From: Acephala macrosclerotiorum
Lineage: Eukaryota > Ascomycota > Leotiomycetes > Helotiales > Mollisiaceae
NCBI GenBank assembly: GCA_014904845.1
Contig: MU119205.1
Coordinates: 558,001 to 622,000, forward strand
Reading direction: 5' to 3'
Length of the DNA stretch: 64,000 nucleotides
Shown: positions 1 through 64,000 of the stretch, in pieces
Layout of the letters: each line of letters begins with the position of its first letter
How positions within the stretch are numbered: the stretch's first letter is position 1
Position numbers and translations under genes: made by a program
The notes under the pieces: generated by a model
The model's database searches: none
What the model saw: only the letters and a program-made list of their open reading frames with translations
Told to the model about the DNA's origin: nothing

Positions 1-47
1 TTTTTCTCTCTCTCGTGTTTTTATCTATCATGCTAACAATTAATAAG

Positions 48-338
48 GAGAATGGCGTCGACACTGCTATACAATCCATTTACCGAGACCTTGAATACGC
101 CAAGTCTCTCATCAAGCGCAGAGATGGCCAGACGGCCGACGATACTCTCGAAGACTCAGAAGAGAGCTGGACATTCATTGGAGACGAACACGACCCAGAG
201 TTAGTCAAACGCATCCATGACTGGGAAACAATGGCGCAAAGTGGGACTTTGGCAGCACAATCAGTGCAACCAAGACGGAGCGAGGATATGGGGCGGGCGT
301 TAGGAACAGGCTTACTGGCAAGAAATAATGCAGCATGA
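48..338 (+). CDS. ATG26: Sterol 3-beta-glucosyltransferase, C-terminal exon (partial)
   Basis: Last exon of a gene that begins outside the window. A branch site (CTAAC, 33-37) and an AG acceptor at 46-47 precede an open frame starting Glu-Asn-Gly-Val-Asp and ending at the TGA at 336-338. The stretch IYRDLEYAKSLIKRR followed by an acidic EESWTFIGDE segment is the conserved C-terminus of fungal Atg26-type sterol glucosyltransferases. These enzymes transfer glucose from UDP-glucose to ergosterol at membranes and in some fungi support pexophagy. Only about 96 residues are visible, so the PH/GRAM and glycosyltransferase domains cannot be checked. The frame is also open upstream to position 15, but that part is intron. 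Confidence 0.8.
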   Translation, partial: ENGVDTAIQSIYRDLEYAKSLIKRRDGQTADDTLEDSEESWTFIGDEHDPELVKRIHDWETMAQSGTLAAQSVQPRRSEDMGRALGTGLLARNNAA

Positions 339-1955
339 CGCTGACTAATATTAGAAATGAGAATTGGATTGGGTCATACATGGATTGCGTTGGATTTGGG
401 ATTGCATTTGAAGGCATCGAGTCAGCGGTGCTTTGAGGATTGATTTATACATACCGCCATGAGCGGGCGAGCGAACGAACGAACTATAATTTGTATTGAG
501 GGATAGTAATTATTGGTACTGGTAATTATGGGTGGGATCTGATCAGATCGGTGTTCGGTGTAGACCTCGCATTAGCGCTAGATGATTGCTTTTATACTAT
601 ATGGCATTTTCGGTCTTCTTCATGGGATTTCAGCTGGGATGTTCGGTGAGTGAATGGGGCACGAGCTCTTACTCACTGCAGCCTTGTTCTAGCTTGCATG
701 ACTTGATGATGCATACATAGAATCAAATCCCACAGTGGGTTACTCAAGTATGTACTATAACTATGAGTGACCGTGAACATCTCTACCTGGAATATATATT
801 TGCTGTGCACCTCAAGGTGGCTGCTTCAGGCTGAATAAAGGGGCTGAGCCGAGAAGCAGGCTGAGCGTCCCACATAAGAATAACAAGTTGGCAGTTGCAC
901 CAGACTCACTCCTCGAGATGAAATCTGATCAATTAACAGATATCCGAACTGTTTGCTACCTCGCCTTTCAGCTAAGCACAATCCTTGAACCTTACACACA
1001 AGAAAGAATCCAAAACTGCAAATAATGAAGAAATGCATCTTCTCCATTCCAAGGTAACGATAATGTCGCATTCAGTTCCGCTCTTCTACATTCCGCATTC
1101 CAGCGCCTGTTCAATCCAATCCATCGCATGGCATGACTGCACCATAAAGGAACGTGACCTCAACATCGAGTCATTCCCACAGCCAATCACCTTTCTCGTC
1201 GTCTGTCCCTGCTTGCATACATGCATCTTCGCCTACCAACGAATCAGAGCATCCAAAGGCGTGAGATCGACGTCTCCCCACTTCCGCTTACAGCCCTCTA
1301 TTAAAGCGGTCTCCCCAGCGCAGCCAACTCGCAAGCGGGAATCCTCGAACACTACTACAAGATTACGGGTGACTTTTGAAACCAAGAACGCAAACTTTGT
1401 CGACCTATCCGAGAAGAAAGTAGCATCGCTCGATATTTCGAGACCCTGAGAAACATCCGCGTCTATACCAACAAAACAAATTCAACCTTTTGCGCCATTG
1501 CTTTGCATCACTCTCGCGCATTTCGGGACATATCTGCGGATAAGGAATAAGGATTTTGGGGAAGCAAAGGTGAATACATTTGGTGGATTAGGAGGGGAGT
1601 TTTAGTTTGGGGTTGCGCAGATGCACAGGTTATACAACTTTGGAGCTGTACCCCACGCGACATCTATGAGAGCTTCCATAAAGCTCAAATTGAGATCGTA
1701 GGTCTTTCCAACAGCTTGTAGATGCCGGCGTGTGTGTGCTTGCTAGCTTGCGACTAGCTGTTCGCAAGCTTTCCTGTCTCCAGTCACCCTCTGCCGTCCT
1801 AGTAGACTTGGGGACCTCGAGACTTTGCGCGTGGATTCACTTTTGTTGTTTGGGGGTTTTGGACGGGATTTGGGCTAATGGGTGTCAAGGCAGATCGAAA
1901 GAAGTGAAAACCGCATGAGCACAAGGAACGCGACAGCCACAGGGAGGTAGACAAG
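339..1955. other. Intergenic region between ATG26 and FCP1
   Basis: No gene is supported here. A 154-codon open frame at 985-1449 starts at TTG, shows no recognisable motif and lies in composition typical of intergenic DNA. A short GCGA/ACGA-type repeat occurs near 464-485. The 3' part presumably holds the FCP1 promoter and 5' leader. Confidence 0.5.
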
Positions 1956-4728
1956 ATGGGAAAGTTACTGAGCCTAGGGACGAAGCTGAAATATCCTATC
2001 ACCATCAATAAGCTCCTAAAGAGACCCGGTGATGAGATCGAGAAGCAACAACCGATATTGGAGTACAAATTCAACTGGACGACGACGGTCACAGACGAAT
2101 ATGGAGAGGATGAGGAATTACCACAGACGACTATTGTGGGGTGGGATAGTCCGGCTGAAGGCACGTTGACGAGATGGAAGATTCGTGAGGGCCAGGTTAT
2201 TGAGCGGGATTTGCAGTTTGTGGAGATTGAGGAGACGTGTTCGCATTCTGTCCAGTTTGCGGGGTTGTGTGCGATGTGTGGGAAGGATATGACGGAGAGG
2301 AATTGGGCGAGCTCGTCGGATGAGACGAATAGGGCGACTGTGAATATGATTCACGACCAGACGACACTGAAGGTCAGCCAGGAGAGAGCATCGGAGGCCG
2401 AAGAGGAGCTTCAACGAAGGTTACTGAAGAATAGGAAGCTATCCCTAGTGGTCGATTTGGATCAGACGATTATACACGCCTGTATTGAGCCAACGGTTGG
2501 AGAATGGCAGAACGATCCTACATCGCCGAATTACGAAGCTGTCAAGGAAGTCAAGGCATTTCAATTAGAGGATGGTCCTCGAGGACTGGCTTCAGGATGT
2601 TGGTACTATATCAAGATGCGTCCAGGATTGAAGGAGTTTCTGGCCAAGATCGCACAGATGTACGAACTACACGTCTATACCATGGGCACCCGCGCATATG
2701 CCATGAACATCGCCAGGATCGTCGACCCGGAAAAGAAGCTCTTTGGTGACCGCATCATCAGTCGAGACGAAAATGGCAACATCACAAGCAAGAATCTCGC
2801 AAGACTATTTCCGGTCGACACAAAGATGGTGGTTATTATTGACGATCGAGCAGATGTCTGGCCCAAGAATCGTCCTAACCTTATCAAGGTTGTTCCATAC
2901 GACTTCTTTCTGGGCATTGGAGATATCAATTCTAGCTTTCTGCCAAAGGTACAGGAACTGCCGAAGATAACTCCTACGCTAAAGAAGAAACACTCGACGA
3001 AGAGCGAAGACAAGGATTCCGAGCCAAGGGAGAACGGCGAGACGAAAGCTGATGGTGCATTGACAATCAAGACTTCAACTGGTGAAGTTGAGAATGGTGC
3101 ATCAAAGTCAGAGGATGGTACTCGCATCAGTGCCCTGGAAGAGCTTGTCAAGATGGGTGGTGGTGACGATCAGGCTTTGCGGGCAGAGCAAGCCGCAGAA
3201 CAAGAGAAGTTTTTGGAAAAGCAACTTAAGGATCGACCACTACTGCACATGCAAGAGCAGCTTGACAAGGAAGAAGGAGAGGAGGATGCGACACCTGAGG
3301 ATGCAAAGAATGGTGATGCATCACCGGAACACCCACATCACAGACACAACCTACTGAAGGATGATGATGTTGAGCTCATGTACCTCGAAAAGCATCTCTC
3401 GCAACTGCACAAGGCTTTTTATGACGAGTATGATAGTGCGCTTGTCAATGCTCATGGAGGTCGGGTTGCTCAACTCAAGCCTGGACACAACAAGAAGGTC
3501 TCGATCAAGGAGGACAAAGCGGATCTCAAGATCGTGCCCGATATTGGTTCTGTTATGCCAAAACTGAAGTAAGTTCCCAAAACCCCAGTGACGACGCATT
3601 ACTAACAACATTCTAGGTCCAAGACGCTGGCAGGATGTGTGATCGTCATGTCAGGGCTAGTGCCACTGCAAGCTGATATCTTAAGGTACATATTATTTCT
3701 AGCTCGTGAAGTTTATTTTGGTCTATATAATATAAGAAGGCAACTGAGAACGAATTTGAACAATCACTTACAAAATTACGCAGGAGCGAGATTGGCATTC
3801 AAGCAGCTAGCTTTGGTGCTGAGATTCAGACCAAGGTCAATCGAAAAGTTACCCACTTAGTTGCATCGACAAGTCGGACTCGAACTCATAAAGTTCGCCA
3901 AGCAGCGAAGTACCCGAATATCAAGATCGTTAATCAGCAATGGCTCTTGAATTCGATGAGCAAGTGGGAGAAGGAGGACGAGATCCCTTATCTTGTAAGT
4001 GCCACTTAAAGAAGCTTGAAGACAAATCTGCTAACATAGAGAAGGTCCAAATCCACGACCAAGACCGCGTCCGCGAAGAAGGATTCAACTCCAGCGCCCC
4101 CTCCTCAATCCACGACTCCGACGAAAGCTCCTCATCCGGATCCAGCGACGAAGAGACAGGCGATAGTCTGCCCGCCAGCCAAGAAGACCCCGAAACGGAC
4201 ACTGAAGGCCTAATACCCGAAGACTACGAAGAAGGACACTCTCCAATCGATGGTCTGAAAGAAGTCAATTGGGGAGGAGTCGATGATGAACTAGCTGAAT
4301 TCCTAGGCGACGATGATGATGACGATGATGAAGACTCGGCAAATGATAGTGATGCATCTTCAGCTAGCGATTCAAGTCGTGTCAGTAGAGCTAGTCGGGG
4401 AAGTAGGAGAGGTGTTAAGAGACCTGTTGGAGAGATCTCGACGGATGAGAGTGATACTGATGAGGAGAGTAATCTTACGAAGAGAGTCCGAACCGCCAAA
4501 TCTAGGACGACCGGGCTGAAGACGGTTAAGACGGCGGATGGGGAGAGTGAGAGTAGTCTACCTACGCCGGGAGTTACCGGGGATGAAGGGAATGAGGACG
4601 ATGTTGATCAGATTCCGACGAATGATGAGGGGGATGGGGAGGATGAAGATGATGAGTTTGAGAAAGAGATTGAGGCGGCGTTTGAGGCGGAGATGGAGAT
4701 GGATGGTGATGATGATGGTGGTGGTTGA
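1956..4728 (+). CDS. FCP1: RNA polymerase II CTD phosphatase FCP1
   Basis: Dephosphorylates the C-terminal heptad repeats of RNA polymerase II in the nucleus to recycle the enzyme. Exons 1956-3568, 3617-3685, 3784-3994 and 4042-4728 keep phase and encode 859 residues. The N-terminus has a biotinyl-like fold region and a CxxC-type zinc motif (C95, C105, C108). The FCPH catalytic signature VDLDQT lies at 166-171, with D167 and D169 as the catalytic aspartates. A BRCT domain encoded by exons 2-3 begins at LAGCVIVMSG and includes the WLLNSMSKW region. The acidic tail ends in a glycine cluster. The last acceptor is TAGAG at 4040-4041, only 7 nt from its CTAAC branch; the nearer TAG would shift the frame. 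Length and domain order match fungal FCP1. Confidence 0.95.
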
Positions 4729-5286
4729 TCTCAACATCAACTTCTCTCCACCTTCCTCATCTAAGATTTATGATCGAGGTGGGGGCGATGTTGGATTATT
4801 GTCTTCTTGTCTATTACTTTTTGGGCCCTTTTTACTCACGCCTTCATCACCCTGCATACCCAATGGCGCTTGGACAGGTTCTGCTGGCGTTCATAACCCC
4901 ACTATCTCTGCTTCTGCTTCACGGTCTCATATGGATGGCAGATGGGGCAAGCAGAAAGTGAGCAGGCAGGCTAGGGTGGAGTAAGAAAGCATCAGAGCAG
5001 CACAGCACAGCATAGCATAGGCGTTGAGGATGAGTAAATGAAATGATTTAATCCTCTTGACTTTTGAACTTTTTTCTTCCCCTCACACTCTTTGAATCCC
5101 TCGGCCTTCCTCAATTGTGAAATTATATGATGTGAATATACTTACGATGATTGGCTGAAGCCCAAGCAGAGAATGCTGGCAGAAAGATTAATTTGGTTAG
5201 CGTGCTTTGAGCTACCGAAAGCAACGCGACCTCATGCGATTGTAGATTCGAAAAAAGCGGCAATTGAAGATCAACGAACGAGCAAA
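4729..5286. other. Intergenic region, FCP1 to GRIM-19
   Basis: Holds the FCP1 3' end and the upstream region of the next gene. A short (CACAG/CATAG) repeat occurs near 4998-5018. No other feature seen. Confidence 0.5.
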
Positions 5287-6132
5287 ATGCCTCAAGATTT
5301 ACCTCCCGTTGGTGGCTATGAGCCTGTGCAGTACAAGGTGCGTTTTTATTTCTCCTTACTTTCTCCCCTTGGAGTTGTGGGGGTTGTGAGCAAGTGATGT
5401 CGGCAGAAGGTGGAGGGCGGATGGGAGGACGATTGGGCATCGCAGGGCTTGGGCGGGCAAGATGAGGGTTGAGGCAGAGATTGGGAGATTGAATAGATGG
5501 AGACTTCAATCTGGGGGCATGGCAGATGGGGGGGGGGAGAGCACAGCGGGAAGGGATGGGCGGAAGGGTAGGAGGCTAATACGAAACAGCGCAACCTCCC
5601 AGCACGCGGCTTCCGACCCTCAATACTGCTCCTCGGTGTAGCTGGCATAATGACATTCGGGTTCTACAAAGTTGGAAAGGGGATTAGGGAGCAGAAGTAA
5701 GTCCTGCCCCCTCTTTTCCCTCGCACATATTCGGTCCTGGGGTTGGGAGTTACAGCGGAGAGCGGTTGGGATTGGGGAGGAAGATGGTGAAGGAATAGGG
5801 CTGACAATTACAACAGTGAGCTCGCACGCGAAAAGATGTGGTCACGAATCCATCTCATCCCCCTCTTGACAGCAGAAGAAGACCGGGATTTGGTGAGGAG
5901 ACATTTGGCGGATCAGGCGAGGGAGAAGGAGATGTTGGGGAGTCAGACGAGTCCTTATAACAGCGATAGGTACGTTACTTCTTCCACTTGTACTTTAGTT
6001 TTTAATGGGATTTGGGTTTTGGGAGGGGACTGGGAGGGGAGGATGGCAGAGGTGGATGAGGGATTGTGGCTAATATGGTATAGATTCGTGCGGCCTACGT
6101 TTGCGATTACGCCGAATCAGAAGTCGACATAA
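5287..6132 (+). CDS. NDUFA13: NADH:ubiquinone oxidoreductase subunit NDUFA13 / GRIM-19
   Basis: Accessory subunit of mitochondrial complex I, anchored in the inner membrane. Exons 5287-5337, 5590-5696, 5817-5969 and 6084-6132 join in phase to give 119 residues. The N-terminus MPQDLPPVGGYEPVQYK is the family signature. A single hydrophobic segment follows (ILLLGVAGIMTFGFY), then the charged REKMWSRIHLIPLL and EEDRDLVRRHL helices. The C-terminus VRPTFAITPNQ is also conserved. Three of four exons end or start mid-codon, and each junction restores the frame. Fairly long introns (up to 252 nt) relative to the exons are the only unusual trait. Confidence 0.93.
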
Positions 6133-6763
6133 GGAGATTGTGGATTAGGATGGAATTGATGGGTACGGGTTGAGCTGAGGCATAGACGCGATATTGTACA
6201 TATGTATCAGGAAGGTAGCAAAAATGCACGGAAATCGCCTTCGCAGCCTACCCATTGTCTTTCGGCTTTGGCTTTTGGCGATTTTTGCTTGAGATTTTTG
6301 AAGATGTTCAGAGATATTGACAAGTGCCTTTTCATACCACGTATCTGATTCATCACATTTCGAGTTCATTCAAAATGTAGCTTAGGTTCATACCTGTCTT
6401 TTCGTTCCAGCCTCGATTGCAATTGTCCCTTTTTGACTTGGTGAAATATCTGAATGTCAAGACTAAAAAACATTTCGAGAATTACGGCACGTTCTCCGCC
6501 TTCATTCTATAACTACACAACTCATCTGAGTCTATGATTGAAGAAGGTTGTCCGACCGAATCAGCGGTGGTATGGATCGAAAGCTCCTAGCTCTTCCTCG
6601 TCCACCTCTTTCCCTTTCCACCAGATCATATATTTTGAACTTGGCCCCAACTTGCTTTGAGATTATCAAAGACTAGGATAGGAACAACTGCTATCATAAC
6701 ACCTTGTAGGAATTGAACTTCATCCGGCAGAAGTTTTCCACATGCCTTTTACCGTCTGTGCTT
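6133..6763. other. Convergent intergenic region
   Basis: Lies between the 3' ends of GRIM-19 and the reductase gene on the opposite strand. Nothing beyond likely 3' untranslated sequence is seen. Confidence 0.5.
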
Positions 6764-8179
6764 TCAAGGTGTCATCTTCTTCACCAGAAGCAGCCGACCG
6801 TTCTCATCATAATCTTCGTTTAGGAGAAACTCTTGACATATATCATCCTCACGTATGACTTTCCCCGTTTTCACCATTTCCACGAGACGAGTGTTGCAAT
6901 GGAGCAAGGCCAGGTGGGGTTTATCATTAAGACTCAGTGGAGAGGGACCTGTAGGATTTTCCTTGTAGCCCGTCCAAGTATAGTAACGTGTAAACCATCC
7001 ATTGATGTAGTCGATTTCTGTGTCTCGACCGGCTTCGACATCCTGTAGCATCGAGCTCGTATTCTGGGCTGTTTTCTCTGCAACAGATAGGACCAAGCTT
7101 TCTAAGCTTTTCACTGAGAAATGCTCTTCGAATTCTTTTTCAGAAAGATTTAGGTTGAGGGAGAAAGGTAAAGCGGTTGTGTAATCCTTCCCATCATGAA
7201 AGGGACCATGTTCATCGAATATAGACTTTTGGTGATCCCGAAGAAACTCAGAAATGTCTAACACCATAATACGCATCAAGGCGTAAATGGGTTCGTGGTT
7301 AAAGAGGTCGCCGTTCTTCCGCCTAAATACCACGGACAATGGGTTGATGGTGGCGTTGACGACTAACTTTCGGAGTTGGAGAATCTTGAGTTCCTTGGGT
7401 GAGACTGCTTGGGCGTTAAGCGGAGGAGCAGAGGTAATCTTGTCAAGGAAATATTGTGCTCCTATGGGAGGAGGGACATGTCTTGGTAGAGAAACGTGAC
7501 CGATGGTGACATTTGCCCATCCGGCGAATACAGAACGAAATGGTGCAGTAGAGTATACGCCATGTGAAGTCACGGCTGCAAGATAAGAAGGATGGCTTGT
7601 TGAGTGGTCGTAGTACTTTTCGGTGACTTCTTCAATGGTTCCAAGCCCATTTTGAGTAAAGAGGATGGTGGAATTGTGATTTAGTCGATTCGCGATTGAA
7701 TCGAAAGCTTTCAAGGTATGTTGAGCTTTGGTGGCTATGATGAGATGTTGTATTGGCTTGGAATTTTTTGTCGAAGGTGTATCAAGTACTTCAACGTCAT
7801 AGCCAGACGAAGAGGAGGGTATTCCAGGTAAAAATTTCGAGATACCTTCAATCTCTATGCTGGCATCAGCCTCTGCCCATTCCTGGAGGAGACTCTTCCG
7901 GTGAAACAGGAGCGTAATGGATGGGGGATCTGGTGCCGTAGCTAGAGCATGGGCATAGACTCGGCCAAGATTGCCTAGTCCGAGGATATGAATACGGCTC
8001 ATATCGTGGTTTGTAGAAAGACTCCGGTGGAAGCTTGCCCCAGAAGTGTGGGGTGTGGGAGAACTTGCGGCTTCGTTGAATGAGGGGTAGAGCCTCCTGA
8101 GTCCAAGACGACTAAGGGATTGGTGAAAAGCACTGGAAGCACTCCATACCGGTATCCGAGCACGAGAAGCAGCACTCAT
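6764..8179 (-). CDS. 2-dehydropantoate 2-reductase family protein
   Basis: Single-exon gene of 471 residues. A serine/arginine-rich N-terminus of about 58 residues lacking acidic residues before Asn57/Asp59 looks like a mitochondrial presequence. It leads into a Rossmann nucleotide-binding motif, GLGNLG at 67-72, right after an internal Met60. The family (ApbA/PanE; yeast Pan5) reduces ketopantoate with NADPH in pantothenate and CoA synthesis. The C-terminal helical domain carries the KLVVNATINPLSV motif, matching the conserved Lys/Asn region of ketopantoate reductases. At 471 residues it is longer than bacterial PanE (about 300), which is common for fungal paralogues. Several paralogues exist in most fungi, so activity on ketopantoate itself is inferred. 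Confidence 0.82.
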   Translation of the reverse strand: MSAASRARIPVWSASSAFHQSLSRLGLRRLYPSFNEAASSPTPHTSGASFHRSLSTNHDMSRIHILGLGNLGRVYAHALATAPDPPSITLLFHRKSLLQEWAEADASIEIEGISKFLPGIPSSSSGYDVEVLDTPSTKNSKPIQHLIIATKAQHTLKAFDSIANRLNHNSTILFTQNGLGTIEEVTEKYYDHSTSHPSYLAAVTSHGVYSTAPFRSVFAGWANVTIGHVSLPRHVPPPIGAQYFLDKITSAPPLNAQAVSPKELKILQLRKLVVNATINPLSVVFRRKNGDLFNHEPIYALMRIMVLDISEFLRDHQKSIFDEHGPFHDGKDYTTALPFSLNLNLSEKEFEEHFSVKSLESLVLSVAEKTAQNTSSMLQDVEAGRDTEIDYINGWFTRYYTWTGYKENPTGPSPLSLNDKPHLALLHCNTRLVEMVKTGKVIREDDICQEFLLNEDYDENGRLLLVKKMTP

Positions 8180-8713
8180 TGAGAACTGGTGCCTTCAAAA
8201 GCCAGCTGCCTCAAGGCCACAACACCTCCAGTTGTCTTCCTTGCTTGATATCCGGAGGAAAACCTGCACCTTGAAGCATGAGGTTGAGTCTCGGTTACCG
8301 AACTCCGAGACTTGGAACTTAACTCCGCGTCACGTGCTCTTCCCCTTCATCCCACCTTCCTCATTCATGCAAGGTCCAGGGAAGCTTCTCTATCTCTACC
8401 AATCGTCGTCCTTCACCGCCAGCCATCGCACAAACTCAGGTGCAGAGCACGCGTTTCAATGGTGGGGTTAAAGTGATGGCCGATGCACATCCAGTTTTTA
8501 TTTCTTGCTGCCTTGGGCAAGACGCGACGGCCATGACATATGAAGCAAGTGCACTTCTTATATTGTTCCGTGCTTACGCATCTGAACCAATTTTATCGTG
8601 AGCTCCTTCTTCTGGCATTTCTGTACTCTCATCTAAACAATTGCATTACTCAAGGCATCAATCTTTGTCTCTCAAATTACCCGCTTGCAAGGCAGCAGCG
8701 TTGAGACCCTGAG
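8180..8713. promoter_or_regulatory. Shared divergent promoter region
   Basis: 534 bp separate the divergent reductase gene (minus) and membrane-protein gene (plus). It presumably contains both promoters. No specific operator is identifiable by eye. Confidence 0.4.
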
Positions 8714-11066
8714 ATGCCGTTTTCTGACAATTTGTACTCCGCAGAAGATTCAGATCATGAATCGTTCAGTGAAGCGCTTAGCCCTTCCGATGGTTACTTC
8801 AGTCGCAGCAATGTGCCGTCCAACATCGTACAAGACCCCTCAATAGGCAAGGACGAAAAAGTAGAGGACAAGACTTTAATTCCCCCACCAAGCGTGCAGG
8901 GTAGAACGGGAGGAAGCTCGAGGACATCGCTCCACTCGGTTCTGCCACGATCACTTTCAACAAATAATTACGCGTCACATCGTAGTGACAATGCCTCCAA
9001 TGCTCCTAATTCTCATCCCCCCACATCACTAGTTTCGTCACGTCCTACAGATGCGATATTTTCAGAACGCAGTGCCTTAATAGACGGTCCACCGCCAGCC
9101 TATACCCTTTCACTAGACGTACTTGCATCACCTCAATCACCTCGGGAGCTGGAAGAACGAAGCTATAGTACCTTTCCAGAGCATCATCTTGAACGAGGAT
9201 ACCTTCCCCGCCGAGAACCAGAGAGTATGGGTGGACCAATCGAAGAGGAACCAAACGAGAGGACTCCATTGTCTAGCGAGCCCTATAGAGAACCATATAG
9301 CGAACCGAAGCCCGAACGAGCATCTCTCTGTCGAAGGATCACCAAGAATATACTACTTGTTGCATTGTTCGTTGTTGTAGTCACTTCACTAGTTGCTGCC
9401 ATACATGGGAGATCTTCTGTGAGTGTTGGCCCTCGTCGAAGCAACATTATCTCGTCAACTATCGTGAAACAGCCCAAGTCTATTCTTTACGTTGTCATGA
9501 ACAAGTAATTGTGCAATGAGCAAAGATCAACAGCTAATGCCATACCAGAACGAAAACAAAAACCCATCAAAAGACCCATCAAAGGATTTCGACGGCATGC
9601 CACCACCGTTCGATAGGCCTGTTGATGTTGATGGTCCTTATTGTCCTGCGGCCACGCATAAACAAAAACTAGTCACCTACGAGTTCCCTGTGGGCACTGA
9701 CCTGGCCGTTCTCCAGACTACTCATGGCGATACAAAAGATGGTGTGAATGTCTATACAAATGGGGAGGTTCGATTGAGACGCCTACCTAAGGAGTCACAA
9801 CACGGAAATAGTGCTTATTTCACGCTCGATGTTCATGTTAGCGATCCGTCATTGGAGGTCATCAAGACATTTGACGAGGACTCACGACTTCTGAAAATTA
9901 GTACCCCGAGATATGCACCTCTCACCACACCGGGCCGCCATTGTGTATCTCTCGAGATCACAGCTTGGTTTCCAGAGAATGCAGAGTTCACTGAACTCCT
10001 GTTCGAAGCCGTCACTCTTACCTTGCGAGTTTTGGAAGATGTCAAGGTTAATGTGTCTGGAACCTCAAAGTTCACGACCATAGCTGGCCAAGTCGTATTT
10101 CCATCGATCCAAGTACCACTATCGCACGATGTTTTGGAAACGAATTCTTTAATCGCTCCCATGCTCGAGTTTGAGCACCCATTCTCGTCTCGTCGAATCC
10201 TTGTTGAGACAATATCAGGTTCAATCACCGGGAGTTATCCATTAATGGACTACCTTGGTCTTTCATCCCAGGCCGGCCAGATCAACGTGAATGTCACTCC
10301 CGAGAAAGTTGTCAAATCCGACCCAAAACCAGCAGACCTAGAAGTCCAATCCTCCTCAGGCTCAATCTCAGTCAACTGCCCAGTCCGCTACATCCCACCA
10401 CCACGAAACTACATCACCCGCGTTCATTCCGGTTCCGGCAGCATCTCAGGATCCTACTACCTCGGCTCAATCAGCAGTTTCCGCAGCCAATCAGGAGGAA
10501 TTCGAATCGGCGGTCTCCCGGTCCTGCAATCCTCCTCAAGCACCATCGGCAACGACAACACTGACCGTCCAAACGTGTTCGAAACCAACACTATCAGTGG
10601 CAGCACAAATGTAGAAGTCCTTGACCCAATCTTCATCTCCCCACTCTCCCCCTACGAACAACCAATCCAAGAAAAACACCCCGATCCCTTCTCACCCCCC
10701 GGGGACGACGATCCCTACATCGTCATCCCTCCAAACCTCGTCCGCACCAACCAAAGCCTCTTCATCCTCGACCCCCGCACCTCTTCAGATAAGAAACAAA
10801 TGCTCGACACCTTAAAATCTACCCATTCTAGTACAGCGGCGAGTCTGAAAGTTCATTATCCCGTAGCTTGGGAGGGAACGGTTCATGCGAAGAGTGTTAG
10901 CGGGAGTATTACCGTTACTGGGGATGGGATTAGGATTATTAGAGATAGGAAGGGGTATGGGAGTAAGGATGTGTTGGCGAGGAAGGGGTTTGGGAAGCCC
11001 AATGAGGGGAGTTTTGTGGAGATTACGACTGTAGCGGGGAGTTTGGGGTTCGCTGTTGGTGAGTGA
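8714..11066 (+). CDS. Single-pass membrane protein with repetitive Ser/Gly beta-rich outer domain
   Basis: Two exons, 8714-9418 and 9549-11066, give 740 residues. The 130-nt intron has a GTGAGT donor and a GCTAAT branch before CATACCAG. Residues 1-210 are Ser/Pro-rich and probably cytosolic. One transmembrane helix follows (about 215-231, ILLVALFVVVVTSLVAAI), preceded by CRRITK, which suggests N-inside topology. The C-terminal 500 residues contain repeated SGSI(S/T)G-type strands (for example SGSITGSY, SGSISGSYYLGSI, SGSITVTGDG), resembling DUF4097-like adhesin beta-solenoids seen in many ascomycete membrane proteins. Function is unknown. The unspliced reading would give two separate frames (264 and 516 codons), but the intron signals and continuous topology favour one gene. 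Confidence 0.7.
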
Positions 11067-12044
11067 AGGCCGAAGGAGCGAGTGAGGAGCGAGCAGAGAG
11101 GTAATTGAGGAGAGGGCCGAGCGAGGAGTGAGGTGGTTGAGGAGAGTGGGGATTCGGCAGACTGGTGTTTGGGGGGTCTGGTGCTTAAGAAGATGGTTCT
11201 TGAAAAGAACAGGGTTTGAGGGGTGGTGCGACATTCTGGGAATGAGGAAAGTTTCTTTGGAGAACGAATTGCTGCAATATTTTCTTTCCAAGATGAAGGC
11301 TAGGGAGTCTGAATACATAATAGTTTCGGCGAATTGGCGTCTGGGTTTATGTGCAATGCGCAATAATAGGAGATAATGTAGCTAGGAACACCTGTCGCTA
11401 TTGTGTAGTAAGAAGACTTGAGCGAAAATATGAGCATACCTACGTCTACTAGACAATCCAGCTTTCCACCTCCAACTACAAAATCGGTTGTATTTCACCT
11501 TAGGCATAGAACTCGCTCACTCCTCTTCATCATAGGTCACATGCCTCAACAATTGCACGCTGCCCCGAGTTGCTTGCTGATGGGTCAATGATGATAGAGC
11601 TTGTAATTGTCTATACAAACCCGAATTATAATATTTTAACATTCCCTCTTTGTGGAATTCTGTGATCTGCTGTAAAAGGCGGGGAGAGGAGGCTTGTCGC
11701 TCGAGTAATTGAGGCTTTTCAATCACGAGGTTAAAAAGCTTGTGTGGTGGGTCTACTGTCTGCTCTTAGATGCTCAGAACTGCAATCTCAATTTGATGTT
11801 ATATTTGTAAAACTTTCATCGGATCAGGTCCGAATTTGCGCTTGCATGCCTCATAAAGAATGGTTTCGGGGGAAAAAACAGCAAAATTCAACTGATATTA
11901 TCTCCACACAGTACATAGAAATCAGTAGCAGTCATCTCTTTTTTTTTTTTTTTTTTTGAAACATTCAACTGCGCATAACCATTATACTAAAGGTCTCAGC
12001 AAGTTTCAAAGAGGCCTTTCAGTTGTCGAGGGCTTTTGACCGAC
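11067..12044. other. Intergenic region with a poly-T run
   Basis: Contains a T19 run at 11939-11957. On the minus strand an open frame of 69 codons (11517-11726, GTG start) has a helical, Gln/Leu-rich composition ending in Asp-Glu-Glu-Glu. No ATG, upstream exon or known motif supports it as a gene. Confidence 0.35.
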
Positions 12045-13222
12045 CTATGTGAAAAAGTAATCCAAAATATGTCTTTGCCACCTCTCAAAGTCCGCTTGTA
12101 TAACAGGACGCACAACTCGATAAACTAAGTGAACAAACGTGTCAGTTTTCAGTAATTCCACAACTCTAGAATTGTAATCATCAAGAAGGGAAAACAAAGC
12201 TAACTCACTATATCTCGTCCCCTCAGGCAACATCATCGGCAACATCTCAAAAGGCTCCGCAATCGCAGCCACCACATCCGCATCATCAACCGCATTCCTC
12301 TCCATATCCGTCATCCCCACAAACATGACCGCCTGCACCGCCGGATTATAAAGCGGATGATTAGGCGGAACACCTATATCCAATTGTTCCTCTCCCGCAA
12401 CCAAACCTCTTAATATCCTCCGACCGGAAAACTGTCGTCCGCCGTAGCGGAGATCGAGGAGTCCGGGGAAGTTTAGGGCGGTGCAGGGCGTCCAGAGGGA
12501 TTGTATCTGGTCGTAGCCGGTCATTTGGAAGGAGGAGGAGGGGGATTGGTGGTCGTAGAGCCAGAGGAGGAAGAGGGTGCAGGGGTCGAGGAATATGCTG
12601 TCTCGGGTGGAGGTGAATGGGAACCATTCTTCGCAGTTGTTGAGTTGGAGGATGGTGAATAGGCGGTGGCATTCGTGGCGCATTCTTTGGTTGATAGAAG
12701 CGAGGGCTGTGAACTGGGAGCGCGCGGCGATGGCGTTGAGGGATATGGCTACGCGGAAATTGTGTGAGAGTCTTCCGGGATTGTAGGCGCGGTGGTAGAT
12801 ATACCAGGGGTCGATGGGAGTTGGGGGGTGGTAGGTTGGGAGGCCGAGACGGATTATTACTTCGAAGACTTCGGGGGTGGTGGCTTTGTAGAAGGGGAAG
12901 GACTCTGCCCACTAAAAGACTGGGAATCAGTGACTATGTCCTTCGAAACGTTTGAAAAAGAGGTGCAGCAGTGCCGCCATCAGCTAGTAGCAAACAGATG
13001 CATGGCTTGCAAGAAAGACTAGACAATTGTTTCCGGAGCTTCACTTACGATCATATCTTGGATCTCGATGGGAAGGCGGGAAAAGCGAGGAAACTCGACT
13101 ATGGGAGTTGGGACGAGTGGTCCTTGTGGTTCTGGGCCGGCATTGTCGTCGTCCTCGGGAGGGTTGCCGGCCGCTTCATCGTCGACATCTCCGAACCAAT
13201 CGTCGATGATTCCTTGCCCCAT
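12045..13222 (-). CDS. 2EXR-domain protein
   Basis: Two exons on the minus strand (13222-13049, then 12911-12045) encode 346 residues. The acidic N-terminus is followed by FPRFSRLPIEIQDMI|W at 44-59, the characteristic 2EXR motif of fungal proteins, related in sequence to F-box-like segments. The intron (136 nt, GTAAGT to TTTTAG) falls exactly between Ile58 and Trp59 of the motif, so the domain is complete only after splicing. The remainder shows the WxIYHRAYNPGRLSH-type layout common in large fungal 2EXR families, and no catalytic motif. Function is unknown. Confidence 0.75.
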
Positions 13223-13533
13223 TCTGATGTTATATTATAAACGTATGAAAAGAATATATACTTAAGTTCGGAAGTAGAAAAGATAGAAGGATGTGATAGG
13301 TATAGTGTGTATTGATTGTGTCCTTTAATCAATAATGGCTGAATGCGGAAACATTTTTCTCAATTCGCGCACTTATGCCTTGTTCTTCCTCAAACTCTGG
13401 CCCCAACTCAATTCATTGAGTACACTCCTTTGTCAACTGTCACAATGGAGGCTCCGAAAATTCAACAAGCATTAGGTCAACGAGAAGGGAGAGCGGCGGC
13501 TTTAGGCAAACTTTCATTTTAGTCCGACTTATC
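13223..13533. other. Short intergenic region
   Basis: 311 bp between two minus-strand genes. It holds the promoter of the 2EXR gene and the 3' flank of COG6. Nothing specific seen. Confidence 0.4.
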
Positions 13534-15688
13534 TCAGGACAATAAGACTCTGATCTCGCCGCCAGTCCTCGGGAACAAAGTTCGCAATGGTTCGGGCGAT
13601 TCCCCTTCCCTAGAGCCTTGCCCTCCCTCCTCTAACAGCCCATCTGCTGCAATCAACTTCCCCTCCACCTTCTCGAAGTCTTCACAGAATCTTTCGGCCG
13701 CCTCTTCAGTAATTTCTCTTGCCAGTTTCGAACTTTGCAAGTGTTTCAGATTCTCTATTGCATCCATCAGCGCAGATGGAAGGAAGTCGTCTAGCGTCTG
13801 GCTAGCTTGCGTTAAGGCGGTAGGTTGGAAGTTTGGAAGAGTTCGTATCGACAGTAGATCTTTCTCTGAGTCTGAAAGTGGAGCCAATGCTTGAATCAGT
13901 GGCTGCAGTGCAGAGTTGGTTTGGAAGAATGTGTATTGATCGTTGGTAAGACTGGCTGCATATTCTTCAATGCTTTCTTGCATGTCGGATGTTCGTCCAC
14001 TCGTGAAGTCGAATGAGGCCAAGGTGCTCCTTGCTGCCATCAGACAATTGATAGCAAATATCGCAGTGCGCGAGCCCGCGAGAGTCTTGGCAATGTTCTC
14101 GCATGCCTTCATGAAGGGATCAAAGGCTTCGGCCAAAATTGGTTGGAAGTCAGCCTCTCTTGTGTCTAAGGATGTCAAGGACGTCTCGTAGGTTCTCATA
14201 ATGGCTGTGAGCTGCTTCAAGCCGTCCTGTAGGAATTCGGGAGGACCAAGATCTGGTGGAATCGCCTGTGCATCTGCTTGTAGGCCAGCGATATGATCTC
14301 GCATGAGTACTCGGAATTGGCGTAAAGCTGATTCCTCAAGGGTATTTAATGATTCGAGGAGCGCTGAATCGTCGCCCAGCAGTTTTGAAAACGTGACTCG
14401 ATAGAAATTGAGTAAATTGGCGATTTTGTAAGCCATAATGGTCTCTTCGTGACTCTGAACTACTTGACCGATGCGTTGACGGAGCACTCTCGCAACCCCG
14501 GCAACATCACGATCAACGAGTTCATTCAAGGCTTTCAGTCCATCAAACGAACTTGTATCATCTTCATCCTCGGAAATTCTGTTCCACGGCTCACTGTCTC
14601 GTCCTGCTTGAATGCCCTTGGCGATCTCATCACCATCTGAGATGAAAAGGACTTCAAGTGCCTCCCTTTCGCTGACCGTAGCAGAGTGAGTCCATGCTAG
14701 CATATCTCCGACATAGCGTAACGGATCATGAGCGACTAGCTCGATGGGCTTAACAGAGGTATCCTCCTCGCCGGTGACTGAAGTGCCGGTCAAGGCTGTA
14801 TAGAAAGCATCGGAGAGAATGTGCTCGCGAGCTTCAGCAAAAAAGTCGAGGCAATTCTGGAACAGTGAAGGGCGCTCAGCGAGTACACGAAGCGCTCTTC
14901 GGATTGACGAGCTGATCTGTGGGTTCTCCAAATTGAGAGACTTGAACTCGCGCTGAATCCACCTGTACAGCTTTTGAAAAGCTCCGTTGAGATTCTTGGA
15001 CGTCTGCTCCATAATTTCAAGACCAAGACGCTGGTTTTCAGTACCAAGCAATATCTCGCAGTCATTCTGGACTTTCTTGACTCTAGCAAGTATGGAAAAA
15101 AATCTGTCGTTGACTGGCTCTGCCGTTGAGGTGAGAATCGCAAGATCATCCTCTGACATGATGAAATGTGTATCGAAGGCTTTGAGCAATTGCTGCTTTG
15201 CCTCGACCTGGTCTTTCTGATTCAGAAGTTCAGAAGCCTCTTCTAGCATAGGCTTTGTTTCCTGATGGGCAGCTGAGATATGCCGTTTCATCTCTTCGCA
15301 TCCTTGATTGAGACTCGCTATTGTGAGGCCAATGCGTTTCAATTGCTATTATATATTCAGCAATTTGCTTGATAAATCGGAGTCTAATACAATATACCTC
15401 GGCCACGTGACCAAATTCTCGGATAATGTCTCCATTGCTCTCAATGACCTCCTTCTGGACATCTAGTCTTATTTGCCGCCGAGTTTCAGAGCTGTTCTGA
15501 ATCCCTCGGATATCTAGGAGGTTCAAAGCATCTCTAATATCCGAGTCTGCATAGGAAGCCGAAAGGACAGAGGTCACCTTGGTTGCTAAGGGATTGCTCC
15601 GTGGTTGAGCGCCTGCTGGGGGAGTAGTGGAATCGCCGCCATCACTCAAACCAGACTGCTTGCGAGCAATGAGATAGTTTGTCGACAT
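13534..15688 (-). CDS. COG6: Conserved oligomeric Golgi complex subunit 6
   Basis: Subunit of the COG tethering complex, which holds retrograde vesicles at the Golgi. Exons 15688-15398 and 15345-13534 join in phase (52-nt intron) to give 700 residues. The N-terminal region contains [20 protein letters not shown] and a coiled-coil segment. The central [23 protein letters not shown] and AVNDRFF-like elements, and the long helical C-terminus, match fungal Cog6. Length fits the family. It is divergent from ATG9 with 451 bp between start codons; both act in membrane traffic, but co-regulation is only inferred. Confidence 0.9.
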
Positions 15689-16139
15689 TATGGGAAACAG
15701 GGAGCGGTTTTCGTGTCCCCATGTTGGAGCTTTACACAGTTGTGAACACTCTTGAACATGCTAGTCTTAAACCGGCCTAAGGCGAGGCTGAAGGTCCCAC
15801 AAAAACGGCCGCTGATCATTGGCGTAGGAATGAAAGGCAGTGACCATTTACCTCATGCGCGTGCTTCGAGCTCCCACTCTCACTTCTAAGAAGGCACCAG
15901 CTGACTCGGTGATCAGAACAACATGGCGTGAAGCTGCCATTATATGAATCATCCCGAGACTCCCTCTTTCTTCCCTTGTCAATCTCACAAATGCCGATAC
16001 ACTTGCTCTTTAGAGACGTCGTTGACGACGACAGCTACCTGCACAAGGAACCCGAACTCCTTAGACACGAGTCTTCCCTTTCAACTGTTTTTCCGAACGA
16101 ATATAGCACCATCTTACCTTTCCTACTTCCGCCATCATC
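15689..16139. promoter_or_regulatory. Divergent COG6/ATG9 promoter region
   Basis: 451 bp between the start codons of COG6 (minus) and ATG9 (plus). Presumed bidirectional promoter. No defined motif is claimed. Confidence 0.4.
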
Positions 16140-18995
16140 ATGATGGCCTCCAATATCCTCTCTCGACTTCTGCCTACGAACCCTTCAGGGCGATCAATAT
16201 ACGATGACCTGCGAGCGCATGACGAAGGGTCGGAGTCGGATTTGGAAGAACGTGCTGGTCTAGCACTAGACGAAGAGAACTTGAACTTCCAAGACGATGA
16301 TCTGAGGGCCGCAGATGTGTTTAATGGCGAAGAAAGCCGTCTGACAACAGAAAGCACTGCATTCCTCACGCAGCAACAAAGGCAGCCCCGCGGAAAAAAG
16401 TCAAGTGGAAAGTCGCAAGCAGGTCGATCGAAGTGGGTCGCACAGTCTCCAAGGCTTCTAGGAGAAGATGGCGATGACGATGTTCCAGCTTCGCTGCTGA
16501 TCGAGGGCAATGAGCTTGCCGGGCCTAGTTCAGCGAAACCGCCACGAGCGAGACCAGGAAAGAATCACAAGAGAGGACTTCCTGTTCCTGGACCTTCTAG
16601 TAGAGAGAATCGAGCGCACTGGGAGGTAGCTCAAGCACAACAGCGGCTACACCAAGATGATGGCATCGGAGGGCCGATCTCAGTTCGAAATAGTACTGGA
16701 CCTCTTTCCAGTAATGCTAGAGAAAAGGCAATGTGGAGATGGATCAACACTACCAATTTGGACATTTTTATTAGAGAGGTGTACGACTACTACAATGGCG
16801 CTGGGATGTGGACTATCATTCTCGAAAGGGTCTTGAATTTGGCGTAAGTTCCCATATCCTGACTCCTTTAGACTATTATTAACTCGAGATAAACAGTCAG
16901 ATCATATTTGTCGCGATATTCAGCACATTTCTCACGCAGTGCGTCAACTATACAGCGATTCCGGGCTCTACAGGGCTGTCTGACGTCCTGGTTCCACATT
17001 GCACCAAGAAGATATCTGGGTTTCCAAATGTTGTCATTTGGCTGTTTACTCTTCACGTGCTCTGGAGGATATACCAGCTCTTGGTCGCAGTTCCCCACTT
17101 ACTGCGTATTCGCGACTTCTATCTATACCTTCTCGAAATCCCGGAGAGTGATATGCAGACGGTCTCTTGGCAGGATGTTGTTGCTCGTATTATGGCGCTT
17201 AGGGATTCGAACCCAGTAACAGCTGAGAAGATCTCGCCCTCGAATAGGAGATATCTCGGAAGTCAGTCAAAACAAAGGCTTGATGCCCACGATATCGCCA
17301 ATCGATTGATGCGTAGAGAGAACTATCTGATCGCCATATTCAACAAGGAAATACTTGACTTGACGTTGAATCTCCCATTCCTAGGTGGACGCCAATTTTT
17401 CTCTCGAGCTTTGCTGTGGAATATAGATTGGTGCATTATGGATCTGATCTTCAACGATCTTGGACAAGTCAGTCAGTTAATATTAAAGGACTCGCATCGA
17501 AGACAGCTCAGTGACGCCCTCCGAACCCGGTTTCTGTTTGCAGGCTACATGAACGTTCTGTTAGCTCCAGGGATCATTATTTATCTGTTGGTTTCGTACT
17601 TCTTCAGATACTTTGCTGTATTTCCTCCTTCCTCTTTACCACGAGTTTCTGCTAAACCTCATTTAGGAATATCAAAAGAACATAGGTAAAATCAACGCCC
17701 GAAGATACACTCCACTAGCAGAGTGGAAATTTAGGGAATTCAACGAGCTAGAGCATCTCTTCCAGAAACGAATCAATATGTCCTACCCCTTTGCTTCGAG
17801 ATATCTCGACCAGTTCCCGAAACAGAAGACTGCACTAGTTTGTAAGTTTGTCGCTTTTGTATCAGGCGCTATATTCGCAGTCCTTGCTGTAGCAACGTTG
17901 TGGGACTCAGAATTGTTCCTCGGTTTTGAGATCACCAAAGAGAGAAATGCCTTCTTCTTCATGACGGTTACTGGAGGTATCTGGGCTGCAGCGAATGGCA
18001 TGATACCAGAAGAAAATCTAGTGTTCGAGCCAGAGTACGCCTTGAGGCAGGTGATCGAATACACACATTACATGCCCAGTCACTGGCAGAATCGGCTTCA
18101 CAGCGATGAAATCAAGAGAGACTTCGCCACTCTTTACCAAATGAAGCTCGTCATCTTCTTAGAAGAAGTCCTAAGCATCATCGTCACACCGTTCATCCTC
18201 TGGTTCAGCCTGCCGAAATGCAGCGACCAGATCATCGACTTCTTCCGCGAATTCACAATTCACGTCGACGGTGTCGGATACGTTTGCTCCTTCGCCGTCT
18301 TCGACTTCAAGAAAGGCGACGGCAGGAAAGCCACCTTACACGGCGGAGGTAGCGCCGATGCACGCGACGAGTACTACTCCACTAAGCATGGCAAGATGGC
18401 CGCTTCTTACTATGGCTTCTTAGACAACTACCTCTTAAATCCGAAGACTGCTGTGCAAGGCCATATCCCACCAGGCCAACGCCATCAATTCCATCCTCCG
18501 CCCTCGTTCCCGGGAATGATGTCTCCCACCCTCGGCGCAGAAATGCAAAGTTCGAGATTAGGACGAAGTGAGCGTAGACCAGGGAGTAGAAATCCAGCCG
18601 CAATGCCACCTCGTACACCCCGCTTCCCACCAAGCGGGACGCACGGCTCACCTATGCAATCCATCCTCCTAGATCCCCACCACCAACCTTCAAACTCTGG
18701 ATTTGGAGTTAAAAGCCTGAATCGGACGTCGAGGTCTAAATACCAGGTTAGACAGAATATTATTGAGGAACCGATTGAGGATGATGAGGAGGGTGAGGAT
18801 GGAGGGAGAGTGGAGGAGAGTGTGGTGGGGGGATTAGGCATGGATGAGAGTAGATGGGAGACTTCAGCAGGGAATGTTAGGGATGAGGAGGAGGATGAGG
18901 GTGATAAGGAACCTGCTGGGGGTGGCGGCGTACTTGGGTTGTTGTATCAGTTTCAGAAGGCGCAGACGGATGGCAGGCCGGGGGTGAATATTTGA
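16140..18995 (+). CDS. ATG9: Autophagy-related lipid scramblase ATG9
   Basis: Multi-spanning membrane protein of Golgi-derived vesicles that supplies and redistributes lipid for autophagosome formation. Exons 16140-16843, 16897-17617 and 17667-18995 join in phase for 917 residues. The start could be either of two adjacent ATGs (16140 or 16143). The N-terminus MASNILSRLLP and a long polar acidic region are typical. The core carries WIxxTNLDxFIxxVYDYY, FGGR-like LPFLGGRQFFSRALLWNIDWC, EYQKNIGKINARRYTPLAEWKFREFNELEHLF and MSYPFASRYLDQF, all hallmarks of Atg9. The last about 200 residues are low-complexity and acidic. The protein looks complete and unaltered. Confidence 0.95.
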
Positions 18996-20472
18996 GCTTG
19001 AGGATAGTTTCTGAGCGAGCGTGGGTTGGCGCGATTGGTGGGTAGGGTGTTAATTTGAGCGTGTTGTCATGTTATATGCATAAATTGGCATTGGGATGGG
19101 TATTGGGATCTGGGAGTCTTTGGTTCGGTTAGGCTGGGGATACATACATATTATACAGTCTGGAGGAGCATCTGAGTAAGGCGGTTGCTGCATTATTGGA
19201 CGTTGGGACCTGAACTAAGACTATATAAATATATCAACTCCTTACGAACAATGTCCTCTCCTGAATGTTCCTTCTGACGGACAATTTGAGCGGAGAATGG
19301 GCGAGATTTGTTAGGCAGGAAGAAGAGATTTTTTAAAATTTTTTTTTTTTTTTTTTTTGTGACATTTGGGTTCTCGGACATGAAGAACGATTCGAATGAT
19401 TAGTGTCTTCAGGGTACTTTTCTTATAGCTTTGCTTAATGTGCTTTTATGTAACGAACAATTTGAGCGGAGGTGGGCGGAAACTCTTAGGCGGGAAGGGG
19501 GGACTTTCAAAATATAGAATGATCGAGATATGCAAGTCCCGCTCCGGAATCTGTATTGTTTGTTCCTCTGAAGCCCCAAATCGTCTAAGATACTCGGAGG
19601 CTCATTGTGGAACTAACAATCTCCTTCAAGGCGATCCTCAAATGGCTGACTGACATTTTGAAGGGGCATGTGACAGGAATCAACTCGCGAAAAGCTAGGA
19701 CTTTCAATATTCCGTGTGGAGGTCGACATTTGGTACTCGTCAAGCATCTCACAAGTGGCACAAAAATGGAGGTAAGCAGCTCTTCATTCCGCAAAGCGCA
19801 ACAACACCATCGTGGTGCGGCTTTGCCAGAAGGCACATACCTGCCCATCTTCATCAACGTAAATGTACTGTACAAGTATCTCCCCGCTCCTTCCCTCCCT
19901 CCCTTCATCTGAAATCATCATTTTTGCACTCCTGCCTCAGTAAGTAAACATTGCTAGCTCCCTCTCACACTCCAGCAGGAAATGCAACATTAACGCCCGC
20001 CCCCTAAGTTTCATATCCCAAGCATTGCATTGTGATCGCAAATAAGCATAGATCCTCCCCGCCTGCCTTTCAGAAGGCTGGACATGCACTCAGGTGTTGT
20101 GAAGAAGTAACTGGAAACTTGCCCTTGACCCTCCCTCTCCTTCCATCAAGTGCCTTGCTGAGGCAGCAGTCTCAGTGAAGGGGAAGAGGAACAGGCAAAG
20201 AAATCTAGAGAAAAGGTGTCGAATTTTTTTGTCGTGGTTTCGAGGAATATGTACAGATCGTGAATAGTTGGTAAGGTAGGTTCGAGGTTTTGGTGACTTT
20301 TGGCGAAACTCTGACAGATGGAAGATGCATGTCATTATGTGCCTAGGTATCGAGCGGAAAAGTGACGATATCCTAAATAGCACAGTAGCATATCCTGAGC
20401 TATTGTCCCGGTATTAGATGAAAATTGTTTGTTTCTCGTTAAGGGTCGCTCGTTTCGGCTGTGGAGGAGGGA
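18996..20472. other. Convergent intergenic region, 1.5 kb
   Basis: Between the 3' ends of ATG9 and mitoferrin. Contains a poly-T run near 19337-19358 and an imperfect direct repeat listed separately. No gene is supported. Confidence 0.45.
19276..19512 (+). repeat. Imperfect direct repeat around ACAATTTGAGCGGAG
   Basis: Two copies of about 63 bp (19276-19339 and 19451-19512), 175 bp apart, share ACAATTTGAGCGGAG, GGGCG, TTAGGC and GGAAG in the same order. Identity elsewhere is moderate by eye. Origin unknown. Confidence 0.5.
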
Positions 20473-21801
20473 TTAGACGACGGTGTCGTTATGGCGGATG
20501 AAGTATGCTCTGGAAGTGAATTAGCACTGGGATAAGGGGACAAAACTGGAGTTGAACTCACTTGCAAGCTTCATATGCCGACCAGCAAATAGCCGTACTG
20601 GGCATTGTGGTAACGACTCGGGGCCTAACACCCTTGAAGAACCCGCGGAACCCCTCACGCCGATGTAATAATCTCGCACTCTCCATAAAACTATTAACAT
20701 TTCTTAGCTCTGGGTCGTTGGCAGTTCCTCGCGTCTGCAGCATGGTCTTCACAACATCCATGGGCGTAGTCAAGGCCGCAGCAAAACCACCAGCAACACC
20801 ACCCGCCAGACAATGTGTGACCGGATCATAAGTCTTGGTAGGGTTCATGGCAGTCGATATCGATTCGTATGCGAGAAATTGGAGTGCTGTGAATGGCACG
20901 GTCATAGATAGGGTGGTTGGGTATGAGACGTAGAATGCTGAGAGGCCCTCGGTTCGGTAGACGTACTTGGCGCAATCCGTCATTGATTTGTACATCTTGC
21001 TGGAATTGTGTATTTGCATGCGTTGCTTAATGACTGCCAGAAATCAGTTTGCAGTTTTCACCCCTGCTAAGATTTCTTACCATCAAATGGATTCATCAAC
21101 GCGTCGCTGGCAATGGTTGCGCAAGCTCCGCTGGTAGCTTCACAGCATATCAGTTAAGAGCGCTCAAACGGAAAATCCAACACAACCCACCTGCAGCCAG
21201 AGGATGGTGAACACCAGCTTGGTTACCTCCCATAACATGCTTTACAGCTTCGTACGTCGCAAAATAGACAGCATGCGCAGGTCCTGGCCCACAATCAGTA
21301 TTCGCCGCCTGTTGGCCACACGCGTATACACACCTGCTCCAACGACCACGCTCGACATGCCTCGCCATAAACTGAGGATTCCCTCCCCCGTGGCTATCCG
21401 GTAACCGCCTTGTATCATGCCATTGTAGACTGCGGATGGAGTTGGGTTGAGAATCTGCATTCGGGTCTGCGGCGGTCTATCAGTACAGCTGTTGATATCG
21501 CCGTGAAATTGATATCGCGCACCTTAATAGCATCAATGGGATACATGACCGTATGCTCCTGTCTAGATATTAGTCTGCGAACTTTCTGGGTCTTCGTTGC
21601 GAATATCGGAGCTGGCTTACAGCTATACCTGCAAAGGCGCCCGCTGTCATATTTTGGAGGAGAGAGAAATTTGGCGGAAGACCCTCATAGCTATTTGATA
21701 TGCAGTCAGCGATCCGAAGGGAGAATTAGAAGAGACAGTATGCAGTGAAAGGTCTGCACATACTCGTACTCCTCTACAGGCTCTGCGGTTGGCTGGGCCA
21801 T
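20473..21801 (-). CDS. MRS4: Mitoferrin (mitochondrial iron carrier, Mrs3/4 type)
   Basis: Carries ferrous iron across the mitochondrial inner membrane for heme and Fe-S synthesis. Eight exons on the minus strand: 21801-21764, 21690-21621, 21558-21523, 21466-21334, 21283-21191, 21137-21081, 21033-20562 and 20509-20473. They join in phase for 311 residues. All three carrier repeats show their Px[DE]xxK signatures: MYPIDAIKTRMQ, MNPFDVIKQRMQ and TTPMDVVKTMLQ. The segment SYPTTLSMTVPFTALQFLAYES, with its Met-Thr-Val-Pro, is typical of mitoferrins. The second exon pair is tiny (36 and 57 nt). The start used is the first ATG of a conserved-looking MAQPTAEPVEEY; an upstream in-frame coding segment is listed separately, so the true N-terminus may be longer. 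Confidence 0.9.
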
Positions 21802-21967
21802 TGGGACCGCAACCACAGAGTCTCCTCCGAACGTCTTGGGTGTCAAAGCCAGATTGTCGACTTTTCCGAAACCGCCGGGACTATGGTGCTGGATCTCGAT
21901 ATTCCTCCCGTGAGGGTCTTGGTCGTAAGGGTCGCGAGGAGGTGCTGGTCGTGATGTGGAAGGAGGA
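21802..21967 (-). other. Candidate upstream coding exon of mitoferrin
   Basis: Directly upstream of the ATG at 21801, in the same frame, 166 nt read as protein-like sequence (including EIQHHSPGGFGKVDN and LTPKTFGGDSVV). It is limited on its 5' side by an in-frame TAA that lies inside a CTAAC branch site, followed by an AG acceptor at 21968-21969. This suggests an additional N-terminal exon farther upstream (22,000-22,330). The matching donor and initiator ATG could not be fixed, so this is an inference. Confidence 0.4.
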
Positions 21968-23895
21968 CTTCGTGGTTAGATCGCGGTGGAAGTGATGATG
22001 ATTGTCTTTGAAAATGAAGAGCGAGCAGGGGTGCTTTGGAGGACCGGAACCGAAGATTTTGGTACGGGAAAACGCCGAGGCCAGTGCAGACTGTGCAATG
22101 GTATTTGAGAGCCTGAGGTTCTAAACACTTGGAAAGCCGAGGATTGAGAAGCCGGCACTTTTCTAGCAGGCGCGCGAGTGACAATAATCGACGATATAGA
22201 CAAATTGAATTACACATCAACGCTATTAATATATATTCAACCGTTGAAAAGAATCTGCGCTCTTTGTGCTGTGGGAGTCCGCGGCATCGGCCTTTGCATG
22301 TTTGTCACTTGAGGTGGCATTGAAAATGATTTCCGCGGGATGGTCACAGAAGATTTCCAGCAAGGGTCAATGAAGTCTTTAGTCTACTTCATAAGTAGTT
22401 GCCCTCGTGCACGGTCCAACGGCAATTCGATGCATTCGTCACCGCCTTCACCAGCATTTCGTGGGCGTTGTGTGCGTCAGAATCATCCGACATCATCTAC
22501 AATCTCGTATGAGTGTGAGATCTCAACATGCCATTCTGCCAAATATCACCCAGATCTGCCAGATTCCCATCTCCATGGCCCTGGAACGCCACCCGATCTC
22601 CAAAGATATCATCTGGGGAAAGCCCGAGGCTTTGAAAGAGTGTGGGGAGTATGGAAAACATCCAGGAGTGCTGTTGTGGAAGTTCGTACCCCCATTTCTG
22701 TATTTGACCGTTGAAGGACGGAAAGGGCAGCCAACTTGTAGCTCCCGGTTATACAAAGGTTACAAAGTCAAGCTTTCGGCATGTTGGCAGCACCCCGCTT
22801 ATTTCAATCTGATAATTTTGATTTGATCTGATAAAAACCTCTGTGTTGAGCCGCACCAAAGTTGGGGTATTCTAGAACATCTTCAGGGAAGGAACGCTGC
22901 GACCTCGCGAAGCTTTGTCTGCTAGCGAAGATCAATTTTATTGGCCCCGTAGCTGGCAAATTTCTTCCCACTTTTTGGGTTTCTTGCAATCTCAGTATAT
23001 CAAGGGGTCACACACTTCGGTTTGCATTTCTTGTTGCACTTTTGAAAGAGAATTTCTGGAGCTTTCCAAGTGAGAAACCCAGAACTCCAAATTGTTTGGT
23101 TTTACTTTGTTTCTTTTTTGGCTCGGCATTTGAGGTGACATTGGCGCGAATGATGGAATAGTCATGCATACCAAATTTCCTCCAAACCTGCTCTCTTGTC
23201 TGTAGCGCCATACTGCTCCTATGTGAGCACCAAATGTCCAAGGCGATGAAATACATTGGCACGCCAATGGGCCATAACGACATAGAGTCCTCTCAACAAA
23301 CCCGGCTCTGTCTCCTGGAGATGGTACGGATGCATCCGGAGCATTTGGGGTATCGAAGCAAAGCAGGCTCACTGCATCAACCCATCAAATCACAACAGTT
23401 ATCCCCGAGTTCAAGTTCCTGGGGGTTCTCACTTCTGTTCACCTCCGGATGTTCCGAATGCTCCGAAGTTCTCGGGGTCCGGCGTAAGCTCGGACATAGA
23501 TCAAGCTCGGCTCTTCATCTGGCCCTCCCCATGAAATTCCATGATCAACCAGGCGTTCGAATTCACTTTAGTTACTGTGCGAATGCAGTCTTCTTCAAGC
23601 CTTGCAACATGAATTAATCTACCAGTCTCATGTCTAAGATTCGTGATTTCCGAGTCCCACCTCCCCGATGTTTTCCATTTTCGATGTATAAAGGCTATCA
23701 TTGCTTTTGGCAAGTCTGAAGGAGGAAACTTGGTCTCCGAATTCTCAGAAGAGCATTCGGTACTTCTGTGTTATAGCCTCGTCAACCTGATTGCTTTTGG
23801 AGGTAGATATATTACACAAAGGAAGCATTTCTTTGAATTGTTGAATTGTTTAGCCGTCATATGCCCTGGTTATCACTTGCACCGACCTTTTCACG
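21968..23895. other. Intergenic region, 1.9 kb
   Basis: Open frames here are short and start at non-ATG codons. None shows a known motif. It probably holds the mitoferrin promoter and decayed sequence. A short phrase TTGAGGTGRCATTG occurs at about 22309 and 23129. Confidence 0.4.
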
Positions 23896-24090
23896 GTTGG
23901 ACTTCCCTTTATTGGAGAGTTTTCCAATTTGAGGCTCTCTAGACTAGAGAACTGATCTGAGGGTTCTCTGACTTGAGAGCGTTTTCGCTCGAGCATTGCT
24001 TGATTTGAGCCTTGTTTAAATTGAGCAATTTGAGCGTTCCCGGACTTGAGGATTCTCTGACTCGAGGTCCTCTGCATTTGAGGGTTGGCC
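23896..24090 (+). repeat. Degenerate 16-bp minisatellite, array A
   Basis: About 11 units with a conserved YTTGAG/CTCGAG core every 16 bp (for example CTTGAGGATTCTCTGA, CTCGAGGTCCTCTGCA). Two units are shorter. The same unit recurs inverted at 24,698 and again at 62,560. Confidence 0.75.
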
Positions 24091-24697
24091 AACTTGGCTG
24101 CACAATGAAGATCGCGCACTCTGCTAGGAGAAAATCGTCTCCCAGCAGTAGTGACAGGCCTGGTCTGCCCCTCGAGAGCAACCAAAGTCGCAGATCCGCC
24201 AGAATATAGGATACAGCTGGAGCAGTGTACGCGAGGGCAATAATCATCAATATCCTTGGTCTGCATGCTCGCATGTCTCGATACGAGAAAGGCATCATGA
24301 GGACAGTAATGAGGGACCCCTCGCTCCGACAACAACCCCAAGCCGGACAGGATGGTTATCTCCGTCGTCCGTCTCATCTCTTTTTCCGTCCACGGGAAAT
24401 ATGAAGACCTCAGTAATACTAGTAGTCTCGGGCATGTGCTCATCTTCTTCTGCTTTAATCATCATCCCGTGCTCTAGAGATGAACGGGGATCTTAGTCGA
24501 GTTTGGTGTCGGCCGTGACATAGCTGTTGCCAAGTCCACCCTCTCGGAGCAGGAAGCCAGGTTGAGCTTACAGTCTTGGTGAGTTGTGGTGTGGGGAGTC
24601 ATGGTGGAAATGATGGTGGCCCTGAATGGGGTGGGATGGTTTCAGATGCAAGGACGAAAAATGGGTGTTGCGTAATTCTCAGACGACCCTCAATACG

Positions 24698-24761
24698 AAG
24701 ACCTTGAAGTGAGAGAATCCTTAAATCAGAGAACCCTTAAGTTAGAAAACCCTCGGGTGAC
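24698..24761 (-). repeat. Degenerate 16-bp minisatellite, array B (inverted to array A)
   Basis: Four consecutive 16-mers: AAGACCTTGAAGTGAG, AGAATCCTTAAATCAG, AGAACCCTTAAGTTAG and AAAACCCTCGGGTGAC. Reverse-complemented they match the array A unit (TCAGAGAACCCT is the complement of AGGGTTCTCTGA). Confidence 0.7.
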
Positions 24762-24841
24762 GGGACCACCAGCTGTGAAGCCGGATATCAGATGCTACGT
24801 ATCTTTCTCGTCCGACGTTTTGGGTGTTTTTATGATAGCTT

Positions 24842-25660
24842 TCAACGTTGCCTGAGTACTGCTCTCAAACTTTTGGTTTGCTTCCTAACCTCCTCCTCCG
24901 TCTGTTCTTCGAAGTGGGCATAGAAGCCAAGAAATTCCTCAACGCTATCGTAGACATCACTACGCCAGTCTTCGTCATGAACACCGTACCTCCACTTCCA
25001 TTGTTCATTCTCCTCGTGACGGCAATAGAGGGCGTAAGAGCCGCCCCAACTGCGTGGACCGCCGCCAACCTTGAATGCGACAGCAATCTCCCAGTCCTCC
25101 CAAATGAACGTCAATTCATTAGAACCCCCTTCTTCGACGTACCGGATGGGCACAGTGACATTTTCTACCATGTCCTCTAGCTGATTATCTTCAATTGGAA
25201 ATACAAAATCGAATTGCTTCATCTCGCGGTGATACGGTAGTCCCGGACCAGTGATGCCGCTGACAAGCGTACAAAGGTACTCCAAGTCGGCTGGAGGAAA
25301 TTCTGCTACCTCGACGTTCTCTGGGATGCGCGTCCAAATAGCTGCAAAATATTCCTCTCTTAATTTCAGATTAACTAGATAGTCAAATACTCCGTCCAAG
25401 CCAGCGCGTCTAATCAAGTCGGCGAGCACATCGTCCTGGAGTAGATCTTGCGGCGACGTGACGGACTTGGGAACATAGATTTGTCGATGGAGTTCTTGCA
25501 TGCGTAGTGTTTGGGCGAGGCTTGCTGACTAGCTGGGCGGAATAGGCTGCGTTTCCAGGCCTTCCACCAGGATGCGCAGCAAGAAGAAGCTGTGCTGCGT
25601 TACCGTTTCGCGATATTGCTGCAGTGCGGTTGCAATCTTGGTGCGTCGCTCTTCATCCAT
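24842..25660 (-). pseudogene. Unknown gene with one in-frame TAG
   Basis: A single frame of 272 codons on the minus strand runs from ATG at 25660 to a stop at 24842, broken only by a TAG at 25529-25531. Upstream reads MDEERRTKIATALQQYRETV and downstream continues without frame change (SASLAQTLRMQEL). The downstream part alone (ATG 25501) could make 219 residues, with acidic, Trp-rich features such as WEDWEIAVAFKVGGGPRSWGG and a Glu/Arg-rich helix at the end. No family is recognised. A CAG-to-TAG change would be enough to explain the stop and fits RIP-type C-to-T mutation; nearby AT-rich DNA supports that. A functional shorter product cannot be excluded. Confidence 0.5.
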
Positions 25661-26776
25661 ATTGTCCACTTTTCCTGCTCGTAGTGGTTGGAACGAATAT
25701 ACGGGAGCAGGGTTTGTTTGATTGACAGGCCGGGAATTTTTTAATAAAGGTTTATAATTATACAATAAGCAAATATTAATTATAATAAATAATTATATTA
25801 TTAAATTAAAAAAGGACAGGTTCGAAAATATGTAATAGTTAAAAAAAATTTAAATTTTTTTTTAAAAAATACAAACTAAAATTAAACAAATCGGAGTTTT
25901 ATAATAGGGAAATAAAATCATGAATTTTATTATTGGGTTGGGCAACCGCATCGTGCAATCTGTTCTGCGTTGACGATCTTCATAAAAAAATGAATTGGTC
26001 ATGTGATAGCATTACGTGTCGCCCAAGCTGAGCATTTCCAACGTGCCAATCTCTGTTGCGTTTGATTATAAATAATCTTTCAATGGAAGCATCCCATTTT
26101 GTCCTTTTCCATGGCAAGATCTTGCAAACTTTGTTAAGTGAACAATGTCGAGGTCACGTGTCGATTTTTTCCTCTTTCAACGAAACTTTACTCTCAGCAG
26201 ATTCTACCCATTCCAATTTCCTTTCCGAAAAAAGGTCGATTGGCAATAGCTCTGTCCATTGTCCACTCAAAGTCTTCTAAAATCATGCAGCTTCGTTTTC
26301 CCAAAAGCTAATGTTTGATTCCACGTGGTTCAGTCCTCAAGTCGTGGCTGAGAACGTTAACAGGGTAGACTTTCCGTCCTGTGATCATTAACTTGGCTCA
26401 AAGTATATCAAGTCCTTCTAATTCCTGAACTTTATAAAGTTGTTGCCTGAGCTAGTCCTGCCGCAATGGTGAAGTATGCCCTGTTGAGAAGCCTAGAGCT
26501 ATCAGAATACGGGCTTTACGAGATACGAGATGTTGGTTCTCATTCGATGATTGTGGTACAAAATCTATTAACAATAAAATGTTGTAAAGCTGTTTTTGAG
26601 CTAATCCCCAGCCTTTTGTTTCTAGCTGCATGCCTAAGTATTTTTTTTTTTTTTTCTTTTCTACAAATCTCTACTCCCAAGTCAGCCGTATTTTCATAGA
26701 TGCAGAGAGTCTAATTAGGTTCGTGCTCGCCACTTGCATGTGTTCGAAGCTTCATTGGGAATAAAGCTTTGTTGCT
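25661..26776. other. Intergenic region with an AT-rich island
   Basis: A strongly AT-rich block spans about 25,735-25,900, with T and A homopolymers. Another T-run lies near 26640-26654. No gene is supported. Confidence 0.5.
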
Positions 26777-27803
26777 CTATATAAGAATTATTTCTTCCCA
26801 TTGCATCTTGGTCTGGCTAGGCAAGGCTAAGATTCTTGCTTCAACTTGTCCTACTCCTCTTCTCTCAGCAACAATATTGCCTCTCTTAGAAATTGAATAT
26901 GGAATCCACAAGACATTATAAGACAAGTCAGTACCTATTTCCTCCACTATCTTTCGCACAATCTCGAAACACTCGATTCCTTTAGCCCCGGTTGCATGCA
27001 TCTCCTCTATCTCATCACAGAACCAAGATTTCTCATAGAGAGCAGGCACAGTAGAGCAATAGTGGCACGTCCAGCAAAACTAGAATCGGTGCTGGAATCT
27101 GGGAACACGTATCCGACCTTAACTCCTTCGGTGTTGAGGATATCCAGGACGTTATCCCACTCACCGCGGACGACTTAAATTCAGTGCTTAACCATTTACC
27201 TCTATTGCCCGCCTCTGTAGATGGTTTTAGTTGTGCCATAAGAGATATACTCTCGAATCTCAGCATACCGGCGGCTTCGGAAGTTGTCTCGTGCGTTATA
27301 TTGGTTGCTAATATATTTGGGAGGCTAGAGCAACACCGGCTGCCATTTACTTCATGGAAACCACACTGGCTGTGCTCAACAGCATGCCACTTTATCCAAG
27401 TGCACTCATCTTGTCACCAGGTAATGTCTGCATCGTTTGCCAGATATGTCATAGCTGAGACATTCACAGGTCCCTGCCAGCCCGCCCACGTCCACCTCGG
27501 AAAGCCAGGTCGCCTTTCCGTGGGCATCTTGGGGTGCCATAAAACGTATAGGTCAAACCTCTTCGCAGGCAGTCCAAATAGTATAACCGCCTTCAATCGA
27601 GATTCAATATAGCTGGCAACCCCAGCAAAAACGCTGAGTATGTCATTCGTCCACCCAATGTTTCTACGGGTATACTCATAAACAAGGTCACCGTAGGAAT
27701 AGCCTACGGGATCTTCTTGGGACTCACTCGTAAATCCTTTCCCTTTCGTTCTCCAAGATTCAGCGTAGAGAGCAGGCATAAAGATATGTATTTGCTCCCC
27801 CAA
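26777..27803 (-). pseudogene. 3' remnant of a HET-family gene
   Basis: Minus-strand frames contain segments diagnostic of the C-terminal half of HET (heterokaryon-incompatibility) proteins: ILFGLPAKRFDLYVLWHP, RRPGFPRWTWAGWQG, TWIKWHAVE and the terminal YNVLWIPYSISKRG with VAERRGVGQ. The first frame (27803-27414) ends in TGA, yet the same frame continues HET-like to about 27033. The final segment (27049-26777) is in another frame. No HET domain lies upstream; the next gene ends at 27918. This is therefore a 5'-truncated, decayed copy. An intron could explain one of the frame changes but not the TGA. Confidence 0.6.
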
Positions 27804-27917
27804 TGCATCGGGGCAAGCTGACTCGACTTAATTTGAATGAGAATATGAATAACAATAGATACAAAAACTGTATGAGGTACATCCGCTTTATATAATTGTT
27901 CGATGCCTCGCAATGTT

Positions 27918-30900
27918 TCATACAAGCAGCTTCGGCGTCTGGCTTTCTTTCAACCCTTGTTTCGTAGCTTCCTCCTCCTCCTCCTCCTCCTCCTCTTCCT
28001 CTTCCTCTTCCTCTTCCTCTTCCTCTTCCTCTTCCTCTTCCTCTTCCTCTTCCTCTTCCTCTTCCAGTATCTGCCCCTCCTTCAAGCTATGTATCGTAGC
28101 CTCATCCTTCCCCTTCTCCTTCCCCTTCTCCTTCTCCTTCTCCTTCTCCTTCTCCTTCTCCTTCTCCTTCTCCTTCTCCGCCATCCTCTCTCTAGTCTTT
28201 CCGAAAGAATCATCGTTTGGCTTATGCGTCGGGGAGGTTTGATGGTGGGGTGAGGGCTTGTTGGAGAGGGGAAGCTTGATAGCCTTGAAAGTGGGATGCT
28301 GAGAAGGGGGGTAGGGAGGCGCGGTTGACTGATATTGGAGAGGGAGGGACTTGTAATAATTAGATTAGAAGAAATTATATACGTCATAAATACTTACAGG
28401 AGTTCTATCTTCATCAACATCTTCTGTTGCTGATGTTGCGGCGTCTATAAGATCCTCCCATCGTTTACCATATGCAGCTGATAGTCCGCTGGAAGGTTCA
28501 GCTGAAAAGGCTTTCCGATCATAACTCATTCGTCTCAAGTGTGCGTTTTCTCCTCGGGACTTCTGTCGTTTGTGTTGTGGTTCTCGAGCTCTTTCACCAC
28601 TATTGGCGTAGGTTTCGCTGTCGGAATTCGTATCGGTATTGTTGGCAAGCTGAAGCTCGTCTTTGAACAATGGTTCCTCATCATCAGTATGCTTGGCTTT
28701 TAGTCTCAGGCCAAGTGACTCAAGAGTTTCTTGGACGTCCGCGTGGATCTTCATCCATCGCTCGTGTAGTCTTCTAAATCCGGGGACTTCAGGACTTTGT
28801 TGCTTATTGCGCTTATATGCGATGTCGCTTAGGCGGGGTTGAATTGTAAGTTGAAGTTCTCGAATACTATGATTGAGGTTTGTTCTTGAGAGTATATCGC
28901 CGAGATCTATTCGTGAGCCGACAATACTTCGTAAAGTCTTGAATTGAGTATCGATCTTAATAGCAGAGTTAAGGAAGTCGTGTTGCAAGGTGTCGAGTGC
29001 GCTAGTTGTCGAGCCTAGTCTGCGGTTGGCACGAATAGCTTGGCAGAGATCGTCGCACTTTTCTAACTCGGAAATGAGTTGGAGAAGTAGTTCCTGGAAT
29101 GTCTTTTGCAGTGGCGGCCGAGGCGTTTGATTCGCACTCGTCTCATCTTGTACGTCCTGGTCAGATCCAAGTCGTGTAACCCAAGATTCGAACTCGCCAT
29201 TACCGCCTACAGCGTTTGTAGCTTGCTGAGTCTGCAGTTGTGTCTTGAGTTTGCTTGCTTGCTGCTCCCTGAGCATTCGTTCGTGTAGTAATAAATCTTG
29301 CGCTGGATCCATTCCGGCCGAAGCTGACATGCCGCTGCCAGCTGAATCACCAGCAATCGGCTGCTGTCCTGATCTAACTTGCTGCTCATCTGCAGAAGGC
29401 AAAAATGCTTCTCTATTAGGATCAAACTTCGGGCCAGCATCCTGCTTCTTCTTGTATTCCTCGAGCTCGTGTTCTCTTCGTCCTGAGGCTAGATGGTCTG
29501 GATGGGGAGGTGCAGTCGTAGTATCATTCAGAGCTACCTCTCCACCCGATTCCTCCTTAAGCCTCTGTTGCAGTCTGTGAACTTCCGCAAAATCTCCCTT
29601 TTGTTCTGCTCGTCCAATCTGGCGCTGGTAATAGGTTTCTGCGCTGACGTAAATGCCTCTTTCTGTATCGTAGAAAACACTCGTCTGGATAATTGTTGCG
29701 TGGTTGGGCGTTCTGTTCTTGTCAGCGAGAGCCTTCTTCTCGAACGCTCACGTCATACTCATCGTGCCCCAAGGTCTCTAACAATGCTTGTCTCGACTTC
29801 TCGAACTCTGACTTGAACTCATCCATTTTATAGTCCAAATCTTGTAGATGTTTCTCCACTCTCCCATCAGACGAGTGTTGCAATCTCCGAACTTCCGTGT
29901 CATCTCCCTCTTTCTCTGCCTGCTGAATTTGGCTCTGGTAAACGGTTTGTAGTTCATTCTCATACACCTCTTTCACGATATTGAATTTGTTCTCCTTGTT
30001 AGCCAGCTCTTTCTTCGCTTCATAGCTCGGTTTATTTTCCTCGTCTGTTTGACTCGGAAACTCCGACTTGAGCCCATCCTTCTTAGTACTCTTATCCTGC
30101 TCCAGCGGCGGCCCTTTGGGGGCTATCAGATCATGTGCTGGTTCAATGACTTCTGGATATGGTGTCCATAAAGATCCAATCTGTGGTCTGGAAAAGTTCT
30201 CCTGGGGAGCAAAGCTTGCTGGAGGCTGGGCAAGGTTTGGAAGGGTATGTTGCTCAACGGATAATTCATGAACAGTACCCTCTGATGGAGTTTCTTCTCC
30301 TGACTCGATGTTCTCACCGTCTTCGGAAAGATTGGCGAGCTCTTCCTCGTTTTTATCAAGATATATAGGACTCTCGCGATCTTGCTCTCGTCGTTGACGA
30401 AACTCTTCAGCGGCAGCCTCTCTACGAGCTTTCGTAGGGTACCGACTTCGTCGCTCAGCAAGCCACGCATCTAAATCAGTAGGAACCCTATCAAATATTA
30501 GCCAGAACTAAGTTTCCAGTTCATAAAACATACTGGGGAGTGTCTGAACCAAGTAAAGCAACAAGAACGGCTTCTTCATCACTGTCATCGACTGCGGCTT
30601 CACTTCCTTCATGATCAATGTCATCCAGTTCGTCTGAACTCTCTTCAAGATCAACGCTAGGAGTAGCTCTAGGGCTAGTACCAGGATGAGGGCTGTCACT
30701 GTCGCTAGGGACTATATGACTTTCGCTAGAGAGAGCCAAGGCCGCAACTCCGGCAGCTATCGGCGTTCCCACGGATATCCCTGACATAATTCCTTTTCCT
30801 TCAAGCTTGCTTTTGAGAATGGATTGAATTATTGGATCATCCTCGAGGCTCTTTAGTAGTTCATGAGCTTTGGTGACACACCCCCATTCGTAACATCTCC

Positions 30901-33214
30901 GGTCCTGATCCAGAATCCCAGCGAACAACGACTCCTCAACAAACAGAATTGATGGATCTTGTGACCATGGTAGGGGTTGATATTCCTTATCATCTGGAAT
31001 GTGGGTAGTGGGAAACATAATGTAGGCATGTTTGTCTCCACTGAACGGACGTTTCATGCCGTCATGGAATTGAGAGATGTAATTCCTAAACCCTCCCCAC
31101 GAAGAATATGGATTTCTTTGAGCAGGCTCGACACCCTGGAACCTTGACTGGTCGTCGATATCATCGAAAACTGGCACGAGGTGCCTGTCCGGGTCCTTCT
31201 CGATTGTACTTCTACTCGGAGGCTGGGAAAGGCCCAAGCTACCCTTCTCGCTTCCAGAGTCCTCTGATCCCTCATCTGAATATGGCGGAAAAGATTTCAG
31301 GGCGAGATGCCGCAGATGACCCACTATATGGTCTTCTAGGCAGCCTTTGACATCGCTTGAGCCACAAAACGGGCAGGATTTAAACAATGGTCCAATTGTC
31401 CGAGCATTTCGCTCGGCAAGTACGCGAAGTTGTGCTTTCGTGAAAGGACCATGCATTTTGCTCATGTGATCCGTGTATTCGGTCTCCATGTCGAATTGTA
31501 GTAATCCATGGGATTTTGAGTTACAGCGCCATCGTAAATCGTGCTTACTCATATGTTTAATCCATTCGTCATTGTGGTTATACAGCTCGTCCGGCCTGTC
31601 ACAATCTTCGAACAGACATACATACGCGTCGAGATCGTTTTTGACGTGGGCCCTACAAAATTCACCAGTCAGTATCTGTCAAGAAGTTCAGAGCGGTAAA
31701 GTATTCCTAGTTTGTAACCAGAACGCTGATAAGTACTCACTTCCATTTTTTCTCGTCAACAACATCCTGACTTGGGAGTGCGTAGAAGCAAAATGGACAA
31801 GTCACTTCTGCGATCGCTTGGGTGCAATCAACCCAATCCTGTTCCAAAGTCCTTTTGAGCTTCGCATCAGCATCAGAGATCTGTTCGGATATCATATCCG
31901 GATCAAAGGGTTGGAGTAACTTAAGGTAAGCCTTGTGGTCCTCTTCACGTTGTCTCTTCAGTTTTCTATACTTCTGTTTGATGCGACCAACAGGAGCTGG
32001 AGGGAAGATGAGGTCTTCGTGATTGCCCAAAGCAATGGTTTTGGACGCTGAAACGACAGAAGGCGTGGAGGCTTTCTTGAATTTATCGGGGGCCAAGGTC
32101 GTAGCACTGACCGCCATCGACTTTACAACGCTTTGGGAGTAGTTTTCAACGACTTCGGATGCATCTAGAACTTCATTTTCGTCCACCGAGATGACGTCTT
32201 GTGGCTGAGTGGTTGGAAACTTTATTGTAGGCTGTGAAATAGTATTCCTAGGCTTAATAGGAGTCTCTCCGTAGCGATTTCTCCTATATAGAATTCTCTT
32301 TCGCCGTTGGAGCATTGTAGAAGCAAGGCGCTCCCGAATCACGTCCCCGATGCCAGGGAATCGGTCAAGCACGTAGTTCGCAAAGACTTGCTGCAACAGT
32401 GGTTCCGCATCATTGCCATCATCATCTTCGATACGAAATTTCGATGCCCTGAGATTCTGCGATTCTTTACTTGCTCTGCGAATGGTATTTGCCAGCCTGT
32501 GAAGGAGATTTATTTCACCCGCGATTGCTCGTAGACAGCGATCGAGTTTCCCGTCCGCGACAACTACATCGCCTTCCGATCTCTCTGGCTGCGTGGTGTC
32601 GAGAGTCTTCAGGACAGCTAGGCCTATGTGCAATTAGCAATGCTGAGTCATGACTGTCATAACATGTACCCGTTTCTGAACATGTTCGGAGCGAGGCACA
32701 ACTCAGTTAGAAAACACTTCATCTAGGGTTCCAGCTTCTAAGGAGAATGATCATGGCGGAGAGCGACGTGGAAGAGATAGGTACGTTTGGCAAAAGAGGA
32801 AGTCACGTGATAGTAACTAAAGCTAACAAGCCACGATAGCTACCTTAGTGCAAGGAGTGCAGTGAGAATCCAGCTCGGAAGAGGAGAAAGACATCGACAA
32901 GTTCATCAGATCGCCAACATCGTATGAACATATATACACCTACAGTTCTGAATACTGTCATCCAGTGCATCCAAGAGACCTCGAACGACGTCTTGGACTT
33001 CCGGTACCTCCCTCAAACGATGATCCATAGAAGCTCGCCCAGGGGCGAAGACTCCAATACTAGCAGTCCATATCGAGAATCTTGCGATTTGATCCTCTAC
33101 CAGTGAGAGCTCTCGCGGAGATGTAGATGCAGATTGCTGAAGGCATTGTTGAAAAGACCCGAGGCACAGTTCGGAACCCCGAGTGATCGTGGGCTGCTGT
33201 TGCTCTGTAGCCAT
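27918..33214 (-). CDS. Large acuF-like C2H2 zinc-finger protein with NUFIP1-like motif and charged tail
   Basis: Six exons (33214-32944, 32623-31741, 31652-30534, 30487-29752, 29684-28398, 28328-27918) join in phase for 1,568 residues. The N-terminal ARFSIWTASIGVFAPGRAS and LDHRLREVPEVQDVV pattern is the fungal N-terminal domain common in acuF-like zinc-finger and STAND-type proteins. Zinc-finger segments follow: CPFCFYALPS (about 366), VCLFEDCDRP, RWRCNSKSHG and CPFCGSSDVKGCLEDHIVGHLRHLAL. At about 759-782, DLDAWLAERRSRYPTKAR resembles the conserved NUFIP1 motif. The rest is coiled-coil, and the last exon is almost entirely Glu/Lys, encoded by a microsatellite. Intron 1 is long (320 nt), so a split into two genes is possible. 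Probably nuclear; function unknown. Its start is divergent from the DUF7580-S8 protease. Confidence 0.7.
27969..28184. repeat. CCT/TTCCTC and CCTTCT microsatellite, coding for Glu/Lys
   Basis: Trinucleotide and hexanucleotide tracts (CCT)n, (CTTCCT)n and (CCTTCT)n. Read on the minus strand in the frame of the last exon above, they give poly-Glu and (Glu-Lys)n without a stop, ending at TAA/TAG-free 27918. Confidence 0.85.
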
Positions 33215-33814
33215 CTTGCGGGCGTCAGGATAAGCCGGATTTTAGTGTCCGAGTTGAAGATATCTTATGCATAGACGGCGACATGCGCACTCGATTTCTC
33301 TCATTGGGAAGGATGAGCGTTGAAGGAGGACGTGTGAGGCTGTTGCGATGAGGCAATATGGGACCGCAAGGCAGCAAGGCCGCAATGGAATGCAATGCAA
33401 TGCAACTCTGGACTCTGCACAGCCCCCGACTTCCCACCCCACGCCCCTCAGATCTCGAACATCAGGCCTACTGCTATTACGTTGCCGCACGCCAGTCCTG
33501 TCTACCTTTTATGCGCCCAGCACAACTAAATGCGCTCCTGGGAGGACGCACGGTGACTCGCGATAACATACCTCTCACCTCAACATTCTCTGAGATTCAT
33601 TAGCGACCACGAGACGGAGACTCGGAGGTGGCAATCGAGGCTGCGTTCTTGCCAGTATTTCATATCACCATATGGCAAGACTTCGAGGCCCTTATTCCAC
33701 ATTCGAGAGCACCTTTGGATTGCAAGACGCTAGGTGCTGATACGAAGGAATCAGTCATAGTTCTATCGACGTGCAGCGCTACAATATTACAGTTCTGAGC
33801 CAACAATCTCAAAG
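33215..33814. promoter_or_regulatory. Divergent promoter of the zinc-finger and S8 protease genes
   Basis: 600 bp between the two start codons. Contains CAATG/CAATGC repeats near 33380-33405. It presumably drives both genes; no operator is defined. Confidence 0.4.
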
Positions 33815-36800
33815 ATGGCGCCAATCCTTCATACGGACGAGAGTACTCAGACCATGACCTTGTTATTTGAGGCAACCAGGATGATTCGAGAAAGCGCTAG
33901 GCTTCTCAAGAACAATGAGAAGGATAGAGAGCTCAAGAATTTCTACAGCCGGTTAATGGCTCATTGTCTCATGGTCCGCGACCACGCCCAACGCATCAGA
34001 GCTGCTGTGGCACCAGACAATGAACTCCTACTTCGAATATTTGTTCTATTTGAGCCGATAACCACAATACATGTACTGCATTCAACATTCCCAGTCTCCT
34101 CTTACTCTCGGCTACAGGTTCTCAATCACCACTGGAATAAGATGCAGGATGAACACGACAGTATTAAGATCGAATTCATCAAGGAGCATCTAAACTTCAG
34201 ACTAGCTCCAGAGCAACGTGATGAGTTTCTCGAGTCCCTGGAGAAGTGGGAAGATGATCTCATTGCACAATACCCCGAGGACCCTTCGCAATGGTCCAAG
34301 GACGACTTCGGACCATCGAGGAGGAGTGGAAAGCAGCCCTCATACACTGTATGGAATGCAGCGCAGTCGATTTTCAAAGCGCTCATAGCTGCTAAGTGTA
34401 AATGTCAGCCTCCTCACGAGTTTGGTGCTAGACTTTGTTTAGGCACATACCGGAGACCGGAACTCGGCAACGACATTGACGAAGAGTTGGACTTCTGCAT
34501 GTTTCTTTCAATGCAACAAGATTGGAGAGAGGTACACGTTCATACAGTCAGGGAGACGTCAGTGCGGTTTGCCGACCAGCCAAAGAAGCTGCTGGGCTAT
34601 CAGCCAGCTAAAGTGAGGAATTTGTGCGGGCCGTTCGAGAAGATTCAGAAGATGGCATCACATCGTCTCGAGCTGAAGGTTGAGAGAGGCCGGCTCTGGA
34701 AACTACGGTCTGAGAAGAGCAATTTCACAATCGACAGGACGAAGACACCTGTCTCACTCGAACAGTTCATCAAAGACAGATCCGGATCTCTCACAGAGAA
34801 AACAAAACTTATTCTTGCTGTGTTGCTCAGTTACGCGGTCCTCCATCTACACGGGACGCCGTGGCTGCAACCCACGTGGAATTCTTCAAGCATAATATTC
34901 TTTCAAACAGCTTCTTCCACGATTCCCCTGAGACCTTTCATTCAAGCCCAGCTCGTGCAAGAGAGCATTGACGAAGCTACGCTAGGCCACGCTGTACAGC
35001 ACGAAGAGCTGGCATACGACCCTGACAACTCCGATTCGGATGGATTTGACCCAGATGATGTTGACCCAGATGACCTAGTGCTACATCATTGCCCATCGGT
35101 CGTCACTTTGGCGGTAATGCTAATGGAATTATATCTGGCAACACCGTTTGAAATACTCGCAAAGAAATATGGCGTTGGTTTGCCAGATGGGATACAGAAC
35201 CGCACAATATCTATCGATGCCGTCTCGGTGTTCCAAGAGTGTGAATCTGAGATTCCGGACAAATTCCGTTCCGCGGTGGAAAAATGCTTGGACCCGAAGA
35301 TCTGGCAGGATGAGAATGGCAGGAAGCTGGATGACCACATGCTAAGAACCATAATATATCAGGAGGTTGTTCAACCATTGGAAGATGAGTTGAGTAACGC
35401 ATTCAGTTCCATTTCTATCGACGAGCTAGACAGGATCGCACAGACTCTGGATTTTAGTAACTGGGGCCAGACTATACAGAACCAACAAACAGAAGGCCTC
35501 TCTCCTTGGCTTCATCCCGAGGATGCATACGGTCTTCCAAACGAATCTATGTCGGCTCCCCACTTTCAATATCTGACGGGGCTTCATGGGCCCTATCAAC
35601 AACCTCCATCACGCGCATGGGATCATCTTGCCGCACACGCCCCTTATATTGCCCAGAAGCTGGAGAAAAAGATGAATCACGAAGTCGACTATAAGAGTTC
35701 TAAGTTCTTTGATGACGAGACACTTTCTGAAGACCATTCCTCCGAAGAGTAAGCTATTGCCCTTACGGCCAGCTGCTATGCACACACGCCCTCTTACCTC
35801 TCGATCTCAGTCTGAAATTTCAGCCTTTCCACCGAGAAAGTATACTAATTTGTATGTCCATAGCTGCGACAAATATTTGAAGTGGAAAGATGACTTCAAA
35901 AAGGTCTACGACAAATTCATTGAGAAACCTTTACAAGATCGACCAAAACCGCCTATCAAAATCGCGATTCTCGACACTGGCGTGGATCTCAATCATCCGG
36001 ACATGGACGCACGCGACACGCAGATAAAACGCAAGTACAACTGGGTCAGTGAGCGATACAAGAAGATGGTTCATGATGACAATGGGCATGGTACCCATAC
36101 TGCGGGTCTGCTCCTCGACTATGCCCCAGACGCGGAGTTATACATAGCCAAGATCGCGGAGAATAAGCCGTCCAGCCCCATAGTGATCGCAGAGGTAACC
36201 TCGCGGAGAACATTTCCAACTTAAATAAGATCTAGACTGATATGAATAGGCCATAAATCATGCTATCAATCAGTGGAAGGTTGACATAATTTCCATGTCC
36301 TTCGGATTCCCAACACGCAGCATTGATAGCTATAGCGTGCTCGAAGGAGCCATCGAATATGCATATTCTCAACACGTCCTCTTATTTGCTGCTGCTTCAA
36401 ACAGTGGTAATAATCTGGATAGAGCCTACCCCGCCCGTGACCAAAACGTCATTTGTATCCATTCGACTGATGCGAACGGGAACCGGTCGAGGTTTAGTCC
36501 TACCGCCCTCGCTCATGATACAAATATAGCTACCATAGGTGAGGCTGTCCAGTCCGCATGGCCAGTGCATCTTTGCGACAAGACAACAAATCCTACCTTT
36601 GTCAAATACAAATCAGGCACCTCATATGCCACGCCTATAGCAGTGGGCATTGCAGCATTTCTGCTGCAGTACGCGAAGCTGCACCTGGGGGAAGAGCAGG
36701 TAGATAAGCTCAAAAGGCAGAAAGGAATGAAGGCTGTCCTTCGGAAGATTGCACAAAAGAGTCAAGATTCTAAACGTCGAGATGATTATGATTATATTGC

Positions 36801-36885
36801 TCTGAGTCTGTACTCTGACAACCTCTTTGGGAAGGGTGAAGGCTTCATAAAAGAGACGATTGTCGATGTACTTAACAATTCTTGA
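33815..36885 (+). CDS. DUF7580-like / subtilisin (peptidase S8) fusion protein
   Basis: Three exons (33815-35748, 35864-36194, 36250-36885) join in phase for 966 residues. The N-terminal about 640 residues are helical and include KLILAVLLSYAVLHLHGTPWLQ and a long acidic stretch before a VTLAVMLMELYLATPFE helix, as in fungal DUF7580 regions. The C-terminal S8 domain is complete: catalytic Asp682 in ILDTGVDLNHPDM, His720 in GHGTHTAG, oxyanion-hole Asn near 806 in AASNSGNN, and Ser880 in SGTSYATP. There is no signal peptide, so it should act in the cytosol. In fungi, cytosolic S8 proteases beside gasdermin genes (HET-Q2 type) cleave and activate the gasdermin. The next gene, convergent and 141 bp away, fits that role. 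DUF assignment is by pattern and less certain than the protease. Confidence 0.85.
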
Positions 36886-37026
36886 GATATCCAATTCACG
36901 TACGAGTCGTTGTACAGGTGTAAGATTCATGAGTTTCATAGCTGAATGAATTGGAAATACGTAGTTATCATCAATCATTAAGTCACCCACAGTTCCATCG
37001 AGTGCCGACAATACGTCGCCAACAAC

Positions 37027-38058
37027 TCACTCCGACTCTTCCTCTTCCTCTTCATCGATTGGAATTCCACAGGCAACCACAGCATCACCCTCCATTAACT
37101 CCTCCCTTTCGAACCTCTCACTCTCCGGTTCTAGATTCACCTCAGCGAAAGAAAGTTCCGGAACGTCTACCTTCTTAATCTCATCCCCCAGCATCGCGCC
37201 ATCCGTTTTATCATCGTCATACTTCACCGTCCCCGTCTTCTTCTCCACCCTAACCTTCCTCACCCTAAACGCAAAAACAAAATCACTGCTCCCTTCCCAA
37301 CTCGTACCCTCCTTCCTCTTATTCTTCAGCTCGATTTCTGGCCCGCCGCCAACCGGCACAGTGCCGCCGCTCCAAATAGTGCCATCGACTTCGACTCCGA
37401 GCTTTCCGCCGAGAGATCGTGACTTGTGAGATTCGGCTTTTGCTCCGATGACGACTTTGAGTCCGGTAATGATGTAGATTGGTTTTCGGTAGCGGGAGTT
37501 ATCTAGATAGCGACGGACCGGGGCGGATTCGATGCATTTTTGGATATACTCTTCTTTTGGGATGATTTGAGTGGTTTCTACACGTTCGAATTTGAAGACA
37601 TTTTCGTTGCTGTATCGTTGGGTGTGAGCATTAGTGTTCTTAGTCTTTGTCTTGGATTGGGTTTGAGGAGTTCAATGTCCGGAGTTCTGAACAGACTGTG
37701 ATGCAACAACAGCCATAATCAATATGTACGGGCAACACAGATGGAAGACACGCGCAAAAAATCGTAATTTAAATCCGTCATACCTGTTATCCCAATCGGC
37801 ACCAACACCAACGCCAAAGCCAAGAATGCTCAAAAACTTCGTCAAGATAGAGAATTTACCTTCTCTTGACTTCTCCTTAGAGTATTCGACATGGCTTTTC
37901 GTTGATAAGTATACCTCGGATTCAAGAGGCAAAGGAGCCGTATATAATGGCTGCTCTGGCTTCTTTATTGATGTGATGACGTTGCCAATTTTGATGGGCC
38001 CTGCGGGTGGATATTCCCAGGTTGGAGCGTAGAAGTAGTAGAATACTTGATTAGCCAT
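37027..38058 (-). CDS. Fungal gasdermin-like protein (candidate pore-forming substrate of the S8 protease)
   Basis: Two exons (38058-37784 and 37609-37027; 174-nt intron with a CTAAT branch) join in phase for 285 residues. There is no signal peptide. The N-terminus FYYFYAPTWEYPPAGPIKIG, the amphipathic FSILTKFLSILGFGVGVG, the FKFERVETTQIIPKEEY segment, RKPIYIITGLKVVIGA and the WEGSSDFVFAFRVRKV strand follow the layout of the fungal gasdermin-like family (RCD-1, HET-Q1). That family forms membrane pores after proteolytic removal of a short C-terminal part. Here the final about 50 residues are acidic and end in poly-Glu, a plausible inhibitory tail. Size matches the 240-290 residues known. Recognition is from motif layout and the adjacent protease, not from an alignment. 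An unrelated fungal family is the alternative. Confidence 0.62.
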
Positions 38059-38201
38059 TGCTACCTTATACTGCGTTATGTTGAAGCTAGCTGCGGATGC
38101 AGTGTGAAGGTTTTCGGCTTGGTGCGGATGAGCTATATTTCAAGTTTTATTAGGCAACAAATGTGGGAGTCTAGGTGATGGTGGGGCTGAATGATAGTGT
38201 G

Positions 38202-38607
38202 TTAGCAGCAATTGGTCCAAGGTGCAGTACCCTTCTGCAGGTTTCGTCGTGTTGACACGTGCGAGAGCTCACACAGCTCCCTGCATAGCGCTGGAAACGC
38301 CCGAGTTTGCATTCGTTCCAGTTGTGCCAGTGGCCTCGGAAGACGTTCTGCAGCACGGCAGATATGCATGCAGGAAGTCGAATCCGACGCTTGGTCCGGT
38401 GGTGGAACCAATGAGACTTTTGTCGAGATTTTCGAGAGAGGTTGTATTGGGGGCTGAAATATAGCGGTCGTCAGTACCGAAGCCCCACTCTTGTCTATTA
38501 CCGCTGAAATACCTTACTTCCATACGATATCGTGGTTCAATGATGAATACCAAGTTCCGACATGCTCGATCATTTGGAATGATTCTCTTGACGTTGCTAT
38601 CTATCAT
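38202..38607 (-). CDS. Possible small hypothetical gene
   Basis: An ATG at 38607 opens a frame of 112 codons that ends at 38269. It contains a good intron (GTAAGG donor after IEPRYRME, CTGAC branch, TTCAG acceptor), and splicing would lead to a different C-terminus ending at 38202. Both versions are small, Cys-containing and without recognisable motif. It lies just upstream of the gasdermin-like gene on the same strand. Weak support; it may be a relic. Confidence 0.25.
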
Positions 38608-40066
38608 GCACCAAGAAATCTCTCAAGCCAAGATCCTTAGAAGCACCTCTCAAAATTGGAATTTACGAAAGGTAAATCTAGAAAGGAACAATTTCTCAGA
38701 AGCCTCTCTAGCTTCATCTCTTTCTATATATATTCTATTCTATTTCCATCAACAGATTTAGACCTCTTTGACAATAGACTGTTAACTTTATCAAAAGACG
38801 TTCATTGAACCAAAGTCAGCGATCCCAAAGACAAATTCGCCAGTCCTAATATCTAATATACCAATAGGACCCAAGAACGGCACCATCATATTCTGAGTTT
38901 TAGAAGAATGGCACTAGCCAGATAGTGCAGGGATCTTACTCCACGGAGGTGTTGCACTGCAGCACAACATCTTCCCACTTTCTGCTGCGCCATCAAGTCG
39001 GCTCATCAATTGTCCCGATTGAATGCCGATAAATTCCAGAGAGATTTGAGGTTTTAGGTGAAGGAAGCGTGGAGGAGATGGACAATCCGAAGTTGTTGCA
39101 GATCAGGTGCTTAAAATAGAATATTTTAGGCCTCGCTTAGGCTCCTTTTTCCATCGGAAATCTCAGACGACATTTCTTCACATTCGCTTCCAACGCGGTT
39201 AGTCAACGTCGCTGCTCTGCTTAGGCGCTACTCACCCTCGCCTCACCTCTCCTCAGGCTGCTCAGTCACGTTCCTGCTCTTGCTTCTAGTAATCAATCAT
39301 ATCTGCCGTGCGAAAGTTGTCAACTCTACACAACTATGTTCAGGGGGACCAAATCAGCTCCTAGGGAACCCAAACAGGACCCGCCCCCACCAAAAGTACA
39401 TCGTTTAATTACAACGCAGATTATTCTTACAACATGGCATAGCCCTAGCTCTTTCTAAGGAGAATCTACCCTCACGCCTCCTCCCAAATCTTTGCTCTTT
39501 TGTCCCTTCTTCTACAGCTATGGGTGAAATCGGTGTCCTGCTTTTGAAGCACTTAAGAATAGCTTAAGCGTACGGACCAGCCAAAGTCGGTGCAGATTAA
39601 GTTTTATTCGCAAATAGTACTTCGGCTGCCCCGATATACAATCTGCCGAGAGAAGGTATCACCCAACAACCACCAACACCCCTTTAACCCCTCAACTTGA
39701 AATTTGAAAACCTTAACGCCACAATTTCGAAGAAAGAATACGATGTTCCCGATATTTTGAGTATTCTCTATAATCTTGGAAATTTTTAGAATTTTCTAAG
39801 CACCTTAAAAAAAATCGTAAATTTTTGGTGTTCTATGCGTGGGCAGTTGAGGGGTTTGGGCGGTTGTCGGGTGATACCTTCTAGTCCATTCGAATCGGTA
39901 GTAAGATAGAAAAATCGAAGCGGGGTAAATTCAAATCTAACAGATGCCATAACAGACGCAACAACTAACTCTTCTCCCCGTCAACAGCTAGAGATGTCTG
40001 CGTGCTGCATGTAGCTTCTCACTTAAAGACACAACGATTTCTGCAGCTTCTTTAAATACGAATCAA
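38608..40066. other. Intergenic region with foldback element
   Basis: No gene supported. It contains the inverted-repeat element at 39651-39882 and moderately AT-rich sequence. Confidence 0.45.
39651..39882. mobile_element. MITE-like foldback element, 232 bp
   Basis: Both ends carry the terminal inverted repeat AGAAGGTATCACCCRACAAC; the match continues with few differences for about 24 bp and then through CCCCTCAACT. The interior has no coding potential. Both flanks show AG next to the termini, a possible 2-bp target duplication. The two arms differ mainly by A/G, which may reflect C-to-T decay. Confidence 0.65.
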
Positions 40067-42757
40067 ATGTTTTCCCGTTTGGAGACGCTGCTGGGCCGCG
40101 AAAATGATCGTGGCCTTTACCACTTCACACCGGTTGAAAGCCCTAGACACATCCGAACGGTGCATCTACAGCCAGCGGCCAGCCCAAGAGCTCCGCTCTG
40201 CTGTACCATCTCATCTCTATGCTTAGACGACGGCTTCGACGAGGAAGTGGGCATCGACTAACCCGCCCTGTCATACTCCTGGGATGCCCAGCAGCCGTCT
40301 CACCCGATCAATGTAGATGGCTTTAAGTTATGTGTCACCCCGAATTGCGAAGCCGCCATGCGACGATTACGCAACCATACTAAAGTAGTGATCTTGTGGA
40401 TTGATAGCATCTGTATCAATCAGAGCTCCGAGGCTATTGAAGAACGGAACCAGCAGGTCGGCCTCATGGGAGAAGTTTACAAGCGTGCTAAGAGAGTTGT
40501 CGTTTGGCTCGGAGAAAGCGATGCTGCAACGAACAAGGCGATGAAAATGGTGATGGATATTGTTGGCGAGAGTCCTGCAGACTACATGTTCAGAAGCAAT
40601 CAGGTTGCGAAAATTAATGCAAGTGAGTGATCTATTATTCTATACATACCCTATCTTCTCCTCCGTCTCAAAAATTGACGAAGAGTAACAGGCGCTAGCT
40701 GGTCGGCCGGCGACCCCCTGGCTCCTCTTCTCCGGCGCTCTTGGTTCGAGCGGATGTGGACTCTCCAAGAAGCGACACTAGCAAAACCCGATCGAGTTCG
40801 GGTCCAGAGTGGGAGTATGTCAATTCCGTGGATGAGCATGGCGGCCTTGGCTTATGTTTTGGAAAAGTACCACTACCGATGGAACACCTGGGGGGAATCT
40901 CTGCTATTACAAGCTAGACTAACTGCTTTCGTTACTTTTAACCGCTATCAAGCCTGGGAGCGACTTGCCGAGTGTGAGGTACGGAAGAACGCCGTTCACA
41001 CAATTCTGTTTCATGTAAAGGACAAGAAGGCAACAGATCCCAAAGACAAAGTGTTTGCCCTTTATGGCCTATTCAAAGAGCTTTCTGTTGAAATACCTGA
41101 GCCAGATTACCAAAAGTCTATCGAAACAATTTATCGGGAAGCGACTATCGCCAGCATCAAGCATGATCGCCTCTTGAACATTCTCTACTATGTGCCGTCG
41201 GATAATCGAAGACCAGACATGTCGTCGTGGGTACCGGATTGGAACGATCCAGCCTGGGCAGTGAAAGATCCACGATTGCCAGTGGTAGACGGGGAGTTCC
41301 AAACCTGTCATCGGTCCAATCCTATCTGGGAATTTTCGGATAACGAGACCAAGTTGATTGTAACGGGGATGATCTTTGATGAAGTTATATACCGCACGGC
41401 GGTAATGCCAAACTGCCAAGAATGGTTCGAGGAAGCAAGAAACACAGGGACTGAGATACCGCGTAGCCTTCAGTGGTTCAAATATCCGAAGAGATACTAC
41501 GATTTTAGTAAAGGGATAGGCATCTTCAAGACTTGGCTAGAAGCGAGTCAGCGGTCCGAGTATCCGACCGGCGAATCAACTATAGAGGCCTTTAGACGAG
41601 CGATCACGATGGATGGCGCCAAGAAAACCAACGACTTTGGACAAGGAGCGCTAGACAAAGCACTGGACATCAATCAAAGCCTGGGTTCTCGCCAGACCCT
41701 TCATTCTCAGAGCTTCCGATCTGTAATGACTCAGTTTCTGGCCACACTCGAACGAACCGACCCCAGACAAGTTCTGCTAGTACAACATCTCAGTCAAAGC
41801 CGAGATGTTTTTCAAGCCTTTCATTCTCAGCTGGACACGCTCAAACAAAGCCTAGACGCTCTCTTGCCCCTTCACTCTCAACTGGTCACGCTCAGACAAA
41901 CCGATGATGTCGTAAAAGCAGGGTTAGACAAAATACGATACATCATACAAGGCCTAGTTGATCTTCAGACCCTTCATTCTCAGCTGGACATGTTCAGACA
42001 AAGCCTGGATGCTCTCAAGACCCTTCATTCTCGGGGCTCCATATCTGAAATGACTCAGTTTCTGGAACCGCTTCAACGAAGCCTGGATTCTTTCAAGACC
42101 CTTCATTCTCAGAGCCTCGGATCTGAAATGACTCGGTTTCTGGAACCGTTCCAACAAAGCCTGGATGCTCTCAAGACCCTTCATTCTCAGAGCTCCGGAT
42201 CTGAAATGACTCGGTTTCTGGAACCGCTCCAACAAAGCCTGGATGCTCTCCAGACCCTTCAGAGCGCCGGATCCGAAATAATTCAGTCTATGGAAGCTTC
42301 CCAGGAAGGTTCACAAGATTTCAATCAGTGGCTGAATATTCTCCAAACGTCTGAATCTCAGATCTCGGCGCTTGCCGTGGCCATAATGAGTCCGGGGCTA
42401 TCACCTAAATGGCAGGAGATTGCTCTCAGAACTATGGCCCGAAAACCATTGAATGAACAGATCTACCTTGCATTCGGTAGACTAAGACGTTATAATGACT
42501 CTCTAATACAAATGAATAGAAGCAAGTGCTTCTTCCGCACTGCAAATGGGTATTTCGGTACAGCACCAGACCCGCCGTGCGTACGTGTCAAGGCGGGTGA
42601 TAGGGTTGCTCTGATCTCAGGGCTAGACCATCCTGTGTTGTTGAGACCTGTCAAATGTGGTTGGAGACTCTTAACTCATGTTTATTTGCATGGAATTATG
42701 TACGGTGAGGCCTGGCCTGGGAATAACTCGGAATTGGAGAGGCTACTATTAATTTGA
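40067..42757 (+). pseudogene. HET-domain gene interrupted by one in-frame TAA
   Basis: Exons 40067-40622 and 40692-42757 join in phase for 874 codons. The HET domain is recognisable in order: ALSYSWDAQQPSHPI, LWIDSICINQSSEAIEERNQQV, EVYKRAKRVVVWLGES and SWFERMWTLQEATLA. HET proteins trigger incompatibility cell death after non-self fusion. A TAA at 40259-40261 sits two codons before ALSYSW, where most relatives have a Tyr or similar. The C-terminal half has three 26-residue repeats and a canonical HET tail (FFRTANGYFGTAP, GDRVALISG, YLHGIMYGEAW). Apart from the TAA everything is open. Either it is a very recent pseudogene, or the TAA is removed: it lies within an in-frame 45-nt GT-AG interval containing CTAAC. 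Confidence 0.75.
42017..42250 (+). repeat. 78-bp tandem repeat inside the HET gene
   Basis: Three head-to-tail copies at 42017, 42095 and 42173 of a 78-bp unit beginning AAGACCCTTCATTCTC, each coding for 26 residues (core SEMTRFLEP..QQSLDALKT). Partial copies flank both sides. The unit length keeps the frame. Confidence 0.9.
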
Positions 42758-45345
42758 AGGAGGCCCGACTTTTCATAAGGGAATTGTGCCAGTAATATAC
42801 TCTAATTTCCTTCACGGAACTTCTTCGCGTCTAAGGGTTTGCTTGAAAGAAAAGGCGAGACACGGCAGGAAACCCTACGTTAGTGGAAGAAGAGTGATTC
42901 GTGTTTACAAATTTTTCAACACTGTGTAAAGACGTGTCAGAGTTCTCAGAACACGTGCCACAGACCCGCACCGCTCTTAAAAAGGTAACTAAAATCTCGA
43001 GTCTAGCATTTTGGGATTCTACACGTGCATATACGGCTTCTCGGGCTCTGCGTCTTTAGCCACTAGCCAAGGCATCCGGTCGGTTCGAGAGGGATGAAAC
43101 TAATTTCGGCCGCGGTTGTACCGTGGACATGACAGGTTGTATTTACAGTCCCAGCCATACTGTATGATAGGTATACGCAGGGGGGATTTAGAACCATAGG
43201 CCACGGCGAAATTGCCTGATTTGACGGGGCCTCTTTCCTCAAGGAGCCCAACCCTTACGCCTGGTCCCAATACTTTTATCCAGACCGGTTTCGTCTATGG
43301 ACACCAGCTGATCAGAACCAAGGGATAATATTTCATATATATATATTCGTCTCACAGATCTAGATTACGCTCTCGTGCGACGTTCTGTATAACTTCCTTC
43401 AACCTCTTGGGATTATTTAAGGCTCTGCGTATATTAAAACGTGTTACGTTAATATTAAACGCTTTTTAAAAAAAGTAACTACATTATTAAGACGTATACT
43501 ATAAAAGGAAATTCGTAATAAGTAAAGAAGTACGTGTAAAATAATAGAGTAAAAGACGACGGAAAAAGCAGTATTATATTCTTATAAAAAGAAGAGAAAT
43601 AAGTACTAATTTATATAAAAGACGAAGCTCTTATATAAGCCTAAAGTTATATAATTAAAGGACGTCCTTAAGTCAGGCAATATCGTTGAAAACACTAAAA
43701 CGCGACGAAAACAACTAAGGTATGGCTTGCCGCACTATAGTATATTGTCCTAATAAGAGGCAGAGCTATTTTCTACGTTACACAGGCTTAAGACGTTTTC
43801 TCGGATATATGTACTAAACTTAGTGCTGGCTAAGCCTTATTTTATTCCTAGATATAGGAAAGAGGCCCAGGCTAGCGAAGGGAAAACGGATGGAAACGGA
43901 AGAGAGATGGTACTATATTCGTACTCCTACGTTAGAGCAGGTCACCAATACATCCATCTCCCTTCCGCACCACGCCTCCCCCCCTAACTCGCTAAAATGG
44001 CATACAGTCTTTACCTCTTTCCCAGGGAATGAAACTGCCTCCAGATAATCCTTCCCAGTGACGCAAAGCTGTCGCCGGAAATGTTTCTGCCTTGTTCTTT
44101 GCATGAATCCCTCGTTCTTTTAACTCCGGAATATCCTACTGACACTGCTTCGCCGTGCATAGACCCTACCACCAGTTTCCGTCAATTCCGTCCCTCGGTT
44201 GGGATGCCTGCTGGCATTCTTTGACTCCTCTAGGTGCCAGATCAAAAGGAGATTCATGCCAATCCCAGCAAGGTAGAATAACATGGACATTAGCACCCGA
44301 ACTCTACTAGCGAAGGATCAGCCGGGTAAGGGAGGAGACAGGCAACGGCGGTGCCGCGTCAGGTGGCTTTGGGAGATTCATGTCAAATCCCGCAGTATCA
44401 CCGCGGTATGGATCTCACCACGGTTAGCATGCACAGTAGCCAATCAGCTTCCATTACTGTCGCCGAGATGGGTCTGCCTTGTCTTGCGTCGATGTTCCCA
44501 GAGTCTCGGAGGCCGAACTAAGTATAAACCATGTTCATTAGCTACGGAGGCGTGCCGATGTCGCTCCTGGGAAGACTATGCCTCGTCTTGCATAGACTAT
44601 ACAGAATAATCTGTCGAGCGCGTCCTTGTAGCATTCAAGTTAAATAAGGTCTTAGAAAATTGAAGTCGTACACTCGCATACGGGTTAAGGAGGTCGTCTC
44701 GAGAGGTATTTGAGCGAGGTCTCTTCGACTTGCTAACTCCTGAGTGGACCCGTTGCGACTACAAGTAGACTAGAGGGGACTAAAAGCGGCTCGGGAACCT
44801 TGATAAAGTGTGACAGGGGAGAGAGAACGGATATTATCACGATATCTTGATGGGCTCAAAGATGTGGCTGTGTTATAGGCAACAGGACCTATAAAATTCT
44901 ATATATAAATAACATAGAAACTATAGCCGATTCGCGAGGGAGCCAGAAGAGGACCCCCCTGAGCATAACCCAGCTGACTCATCAGCGTACTCAGGGCTCA
45001 GCTCAGGTTAGGACAGCGACTGCTGAGGTCCAAGGACTGAAATAGACTTTGGTGAGGTCACTTGTCGTCCGAGATTATAAAGGTAACTTGTGCTTGGACT
45101 TCATCCAGATCTCCATCATTTTAACTCGCGTCCTAGTAACGCATCAAGATCCATACATTAGCTTCGACGTCCCCTGATCTCCGCCAGAATCTCACCTACG
45201 GTTTCTTCTTCCTCCCTACCTCACGTTCCAATTAAACACTCTGTCAATCTCTAGAATGGCTCCCGGCACAATCACAACCGTTGGTCCCGATCTCTTCCCT
45301 TCACAACTCCTCCATTACAACTCCACATAACCTAGGAAACCACCC
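42758..45345. other. Gene-poor, partly AT-rich region
   Basis: 2.6 kb without a supported gene. The part at about 43,385-43,720 is TA-rich with many TATA/TTAA words, like decayed transposon sequence. Open frames at 43913-44104 (minus) and 44283-44609 (plus) have no recognisable motif. Confidence 0.45.
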
Positions 45346-45386
45346 ATAGGAGAGATTCTCCTACGCTGTAGGAGAATCTCTCCTAT
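45346..45386. repeat. Perfect 41-bp hairpin
   Basis: Arms of 19 bp, ATAGGAGAGATTCTCCTAC and its exact complement, separated by GCT. Each arm also contains the internal near-palindrome GGAGATTCTCC-like core. It could form a cruciform or, if transcribed, a stable stem-loop. No poly-T follows. Confidence 0.85.
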
Positions 45387-45444
45387 AGCCATTAATTTTT
45401 GACCTTGTTACAGCTCTAAAAGGTTTGATCGCAAAGTTTGCAGT

Positions 45445-45646
45445 GCTTGAAACTGCTTAACTAGGCCCTTCGAACCGAGCTATTTAAAGCACTAATTACA
45501 AAGCTCGAAAACACTCACTTTAAAGCCCTATAGCACATTACTAGGGCTTGAAACTGCCTAATAAGGCCCTTTAAACCGGACTGCTTAAAAGACTCATTAT
45601 AAAGCTCGAAAATATTTACTTTAAAGCCTTGTAGCACATTTTCGAA
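45445..45646 (+). repeat. Tandem duplication, 101-bp unit
   Basis: Two adjacent copies starting GCTTGAAACTGC at 45445 and 45546. Shared words in the same order include AAGGCCCTT/AGGCCCTT, AAAGCTCGAAAA, TTTAAAGCC and TAGCACATT. Differences are largely transitions. Confidence 0.8.
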
Positions 45647-45762
45647 AGGCAAGAACTTTTATAAGTACTTAAAAGCTTCTCGTTTAATTGCAGATTTGAA
45701 AAATATATATTTTTTTTAATTTTTTTAATTTTAATTTTTCCTTTATATTATATAAAGTAAGC

Positions 45763-45856
45763 TTTTTTTCTTTTTTCCCCTTTTTTTCTTTTTTCCCGTT
45801 TTTTTCTTTTTTCCCGTTTTTTTCTTTTTTCCCCTTTTCTTCTTTTTTCCCTTTTT
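45763..45856 (+). repeat. Pyrimidine tandem tract TTTTTTTCTTTTTTCCC
   Basis: Five or more copies of a 16-17 nt T/C unit, some ending in G. A GA-rich stretch (about 45,890-45,985) follows. Confidence 0.75.
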
Positions 45857-46327
45857 ACGGCTTTTACTAACTTATAATAGATAAGATACTATGAGAGAGT
45901 TGGAACTATAAGAGAGTTGAAAGGCAGTGAGAGAGTTGGAAGGCAGTGAGAGGCTGGGAGATTGAGAGAGACTGTGAGACTGTGAAAAAGCGTGGGAGTG
46001 AGATGATACTAGAGATCGCATTACGTAGTAATAAATTCCAAAACCAACGCTCTAATTTTCTACTTGAGTCGCCAGAAGAAGTATTCCAAACCTCAATTTA
46101 TGAATTTCCTGTTCCGGAACTACTAGTTTTGGAAGGCTTGAGATGTGAATAGAAGGGGTTGTGGACATCTCTGTATAAGTGAAAAGAGGACGAGGAGTCA
46201 TTAGATAAGCGAACATGGACGTCAAGGGGGTGGGAAGGATGTTGATTGGAAGGAAGCTAAGTTATAGACTTTCTTTTGAGGGAACCTCCTAAGGTACTTT
46301 ACTGGACCGGAGGAAGAGAAACTTAAG

Positions 46328-46684
46328 GTGAAAGAGGGATTCCTCCTGCGTTGCGTTCATTATGACGACCTGGGTTTAGCGAGACAAGCTACTGAGCATG
46401 CTATCATAGGCGCCGTGACTCAAGATATGCTTGTCCATTCGATAGACGAGCCCAAATTCCAGAATTCTTTGGATGAGAAGGATTCCTTCCTCTTACGACG
46501 CTATATCGACAACACCGCTCCAACTATCGCCACGGACCCCACAACCTTGAAACTATGGCAAGAATGCATACTACACATGGCCCGCTCGGTACCGTCCCTT
46601 CTCCACGGAAATCTTGCCCTCTCGGCTCTCCATCTATCTCACGTGACACTACCCTACGGTAATATTGAGTTTATAAACATATAA
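46328..46684 (+). pseudogene. Fragment of a fungal transcription-factor regulatory domain
   Basis: A 118-codon frame starting at GTG contains LKLWQECILHMARSVPSLLHG and NLALSALHLSHVTLP, the pattern (LW..vP..A...P.LLHa.LALSALHL) seen at the start of the middle domain in many Zn2Cys6 regulators. No zinc cluster lies upstream. The open frame ends just past a plausible donor (TACG|GTAATA), and the DNA then becomes extremely AT-rich. It is therefore a fragment whose remainder was lost or degraded. Confidence 0.5.
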
Positions 46685-47590
46685 GAATATTCAATAATTT
46701 TAAGTCAATAAATTATAAACTTAAGCTTTATAATATATCGACCACTTTTTAATATATTATAAATTAAAACTTAATAAATATTAATAAAATAAATTTATAA
46801 TATTATAATAAATTATATATTTTAAAATCGAAATTTGAAATTTATTTTATTTGATGTTTATTAATTGATTTATTTATTAATATTTAAATATATTATTATT
46901 TTTAAATTTAATTTTCGTATATATTTTTAATTATAATTTATAATTTAATATAAACGTTTTTATTAATATTAATAAATTTATATAATATAAAATAATTTAT
47001 AAAAATATATATAATTATTAATTTTATAATAATAATTTTATTTTTTAATATTTTTAATTATAATTCTATTTTTATATTTAAAATATAAACAAATTATAAA
47101 AATATTTATTATTCGTTTAATCGTTTTTTATTTTTATTAATAAATATATACGATTATAATATTTTTATTATTTTATTTTAATAAAAAAATTATATTAATT
47201 AATTTAAATATAAATATATAAAAATTATTTATAATCGAACGATTAAATTAATTATTAATTAATATTAATACGCTTAAAAATAATTATAAAATATTAAAAT
47301 TTTAATTTAATATTAATAAATATTTTTTTTTAAAAAAAAAACTTATTTATATAATTAAATAAAACAAACGTAAAATTAAAAAATAAACATTAAAATAACC
47401 GTTATTAAAAGTAATAAAAATTATTATTAAAATTTTTTAATCGATTATTAAACGATTATTTAATTAAATTAATAATAAATTTTTTTTTTAATTTTTAAAT
47501 TCACCAAAAAAAAAATTTGTTTTAATTTTGGTATTGGTAATAAGAAATATCGTAATTAAACAGTTAGTAAATTTTTAATGCAACGCGTAA
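46685..47590. repeat. AT-rich island, about 0.9 kb
   Basis: Almost entirely A and T, with TAATAA/ATTTAT words; the few C/G occur mostly as CG within AACGAT-like words. No frame is open on either strand for long. This is the classic look of a RIP-mutated repeat, but the original element cannot be named. Confidence 0.75.
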
Positions 47591-48163
47591 TACTCGCTTC
47601 CGTGTAATACTTACTTCCGCCGACTGTAAACAAAGCGAGCAAAAGAAGTTAACCGGCTATTAAACCCTTGTACGATTCGATGGGCGGCGTTGACGACAAC
47701 ACAATCGCTGCGATCGAAACAATCATCATCAACTTGGCGAAGTATACATTTCGATGATGCGGCAGCAGGTCGAGCGGAGCAACTCGACAAGATGAATTAG
47801 CTCTCCATCTGTCGTCTCTCATGTCGTTTGTCCGCTTAATCATAATATGCAACTTTCTCCGAGATGTGGCGTGTCTCAGTTGTGGTGGCTGACCAATCCT
47901 CTGCTTCGATTGATATAACCTTATTCCACCGCGCGGGTCATCTGCCTCGGGTGCAGGGATTGTTCGGCTGCCGCCATGTTTGAGGGAAACTTCCATGAGA
48001 ACACTCCCAAGGTCTACGCTGGCATTTAAACTTTGCACCAGAGAAGATTCACAGCGCAACATGAATTCATTTTCAGGCTGAGCCCATATCGAATTCACTT
48101 TACGACTGTGATAAGAGTCCAGCAGTCTCTACGATTTAGAGGATAAGCATCAAGGATCTCGCC
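47591..48163. promoter_or_regulatory. Upstream region of the Zn2Cys6 gene
   Basis: 573 bp of normal composition between the AT-rich island and the regulator's start codon. A minus-strand frame of 149 codons (47649-48098) is without motif and rejected. Probably promoter. Confidence 0.35.
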
Positions 48164-49902
48164 ATGGGAATAAAAGGGTGTTGGACTTGCAGAGGTAAAC
48201 ACATCAAGAGTGGATAAGCTGCCATATGAACGTTGATGTGCTGATTTCTGCTTAGAGCGCAAAGTCCGATGTGACTCGCAGTGGCCGAGATGTGGCAACT
48301 GCACGAAGGCGCGGCGCGTCTGTCAAGGCTATGGCATCCAGCTGTCCTGGCCTCGAGATAGCGACGGAAAAAGAGCAATAATCTCGCGAGATACAGCGAA
48401 TACTCTTCAATCAAATGCCAAGAGGTTCTTGAATTCATCTTCTTGGGACATATCGCTCTCAGAGGAGCTAGAGAACGGAAGGATTTCCAGTGAAAATCAC
48501 CTCTGACACACTGGCAAGCTGCTTGATACTAACGGCAGTTACCTATAGCTCGTTACCTTCGTACCATGAAAGTCCCTCGCCCGACCTATCTATCGCCCAC
48601 TGTCATCAACAGAGAAGAGTCGCATTTACTGGGGTTCTGTATGTAGGGTGACTCTCCAGACCCAATCATCCTACTGACCAAAACATCTCAGTCAACGAAT
48701 CAAGATCACTGATACTAGGACCAACCGACGAGGAGGTTTTGGCACAATTTATCTTGAGAATTGCATTCTCAGATCCATCCGATGAGACCAACCCAGTCCT
48801 ACAAGGCGTGTTTGCTCTTGCATCACTGCAGCTTCACGGTAGCTTGAAGAGCTTTCGCTATAAACATCTTGTGGTATCATCAGTTAAAGAGCCAATCAAC
48901 TGGCTCGACGAGAAGACGCTGCTTCAGAACTTGATGGCAATGATGCTTTTGTATCATTATGAGGTAGTATAACTCGGTCCTCATAGGCTTGCTATAGTCG
49001 GCTAATAATCACAGCTCTCACTCGAATCAAACTCTAAAGGGAGTTGGGTTGTATTTCTATGCACAGTGAAAAGGATTATCAACACGTCACCAGCAATTCA
49101 CAAGCTAGTTCGGCAAGAATATTCGGTCTTCCTTGATTGGATTTATTATCACGAGGCCCTCGCAGAGTTTACAGTCAGGCATTGGAATGTACCTTATGAA
49201 GGTTGCGGCTTTGCTCCAATAGCAAGATCACCCAGAGCCATCGAGGGAAGCGGTTCAAAGGTAAATGGAAGCCTTTTGCACGTTCTTTGACATCATCTAA
49301 TACTGCGGCAGGTAGAGAACAACATCGGCTGTCCAATTGATGTGCTCCAGCTCGTTGTACATACATGTAGACTAGCTATAGTCCCAAGACCCTCCGAGAT
49401 GAATTATGCAAATGCTGGAATAGAGCGCACGAAGGTGCTGGAACAGAACATTTCCAGAGCAGTGGGAGATTATGGCCCTATTCACGTACAATCTGCAACA
49501 CCGATAGACCGGAATACTATGGTCTCCGATCTTCATCGACTCGCGTGCTTGATATATGTCAATCGGGCGGTCCACCGCGTTTCAGGAACAGAATTCCGTC
49601 ATAGACGACTTGTGAGAGAGGGAATATTGCTGTTGACCAAGATGATAACATGCCAGCACGCGTGGCCATTGTTCATTATCGCCTGCGAAGCAGTTGACGA
49701 TGATCAGCGACTTGCTATCCTGGACGTCTTTGAACAAAGTCGGCAAGATCGAAGACGAAGATCAAGTCATATTCATTTTATTCAGCATTTGGTTGAGGCT
49801 GTGTGGAATCAGCATGATCTCAATGCAGAGAACCAAGTCGATTATCTCACAATTTTCGATGCGGTTGTTGGTGGAGTTTCATTCATGCCACCATTTGCCT
49901 GA
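48164..49902 (+). CDS. Zn2Cys6 transcription factor (Fungal_trans_2 type)
   Basis: Six exons: 48164-48194, 48256-48489, 48549-48638, 48692-48963, 49015-49260 and 49312-49902. They join in phase for 487 residues. The zinc cluster has all six cysteines (C6, C9, C16, C23, C26, C33) and is split by intron 1 within codon 11. The middle domain shows NESRSLILGPTDEEVLAQF, AFSD, VLQGVFALASLQLHGS and LQNLMAMMLLYHYE, then GSWVVFL, as in the fungal-specific domain PF11951. Intron 2's correct acceptor is CTATAG (48548): the nearer GGCAG would put the next exon out of frame. Nuclear DNA-binding regulator; targets unknown. Convergent with the next gene, 77 bp between stops. Confidence 0.85.
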
Positions 49903-49979
49903 GTTCAGGTCTTGGCCCTATCATTATTTCTATCTACTGTTTTGATATTCTATCAAGATAGATCCATTCAGCTTGTAGA

Positions 49980-51096
49980 CTAGAACCAATCAACATTTTT
50001 TCCGCTATCTCCGAAAACATTCTTTCCGTGATGTGTCAAAAATTTCCCACTGTCCGCTTCCGTCAAGCTCTGAATCACCTGAAGCATATTGGTGACTGCT
50101 TCATCTACTGGAGCCGGTCCATTGACGTTTGGGTCGAGCCTATGAAATACACTTAGCACGAATTTACGTACTTCCGGGTCGCCTGTGACTGCTTGAGCTG
50201 TTCTGAGTCAGTTATCTGTGCCGACACGATTCGCCTTGCGTATTGACTGACCAGCATCTGTGTTTACCCATCCTGGACTCAGAGACAGTGTCTTGATGCC
50301 ATATTGGGCCAACTCAGCGCCGAATTTGGTGATGACGACCATCATGCCAGCCTTGGCGGCAGAATATCCCAGCAAGTTAGGAAGGCCAGTGATACGATTG
50401 AACTCAATGTCTCCACTCTGACTGGAAATGAATATGATCTTCTTCTCTTTGCCGTTACGAACGAGATCGATGAAGGAGTTGATGACGAAGATGTTACTGA
50501 TCACGTTTGTTTTGACCTGTGTGCAGTCAACTTTTGCTGTTATCGCTCAAGTGCTAGCTGAAGGAACACACGTTCTCATTAATCTCCTTCTCTAGAGCTT
50601 CCCCCTTGCCATGACTGCACTGTGTCAGCAATTTGAACTCTCAAGCGCATTAGGCCTGTTTACTCACAAAGCACTTGGCGGTAGCGCGCTGGTCTCTGGC
50701 CCTGCGGAGCTAGCGTTGAGAATCAAGACATCAAGCGAACCGGCCGTGACTTGAGAGACTTCAGCGGCAGCCTGAGCCAATTTCTTCGGGTCGGAGATAT
50801 CGGTCACGATAATATGGATATTTTTGCGCTTTGAAGCAAGCTCCTCAAGCGGACCAGCAGTTCCTCGACTTCGAATGAGGGCAAACACTTGGTTTTTCGG
50901 ATCGCCGGACTTTGGTGGCGCAGTCAGTGACATGCCTTTGCCATGACTGTAATTGCAGCGGTAGACTCACAAGATTATTGACGAACTCGAACTGCAAAGA
51001 TGGTCTTGTTAGCATTTGAGGATGTGGTTGTGGTGTTGATCCGGGGAAACTTACGCCGATGCCTCGCGTCGCGCCGGTGATAGCCCAGGATACCAT
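49980..51096 (-). CDS. Short-chain dehydrogenase/reductase
   Basis: Six exons on the minus strand (51096-51055, 50991-50971, 50909-50668, 50614-50572, 50516-50252, 50197-49980) join in phase for 276 residues. Exon 2 is a 21-nt microexon coding FEFVNNL. The NAD(P)-binding motif TGATRGIG is at 7-14. The active-site Tyr167 and Lys171 lie in YSAAK, with Ser147/148 in FISSQSG, and the NAS-type LILNASSAG strand is present. The SPGWVNTDAG loop follows. This is a complete, probably active enzyme of the classical/atypical SDR family similar to sniffer-type carbonyl reductases. The substrate cannot be told. It may be a target of the convergent regulator, by proximity only. Confidence 0.85.
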
Positions 51097-51499
51097 TTTC
51101 GGTTTCGTCGATATAAAAGGCAGCGATAAGTGACCAGTAAAGAATGTTGAAGAGGGTAAGGAAAAGATGGTTCGTTTGACTCAGTTCGTTTGGTTGTGAA
51201 GATGCGTCGACAGAAGGGGAGGCTGTCGCATCCTCTTATACCATCGCGGGACATCGCGATGTGCCATGGAAGTGAGAGTTATCCGGTCGAATATTTGCAA
51301 TCACTAGAAAGTATTTGCGAAGAGATATTTGTAAATCACTGGAAAGTATTTGCGAAGTAATATTAATAATTCACATTTAGAGTTTTTGCTGATACTATTA
51401 ATAGCGGATGGCGGTAGAATTGAATAAAGTGAGGCAACTTTCTCCGACTCTGGCCACTTTTCCAAAGTTTCTTTGACGATCCCCGAATTACGGTACGCC

Positions 51500-51611
51500 A
51501 TATTATATATTTAAATAGTAACGCGATTTTATAATTTGTATATTTTATTGTAAAATTTATTATAAAAATATTTATATAAATAATATAAAATTAAATTAAT
51601 ACGTATTTAAA

Positions 51612-51683
<72 letters not shown>

Positions 51684-51960
51684 AATTTTTTTATAAATTT
51701 TTTAATTTTTTTTTAAAAATATTAAAATTTATTTATTAAATAAATATTTAAATAAAATTAATAATTTTATTATATTTTTTTTAATTTATAAATATTATAA
51801 ATTCGAATAAAATTTTTTAAAATTATTATAATAAATAAAATAATACGACGGTTTTAATAAGTACTTTTTAAGCTTATAATTTGTCAATTTAAATAATATA
51901 TTTAATAATTTTAATAAGCTGGTTAATTGATTAAAGTAATGAAATCTAGCTAAGTGCGAG
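51500..51960. repeat. AT-rich island with (ATT)n microsatellite
   Basis: Nearly pure A/T. An ATT tract of more than 20 repeats occupies about 51,612-51,682. It abuts the truncated 3' side of the NLR pseudogene, so degeneration of a repeat there may have removed the rest of that gene. Confidence 0.8.
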
Positions 51961-52010
51961 AATATTATATCCATTGCAATACTTACTCAGCACTAAAACC
52001 ACTCGAAAGT

Positions 52011-53364
52011 CTAATAATCCTCGTGGTCTCCTTCGTACTCGTCCAAGCCATCAATGAATAGGCAAAGTCTGGTAGAAGCTGGGGCAAGGGCGATCCAGCG
52101 TTTGAATGCAGATTCAAGTGCCCGGATTGACCAACTTATCGGAGCGCATCGACATTTTCGGCTAAGGTAACGGACCGTTGACACCATTCATTCGGATATA
52201 CCTCTCGTACTAGATCTGGGCGTTTGTAAAGCAGCTGGTACAAGAGAGATCGGAGGAGCCCGGCTTGAGATCTTTGCTCCAAGGTTACCCCGTTCCAGAA
52301 GAAGAATCCAGATAGTTCCAGATCGAAGCCGCGCGCCCAGGTACGAAGAAAATGGCGAGTATGTCCGTGGTCGAAGATGTACCTCATCAATGTCGATTTA
52401 CCACTTCCCGCCCGGCCATGAATCCAGTATAGACCGTGCCCTGATATGAGCCACTGGACAAAGCTGGCCCACTTGTGTTTTCGGATTGTAGTCTCATCAA
52501 AAATCCATCGGAATGTCCTACAATGTGCTTCAGGGATGTCTAGGTGACGTTGTTCTAGGGTTGGAAAGCGAAGTGACTGTAACAAATGCACTTCAACGTC
52601 CTGTGTATTTCCTAGTGCACAGAGAAGTGCAACCTGAGCTTTAGTCTGAACGTCGATATTGGATTGAATGATTCAAGCACCCTGATTTGCAAATTCATCC
52701 TAGAGCGTAGCGCGTGTCTCAATGAGCAGCTGAATTGTTTTCTCGGTGTCCCGTGAGAGCATGGACATTGCATTTTCATGGCGTAGACCCAGAGCGTCGG
52801 CCTTCTCCCTAGAACGTCGGTCAGCGGTCTTGATTGTAGGCGAGTGACAGAACTGAAGGAGGTCCCTAAAAGCACTTACATAATAGCTATCAAAAGATGA
52901 GAATTTAACTCATCCCTGCACTTAGCCAGGTTTTGAGCAAGAGAATCGACAACATCTTTCGAATGGATCGCCTTGATCGCTTGTCTGAAACTCTTCCATT
53001 TTGGGTGCTTCTGCTTGTCGTCCACTCGAAGCCCCTTTAGTCGTACCATCAGCTCGTCCCCTAGCAAGGCGCATCTCTCACAAATTGCTTTAAGAACCTC
53101 GGAATTTTCTGAAAGTCGGCCTAGCGATTGGAGGTTGTTGAGTGAGGTATTCACACCTTTTGACAAGCCATTCAAGCGCCGAATGGCTTCTTCATGGTCT
53201 ATGTTAGACTGCAGCCCTCCATGAGCATATATTTGACGTGACTTGGAGACAAGGCTGCCCCCAAATTGAATGAACTGGACATTGTTATAAGGACATAAAA
53301 CGCATAACAGAAAGTTATGTAAGGTATCAAGGAGCCGAAAGAAATTTGAACGATGAGTGAGCAA
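52011..53364 (-). pseudogene. NACHT-type NLR pseudogene
   Basis: The minus strand reads an NLR N-terminus (VQFIQFGGSLVSKSRQIY, LGDELMVRLKGL, WKSFRQAIKAI). A 71-nt intron (52809-52879) follows. Then comes the linker VEVHLLQSLRFPTLEQRHLDI and the NACHT nucleotide-binding site GLYWIHGRAGSGKSTLMR. A Walker B-like CLFIDGLDEYEGD appears in another frame near 52,040. Defects are TAG at 52700-52702, TGA at 52673-52675, a frameshift after position about 52,140, and a TAG at 52011-52013. Everything 3' (repeat domains) is missing, where an AT-rich island begins. The two nonsense codons fit C-to-T change of CAG and CGA. Such proteins act in non-self recognition; this copy is dead. Confidence 0.8.
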
Positions 53365-54154
53365 GAGATGTCGCCCTCAGATTTGATCGCCTCGCCGGCC
53401 TCGTGTAACGAGTGAAAGCCTCGCATTCTGCCCAGCTGCAGAGTCGCTTCTGAGTCCAACGAACTCATTCCTCGATTGCTCAACGTTACACTCATCACTC
53501 AGCCCCAAGCACCAGCATAGGACTTGCTACGAGCTCTACCAGTAACCAAGCAATGCATAAAAACGATAAGAAGAACAGCATCTGTTTGCCCAGCAAGGCG
53601 ACTGTCGGTCCAATGCCTCGACGCCTCGTCTTCGGGTTGTCGGTGAACGACGTGCGCATTCTTATTATACAGGTCATGATTCTCACTGGGTATCGTGAAT
53701 TGTAAAATTTGTCGTGCGTAGCGTAAGGATTGCCTCTTCGAGCCACGATGATGAATGAGGCTGGGAGTTCGCCGCAAGCCACACAGCCCCTCCATCGGGA
53801 AGGGTCAACACTAGCAACGCTAGATCACGCTGTGGACATTCACATCATCCCTTCGTATTGCAGCCTTCAAGATTATCAGGACGAACCTACGAATAATACC
53901 AGCCATCTGCGTACATACAAGGACACATCCAACATATATATCGAATATCCAACACAGAAGTTCTTCCTGAGACGTCGATCGAATTTGGCGGGCCTCGTCT
54001 GTGACGTAGCACACGAGCCTTGCAGGTCAACAGGCAGGAACCCGGCACATGATTGAGATCACAAAGGAAACTACCTTTACGACCACGAAAGTTACATATC
54101 GAGAAGCTGCATTCATGCTCTGTGGAAGGGACAGTCCCCTAAGGCGCGGCAATG
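53365..54154. other. Intergenic region
   Basis: Holds the decayed 5' end of the NLR gene and the upstream region of the AAA ATPase. No further feature is supported. Confidence 0.4.
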
Positions 54155-56895
54155 ATGCGAAACAAGACATCATCAAGTCTTCAAAAGACCTACGATGAAT
54201 GCTATCTAACATGTTCTACTGCTGTATATTTTGAGAACAAGGTAAGTATCTTCTATGCAGATTGGTACATGGAACAAATTCTCGTTGGGCATCATCGTGA
54301 ACAATTGCTGACTGCAGATTGATCCAGGGCAACGAAGCAGAAGCATTACGATCATGGCGCAAGGCTCTCGATGAGATATACTTCCACAACGCATACCGCA
54401 TGCCAGCTGGGTATGTTCCACGATCAGAGACCGAGAAGACTCTCAAGAACAGCCTGCGGGACATGGAATTGCGGTGTAAAGAGCGCGTCGACTTATTAGA
54501 AGCATTGAAACAATCACGAGAAGAAAAGGTTGCCAGTGACACACCAGTCGACAGTTCGAACGGCAAGATCACGAAATCGGCATCGAGGACACCGAGACAC
54601 AGTTCGGAGGTCGAGTACAACGAGAAAGGATTTATTGGCGAGGGCACAATTCCTGCTGTCAGCTTCCCTGACCTCTCGAGATCAACACCACCTGCGCTGC
54701 CACAACGACCTGCTATGTTGACGAAGAACAGCTCCGAGAGAGCTGTGGTGGGAAACAGACCAAGCCCTAGCGCATCTTCATCGGTATACTCTGCCCCGTC
54801 GTCAAGGACAGTCACTCCTGCATATTCTGCTTCACTCGCCCCTCCTATGAAGAAGACATCCAGGAGTCCGAGCCCCGAGAAAGGAAGGACAATGCTTCAT
54901 ACCTTGAGATCAGGAGACAAAAATGGGAGGAAGCCAAGCCCGAGATCATCTGGAGCTAGGATAGAGAATCCTGTTACAAATAAGGCTGCTACTTTGGCTT
55001 GGCAATCCGCTGGCAGAAGTAGCAGAGATAAGCTTGGGCGCAGCCTTGATGCAGAAATCGATAATAGCTCTACGACCCTTCCAGATTCAGTTCGCCAGAC
55101 CAGTGTGAGTGATCCAGTACCAGGATCATCACACAATGTGAGATATGACAAAGGAACTCGAACTTTAGTGCCCGATAGCTCCCTTCCAAAGCCTCCTACT
55201 TCTCCAGACTTCTCAGGCGGGCCGTACTCAGGACCTTCTGGCCCGTCAAATAGCTACCCGTTCCCACCAACCGATCCAAGTCAGCCCGGTGCTGTTTCTG
55301 GATCAATGCTTACAGCTGCAGCATTGCAAGACCTTATAGATCTTGATCCACCTACTCCGTCCACTGATTCGACTGTACCAAAAATGAAGAGAATCCCACC
55401 TCCACCGCCGCTACATTTACGTCCTCAAACAAAGCTGGAGCCCATGTCCTATCCTACGTACCGAAAAGAATACGCAGAGCCGGACGTAAGAAAATTAAAG
55501 GCAGATGCAGCACTGCCTGTCCGGAGGAAAGCTGCCGTACGAGAGGGAGCAGATGCTAAATCTTCCTCAAGTAAGCTTTCAAGGAAACCAGTAGCAGCAA
55601 ATAGCTCGTCTCCTCGACACCGCGACCGGCACTCCGAGAAGGACAGCGAGAGAAGGACACAACGACGTGAGGCGAGAAAGGCAAAGAACGAAGACGTATC
55701 TTCTCAAAGCGTCGACGACGATACAACTAGTAGTGGTGGAAACGGGCCACAGCCTAAAAGGAAGGTCAAACAGAAGCAAAAGGAGAAAGAACTTCTCGCA
55801 GAACCTACAACTCCTACATCGGGAGATTCCGAGCAGGAAGACGATGCAATCAAAAGTGCTTGGGAAGCGAAGATTCAGCAGCTCATGAAGAATTTGCCGA
55901 AGGGTGTCGACGAAGGAGCTGCTAAGCAAATTTTTAACGAGATTGTGGTACAAGGCGACGAAGTTCATTGGGACGATGTAGCAGGTCTTGACATTGCCAA
56001 AAAAGCATTGAAGGAAGCAGTGGTCTATCCGTTCCTTCGACCAGATCTTTTCATGGGACTCCGTGAGCCAGCTCGGGGCATGCTGTTATTTGGACCTCCC
56101 GGTACAGGAAAAACTATGTTAGCAAGAGCTGTTGCTACAGAGTCCAGGTCAACATTCTTCTCAATATCAGCAAGCAGTCTCACGAGCAAGTACCTGGGGG
56201 AATCAGAGAAACTGGTTCGTGCTTTGTTCCAACTTGCGAAGGCTTTGGCACCAAGTATCATCTTTGTGGACGAGATCGACTCTCTTCTATCCTCGAGATC
56301 TGGTTCTGGTGAACATGAATCTACTCGACGGATCAAGACTGAATTCTTGATCCAGTGGAGTGATCTTCAACGTGCAGCAGCAGGTCGAGAACAAAGTGAG
56401 AGGGAGAAAGAGAAGGGCGACGCTAGCCGAGTCCTTGTATTAGCTGCTACTAATCTTCCATGGGCTATTGACGAGGCTGCTAGAAGACGATTCGTGAGAA
56501 GACAGTACATACCTTTGCCAGAGGACGAGACAAGAGCGACTCAACTACGAACACTGTTAGGACATCAAAAGCACAGCTTAGATGAGGATGATATCCAGAG
56601 ACTAGTTGAGCTGACTGATGGTATGTACCTACTGTAGTATTTCGACATTGACGTTTTGCTGACTTCTGTCATAGGCTTCTCGGGATCTGATATCACGGCA
56701 CTTGCTAAAGATGCCGCAATGGGTCCACTTCGCTCACTGGGCGAAGCTCTTCTTCACATGTCTATGGACGAGATTCGGCCGATACAGTTCGTGGACTTCG
56801 AAGCAAGTCTGATCAACATCAGGCCTAGTGTCAGTAAACAAGGTCTCAAGGAGTTCGAGGATTGGGCAAAGGAATTCGGCGAACGGGGTGGCTAG
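54155..56895 (+). CDS. AAA ATPase, spastin/fidgetin-related (yeast Sap1/Yta6 type)
   Basis: Three exons (54155-54241, 54328-56620, 56675-56895) join in phase for 866 residues. The first 29-codon exon, [20 protein letters not shown], completes an MIT-like helical domain with exon 2 ([36 protein letters not shown]). A Ser/Pro-rich linker of about 450 residues follows. The AAA domain has [18 protein letters not shown], Walker A GPPGTGKT (about 618-625), the pore-loop region [10 protein letters not shown], Walker [15 protein letters not shown] (about 673) and the C-terminal [20 protein letters not shown] with the Vps4-like last helix. The meiotic-clade AAA family remodels protein polymers or ESCRT/microtubule substrates; the fungal role is poorly defined. 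The acceptor for exon 2 is GATCCAG, since the nearer TGCAG breaks the frame. Confidence 0.9.
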
Positions 56896-57296
56896 TATCA
56901 TTTGCGCGGTGCTTTTTGTCTTGTGTAAATTTGGGCATGGATGGTTCCAATGGTTGGTCTGGATTGGAATCCGTAGGAACTAGTTGGGAGGCACGCATGA
57001 TTGCTGATTGCTTGTAAATGGTATGATTGCGTTCATACAATAGCAATTGCAGCAAGACCTAAGACATGGTCTGATCATCAACGTTGAATTGTCCATTTCG
57101 AGTAGAGGTACTGTGGTGTAGAATTGTTCTTTCATGGTATAGTACACTATCGATATGCCCTACGCCCAGCAATGCTTTCCCATCGCACAAATATACACAT
57201 GATATACAGTATAAACCCTCCAAACGCCGCTCCCCTATTCTTCACACATCCACACCCTATCCATTCCGTTACGGCATCACCCTCTCACATCTCCCC
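56896..57296. other. Convergent intergenic region
   Basis: 401 bp between the stops of the AAA ATPase and MRPS17 genes. Presumed 3' untranslated sequence only. Confidence 0.45.
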
Positions 57297-57849
57297 TCAA
57301 GCCTGCCTCTCCCCCTCACCCTCACTCTCCTCAACACGCTCCCCAATTCTAGCCAATCTTCTCCTCTCCTCCTTCGCAGCCCTTTTCGCCTCCCTCATCG
57401 CCAACCTCTCTTCCTCACTCGGTACCTTCGGTCTCGCCTCAATTGGATCCCCGAATGGTGCTAATATGCTGTTTACAACGTGGTGGACGTGTTTGCTTGC
57501 TCGCCAGCCGGGGGAGATGCTGATTATGTCGCCGATTCGGAGGGAGGAGGCGGGGTCGTGGACTAGGAGGTGGGAGGTGCGGTTGAAATGCTGAGGGGAT
57601 ATGTTAGTTTCTTAGTTTTTTGGTGTTTAGAGGGTTGACGGTTAGGGGGTCTACGATTTGGAGAATGAGAGAAGTTGAGGAGAGGGGAAATTTGGGGAAG
57701 GCGAAGGACAGAGAGCATACCTTTCTGATATGAGCATTCCATTTCTGTTGCCCAATTCTGACTTTCACAGTCTTTTCCATAAGACCTGCGGAGACGACTA
57801 CAGCGTTAATCTGCCGCGAGGCGGAGGCCGCAAGTTTTTGTGTTGACAT
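57297..57849 (-). CDS. MRPS17: Mitochondrial small ribosomal subunit protein uS17m
   Basis: Two exons (57849-57721 and 57590-57297) join in phase for 140 residues. The uS17 fold is visible in AVVVSAGLMEKTVKVRI, then KWNAHIRK, HFNRTSHLLVHDP and RIGDIISISPGW. Bacterial S17 shares the G-M-D/E-KTVxV and VHD signatures. A basic, Glu-rich C-terminal extension (EEERLAMREAKRAAKEERRR) is typical of the fungal mitochondrial form. Binds 15S rRNA in the mitochondrial matrix. No problem in the model; the intron is 130 nt. Confidence 0.9.
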
Positions 57850-59864
57850 GTTTGCTCGATCCCACAATTGAGGTCGCAGATTGAGGGATATTTAGATTTG
57901 TGAGCTGGGCCGGAAGCTTCGAGGGAGCCTGAGATGCGCGAGGACGACTTTTTGAGCCGAAAGTTTTTCCGTTCCGAAGATTGCACGTGATTCGAACTTC
58001 ATCTCGACGACCTTTCTAGAGCTCGCTATCCACGAGCGTCAAGAGGTCTCAATTCTGTATCGATCTTCTACATTCAACTTGCGTTGAAACATATGAGGTC
58101 CGAAATAATATCAGGAATTGGAGAGCTATGGTAGTCTCCAAGCCAAAGCAGCGTGCCAAGCCATCCACGTTTTTTTAATTCGAGCGAGAAGAATATCCCT
58201 AGTAAAGTGCCCTTTTCAACTGCAAGCTGTGTGGGGAGTTTAAGTGCAGTAAGGTAGCCAAAGTTCAAGTTTGAAGCTCGATTGCAATCTTGTACCTATT
58301 TTGAACTCTGTCTTGTGCATTAGGTCTTCCTCTTGGCATCGATTGTTCGTGCGTTTTGTCAAGTTCAGTCTCATTCTCAGATTGTTCTTGATACCTTTAG
58401 TTATTTCTATTTCCATCGAGATGACTACGATAAGCGATATCTTGATCTATCCGTCCAGGCTGGGCTTGTTTGACTCGCCAATGCTTCAAAGATAATTCGG
58501 CTTCAAAAGCTTACGAGGTACTGCAGAAAGTATACAACTCTTCTTTCTCTATCTTCGATTCTATCAGCTTTCTTGCCCCTCAATTGTAGCTGTTCTCAGG
58601 TTTTATCATCTCAAGCTGTATTTCTCTCGACTATCAGATCCCTTAAACTATTCTTTTCTCATCTTTCCCCTCTCTCAAATCTATCCTCCCTCCAGGTCCC
58701 CTCCCCTCAGCCTTCCTACCTCCGACCTCTTACTTTGAGAGAGCAAAACGCATGCAATGATGGCATCGACACCATTCATAGCAGCAATCGCACAGAAGCC
58801 TCCCAAAATCTCCAAATTAGACTTCTTTCTTGTCCTAGGCCTCACAACTTGACACCCGCTTTTAGTCATGCTCTCCGAACCCCACATCATCCATTCTAAC
58901 AATATATTGTTAAGCGAATGGATAGGCAGCGCTCTCGAACTAGCGGCATACTGCGCTCTTGGCGCCCCAAAGCTCCACGATCAGTTCCCAAACATGCACC
59001 AACCGATGAGGAATGGGAGCCTCTCATAAAAAGAGCATTGAACTTCGAGGACTGCACTTGAACAAGTGAATCTGAGCCCTTATTCTCAGCGAGCAATTCT
59101 AAGAACCATTCAAAGGGCGTGAGTCGTTGTGAAGGGGAAGGCGTGAAAGAGGACCAGGATAAGGAGGGGGCTGTGAGGATCTGTGAATTAGATAAGGCGG
59201 GGAGAGATTCTCTGAACATAGAGCATTGGCAACGCATCAAATGTATTCGATTCGCGGAGAATGTCCAACGATGGAGCGAAATTAGACAGGGCGATGGTGA
59301 AGATTGAGCGCCTTCTTAAGAGCGAAAGACGCCCTCGTCGTCACGCCCAACTACCGGCGAAGGGAAGAGGTAAGTCAAAAAAAATTCCAAAAAAGAAAGA
59401 ATAAGAATAAAAATGAGAGAAGATACGAGAAAATACTTACTTACTGTTAGATCCTAGAATTTCTAGATTTATAGAGATTTGCGCTCTCCCTGGCACGCCG
59501 GCCTATGTGCGGTGGGCACACCAGATTTGGGATCGTATCTGGGAAACGCGGTCATAGAGGGGTGCCCATTATCACCGTATCGGAGCTGGAAGACAAAAAT
59601 GCTTATTTAAATATACATAGACGTTTAAGAAGCGATAGTGCTTTGGAAGATACGGCGTGGAGTTTTTCCGTTTCGGTAGAGGGATGAAGGTGACTGACTG
59701 GGTTAAGGTGGACTCTGGGCAAGTGCTGTGATCATTACCTTCATTTTAGCTCTTCATTTCGTGAGCCTCTTTTCTCGAACAGTAACCCAGAGTAATGTAC
59801 AGTGCATTTTCAGTCGCAATCTCATTCTAGGAAATTGTAGGACTTGAGTGAAGCCCTACTTATT
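57850..59864. other. Intergenic region, 2 kb
   Basis: Open frames are short, mostly without ATG, and show no motif. A 47-codon ATG frame at 58918 (MDRQRSRTSGILRSWRPK...) is the best small candidate but has no independent support. A-rich sequence occurs near 59,375-59,430. Confidence 0.4.
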
Positions 59865-61153
59865 CTAATCCTCAAAAAGTGGCACTCCCCAAGCTTCGCT
59901 GAAGTCAACAGTGCGCCCCTGACCATTTGGTAATGCCAGAGAGTCTAGAGCCTTCATGTCCTCATCAGAAAGCTTGCGGATTTTGAAATTTGACTTGATG
60001 CGGTCTGTGACTTGGTAAGTAAAAGCTTTTGATTGGATTTATAGTTTGGTATCGTACCTGGAGTGGAACTCTTTCCGAGCGGGACAGTGCCTCTTTGGAC
60101 AGCCCAACTTTGCAGCAATTGGCCGACGTCCATGCTATTCTTCTCGGCAAGCTTGAGAACTGAAGTATCCTTCAGAAGTGTGGCACCGTCACTCTTTTGT
60201 CCGGCAAATGGTGACCAGCAAGAAGTTAGGATCCCATGCTCATTGCCGAAGGCGATAAGTTCGTTTTGTGGAAGCCATGGATGGACCTCGATTTGGTTGT
60301 TTGAGATGGGTATGTCCTTTACGTGAGGCAACAGTTCCTTAAGGTCGCCAATAGTGAAGTTCGAGACACCAATCATTCGAGTCTTACCATTCTCCACGAG
60401 CTTTTCCATTGCTGCCCAGGTGGGAGCAAAACTACCTTGCTTCCCTGCATTCTTTGTCAGTACTCTGCAAAAACAAGTCTCTCAAGTGAACCCCCCACTT
60501 ACCCACTGCCTTCGTAATTCTCGCAGATGTATGCTCCCAGTCTATAACTGGCTTTCCATCTTCATCCGCGATACCTTTCTCGTCATTAGACTTAGTTGGT
60601 CCTCCAGCAGCGACCTTCAAGGCAGCTCTGGAAGTTGGCTTCGCGGCGTAGGGCCAATGAGCAAGCCAGAGGTCGATGTGCTCTAGACCCATACCCTCCA
60701 GAACGAGATCAAGGCATATTTCGACGTTCTCGGGCACCGCAAAGTGTGGCCAGAATTTTGCTGTGAATGTCAGCTTTTGCTTCTGATTGAGCATGATATT
60801 TTTTCTCAATGTTACAAGTGATGAATATTTCCGAACGAGGGATACCAGATTCTCGAATGGCTTCACCAATCTCTTGGTCCACGCCGTACGACCATGCACT
60901 TTTCGAGAAAATTTAGCAAGGGTATCAACGCGAAGATAGACCATCTTACCAGTCGAGGTGACGGTACCCCGCCTTCAAAGCTGTCAGGACAGCATCTTTG
61001 CACCAACCACTCTCACCTTAGAACTTGTCAGAGATTGTATCCGATTGACATAGGTGATTCCTTACTCGCTTGCCATGTACCGTAACCCACGGAGGGGATA
61101 TCAATGGTCTTGCCACCAGCAGCTTTAAGAGGGAAATAGGTGGGAAGAGACAT
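59865..61153 (-). CDS. Aldo-keto reductase
   Basis: Six exons on the minus strand (61153-61066, 61016-60950, 60898-60816, 60760-60503, 60444-60058, 60004-59865) join in phase for 340 residues. NADPH-dependent reduction of aldehydes or ketones is the family activity. The catalytic tetrad is intact: Asp51 (GYRHLD), Tyr56, Lys81 (FITSKFW) and His114 (LWLAHWP). The strand MIGVSNF and the cofactor-binding region near VPLGKSSTPDRIKSN are conserved. The insert after the His (about 40 residues rich in Lys/Gly) is longer than in many AKRs. Substrate unknown; likely a soluble cytosolic enzyme. An ORF extends upstream of the ATG but lacks a start and motif. Confidence 0.9.
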
Positions 61154-61553
61154 GATGTTTGATGAGTAGTTGTTACGAGTTGGATTGCATATGCTTGAAT
61201 TGTTTAGGACGAAGTTGGATTTATGCTTGATAGAATCCTGTTCCCGCTCCAAAAGCTTGCCAAGGAAGTATCTATGAATTTGCTCGATCGAGCTATTGAT
61301 TACAAATGCAGTTCAGAATAATGTCTGAACAGATCCACATGGATAAGATAGAGAACCAATGACATCAGAGCGGGGTGATTTCATGCACGCGGATACGGAA
61401 CTCGGAGAAGTTCACCGAGGCTTAGAGCGTTTATCAATTAATGTCTTTCTCCCCCATTTCTCCCCTTTTCCATTCGTGAAACTCTGCTATCAGAATCGCC
61501 AATCAGATAAGCTTTCGCTTAGACTCGTTACGAAAAGGGGGCCTATCCAAAGC
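61154..61553. promoter_or_regulatory. Divergent promoter, AKR and FSH1-like genes
   Basis: 400 bp between the two start codons. Presumed shared promoter region. No defined site. Confidence 0.4.
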
Positions 61554-62420
61554 ATGAGCAAACTACGCATCCTGTGCCTCCACGGCTTCACCTCGAATGG
61601 TAAAGTACACGCGCATCAGGTCCGAAAGGTCACAAACCAGCTCTCATCGGACTTCGAATTCCTCTTCCCGGAGTAAGTATAGTCGGCTCCGTTTATTTTC
61701 CGCTCTCTGCTCCGCCGACAGGCTAGCAAGTTACTGACTCCCGAATCGGCTAGTGGTGCGCATGAAGTCCACATGTCGCAGAGATACAAGCTCGATAATG
61801 CGGCGAATAAAGCTTGGATGAACTTCGTAGCTGCAACCTCGACAGCAGGCCATCGAGCTTGGTGGTTTGCTCAGGATGCAGATCCTGCCAAGAATGACCC
61901 GGGTGGATTCGAGGGCCTCGAAAAGAGTCTCGAATACATCGGCAAGTACATTGAGAAGTCAGGTCGGTGCTCTTATCTAGCCTGTCAAAGCAATTAAACT
62001 GAGGCACGCACGTCAGGACCTGTAGATGCCATTTGGGGTTTCAGCCAAGGAGGCTGTTTTGCAGGCATGTTAATGGCTCTGCTTCATGAAAAGCAGCGAG
62101 ATCATCCTCTGAGAACTTACCTGCCCAAGCAGCAAGGACTGCCGAGAGCTGGGTTATTCTTCTCTGGATTCAAGGCCAGATTCCCGCAGTATGATAGCGT
62201 CTATGAACACGGGATCGATGTTCCGACGTTACATATCATGGGAGAGGAAGACAACGTCGTGACGATCAATAGGAGCGAGACGTTGAAGAGTGTTTGCCGT
62301 GATGGGAGAACTTTAAAACATCTTGGTGGACATAGCATCCCAGAATCGGAAGAGGATCAAACGGTGATTGTAGACTTCCTCCGCGAGCTGCTTGGGTCGA
62401 AGACTAGAGAGTCGTTATAG
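61554..62420 (+). CDS. FSH1-family serine hydrolase
   Basis: Three exons (61554-61672, 61754-61962, 62017-62420) join in phase for 243 residues. The alpha/beta-hydrolase family FSH (PF03959) is recognised by KLRILCLHGFTSNGKV at the start. The nucleophile is Ser119 in WGFSQGG, with Asp188 in MGEEDNVV and His215 in LGGHSIP, the complete triad. The size is typical (yeast Fsh1, 243 residues). Physiological substrate unknown; some homologues act on polyketide or ester substrates. Divergent from the AKR gene, which hints at but does not prove shared metabolism. Confidence 0.9.
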
Positions 62421-63319
62421 ATCGTCTGGATGCTGAGAATCTTAAGCGAGGTTGGAGAAAGGGGAATGACACCTCACGTTCACTCAGTCAACTGATCTTG
62501 TAATTAGATCACCAGAATTTTTTCGAGGAAAGCCTAGGTTCTACCGCTGAAGGCTATCGCAGCTTGAGGATTTACAGCACTTGAGGAACGCAGCATTTGA
62601 GACCTACAGGACTGGGGAGATTCAGTACTTAAGATTTTCATCACTTAAGATTTCCAGCGATTTGTGATATGATTTGGCAATCCCAAGTCCACAGTAAACC
62701 CTGGAACATGCAGTTACCTCTCGGTGACACAACGCTGTACATCCAAGTGAGGCTCAGGGGTATCGTGGTGACTCGTGACGAGGCGTCCTCGTCGTTGAGT
62801 CAGCTCTGCAGATTTTACAGTAGCAATCTCATTCACGAATGGAGCAAGAGGACATTCAGCACTTGTAAGAAGTCCTGGGTATGAGACAAAGATTTGAAAG
62901 TAGAGAAACACTCACATCCTGTCGGAATTGATCCGGAATCTGGTGTTGCTTTTCAACTCTTTAGTCTCGGCATGCCGCTTTGCAAGGCCATATGGGGAGT
63001 TCAACCCTCCCCCCCTCTCTCTCTCCTCCTTTGTTGTGGCAAAAGACAGGCAACGAAGTTTGTCATTTTTTGAGTCATGGGGAGGGCACGTGATATGAGC
63101 TTGCCACAGTAGCTGTGCAAGACTCGCCTAAACTGTACTAGCGCAGATCGTCATACGAAATGACCCCTCCACAAGGCAAGATTTCTTGTTGATTTGGTTT
63201 TCGATGCAAACAGAGCAACTCTTCTTCTTACATACTCTCTCACAAAACATTGGCATCTAAAGCGCTGAGTTGAGCTCGAACCCGAACCTCGTGTGGCGCT
63301 TTCTGCGAAAGCCTGAAAC
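62421..63319. other. Intergenic region upstream of VID27
   Basis: Includes the 16-bp minisatellite at 62560-62664 and a pyrimidine tract near 63005-63030. Otherwise no feature seen. Confidence 0.45.
62560..62664 (+). repeat. Degenerate 16-bp minisatellite, array C
   Basis: Six units in exact 15-16 bp register: CAGCTTGAGGATTTA, CAGCACTTGAGGAACG, CAGCATTTGAGACCTA, CAGGACTGGGGAGATT, CAGTACTTAAGATTTT and CATCACTTAAGATTTC. A partial seventh follows. The TTGAG core matches arrays A and B at 24 kb. Confidence 0.8.
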
Positions 63320-64000
63320 ATGTTTCTCCTTAAAAGTGGTGAGTCGCGCTTTCCGTTCTCGACGCGACGTAGGGCTTCACATAAACAAAGGCAAATACTA
63401 ACTTCTATCTGCAGTGGGTAACTTGATCTTTGGGGATTCTAGCAAGGAAAATCTGGTTCAGCTACCTCAAGGACAGCTCTACCTCGTACGACCTCTATCC
63501 CCCAAGGGCTACTCAGAACTTATCTTCAAAGACGCCGCCGCGAGCATTCGACGAACAAATCAGGAATTCCAGTACCAGCTTGTCATTCAGCGTGCATACG
63601 AGGAGGGCGAGGAAGAGTTGCTAGACGAAGAAGAGGGAGAGGACGCTGATATTGCTGCCTTGGCTGGGGAACGAGACGAGAAGACCTTCCTACTCGACGA
63701 GGGTCTGCATTTTAGATCAGAAATTCGACAAACTGGTGAGAAGGTAATAGCTTGGAGAGATCTGAGCGGAGACGCTGGGGACGTTTACGAGTTTATCTGC
63801 GACAACTCCATCAACGTCGCGCAAGTTCAAGCTTTCGAAATTACCGCTGTACATTGTCAATACGAGCGAAAGCACCGAAAGAGCCACCAGACAGCCACCG
63901 AGGAAGACCTTGCGGAGTTCGCATTCGAGGAGGAACAACCCATACCAAGAGCAAGCCCTACACACAGCCCAGCAGCCCTGTCACCAGTAGCAACAATGCC
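63320..64000 (+). CDS. VID27: VID27, N-terminal part (partial)
   Basis: Exon 1 (63320-63338) codes six residues and one base; exon 2 (63415 onward) runs off the window, giving 201 codons so far. The N-terminus GNLIFGDSSKENLVQLPQGQ followed by LYLVRPLSPKGYSELIFKDA, IRRTNQEFQYQLVIQRAYEEGEEEL and EKTFLLDEGLHFRSE is characteristic of the fungal Vid27 N-terminal domain. VID27 is a cytosolic protein linked to vacuole import and degradation of gluconeogenic enzymes, also with PH and beta-propeller C-terminal domains, which lie outside the window. Confidence 0.9.

Follow-up and report, generated by a model that had tools for sequence, protein, structure and literature searches.

A convergent gene pair encoding a DUF7580-S8 protease and a gasdermin in Acephala macrosclerotiorum, a probable fungal pyroptosis-like cell-death module

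Two convergent genes in the analysed window, a stretch of 64,000 nucleotides from Acephala macrosclerotiorum, encode an S8 protease with a DUF7580 domain and a fungal gasdermin, and they probably form a pyroptosis-like cell-death module in which the protease is a dedicated gasdermin activator controlled by its DUF7580 part. This reading follows from the homology and fold of the gasdermin, the linkage of the two genes, their correlated divergence and a conserved island in the gasdermin linker, which together with the gene structures and the conserved catalytic triad are the observed basis of the module. From these observations we infer the cleavage and its site, pore formation, the DUF7580-dependent restraint and its trigger. 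A preliminary description of the locus had proposed a HET-Q-like module with an unusual protease architecture; pairing, homology, fold and co-occurrence uphold the module, whereas the architecture turned out to be common. The features of the locus are as follows.

33815..36885, plus strand: DUF7580-S8 protease gene, CDS join(33815..35748, 35864..36194, 36250..36885), 966 aa, stop included
33815..34324, plus strand: N-terminal helical region of the protease, residues 1 to ~170, from the P0121 model
34343..35398, plus strand: DUF7580 domain (PF24476), putatively pseudokinase-like, residues 177-528
35462..35704, plus strand: predicted disordered linker of the protease, residues ~550-630
35955..36768, plus strand: peptidase S8 (subtilase) domain, residues 676-928, split by the intron 36195-36249
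35973..35975, plus strand: codon of catalytic Asp682, invariant in 68/68
36087..36089, plus strand: codon of catalytic His720, invariant in 68/68
36622..36624, plus strand: codon of catalytic Ser880, invariant in 68/68
36886..37026, no strand: gap of 141 bp between the convergent stop codons
37027..38058, minus strand: gasdermin gene, CDS complement(join(37027..37609, 37784..38058)), intron 37783-37610, 285 aa, stop included, identified by RCD-1/HET-Q1 matches and fold
37189..37209, minus strand: conserved YxKGAML island, KTDGAML here, codons 226-232, predicted processing region in a low-confidence linker
37030..37188, minus strand: acidic C-terminal tail, residues 233-285 (53 residues, net charge -17), presumed auto-inhibitory

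Two introns, 115 and 55 bp long and bounded by GT/AG, interrupt the protease gene. Other splice pairings of intron 1 also keep the frame open; the pairing given here is backed by the public protein P0121, which matches residues 23-966 with 100% identity and no gaps. The intact subtilisin triad (Asp682/His720/Ser880) was found as originally claimed, and D682, H720 and S880, as well as N806, are unchanged in all 68 aligned relatives (the protease and gasdermin alignments, A1 with 68 rows and A2 with 67 rows, were hand-picked from 120 and 120 matches listed). The DUF7580 domain was detected by Pfam at residues 177-528 (E 7.8e-37, 128 bits against a cut-off of 27), so that the earlier estimate of about 640 DUF7580-like residues was too long: residues 1 to ~170, which have no Pfam match, are predicted to be helical (pLDDT mostly 80-96 with dips to ~50-70 in the P0121 model, where the model number plus 22 is the residue number of the window protein), and residues ~550-630 are predicted to be disordered (pLDDT below 50 at model residues 528-608). 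An NLR reading of the protease was rejected, since Pfam at E up to 1 finds neither NACHT nor NB-ARC and gives only DUF7580 and S8.

The 285-aa product of the second gene is identical over its full length to the public A. macrosclerotiorum protein P0001, and the 3' ends of the two genes lie 141 bp apart, as previously described. Gasdermin similarity or fold had been set in advance as a check on this protein, and both are present: a 67-row profile matches the PDB sequences of RCD-1 (E 5e-16) and HET-Q1 (E 6.8e-7), and the predicted structure has a gasdermin fold, with RCD-1 as the closest solved structure by both sequence and fold. Confidence in the model is no more than moderate (mean pLDDT 69.7, pTM 0.68), and comparison with RCD-1 gives low TM-scores (0.29-0.38, normalised by query length). 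With no Pfam match up to E 1, this protein is identified by its PDB sequence hits and its fold; identification via Pfam was rejected, and the weak Pfam matches scattered among other members are to unrelated families. For the relative P0039, there is a precomputed Pfam accession, PF26164.1, that is absent from the Pfam scan run here. By sequence and predicted fold, the 285-aa protein is a fungal gasdermin; its gasdermin matches, like the DUF7580 and S8 matches of the protease, are far above noise.

The DUF7580-S8 architecture is not unusual and is widespread in related fungi. Among the matches listed, both domains occur in 110 of 120 homologues (in the remaining ten, frames of 552-675 aa from metagenome-type sources, only DUF7580 is present), and there are 11 such loci in this genome alone. 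The fusion of protease domains with "other predicted kinase-like domains" is already noted in a 2025 review (PMC12881547, in part); DUF7580 by name is absent from the text on architectures in the portions of PMC10197012 and PMC12881547 that this comparison covers, the 2022 primary survey lying outside its scope. Two-gene gasdermin/S8 clusters are likewise of a published kind, of which the window pair is a further case.

A protease gene neighbours every one of the 16 gasdermin loci that were found in the A. macrosclerotiorum genome, an S8 gene in 15 cases and TPR-CHAT in the remaining one. An S8 match is located within 5 kb of 14 of 15 gasdermin loci (binomial P ~9e-32 versus random placement), and the sixteenth, diverged gasdermin adjoins a DUF7580-S8 locus. 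A gasdermin lies next to all 11 DUF7580-S8 loci, and this architecture is the commonest gasdermin partner in the fungus (11 of 16 loci found). A gasdermin-like fragment, L030, is present elsewhere in the genome. Among the public matches listed, 44 of 119 protease rows share the organism and a contig of exactly equal size with a gasdermin row, leaving 75 unpaired (one of the 120 rows, P0167, has no contig size); thus, the co-occurrence across genomes that was likewise to be checked was found both here and in public data. Wherever such equal-contig pairs carry serial locus tags, the tags are consecutive (14/14), and pairs from Lepidopterella and Cudoniella are 61-73% identical to both window proteins. 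Serial but non-consecutive tags within one organism were seen in Cylindrodendrum (P0082/P0147) and Cephalotrichum (P0081/P0218), and in the additional proteases FSARC_4000 (P0238) and ACHAPJ_006288 (P0240). Other rows come from the same species on different contigs without serial tags, e.g., P0055/P0132 of Biscogniauxia mediterranea.

The paired proteins also diverge together. Within the genome, the Mantel correlation is 0.45 (p 0.0014) for 14 pairs, covering 14 of the 16 gasdermin loci (without the CHAT locus and L041, and with L037 represented by a single exon). Across species, it reaches 0.75 (p 2e-4) for 42 pairs, three of 45 having been dropped for length, with a statistic that ignores the relationship of the species; nearest neighbours are concordant in only 29 of these 42 pairs.

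The window pair resembles HET-Q1/HET-Q2 of Podospora anserina in combining a fungal gasdermin with an S8 protease. HET-Q1, whose pore chain is matched by the window gasdermin profile, is of similar size (278 aa), whereas HET-Q2 is a protease of 388 aa, compared with 966 aa here including the helical region and DUF7580 (PMC10989679, in part). The HET-Q1 and HET-Q2 genes are idiomorphs of one locus, whereas the window genes sit together (excerpts of PMC10989679 and PMC12881547). A parallel in arrangement is provided by the Q2L clusters: about 80% of fungal gasdermins have an S8 or CHAT gene no more than 10 kb away (PMC10197012 and PMC10989679, in part), and the window protease has the intact S8 catalytic residues and the gasdermin adjacency (141 bp) of Q2L proteases. 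The architectures named for these clusters in the portions of PMC10197012, PMC12881547 and PMC10989679 that were compared are ANK, TPR, WD40, NLR and "kinase-like", whereas the window protease carries DUF7580. In bacterial gasdermin-protease operons, dedicated proteases activate the gasdermin, and a buried lipid modification keeps it inactive beforehand (PMC10989679, in part); bacterial gasdermins match the window protein weakly in sequence (E 0.007-0.01 and 3-5e-5).

The acidic C-terminal tail noted in the preliminary description was borne out, and just before it lies the conserved island, a new observation of this analysis. Its mean column information is 3.39 bits, versus 2.38 for the ten preceding and 1.42 for the eleven following positions, and it falls within a linker of low model confidence (pLDDT below 50 at residues 218-238). 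Both the island and the tail are kept across 67 relatives, and judged from this conservation, residues 226-232 are the likely cleavage region. At position 226 the window gasdermin has the sole Lys among 67 sequences, the others having Tyr or Phe, and at position 228 it has Asp where 53 of 67 have Lys or Arg; its own cleavage site may thus be atypical. HET-Q2 is reported to cut HET-Q1 at F238, removing about 5 kDa (PMC10989679, in part). This register was tried and rejected as a guide: the alignment of the HET-Q1 chain stops at residue 227 of its 232, so that F238 cannot be placed.

In the mechanism that we propose, the gasdermin precursor would be inactive, its pore-forming part restrained by the acidic tail, and the S8 protease would be held back by its own N-terminal half, comprising the helical region and the putatively pseudokinase-like DUF7580, connected to the protease domain by the flexible linker. 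A signal, for which non-self, a mycovirus or another invader are candidates, would alter the DUF7580 part and free the protease. The freed protease would then cut the gasdermin linker at or near the YxKGAML island, the tail would depart, and the cut gasdermin would oligomerise into plasma-membrane pores, leading to cell death.

The role of sensor or restraint, suggested for DUF7580 in the preliminary description, is plausible and is refined here to a pseudokinase-like fold. A resemblance of DUF7580 to a degenerate kinase fold is new here and is proposed tentatively, the evidence being of moderate strength and in part contradictory, and an unrelated regulatory or scaffold domain, in a module otherwise as proposed, is a somewhat unlikely but serious alternative. 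The broad DUF7580 profile, widened with the DUF7580 domains of this genome, scored 82% against kinases in local hhalign comparison (E 1e-5), with the catalytic-loop and helix-F regions matched in order; the value was 77% when the order was reversed, and global settings gave 78% and 39%, the last of these four values favouring the unrelated domain. Twenty column-shuffled kinase profiles gave at most 0.1%, and DUF7580 against S8 or gasdermin gave 0.0-0.3%, whereas the narrow profile reached 16.6% against kinases and the S8-versus-kinase control 12.7%, which also counts towards the unrelated domain. In the viral fold list for the protease model, kinases come up repeatedly after the S8 proteins (seven of 17 rows at ranks 14-30; E above 0.001, the matched part of the model not being given). 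In favour of the unrelated domain, the PDB sequence-profile search with exon-1 proteins yielded no kinase, its one hit being to a homeobox by chance (E 0.033), and the PDB fold search with the whole protease model gave S8 proteins, as judged by title, in the 50 rows listed in each of two lists, which leaves the N-terminal half unprobed. If the hhalign register is right, DUF7580 does not have the catalytic Asp of active protein kinases: column 354, aligned to the HRD Asp, contains T, G or S in 60 of 68 sequences and D in one. The column aligned to the metal-binding Asn retains Asn in 26 of 68, a point for the unrelated domain.

Two further explanations concern the pair itself. The gasdermin could be RCD-1-like and meet a divergent partner after cell fusion, the linked protease having another target; RCD-1 is its closest solved relative and is reported to be triggered by the meeting of two alleles, free of proteolytic control (PMC12881547, in part). 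We regard this as improbable given the conservation of the island and tail in 67 relatives, the protease beside every gasdermin locus found in the genome and the joint divergence of the pairs. A decayed or neutral remnant, held together by chance or recent duplication, is less probable still: fragment L030 and the birth-and-death evolution reported for fungal gasdermin genes (PMC10197012, in part) would fit it, but neither frame is broken, the triad is kept in 68/68, and the Lepidopterella and Cudoniella pairs remain similar to both proteins.

The cell-death module therefore remains our preferred reading, and the protease very probably switches on the neighbouring gasdermin to kill the cell. 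The 2025 review counts the activation of such sensors among the major open questions (PMC12881547, in part). The DUF7580-S8 pair supplies specific, testable candidates for the regulatory step that is still missing, namely a degenerate kinase-like domain, and for the cleavage region. More tentatively, and with the balance of probability somewhat against it, DUF7580-S8 proteins could be a large class of pseudokinase-gated receptor proteases that replace the NLR in many ascomycetes, uniting the MLKL-like combination of a helical region and a pseudokinase with a gasdermin-firing protease in one polypeptide. If so, they would represent necroptosis-like sensing fused to pyroptosis-like execution.

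The locus had been described in the preliminary description as a two-gene cell-death module of an S8 protease and a gasdermin, a reading that is right in outline; the locus is real and well supported. The two genes of the window, in the Acephala macrosclerotiorum assembly (69.7 Mb, 778 contigs), are modelled as follows.

33815-35748, 35864-36194 and 36250-36885, + strand: the three exons of the protease gene, 966 residues
37027-38058, - strand, opposite to the protease gene: gasdermin gene with one 174-bp intron, 285 residues

The stop codons are separated by 141 bp. Protease residues 23-966 are matched with 100% identity and no gaps by P0121, a public protein whose source contig is 4,026 bases long; this match supports both splice junctions. 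A public A. macrosclerotiorum protein is identical to the predicted gasdermin. Upstream of the protease gene, frames divergent from it lie at 31737-33214 (-), for the larger of which a Pfam scan to E 0.001 gave nothing; they possibly constitute a single multi-exon gene.

To examine co-occurrence of the two genes within the Acephala genome, match positions were compared for S8, with 37 rows merging into 31 loci; for the gasdermin, with 16 rows at 15 loci; and for DUF7580, with 26 rows at 23 loci. An S8 match was found within 5 kb of 14 of the 15 gasdermin loci (binomial P ~9e-32 under random placement). At the remaining one, on contig C245, the gasdermin adjoins a 1,014-residue frame in which TPR repeats accompany a CHAT domain (E 6.9e-32). 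Among the DUF7580 loci, 11 of 23 are followed on the same strand by an S8 match at a spacing of 409-742 bp (557 bp in the window protease), which is consistent with a single gene at the other ten, judging from match spacing. Direct search placed a gasdermin at ten of these eleven loci, and a broader profile recovered a diverged one (E 3.5e-26) at the eleventh, on contig C75. Thus, the 16 gasdermin loci comprise 11 with DUF7580-S8, four with other S8 proteins, one of which has a sub-threshold TPR match, and one with TPR-CHAT. Gene orientations vary among convergent, divergent and tandem. The contigs of the 12 DUF7580 loci without S8 gave no gasdermin match in the direct search, nor did re-scanning one of them, L044, with the broader profile. 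Individual loci of note are:

L033:6691-9732 (contig C245), + strand: TPR-CHAT protease frame adjoining a gasdermin, by domain match
L041:5780-6721 (contig C75), - strand: diverged gasdermin missed by direct search, convergent to and just downstream of the DUF7580-S8 locus
L030:3395-3775 (contig C123), - strand: gasdermin-like fragment (E 2.7e-7) flanked by an S8 frame and a more complete gasdermin frame; it may be a copy that has decayed or been split
L044:1677-3612 (contig C8), + strand: DUF7580 frame lacking S8; the frame before it has a hydrophobic stretch at its N terminus, GLVLGVLPLIVSAIE, and the whole is possibly an MLKL-like layout

The TPR-CHAT and gasdermin pair represents a caspase-like module type in the same genome as the S8 modules.

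Public proteins demonstrate the same association. Among the best 120 of 249 protease homologues, 110 carry both DUF7580 and S8, so that the architecture, previously called unusual, proves ordinary for its class, as the eleven Acephala loci also show. The other ten have DUF7580 alone (552-675 residues, metagenome-type sources), as expected for a frame stopping at the first intron. For 44 of 119 protease rows, the source contig is exactly as long as that of a gasdermin row (best 120 of 177); the organism is the same in all 44 pairs wherever named, and serial locus tags, where present on both members, are consecutive in 14/14 (e.g., G7Y89_g12088/g12089 and FSARC_9471/9472). Since only the best 120 of each set were compared, the 75 unpaired protease rows may have an unlisted partner. 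Some protease and gasdermin rows from the same organism are not adjacent among the matches listed.

Distances between gasdermins and between S8 segments are correlated within the Acephala genome (14 pairs, Mantel r 0.45, permutation p 0.0014), which species relationship cannot explain because all pairs come from one genome. Across species, 42 pairs gave r 0.75 (p 2e-4, uncorrected for species relationship), and the nearest neighbour agrees for gasdermin and protease in 29 of them.

Conserved DUF7580 strings at residues ~340-363 and 430-445 of the protease resemble kinase catalytic-loop and helix-F patterns. In hhalign comparisons with 12 kinase domains from the Acephala genome, a narrow DUF7580 profile scored 16.6%, against 12.7% for the S8 control. 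A broad profile, widened with DUF7580 domains of this genome, reached 82% (E 1e-5), 77% in reverse order, and 78% and 39% under two global settings; DUF7580 against S8 or gasdermin gave 0.0-0.3%, S8 against kinase once more 12.7%, and 20 column-shuffled kinase profiles at most 0.1%. With the protease model, kinases recur after subtilases in a viral fold library (occupying 7 of the 17 ranks from 14 to 30, the matched part not being given; best match E 0.005, prob 0.96). In the hhalign register, the column of the kinase catalytic Asp holds T, G or S in 60 of 68 sequences and D in one, and that of the metal-binding Asn holds Ser in the window protease and Asn in 26 of 68. A DFG motif was not found in DUF7580, the alignment being gapped at that position; an LRPF string, placed against DFG by eye only, has Pro in 67/68. 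DUF7580 is probably pseudokinase-like, an estimate that we lowered slightly to allow for the 39% global result and for the residues in the Asn column.

Within 67 aligned gasdermins, residues 226-232 (consensus YxKGAML) form a conservation island averaging 3.39 bits, compared with 2.38 bits over the ten positions before and 1.42 bits over the eleven after it (pore-forming part 2.91, tail 2.46). In the predicted structure, it falls within a linker modelled with low confidence. Gly229 is conserved in 65 and Ala230 in 66 sequences; the strict pattern is satisfied by 59, the remaining eight being variants. In the window gasdermin, the 53-residue tail after the island carries a net charge of -17, and the rest of the protein +6. 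Its Lys226 (37207-37209, -), inside this predicted processing island, is the sole case, the other 66 having Tyr or Phe, and Asp228 is a second departure from the consensus. In Podospora anserina, the protease HET-Q2 is reported to cleave the 278-residue gasdermin HET-Q1 at F238, removing 40 residues or ~5 kDa (PMC10989679). In the alignment of the HET-Q1 PDB chain (232 residues) with the gasdermin profile, the last matched position is residue 227 on both sides; the chain's final five residues would meet the island if ungapped, and the alignment leaves F238 unplaced.

DUF7580 is not named in the literature searched, to which the primary 2022 study did not belong. Reviews (PMC10197012, PMC10989679) put the number of fungal gasdermins at ~1,900 across 400 genomes, with ~80% of them clustered with genes for proteases, chiefly S8; for these proteases 18 architectures are reported. 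The Acephala locus belongs to this already described kind, a fungal gasdermin clustered with a protease.
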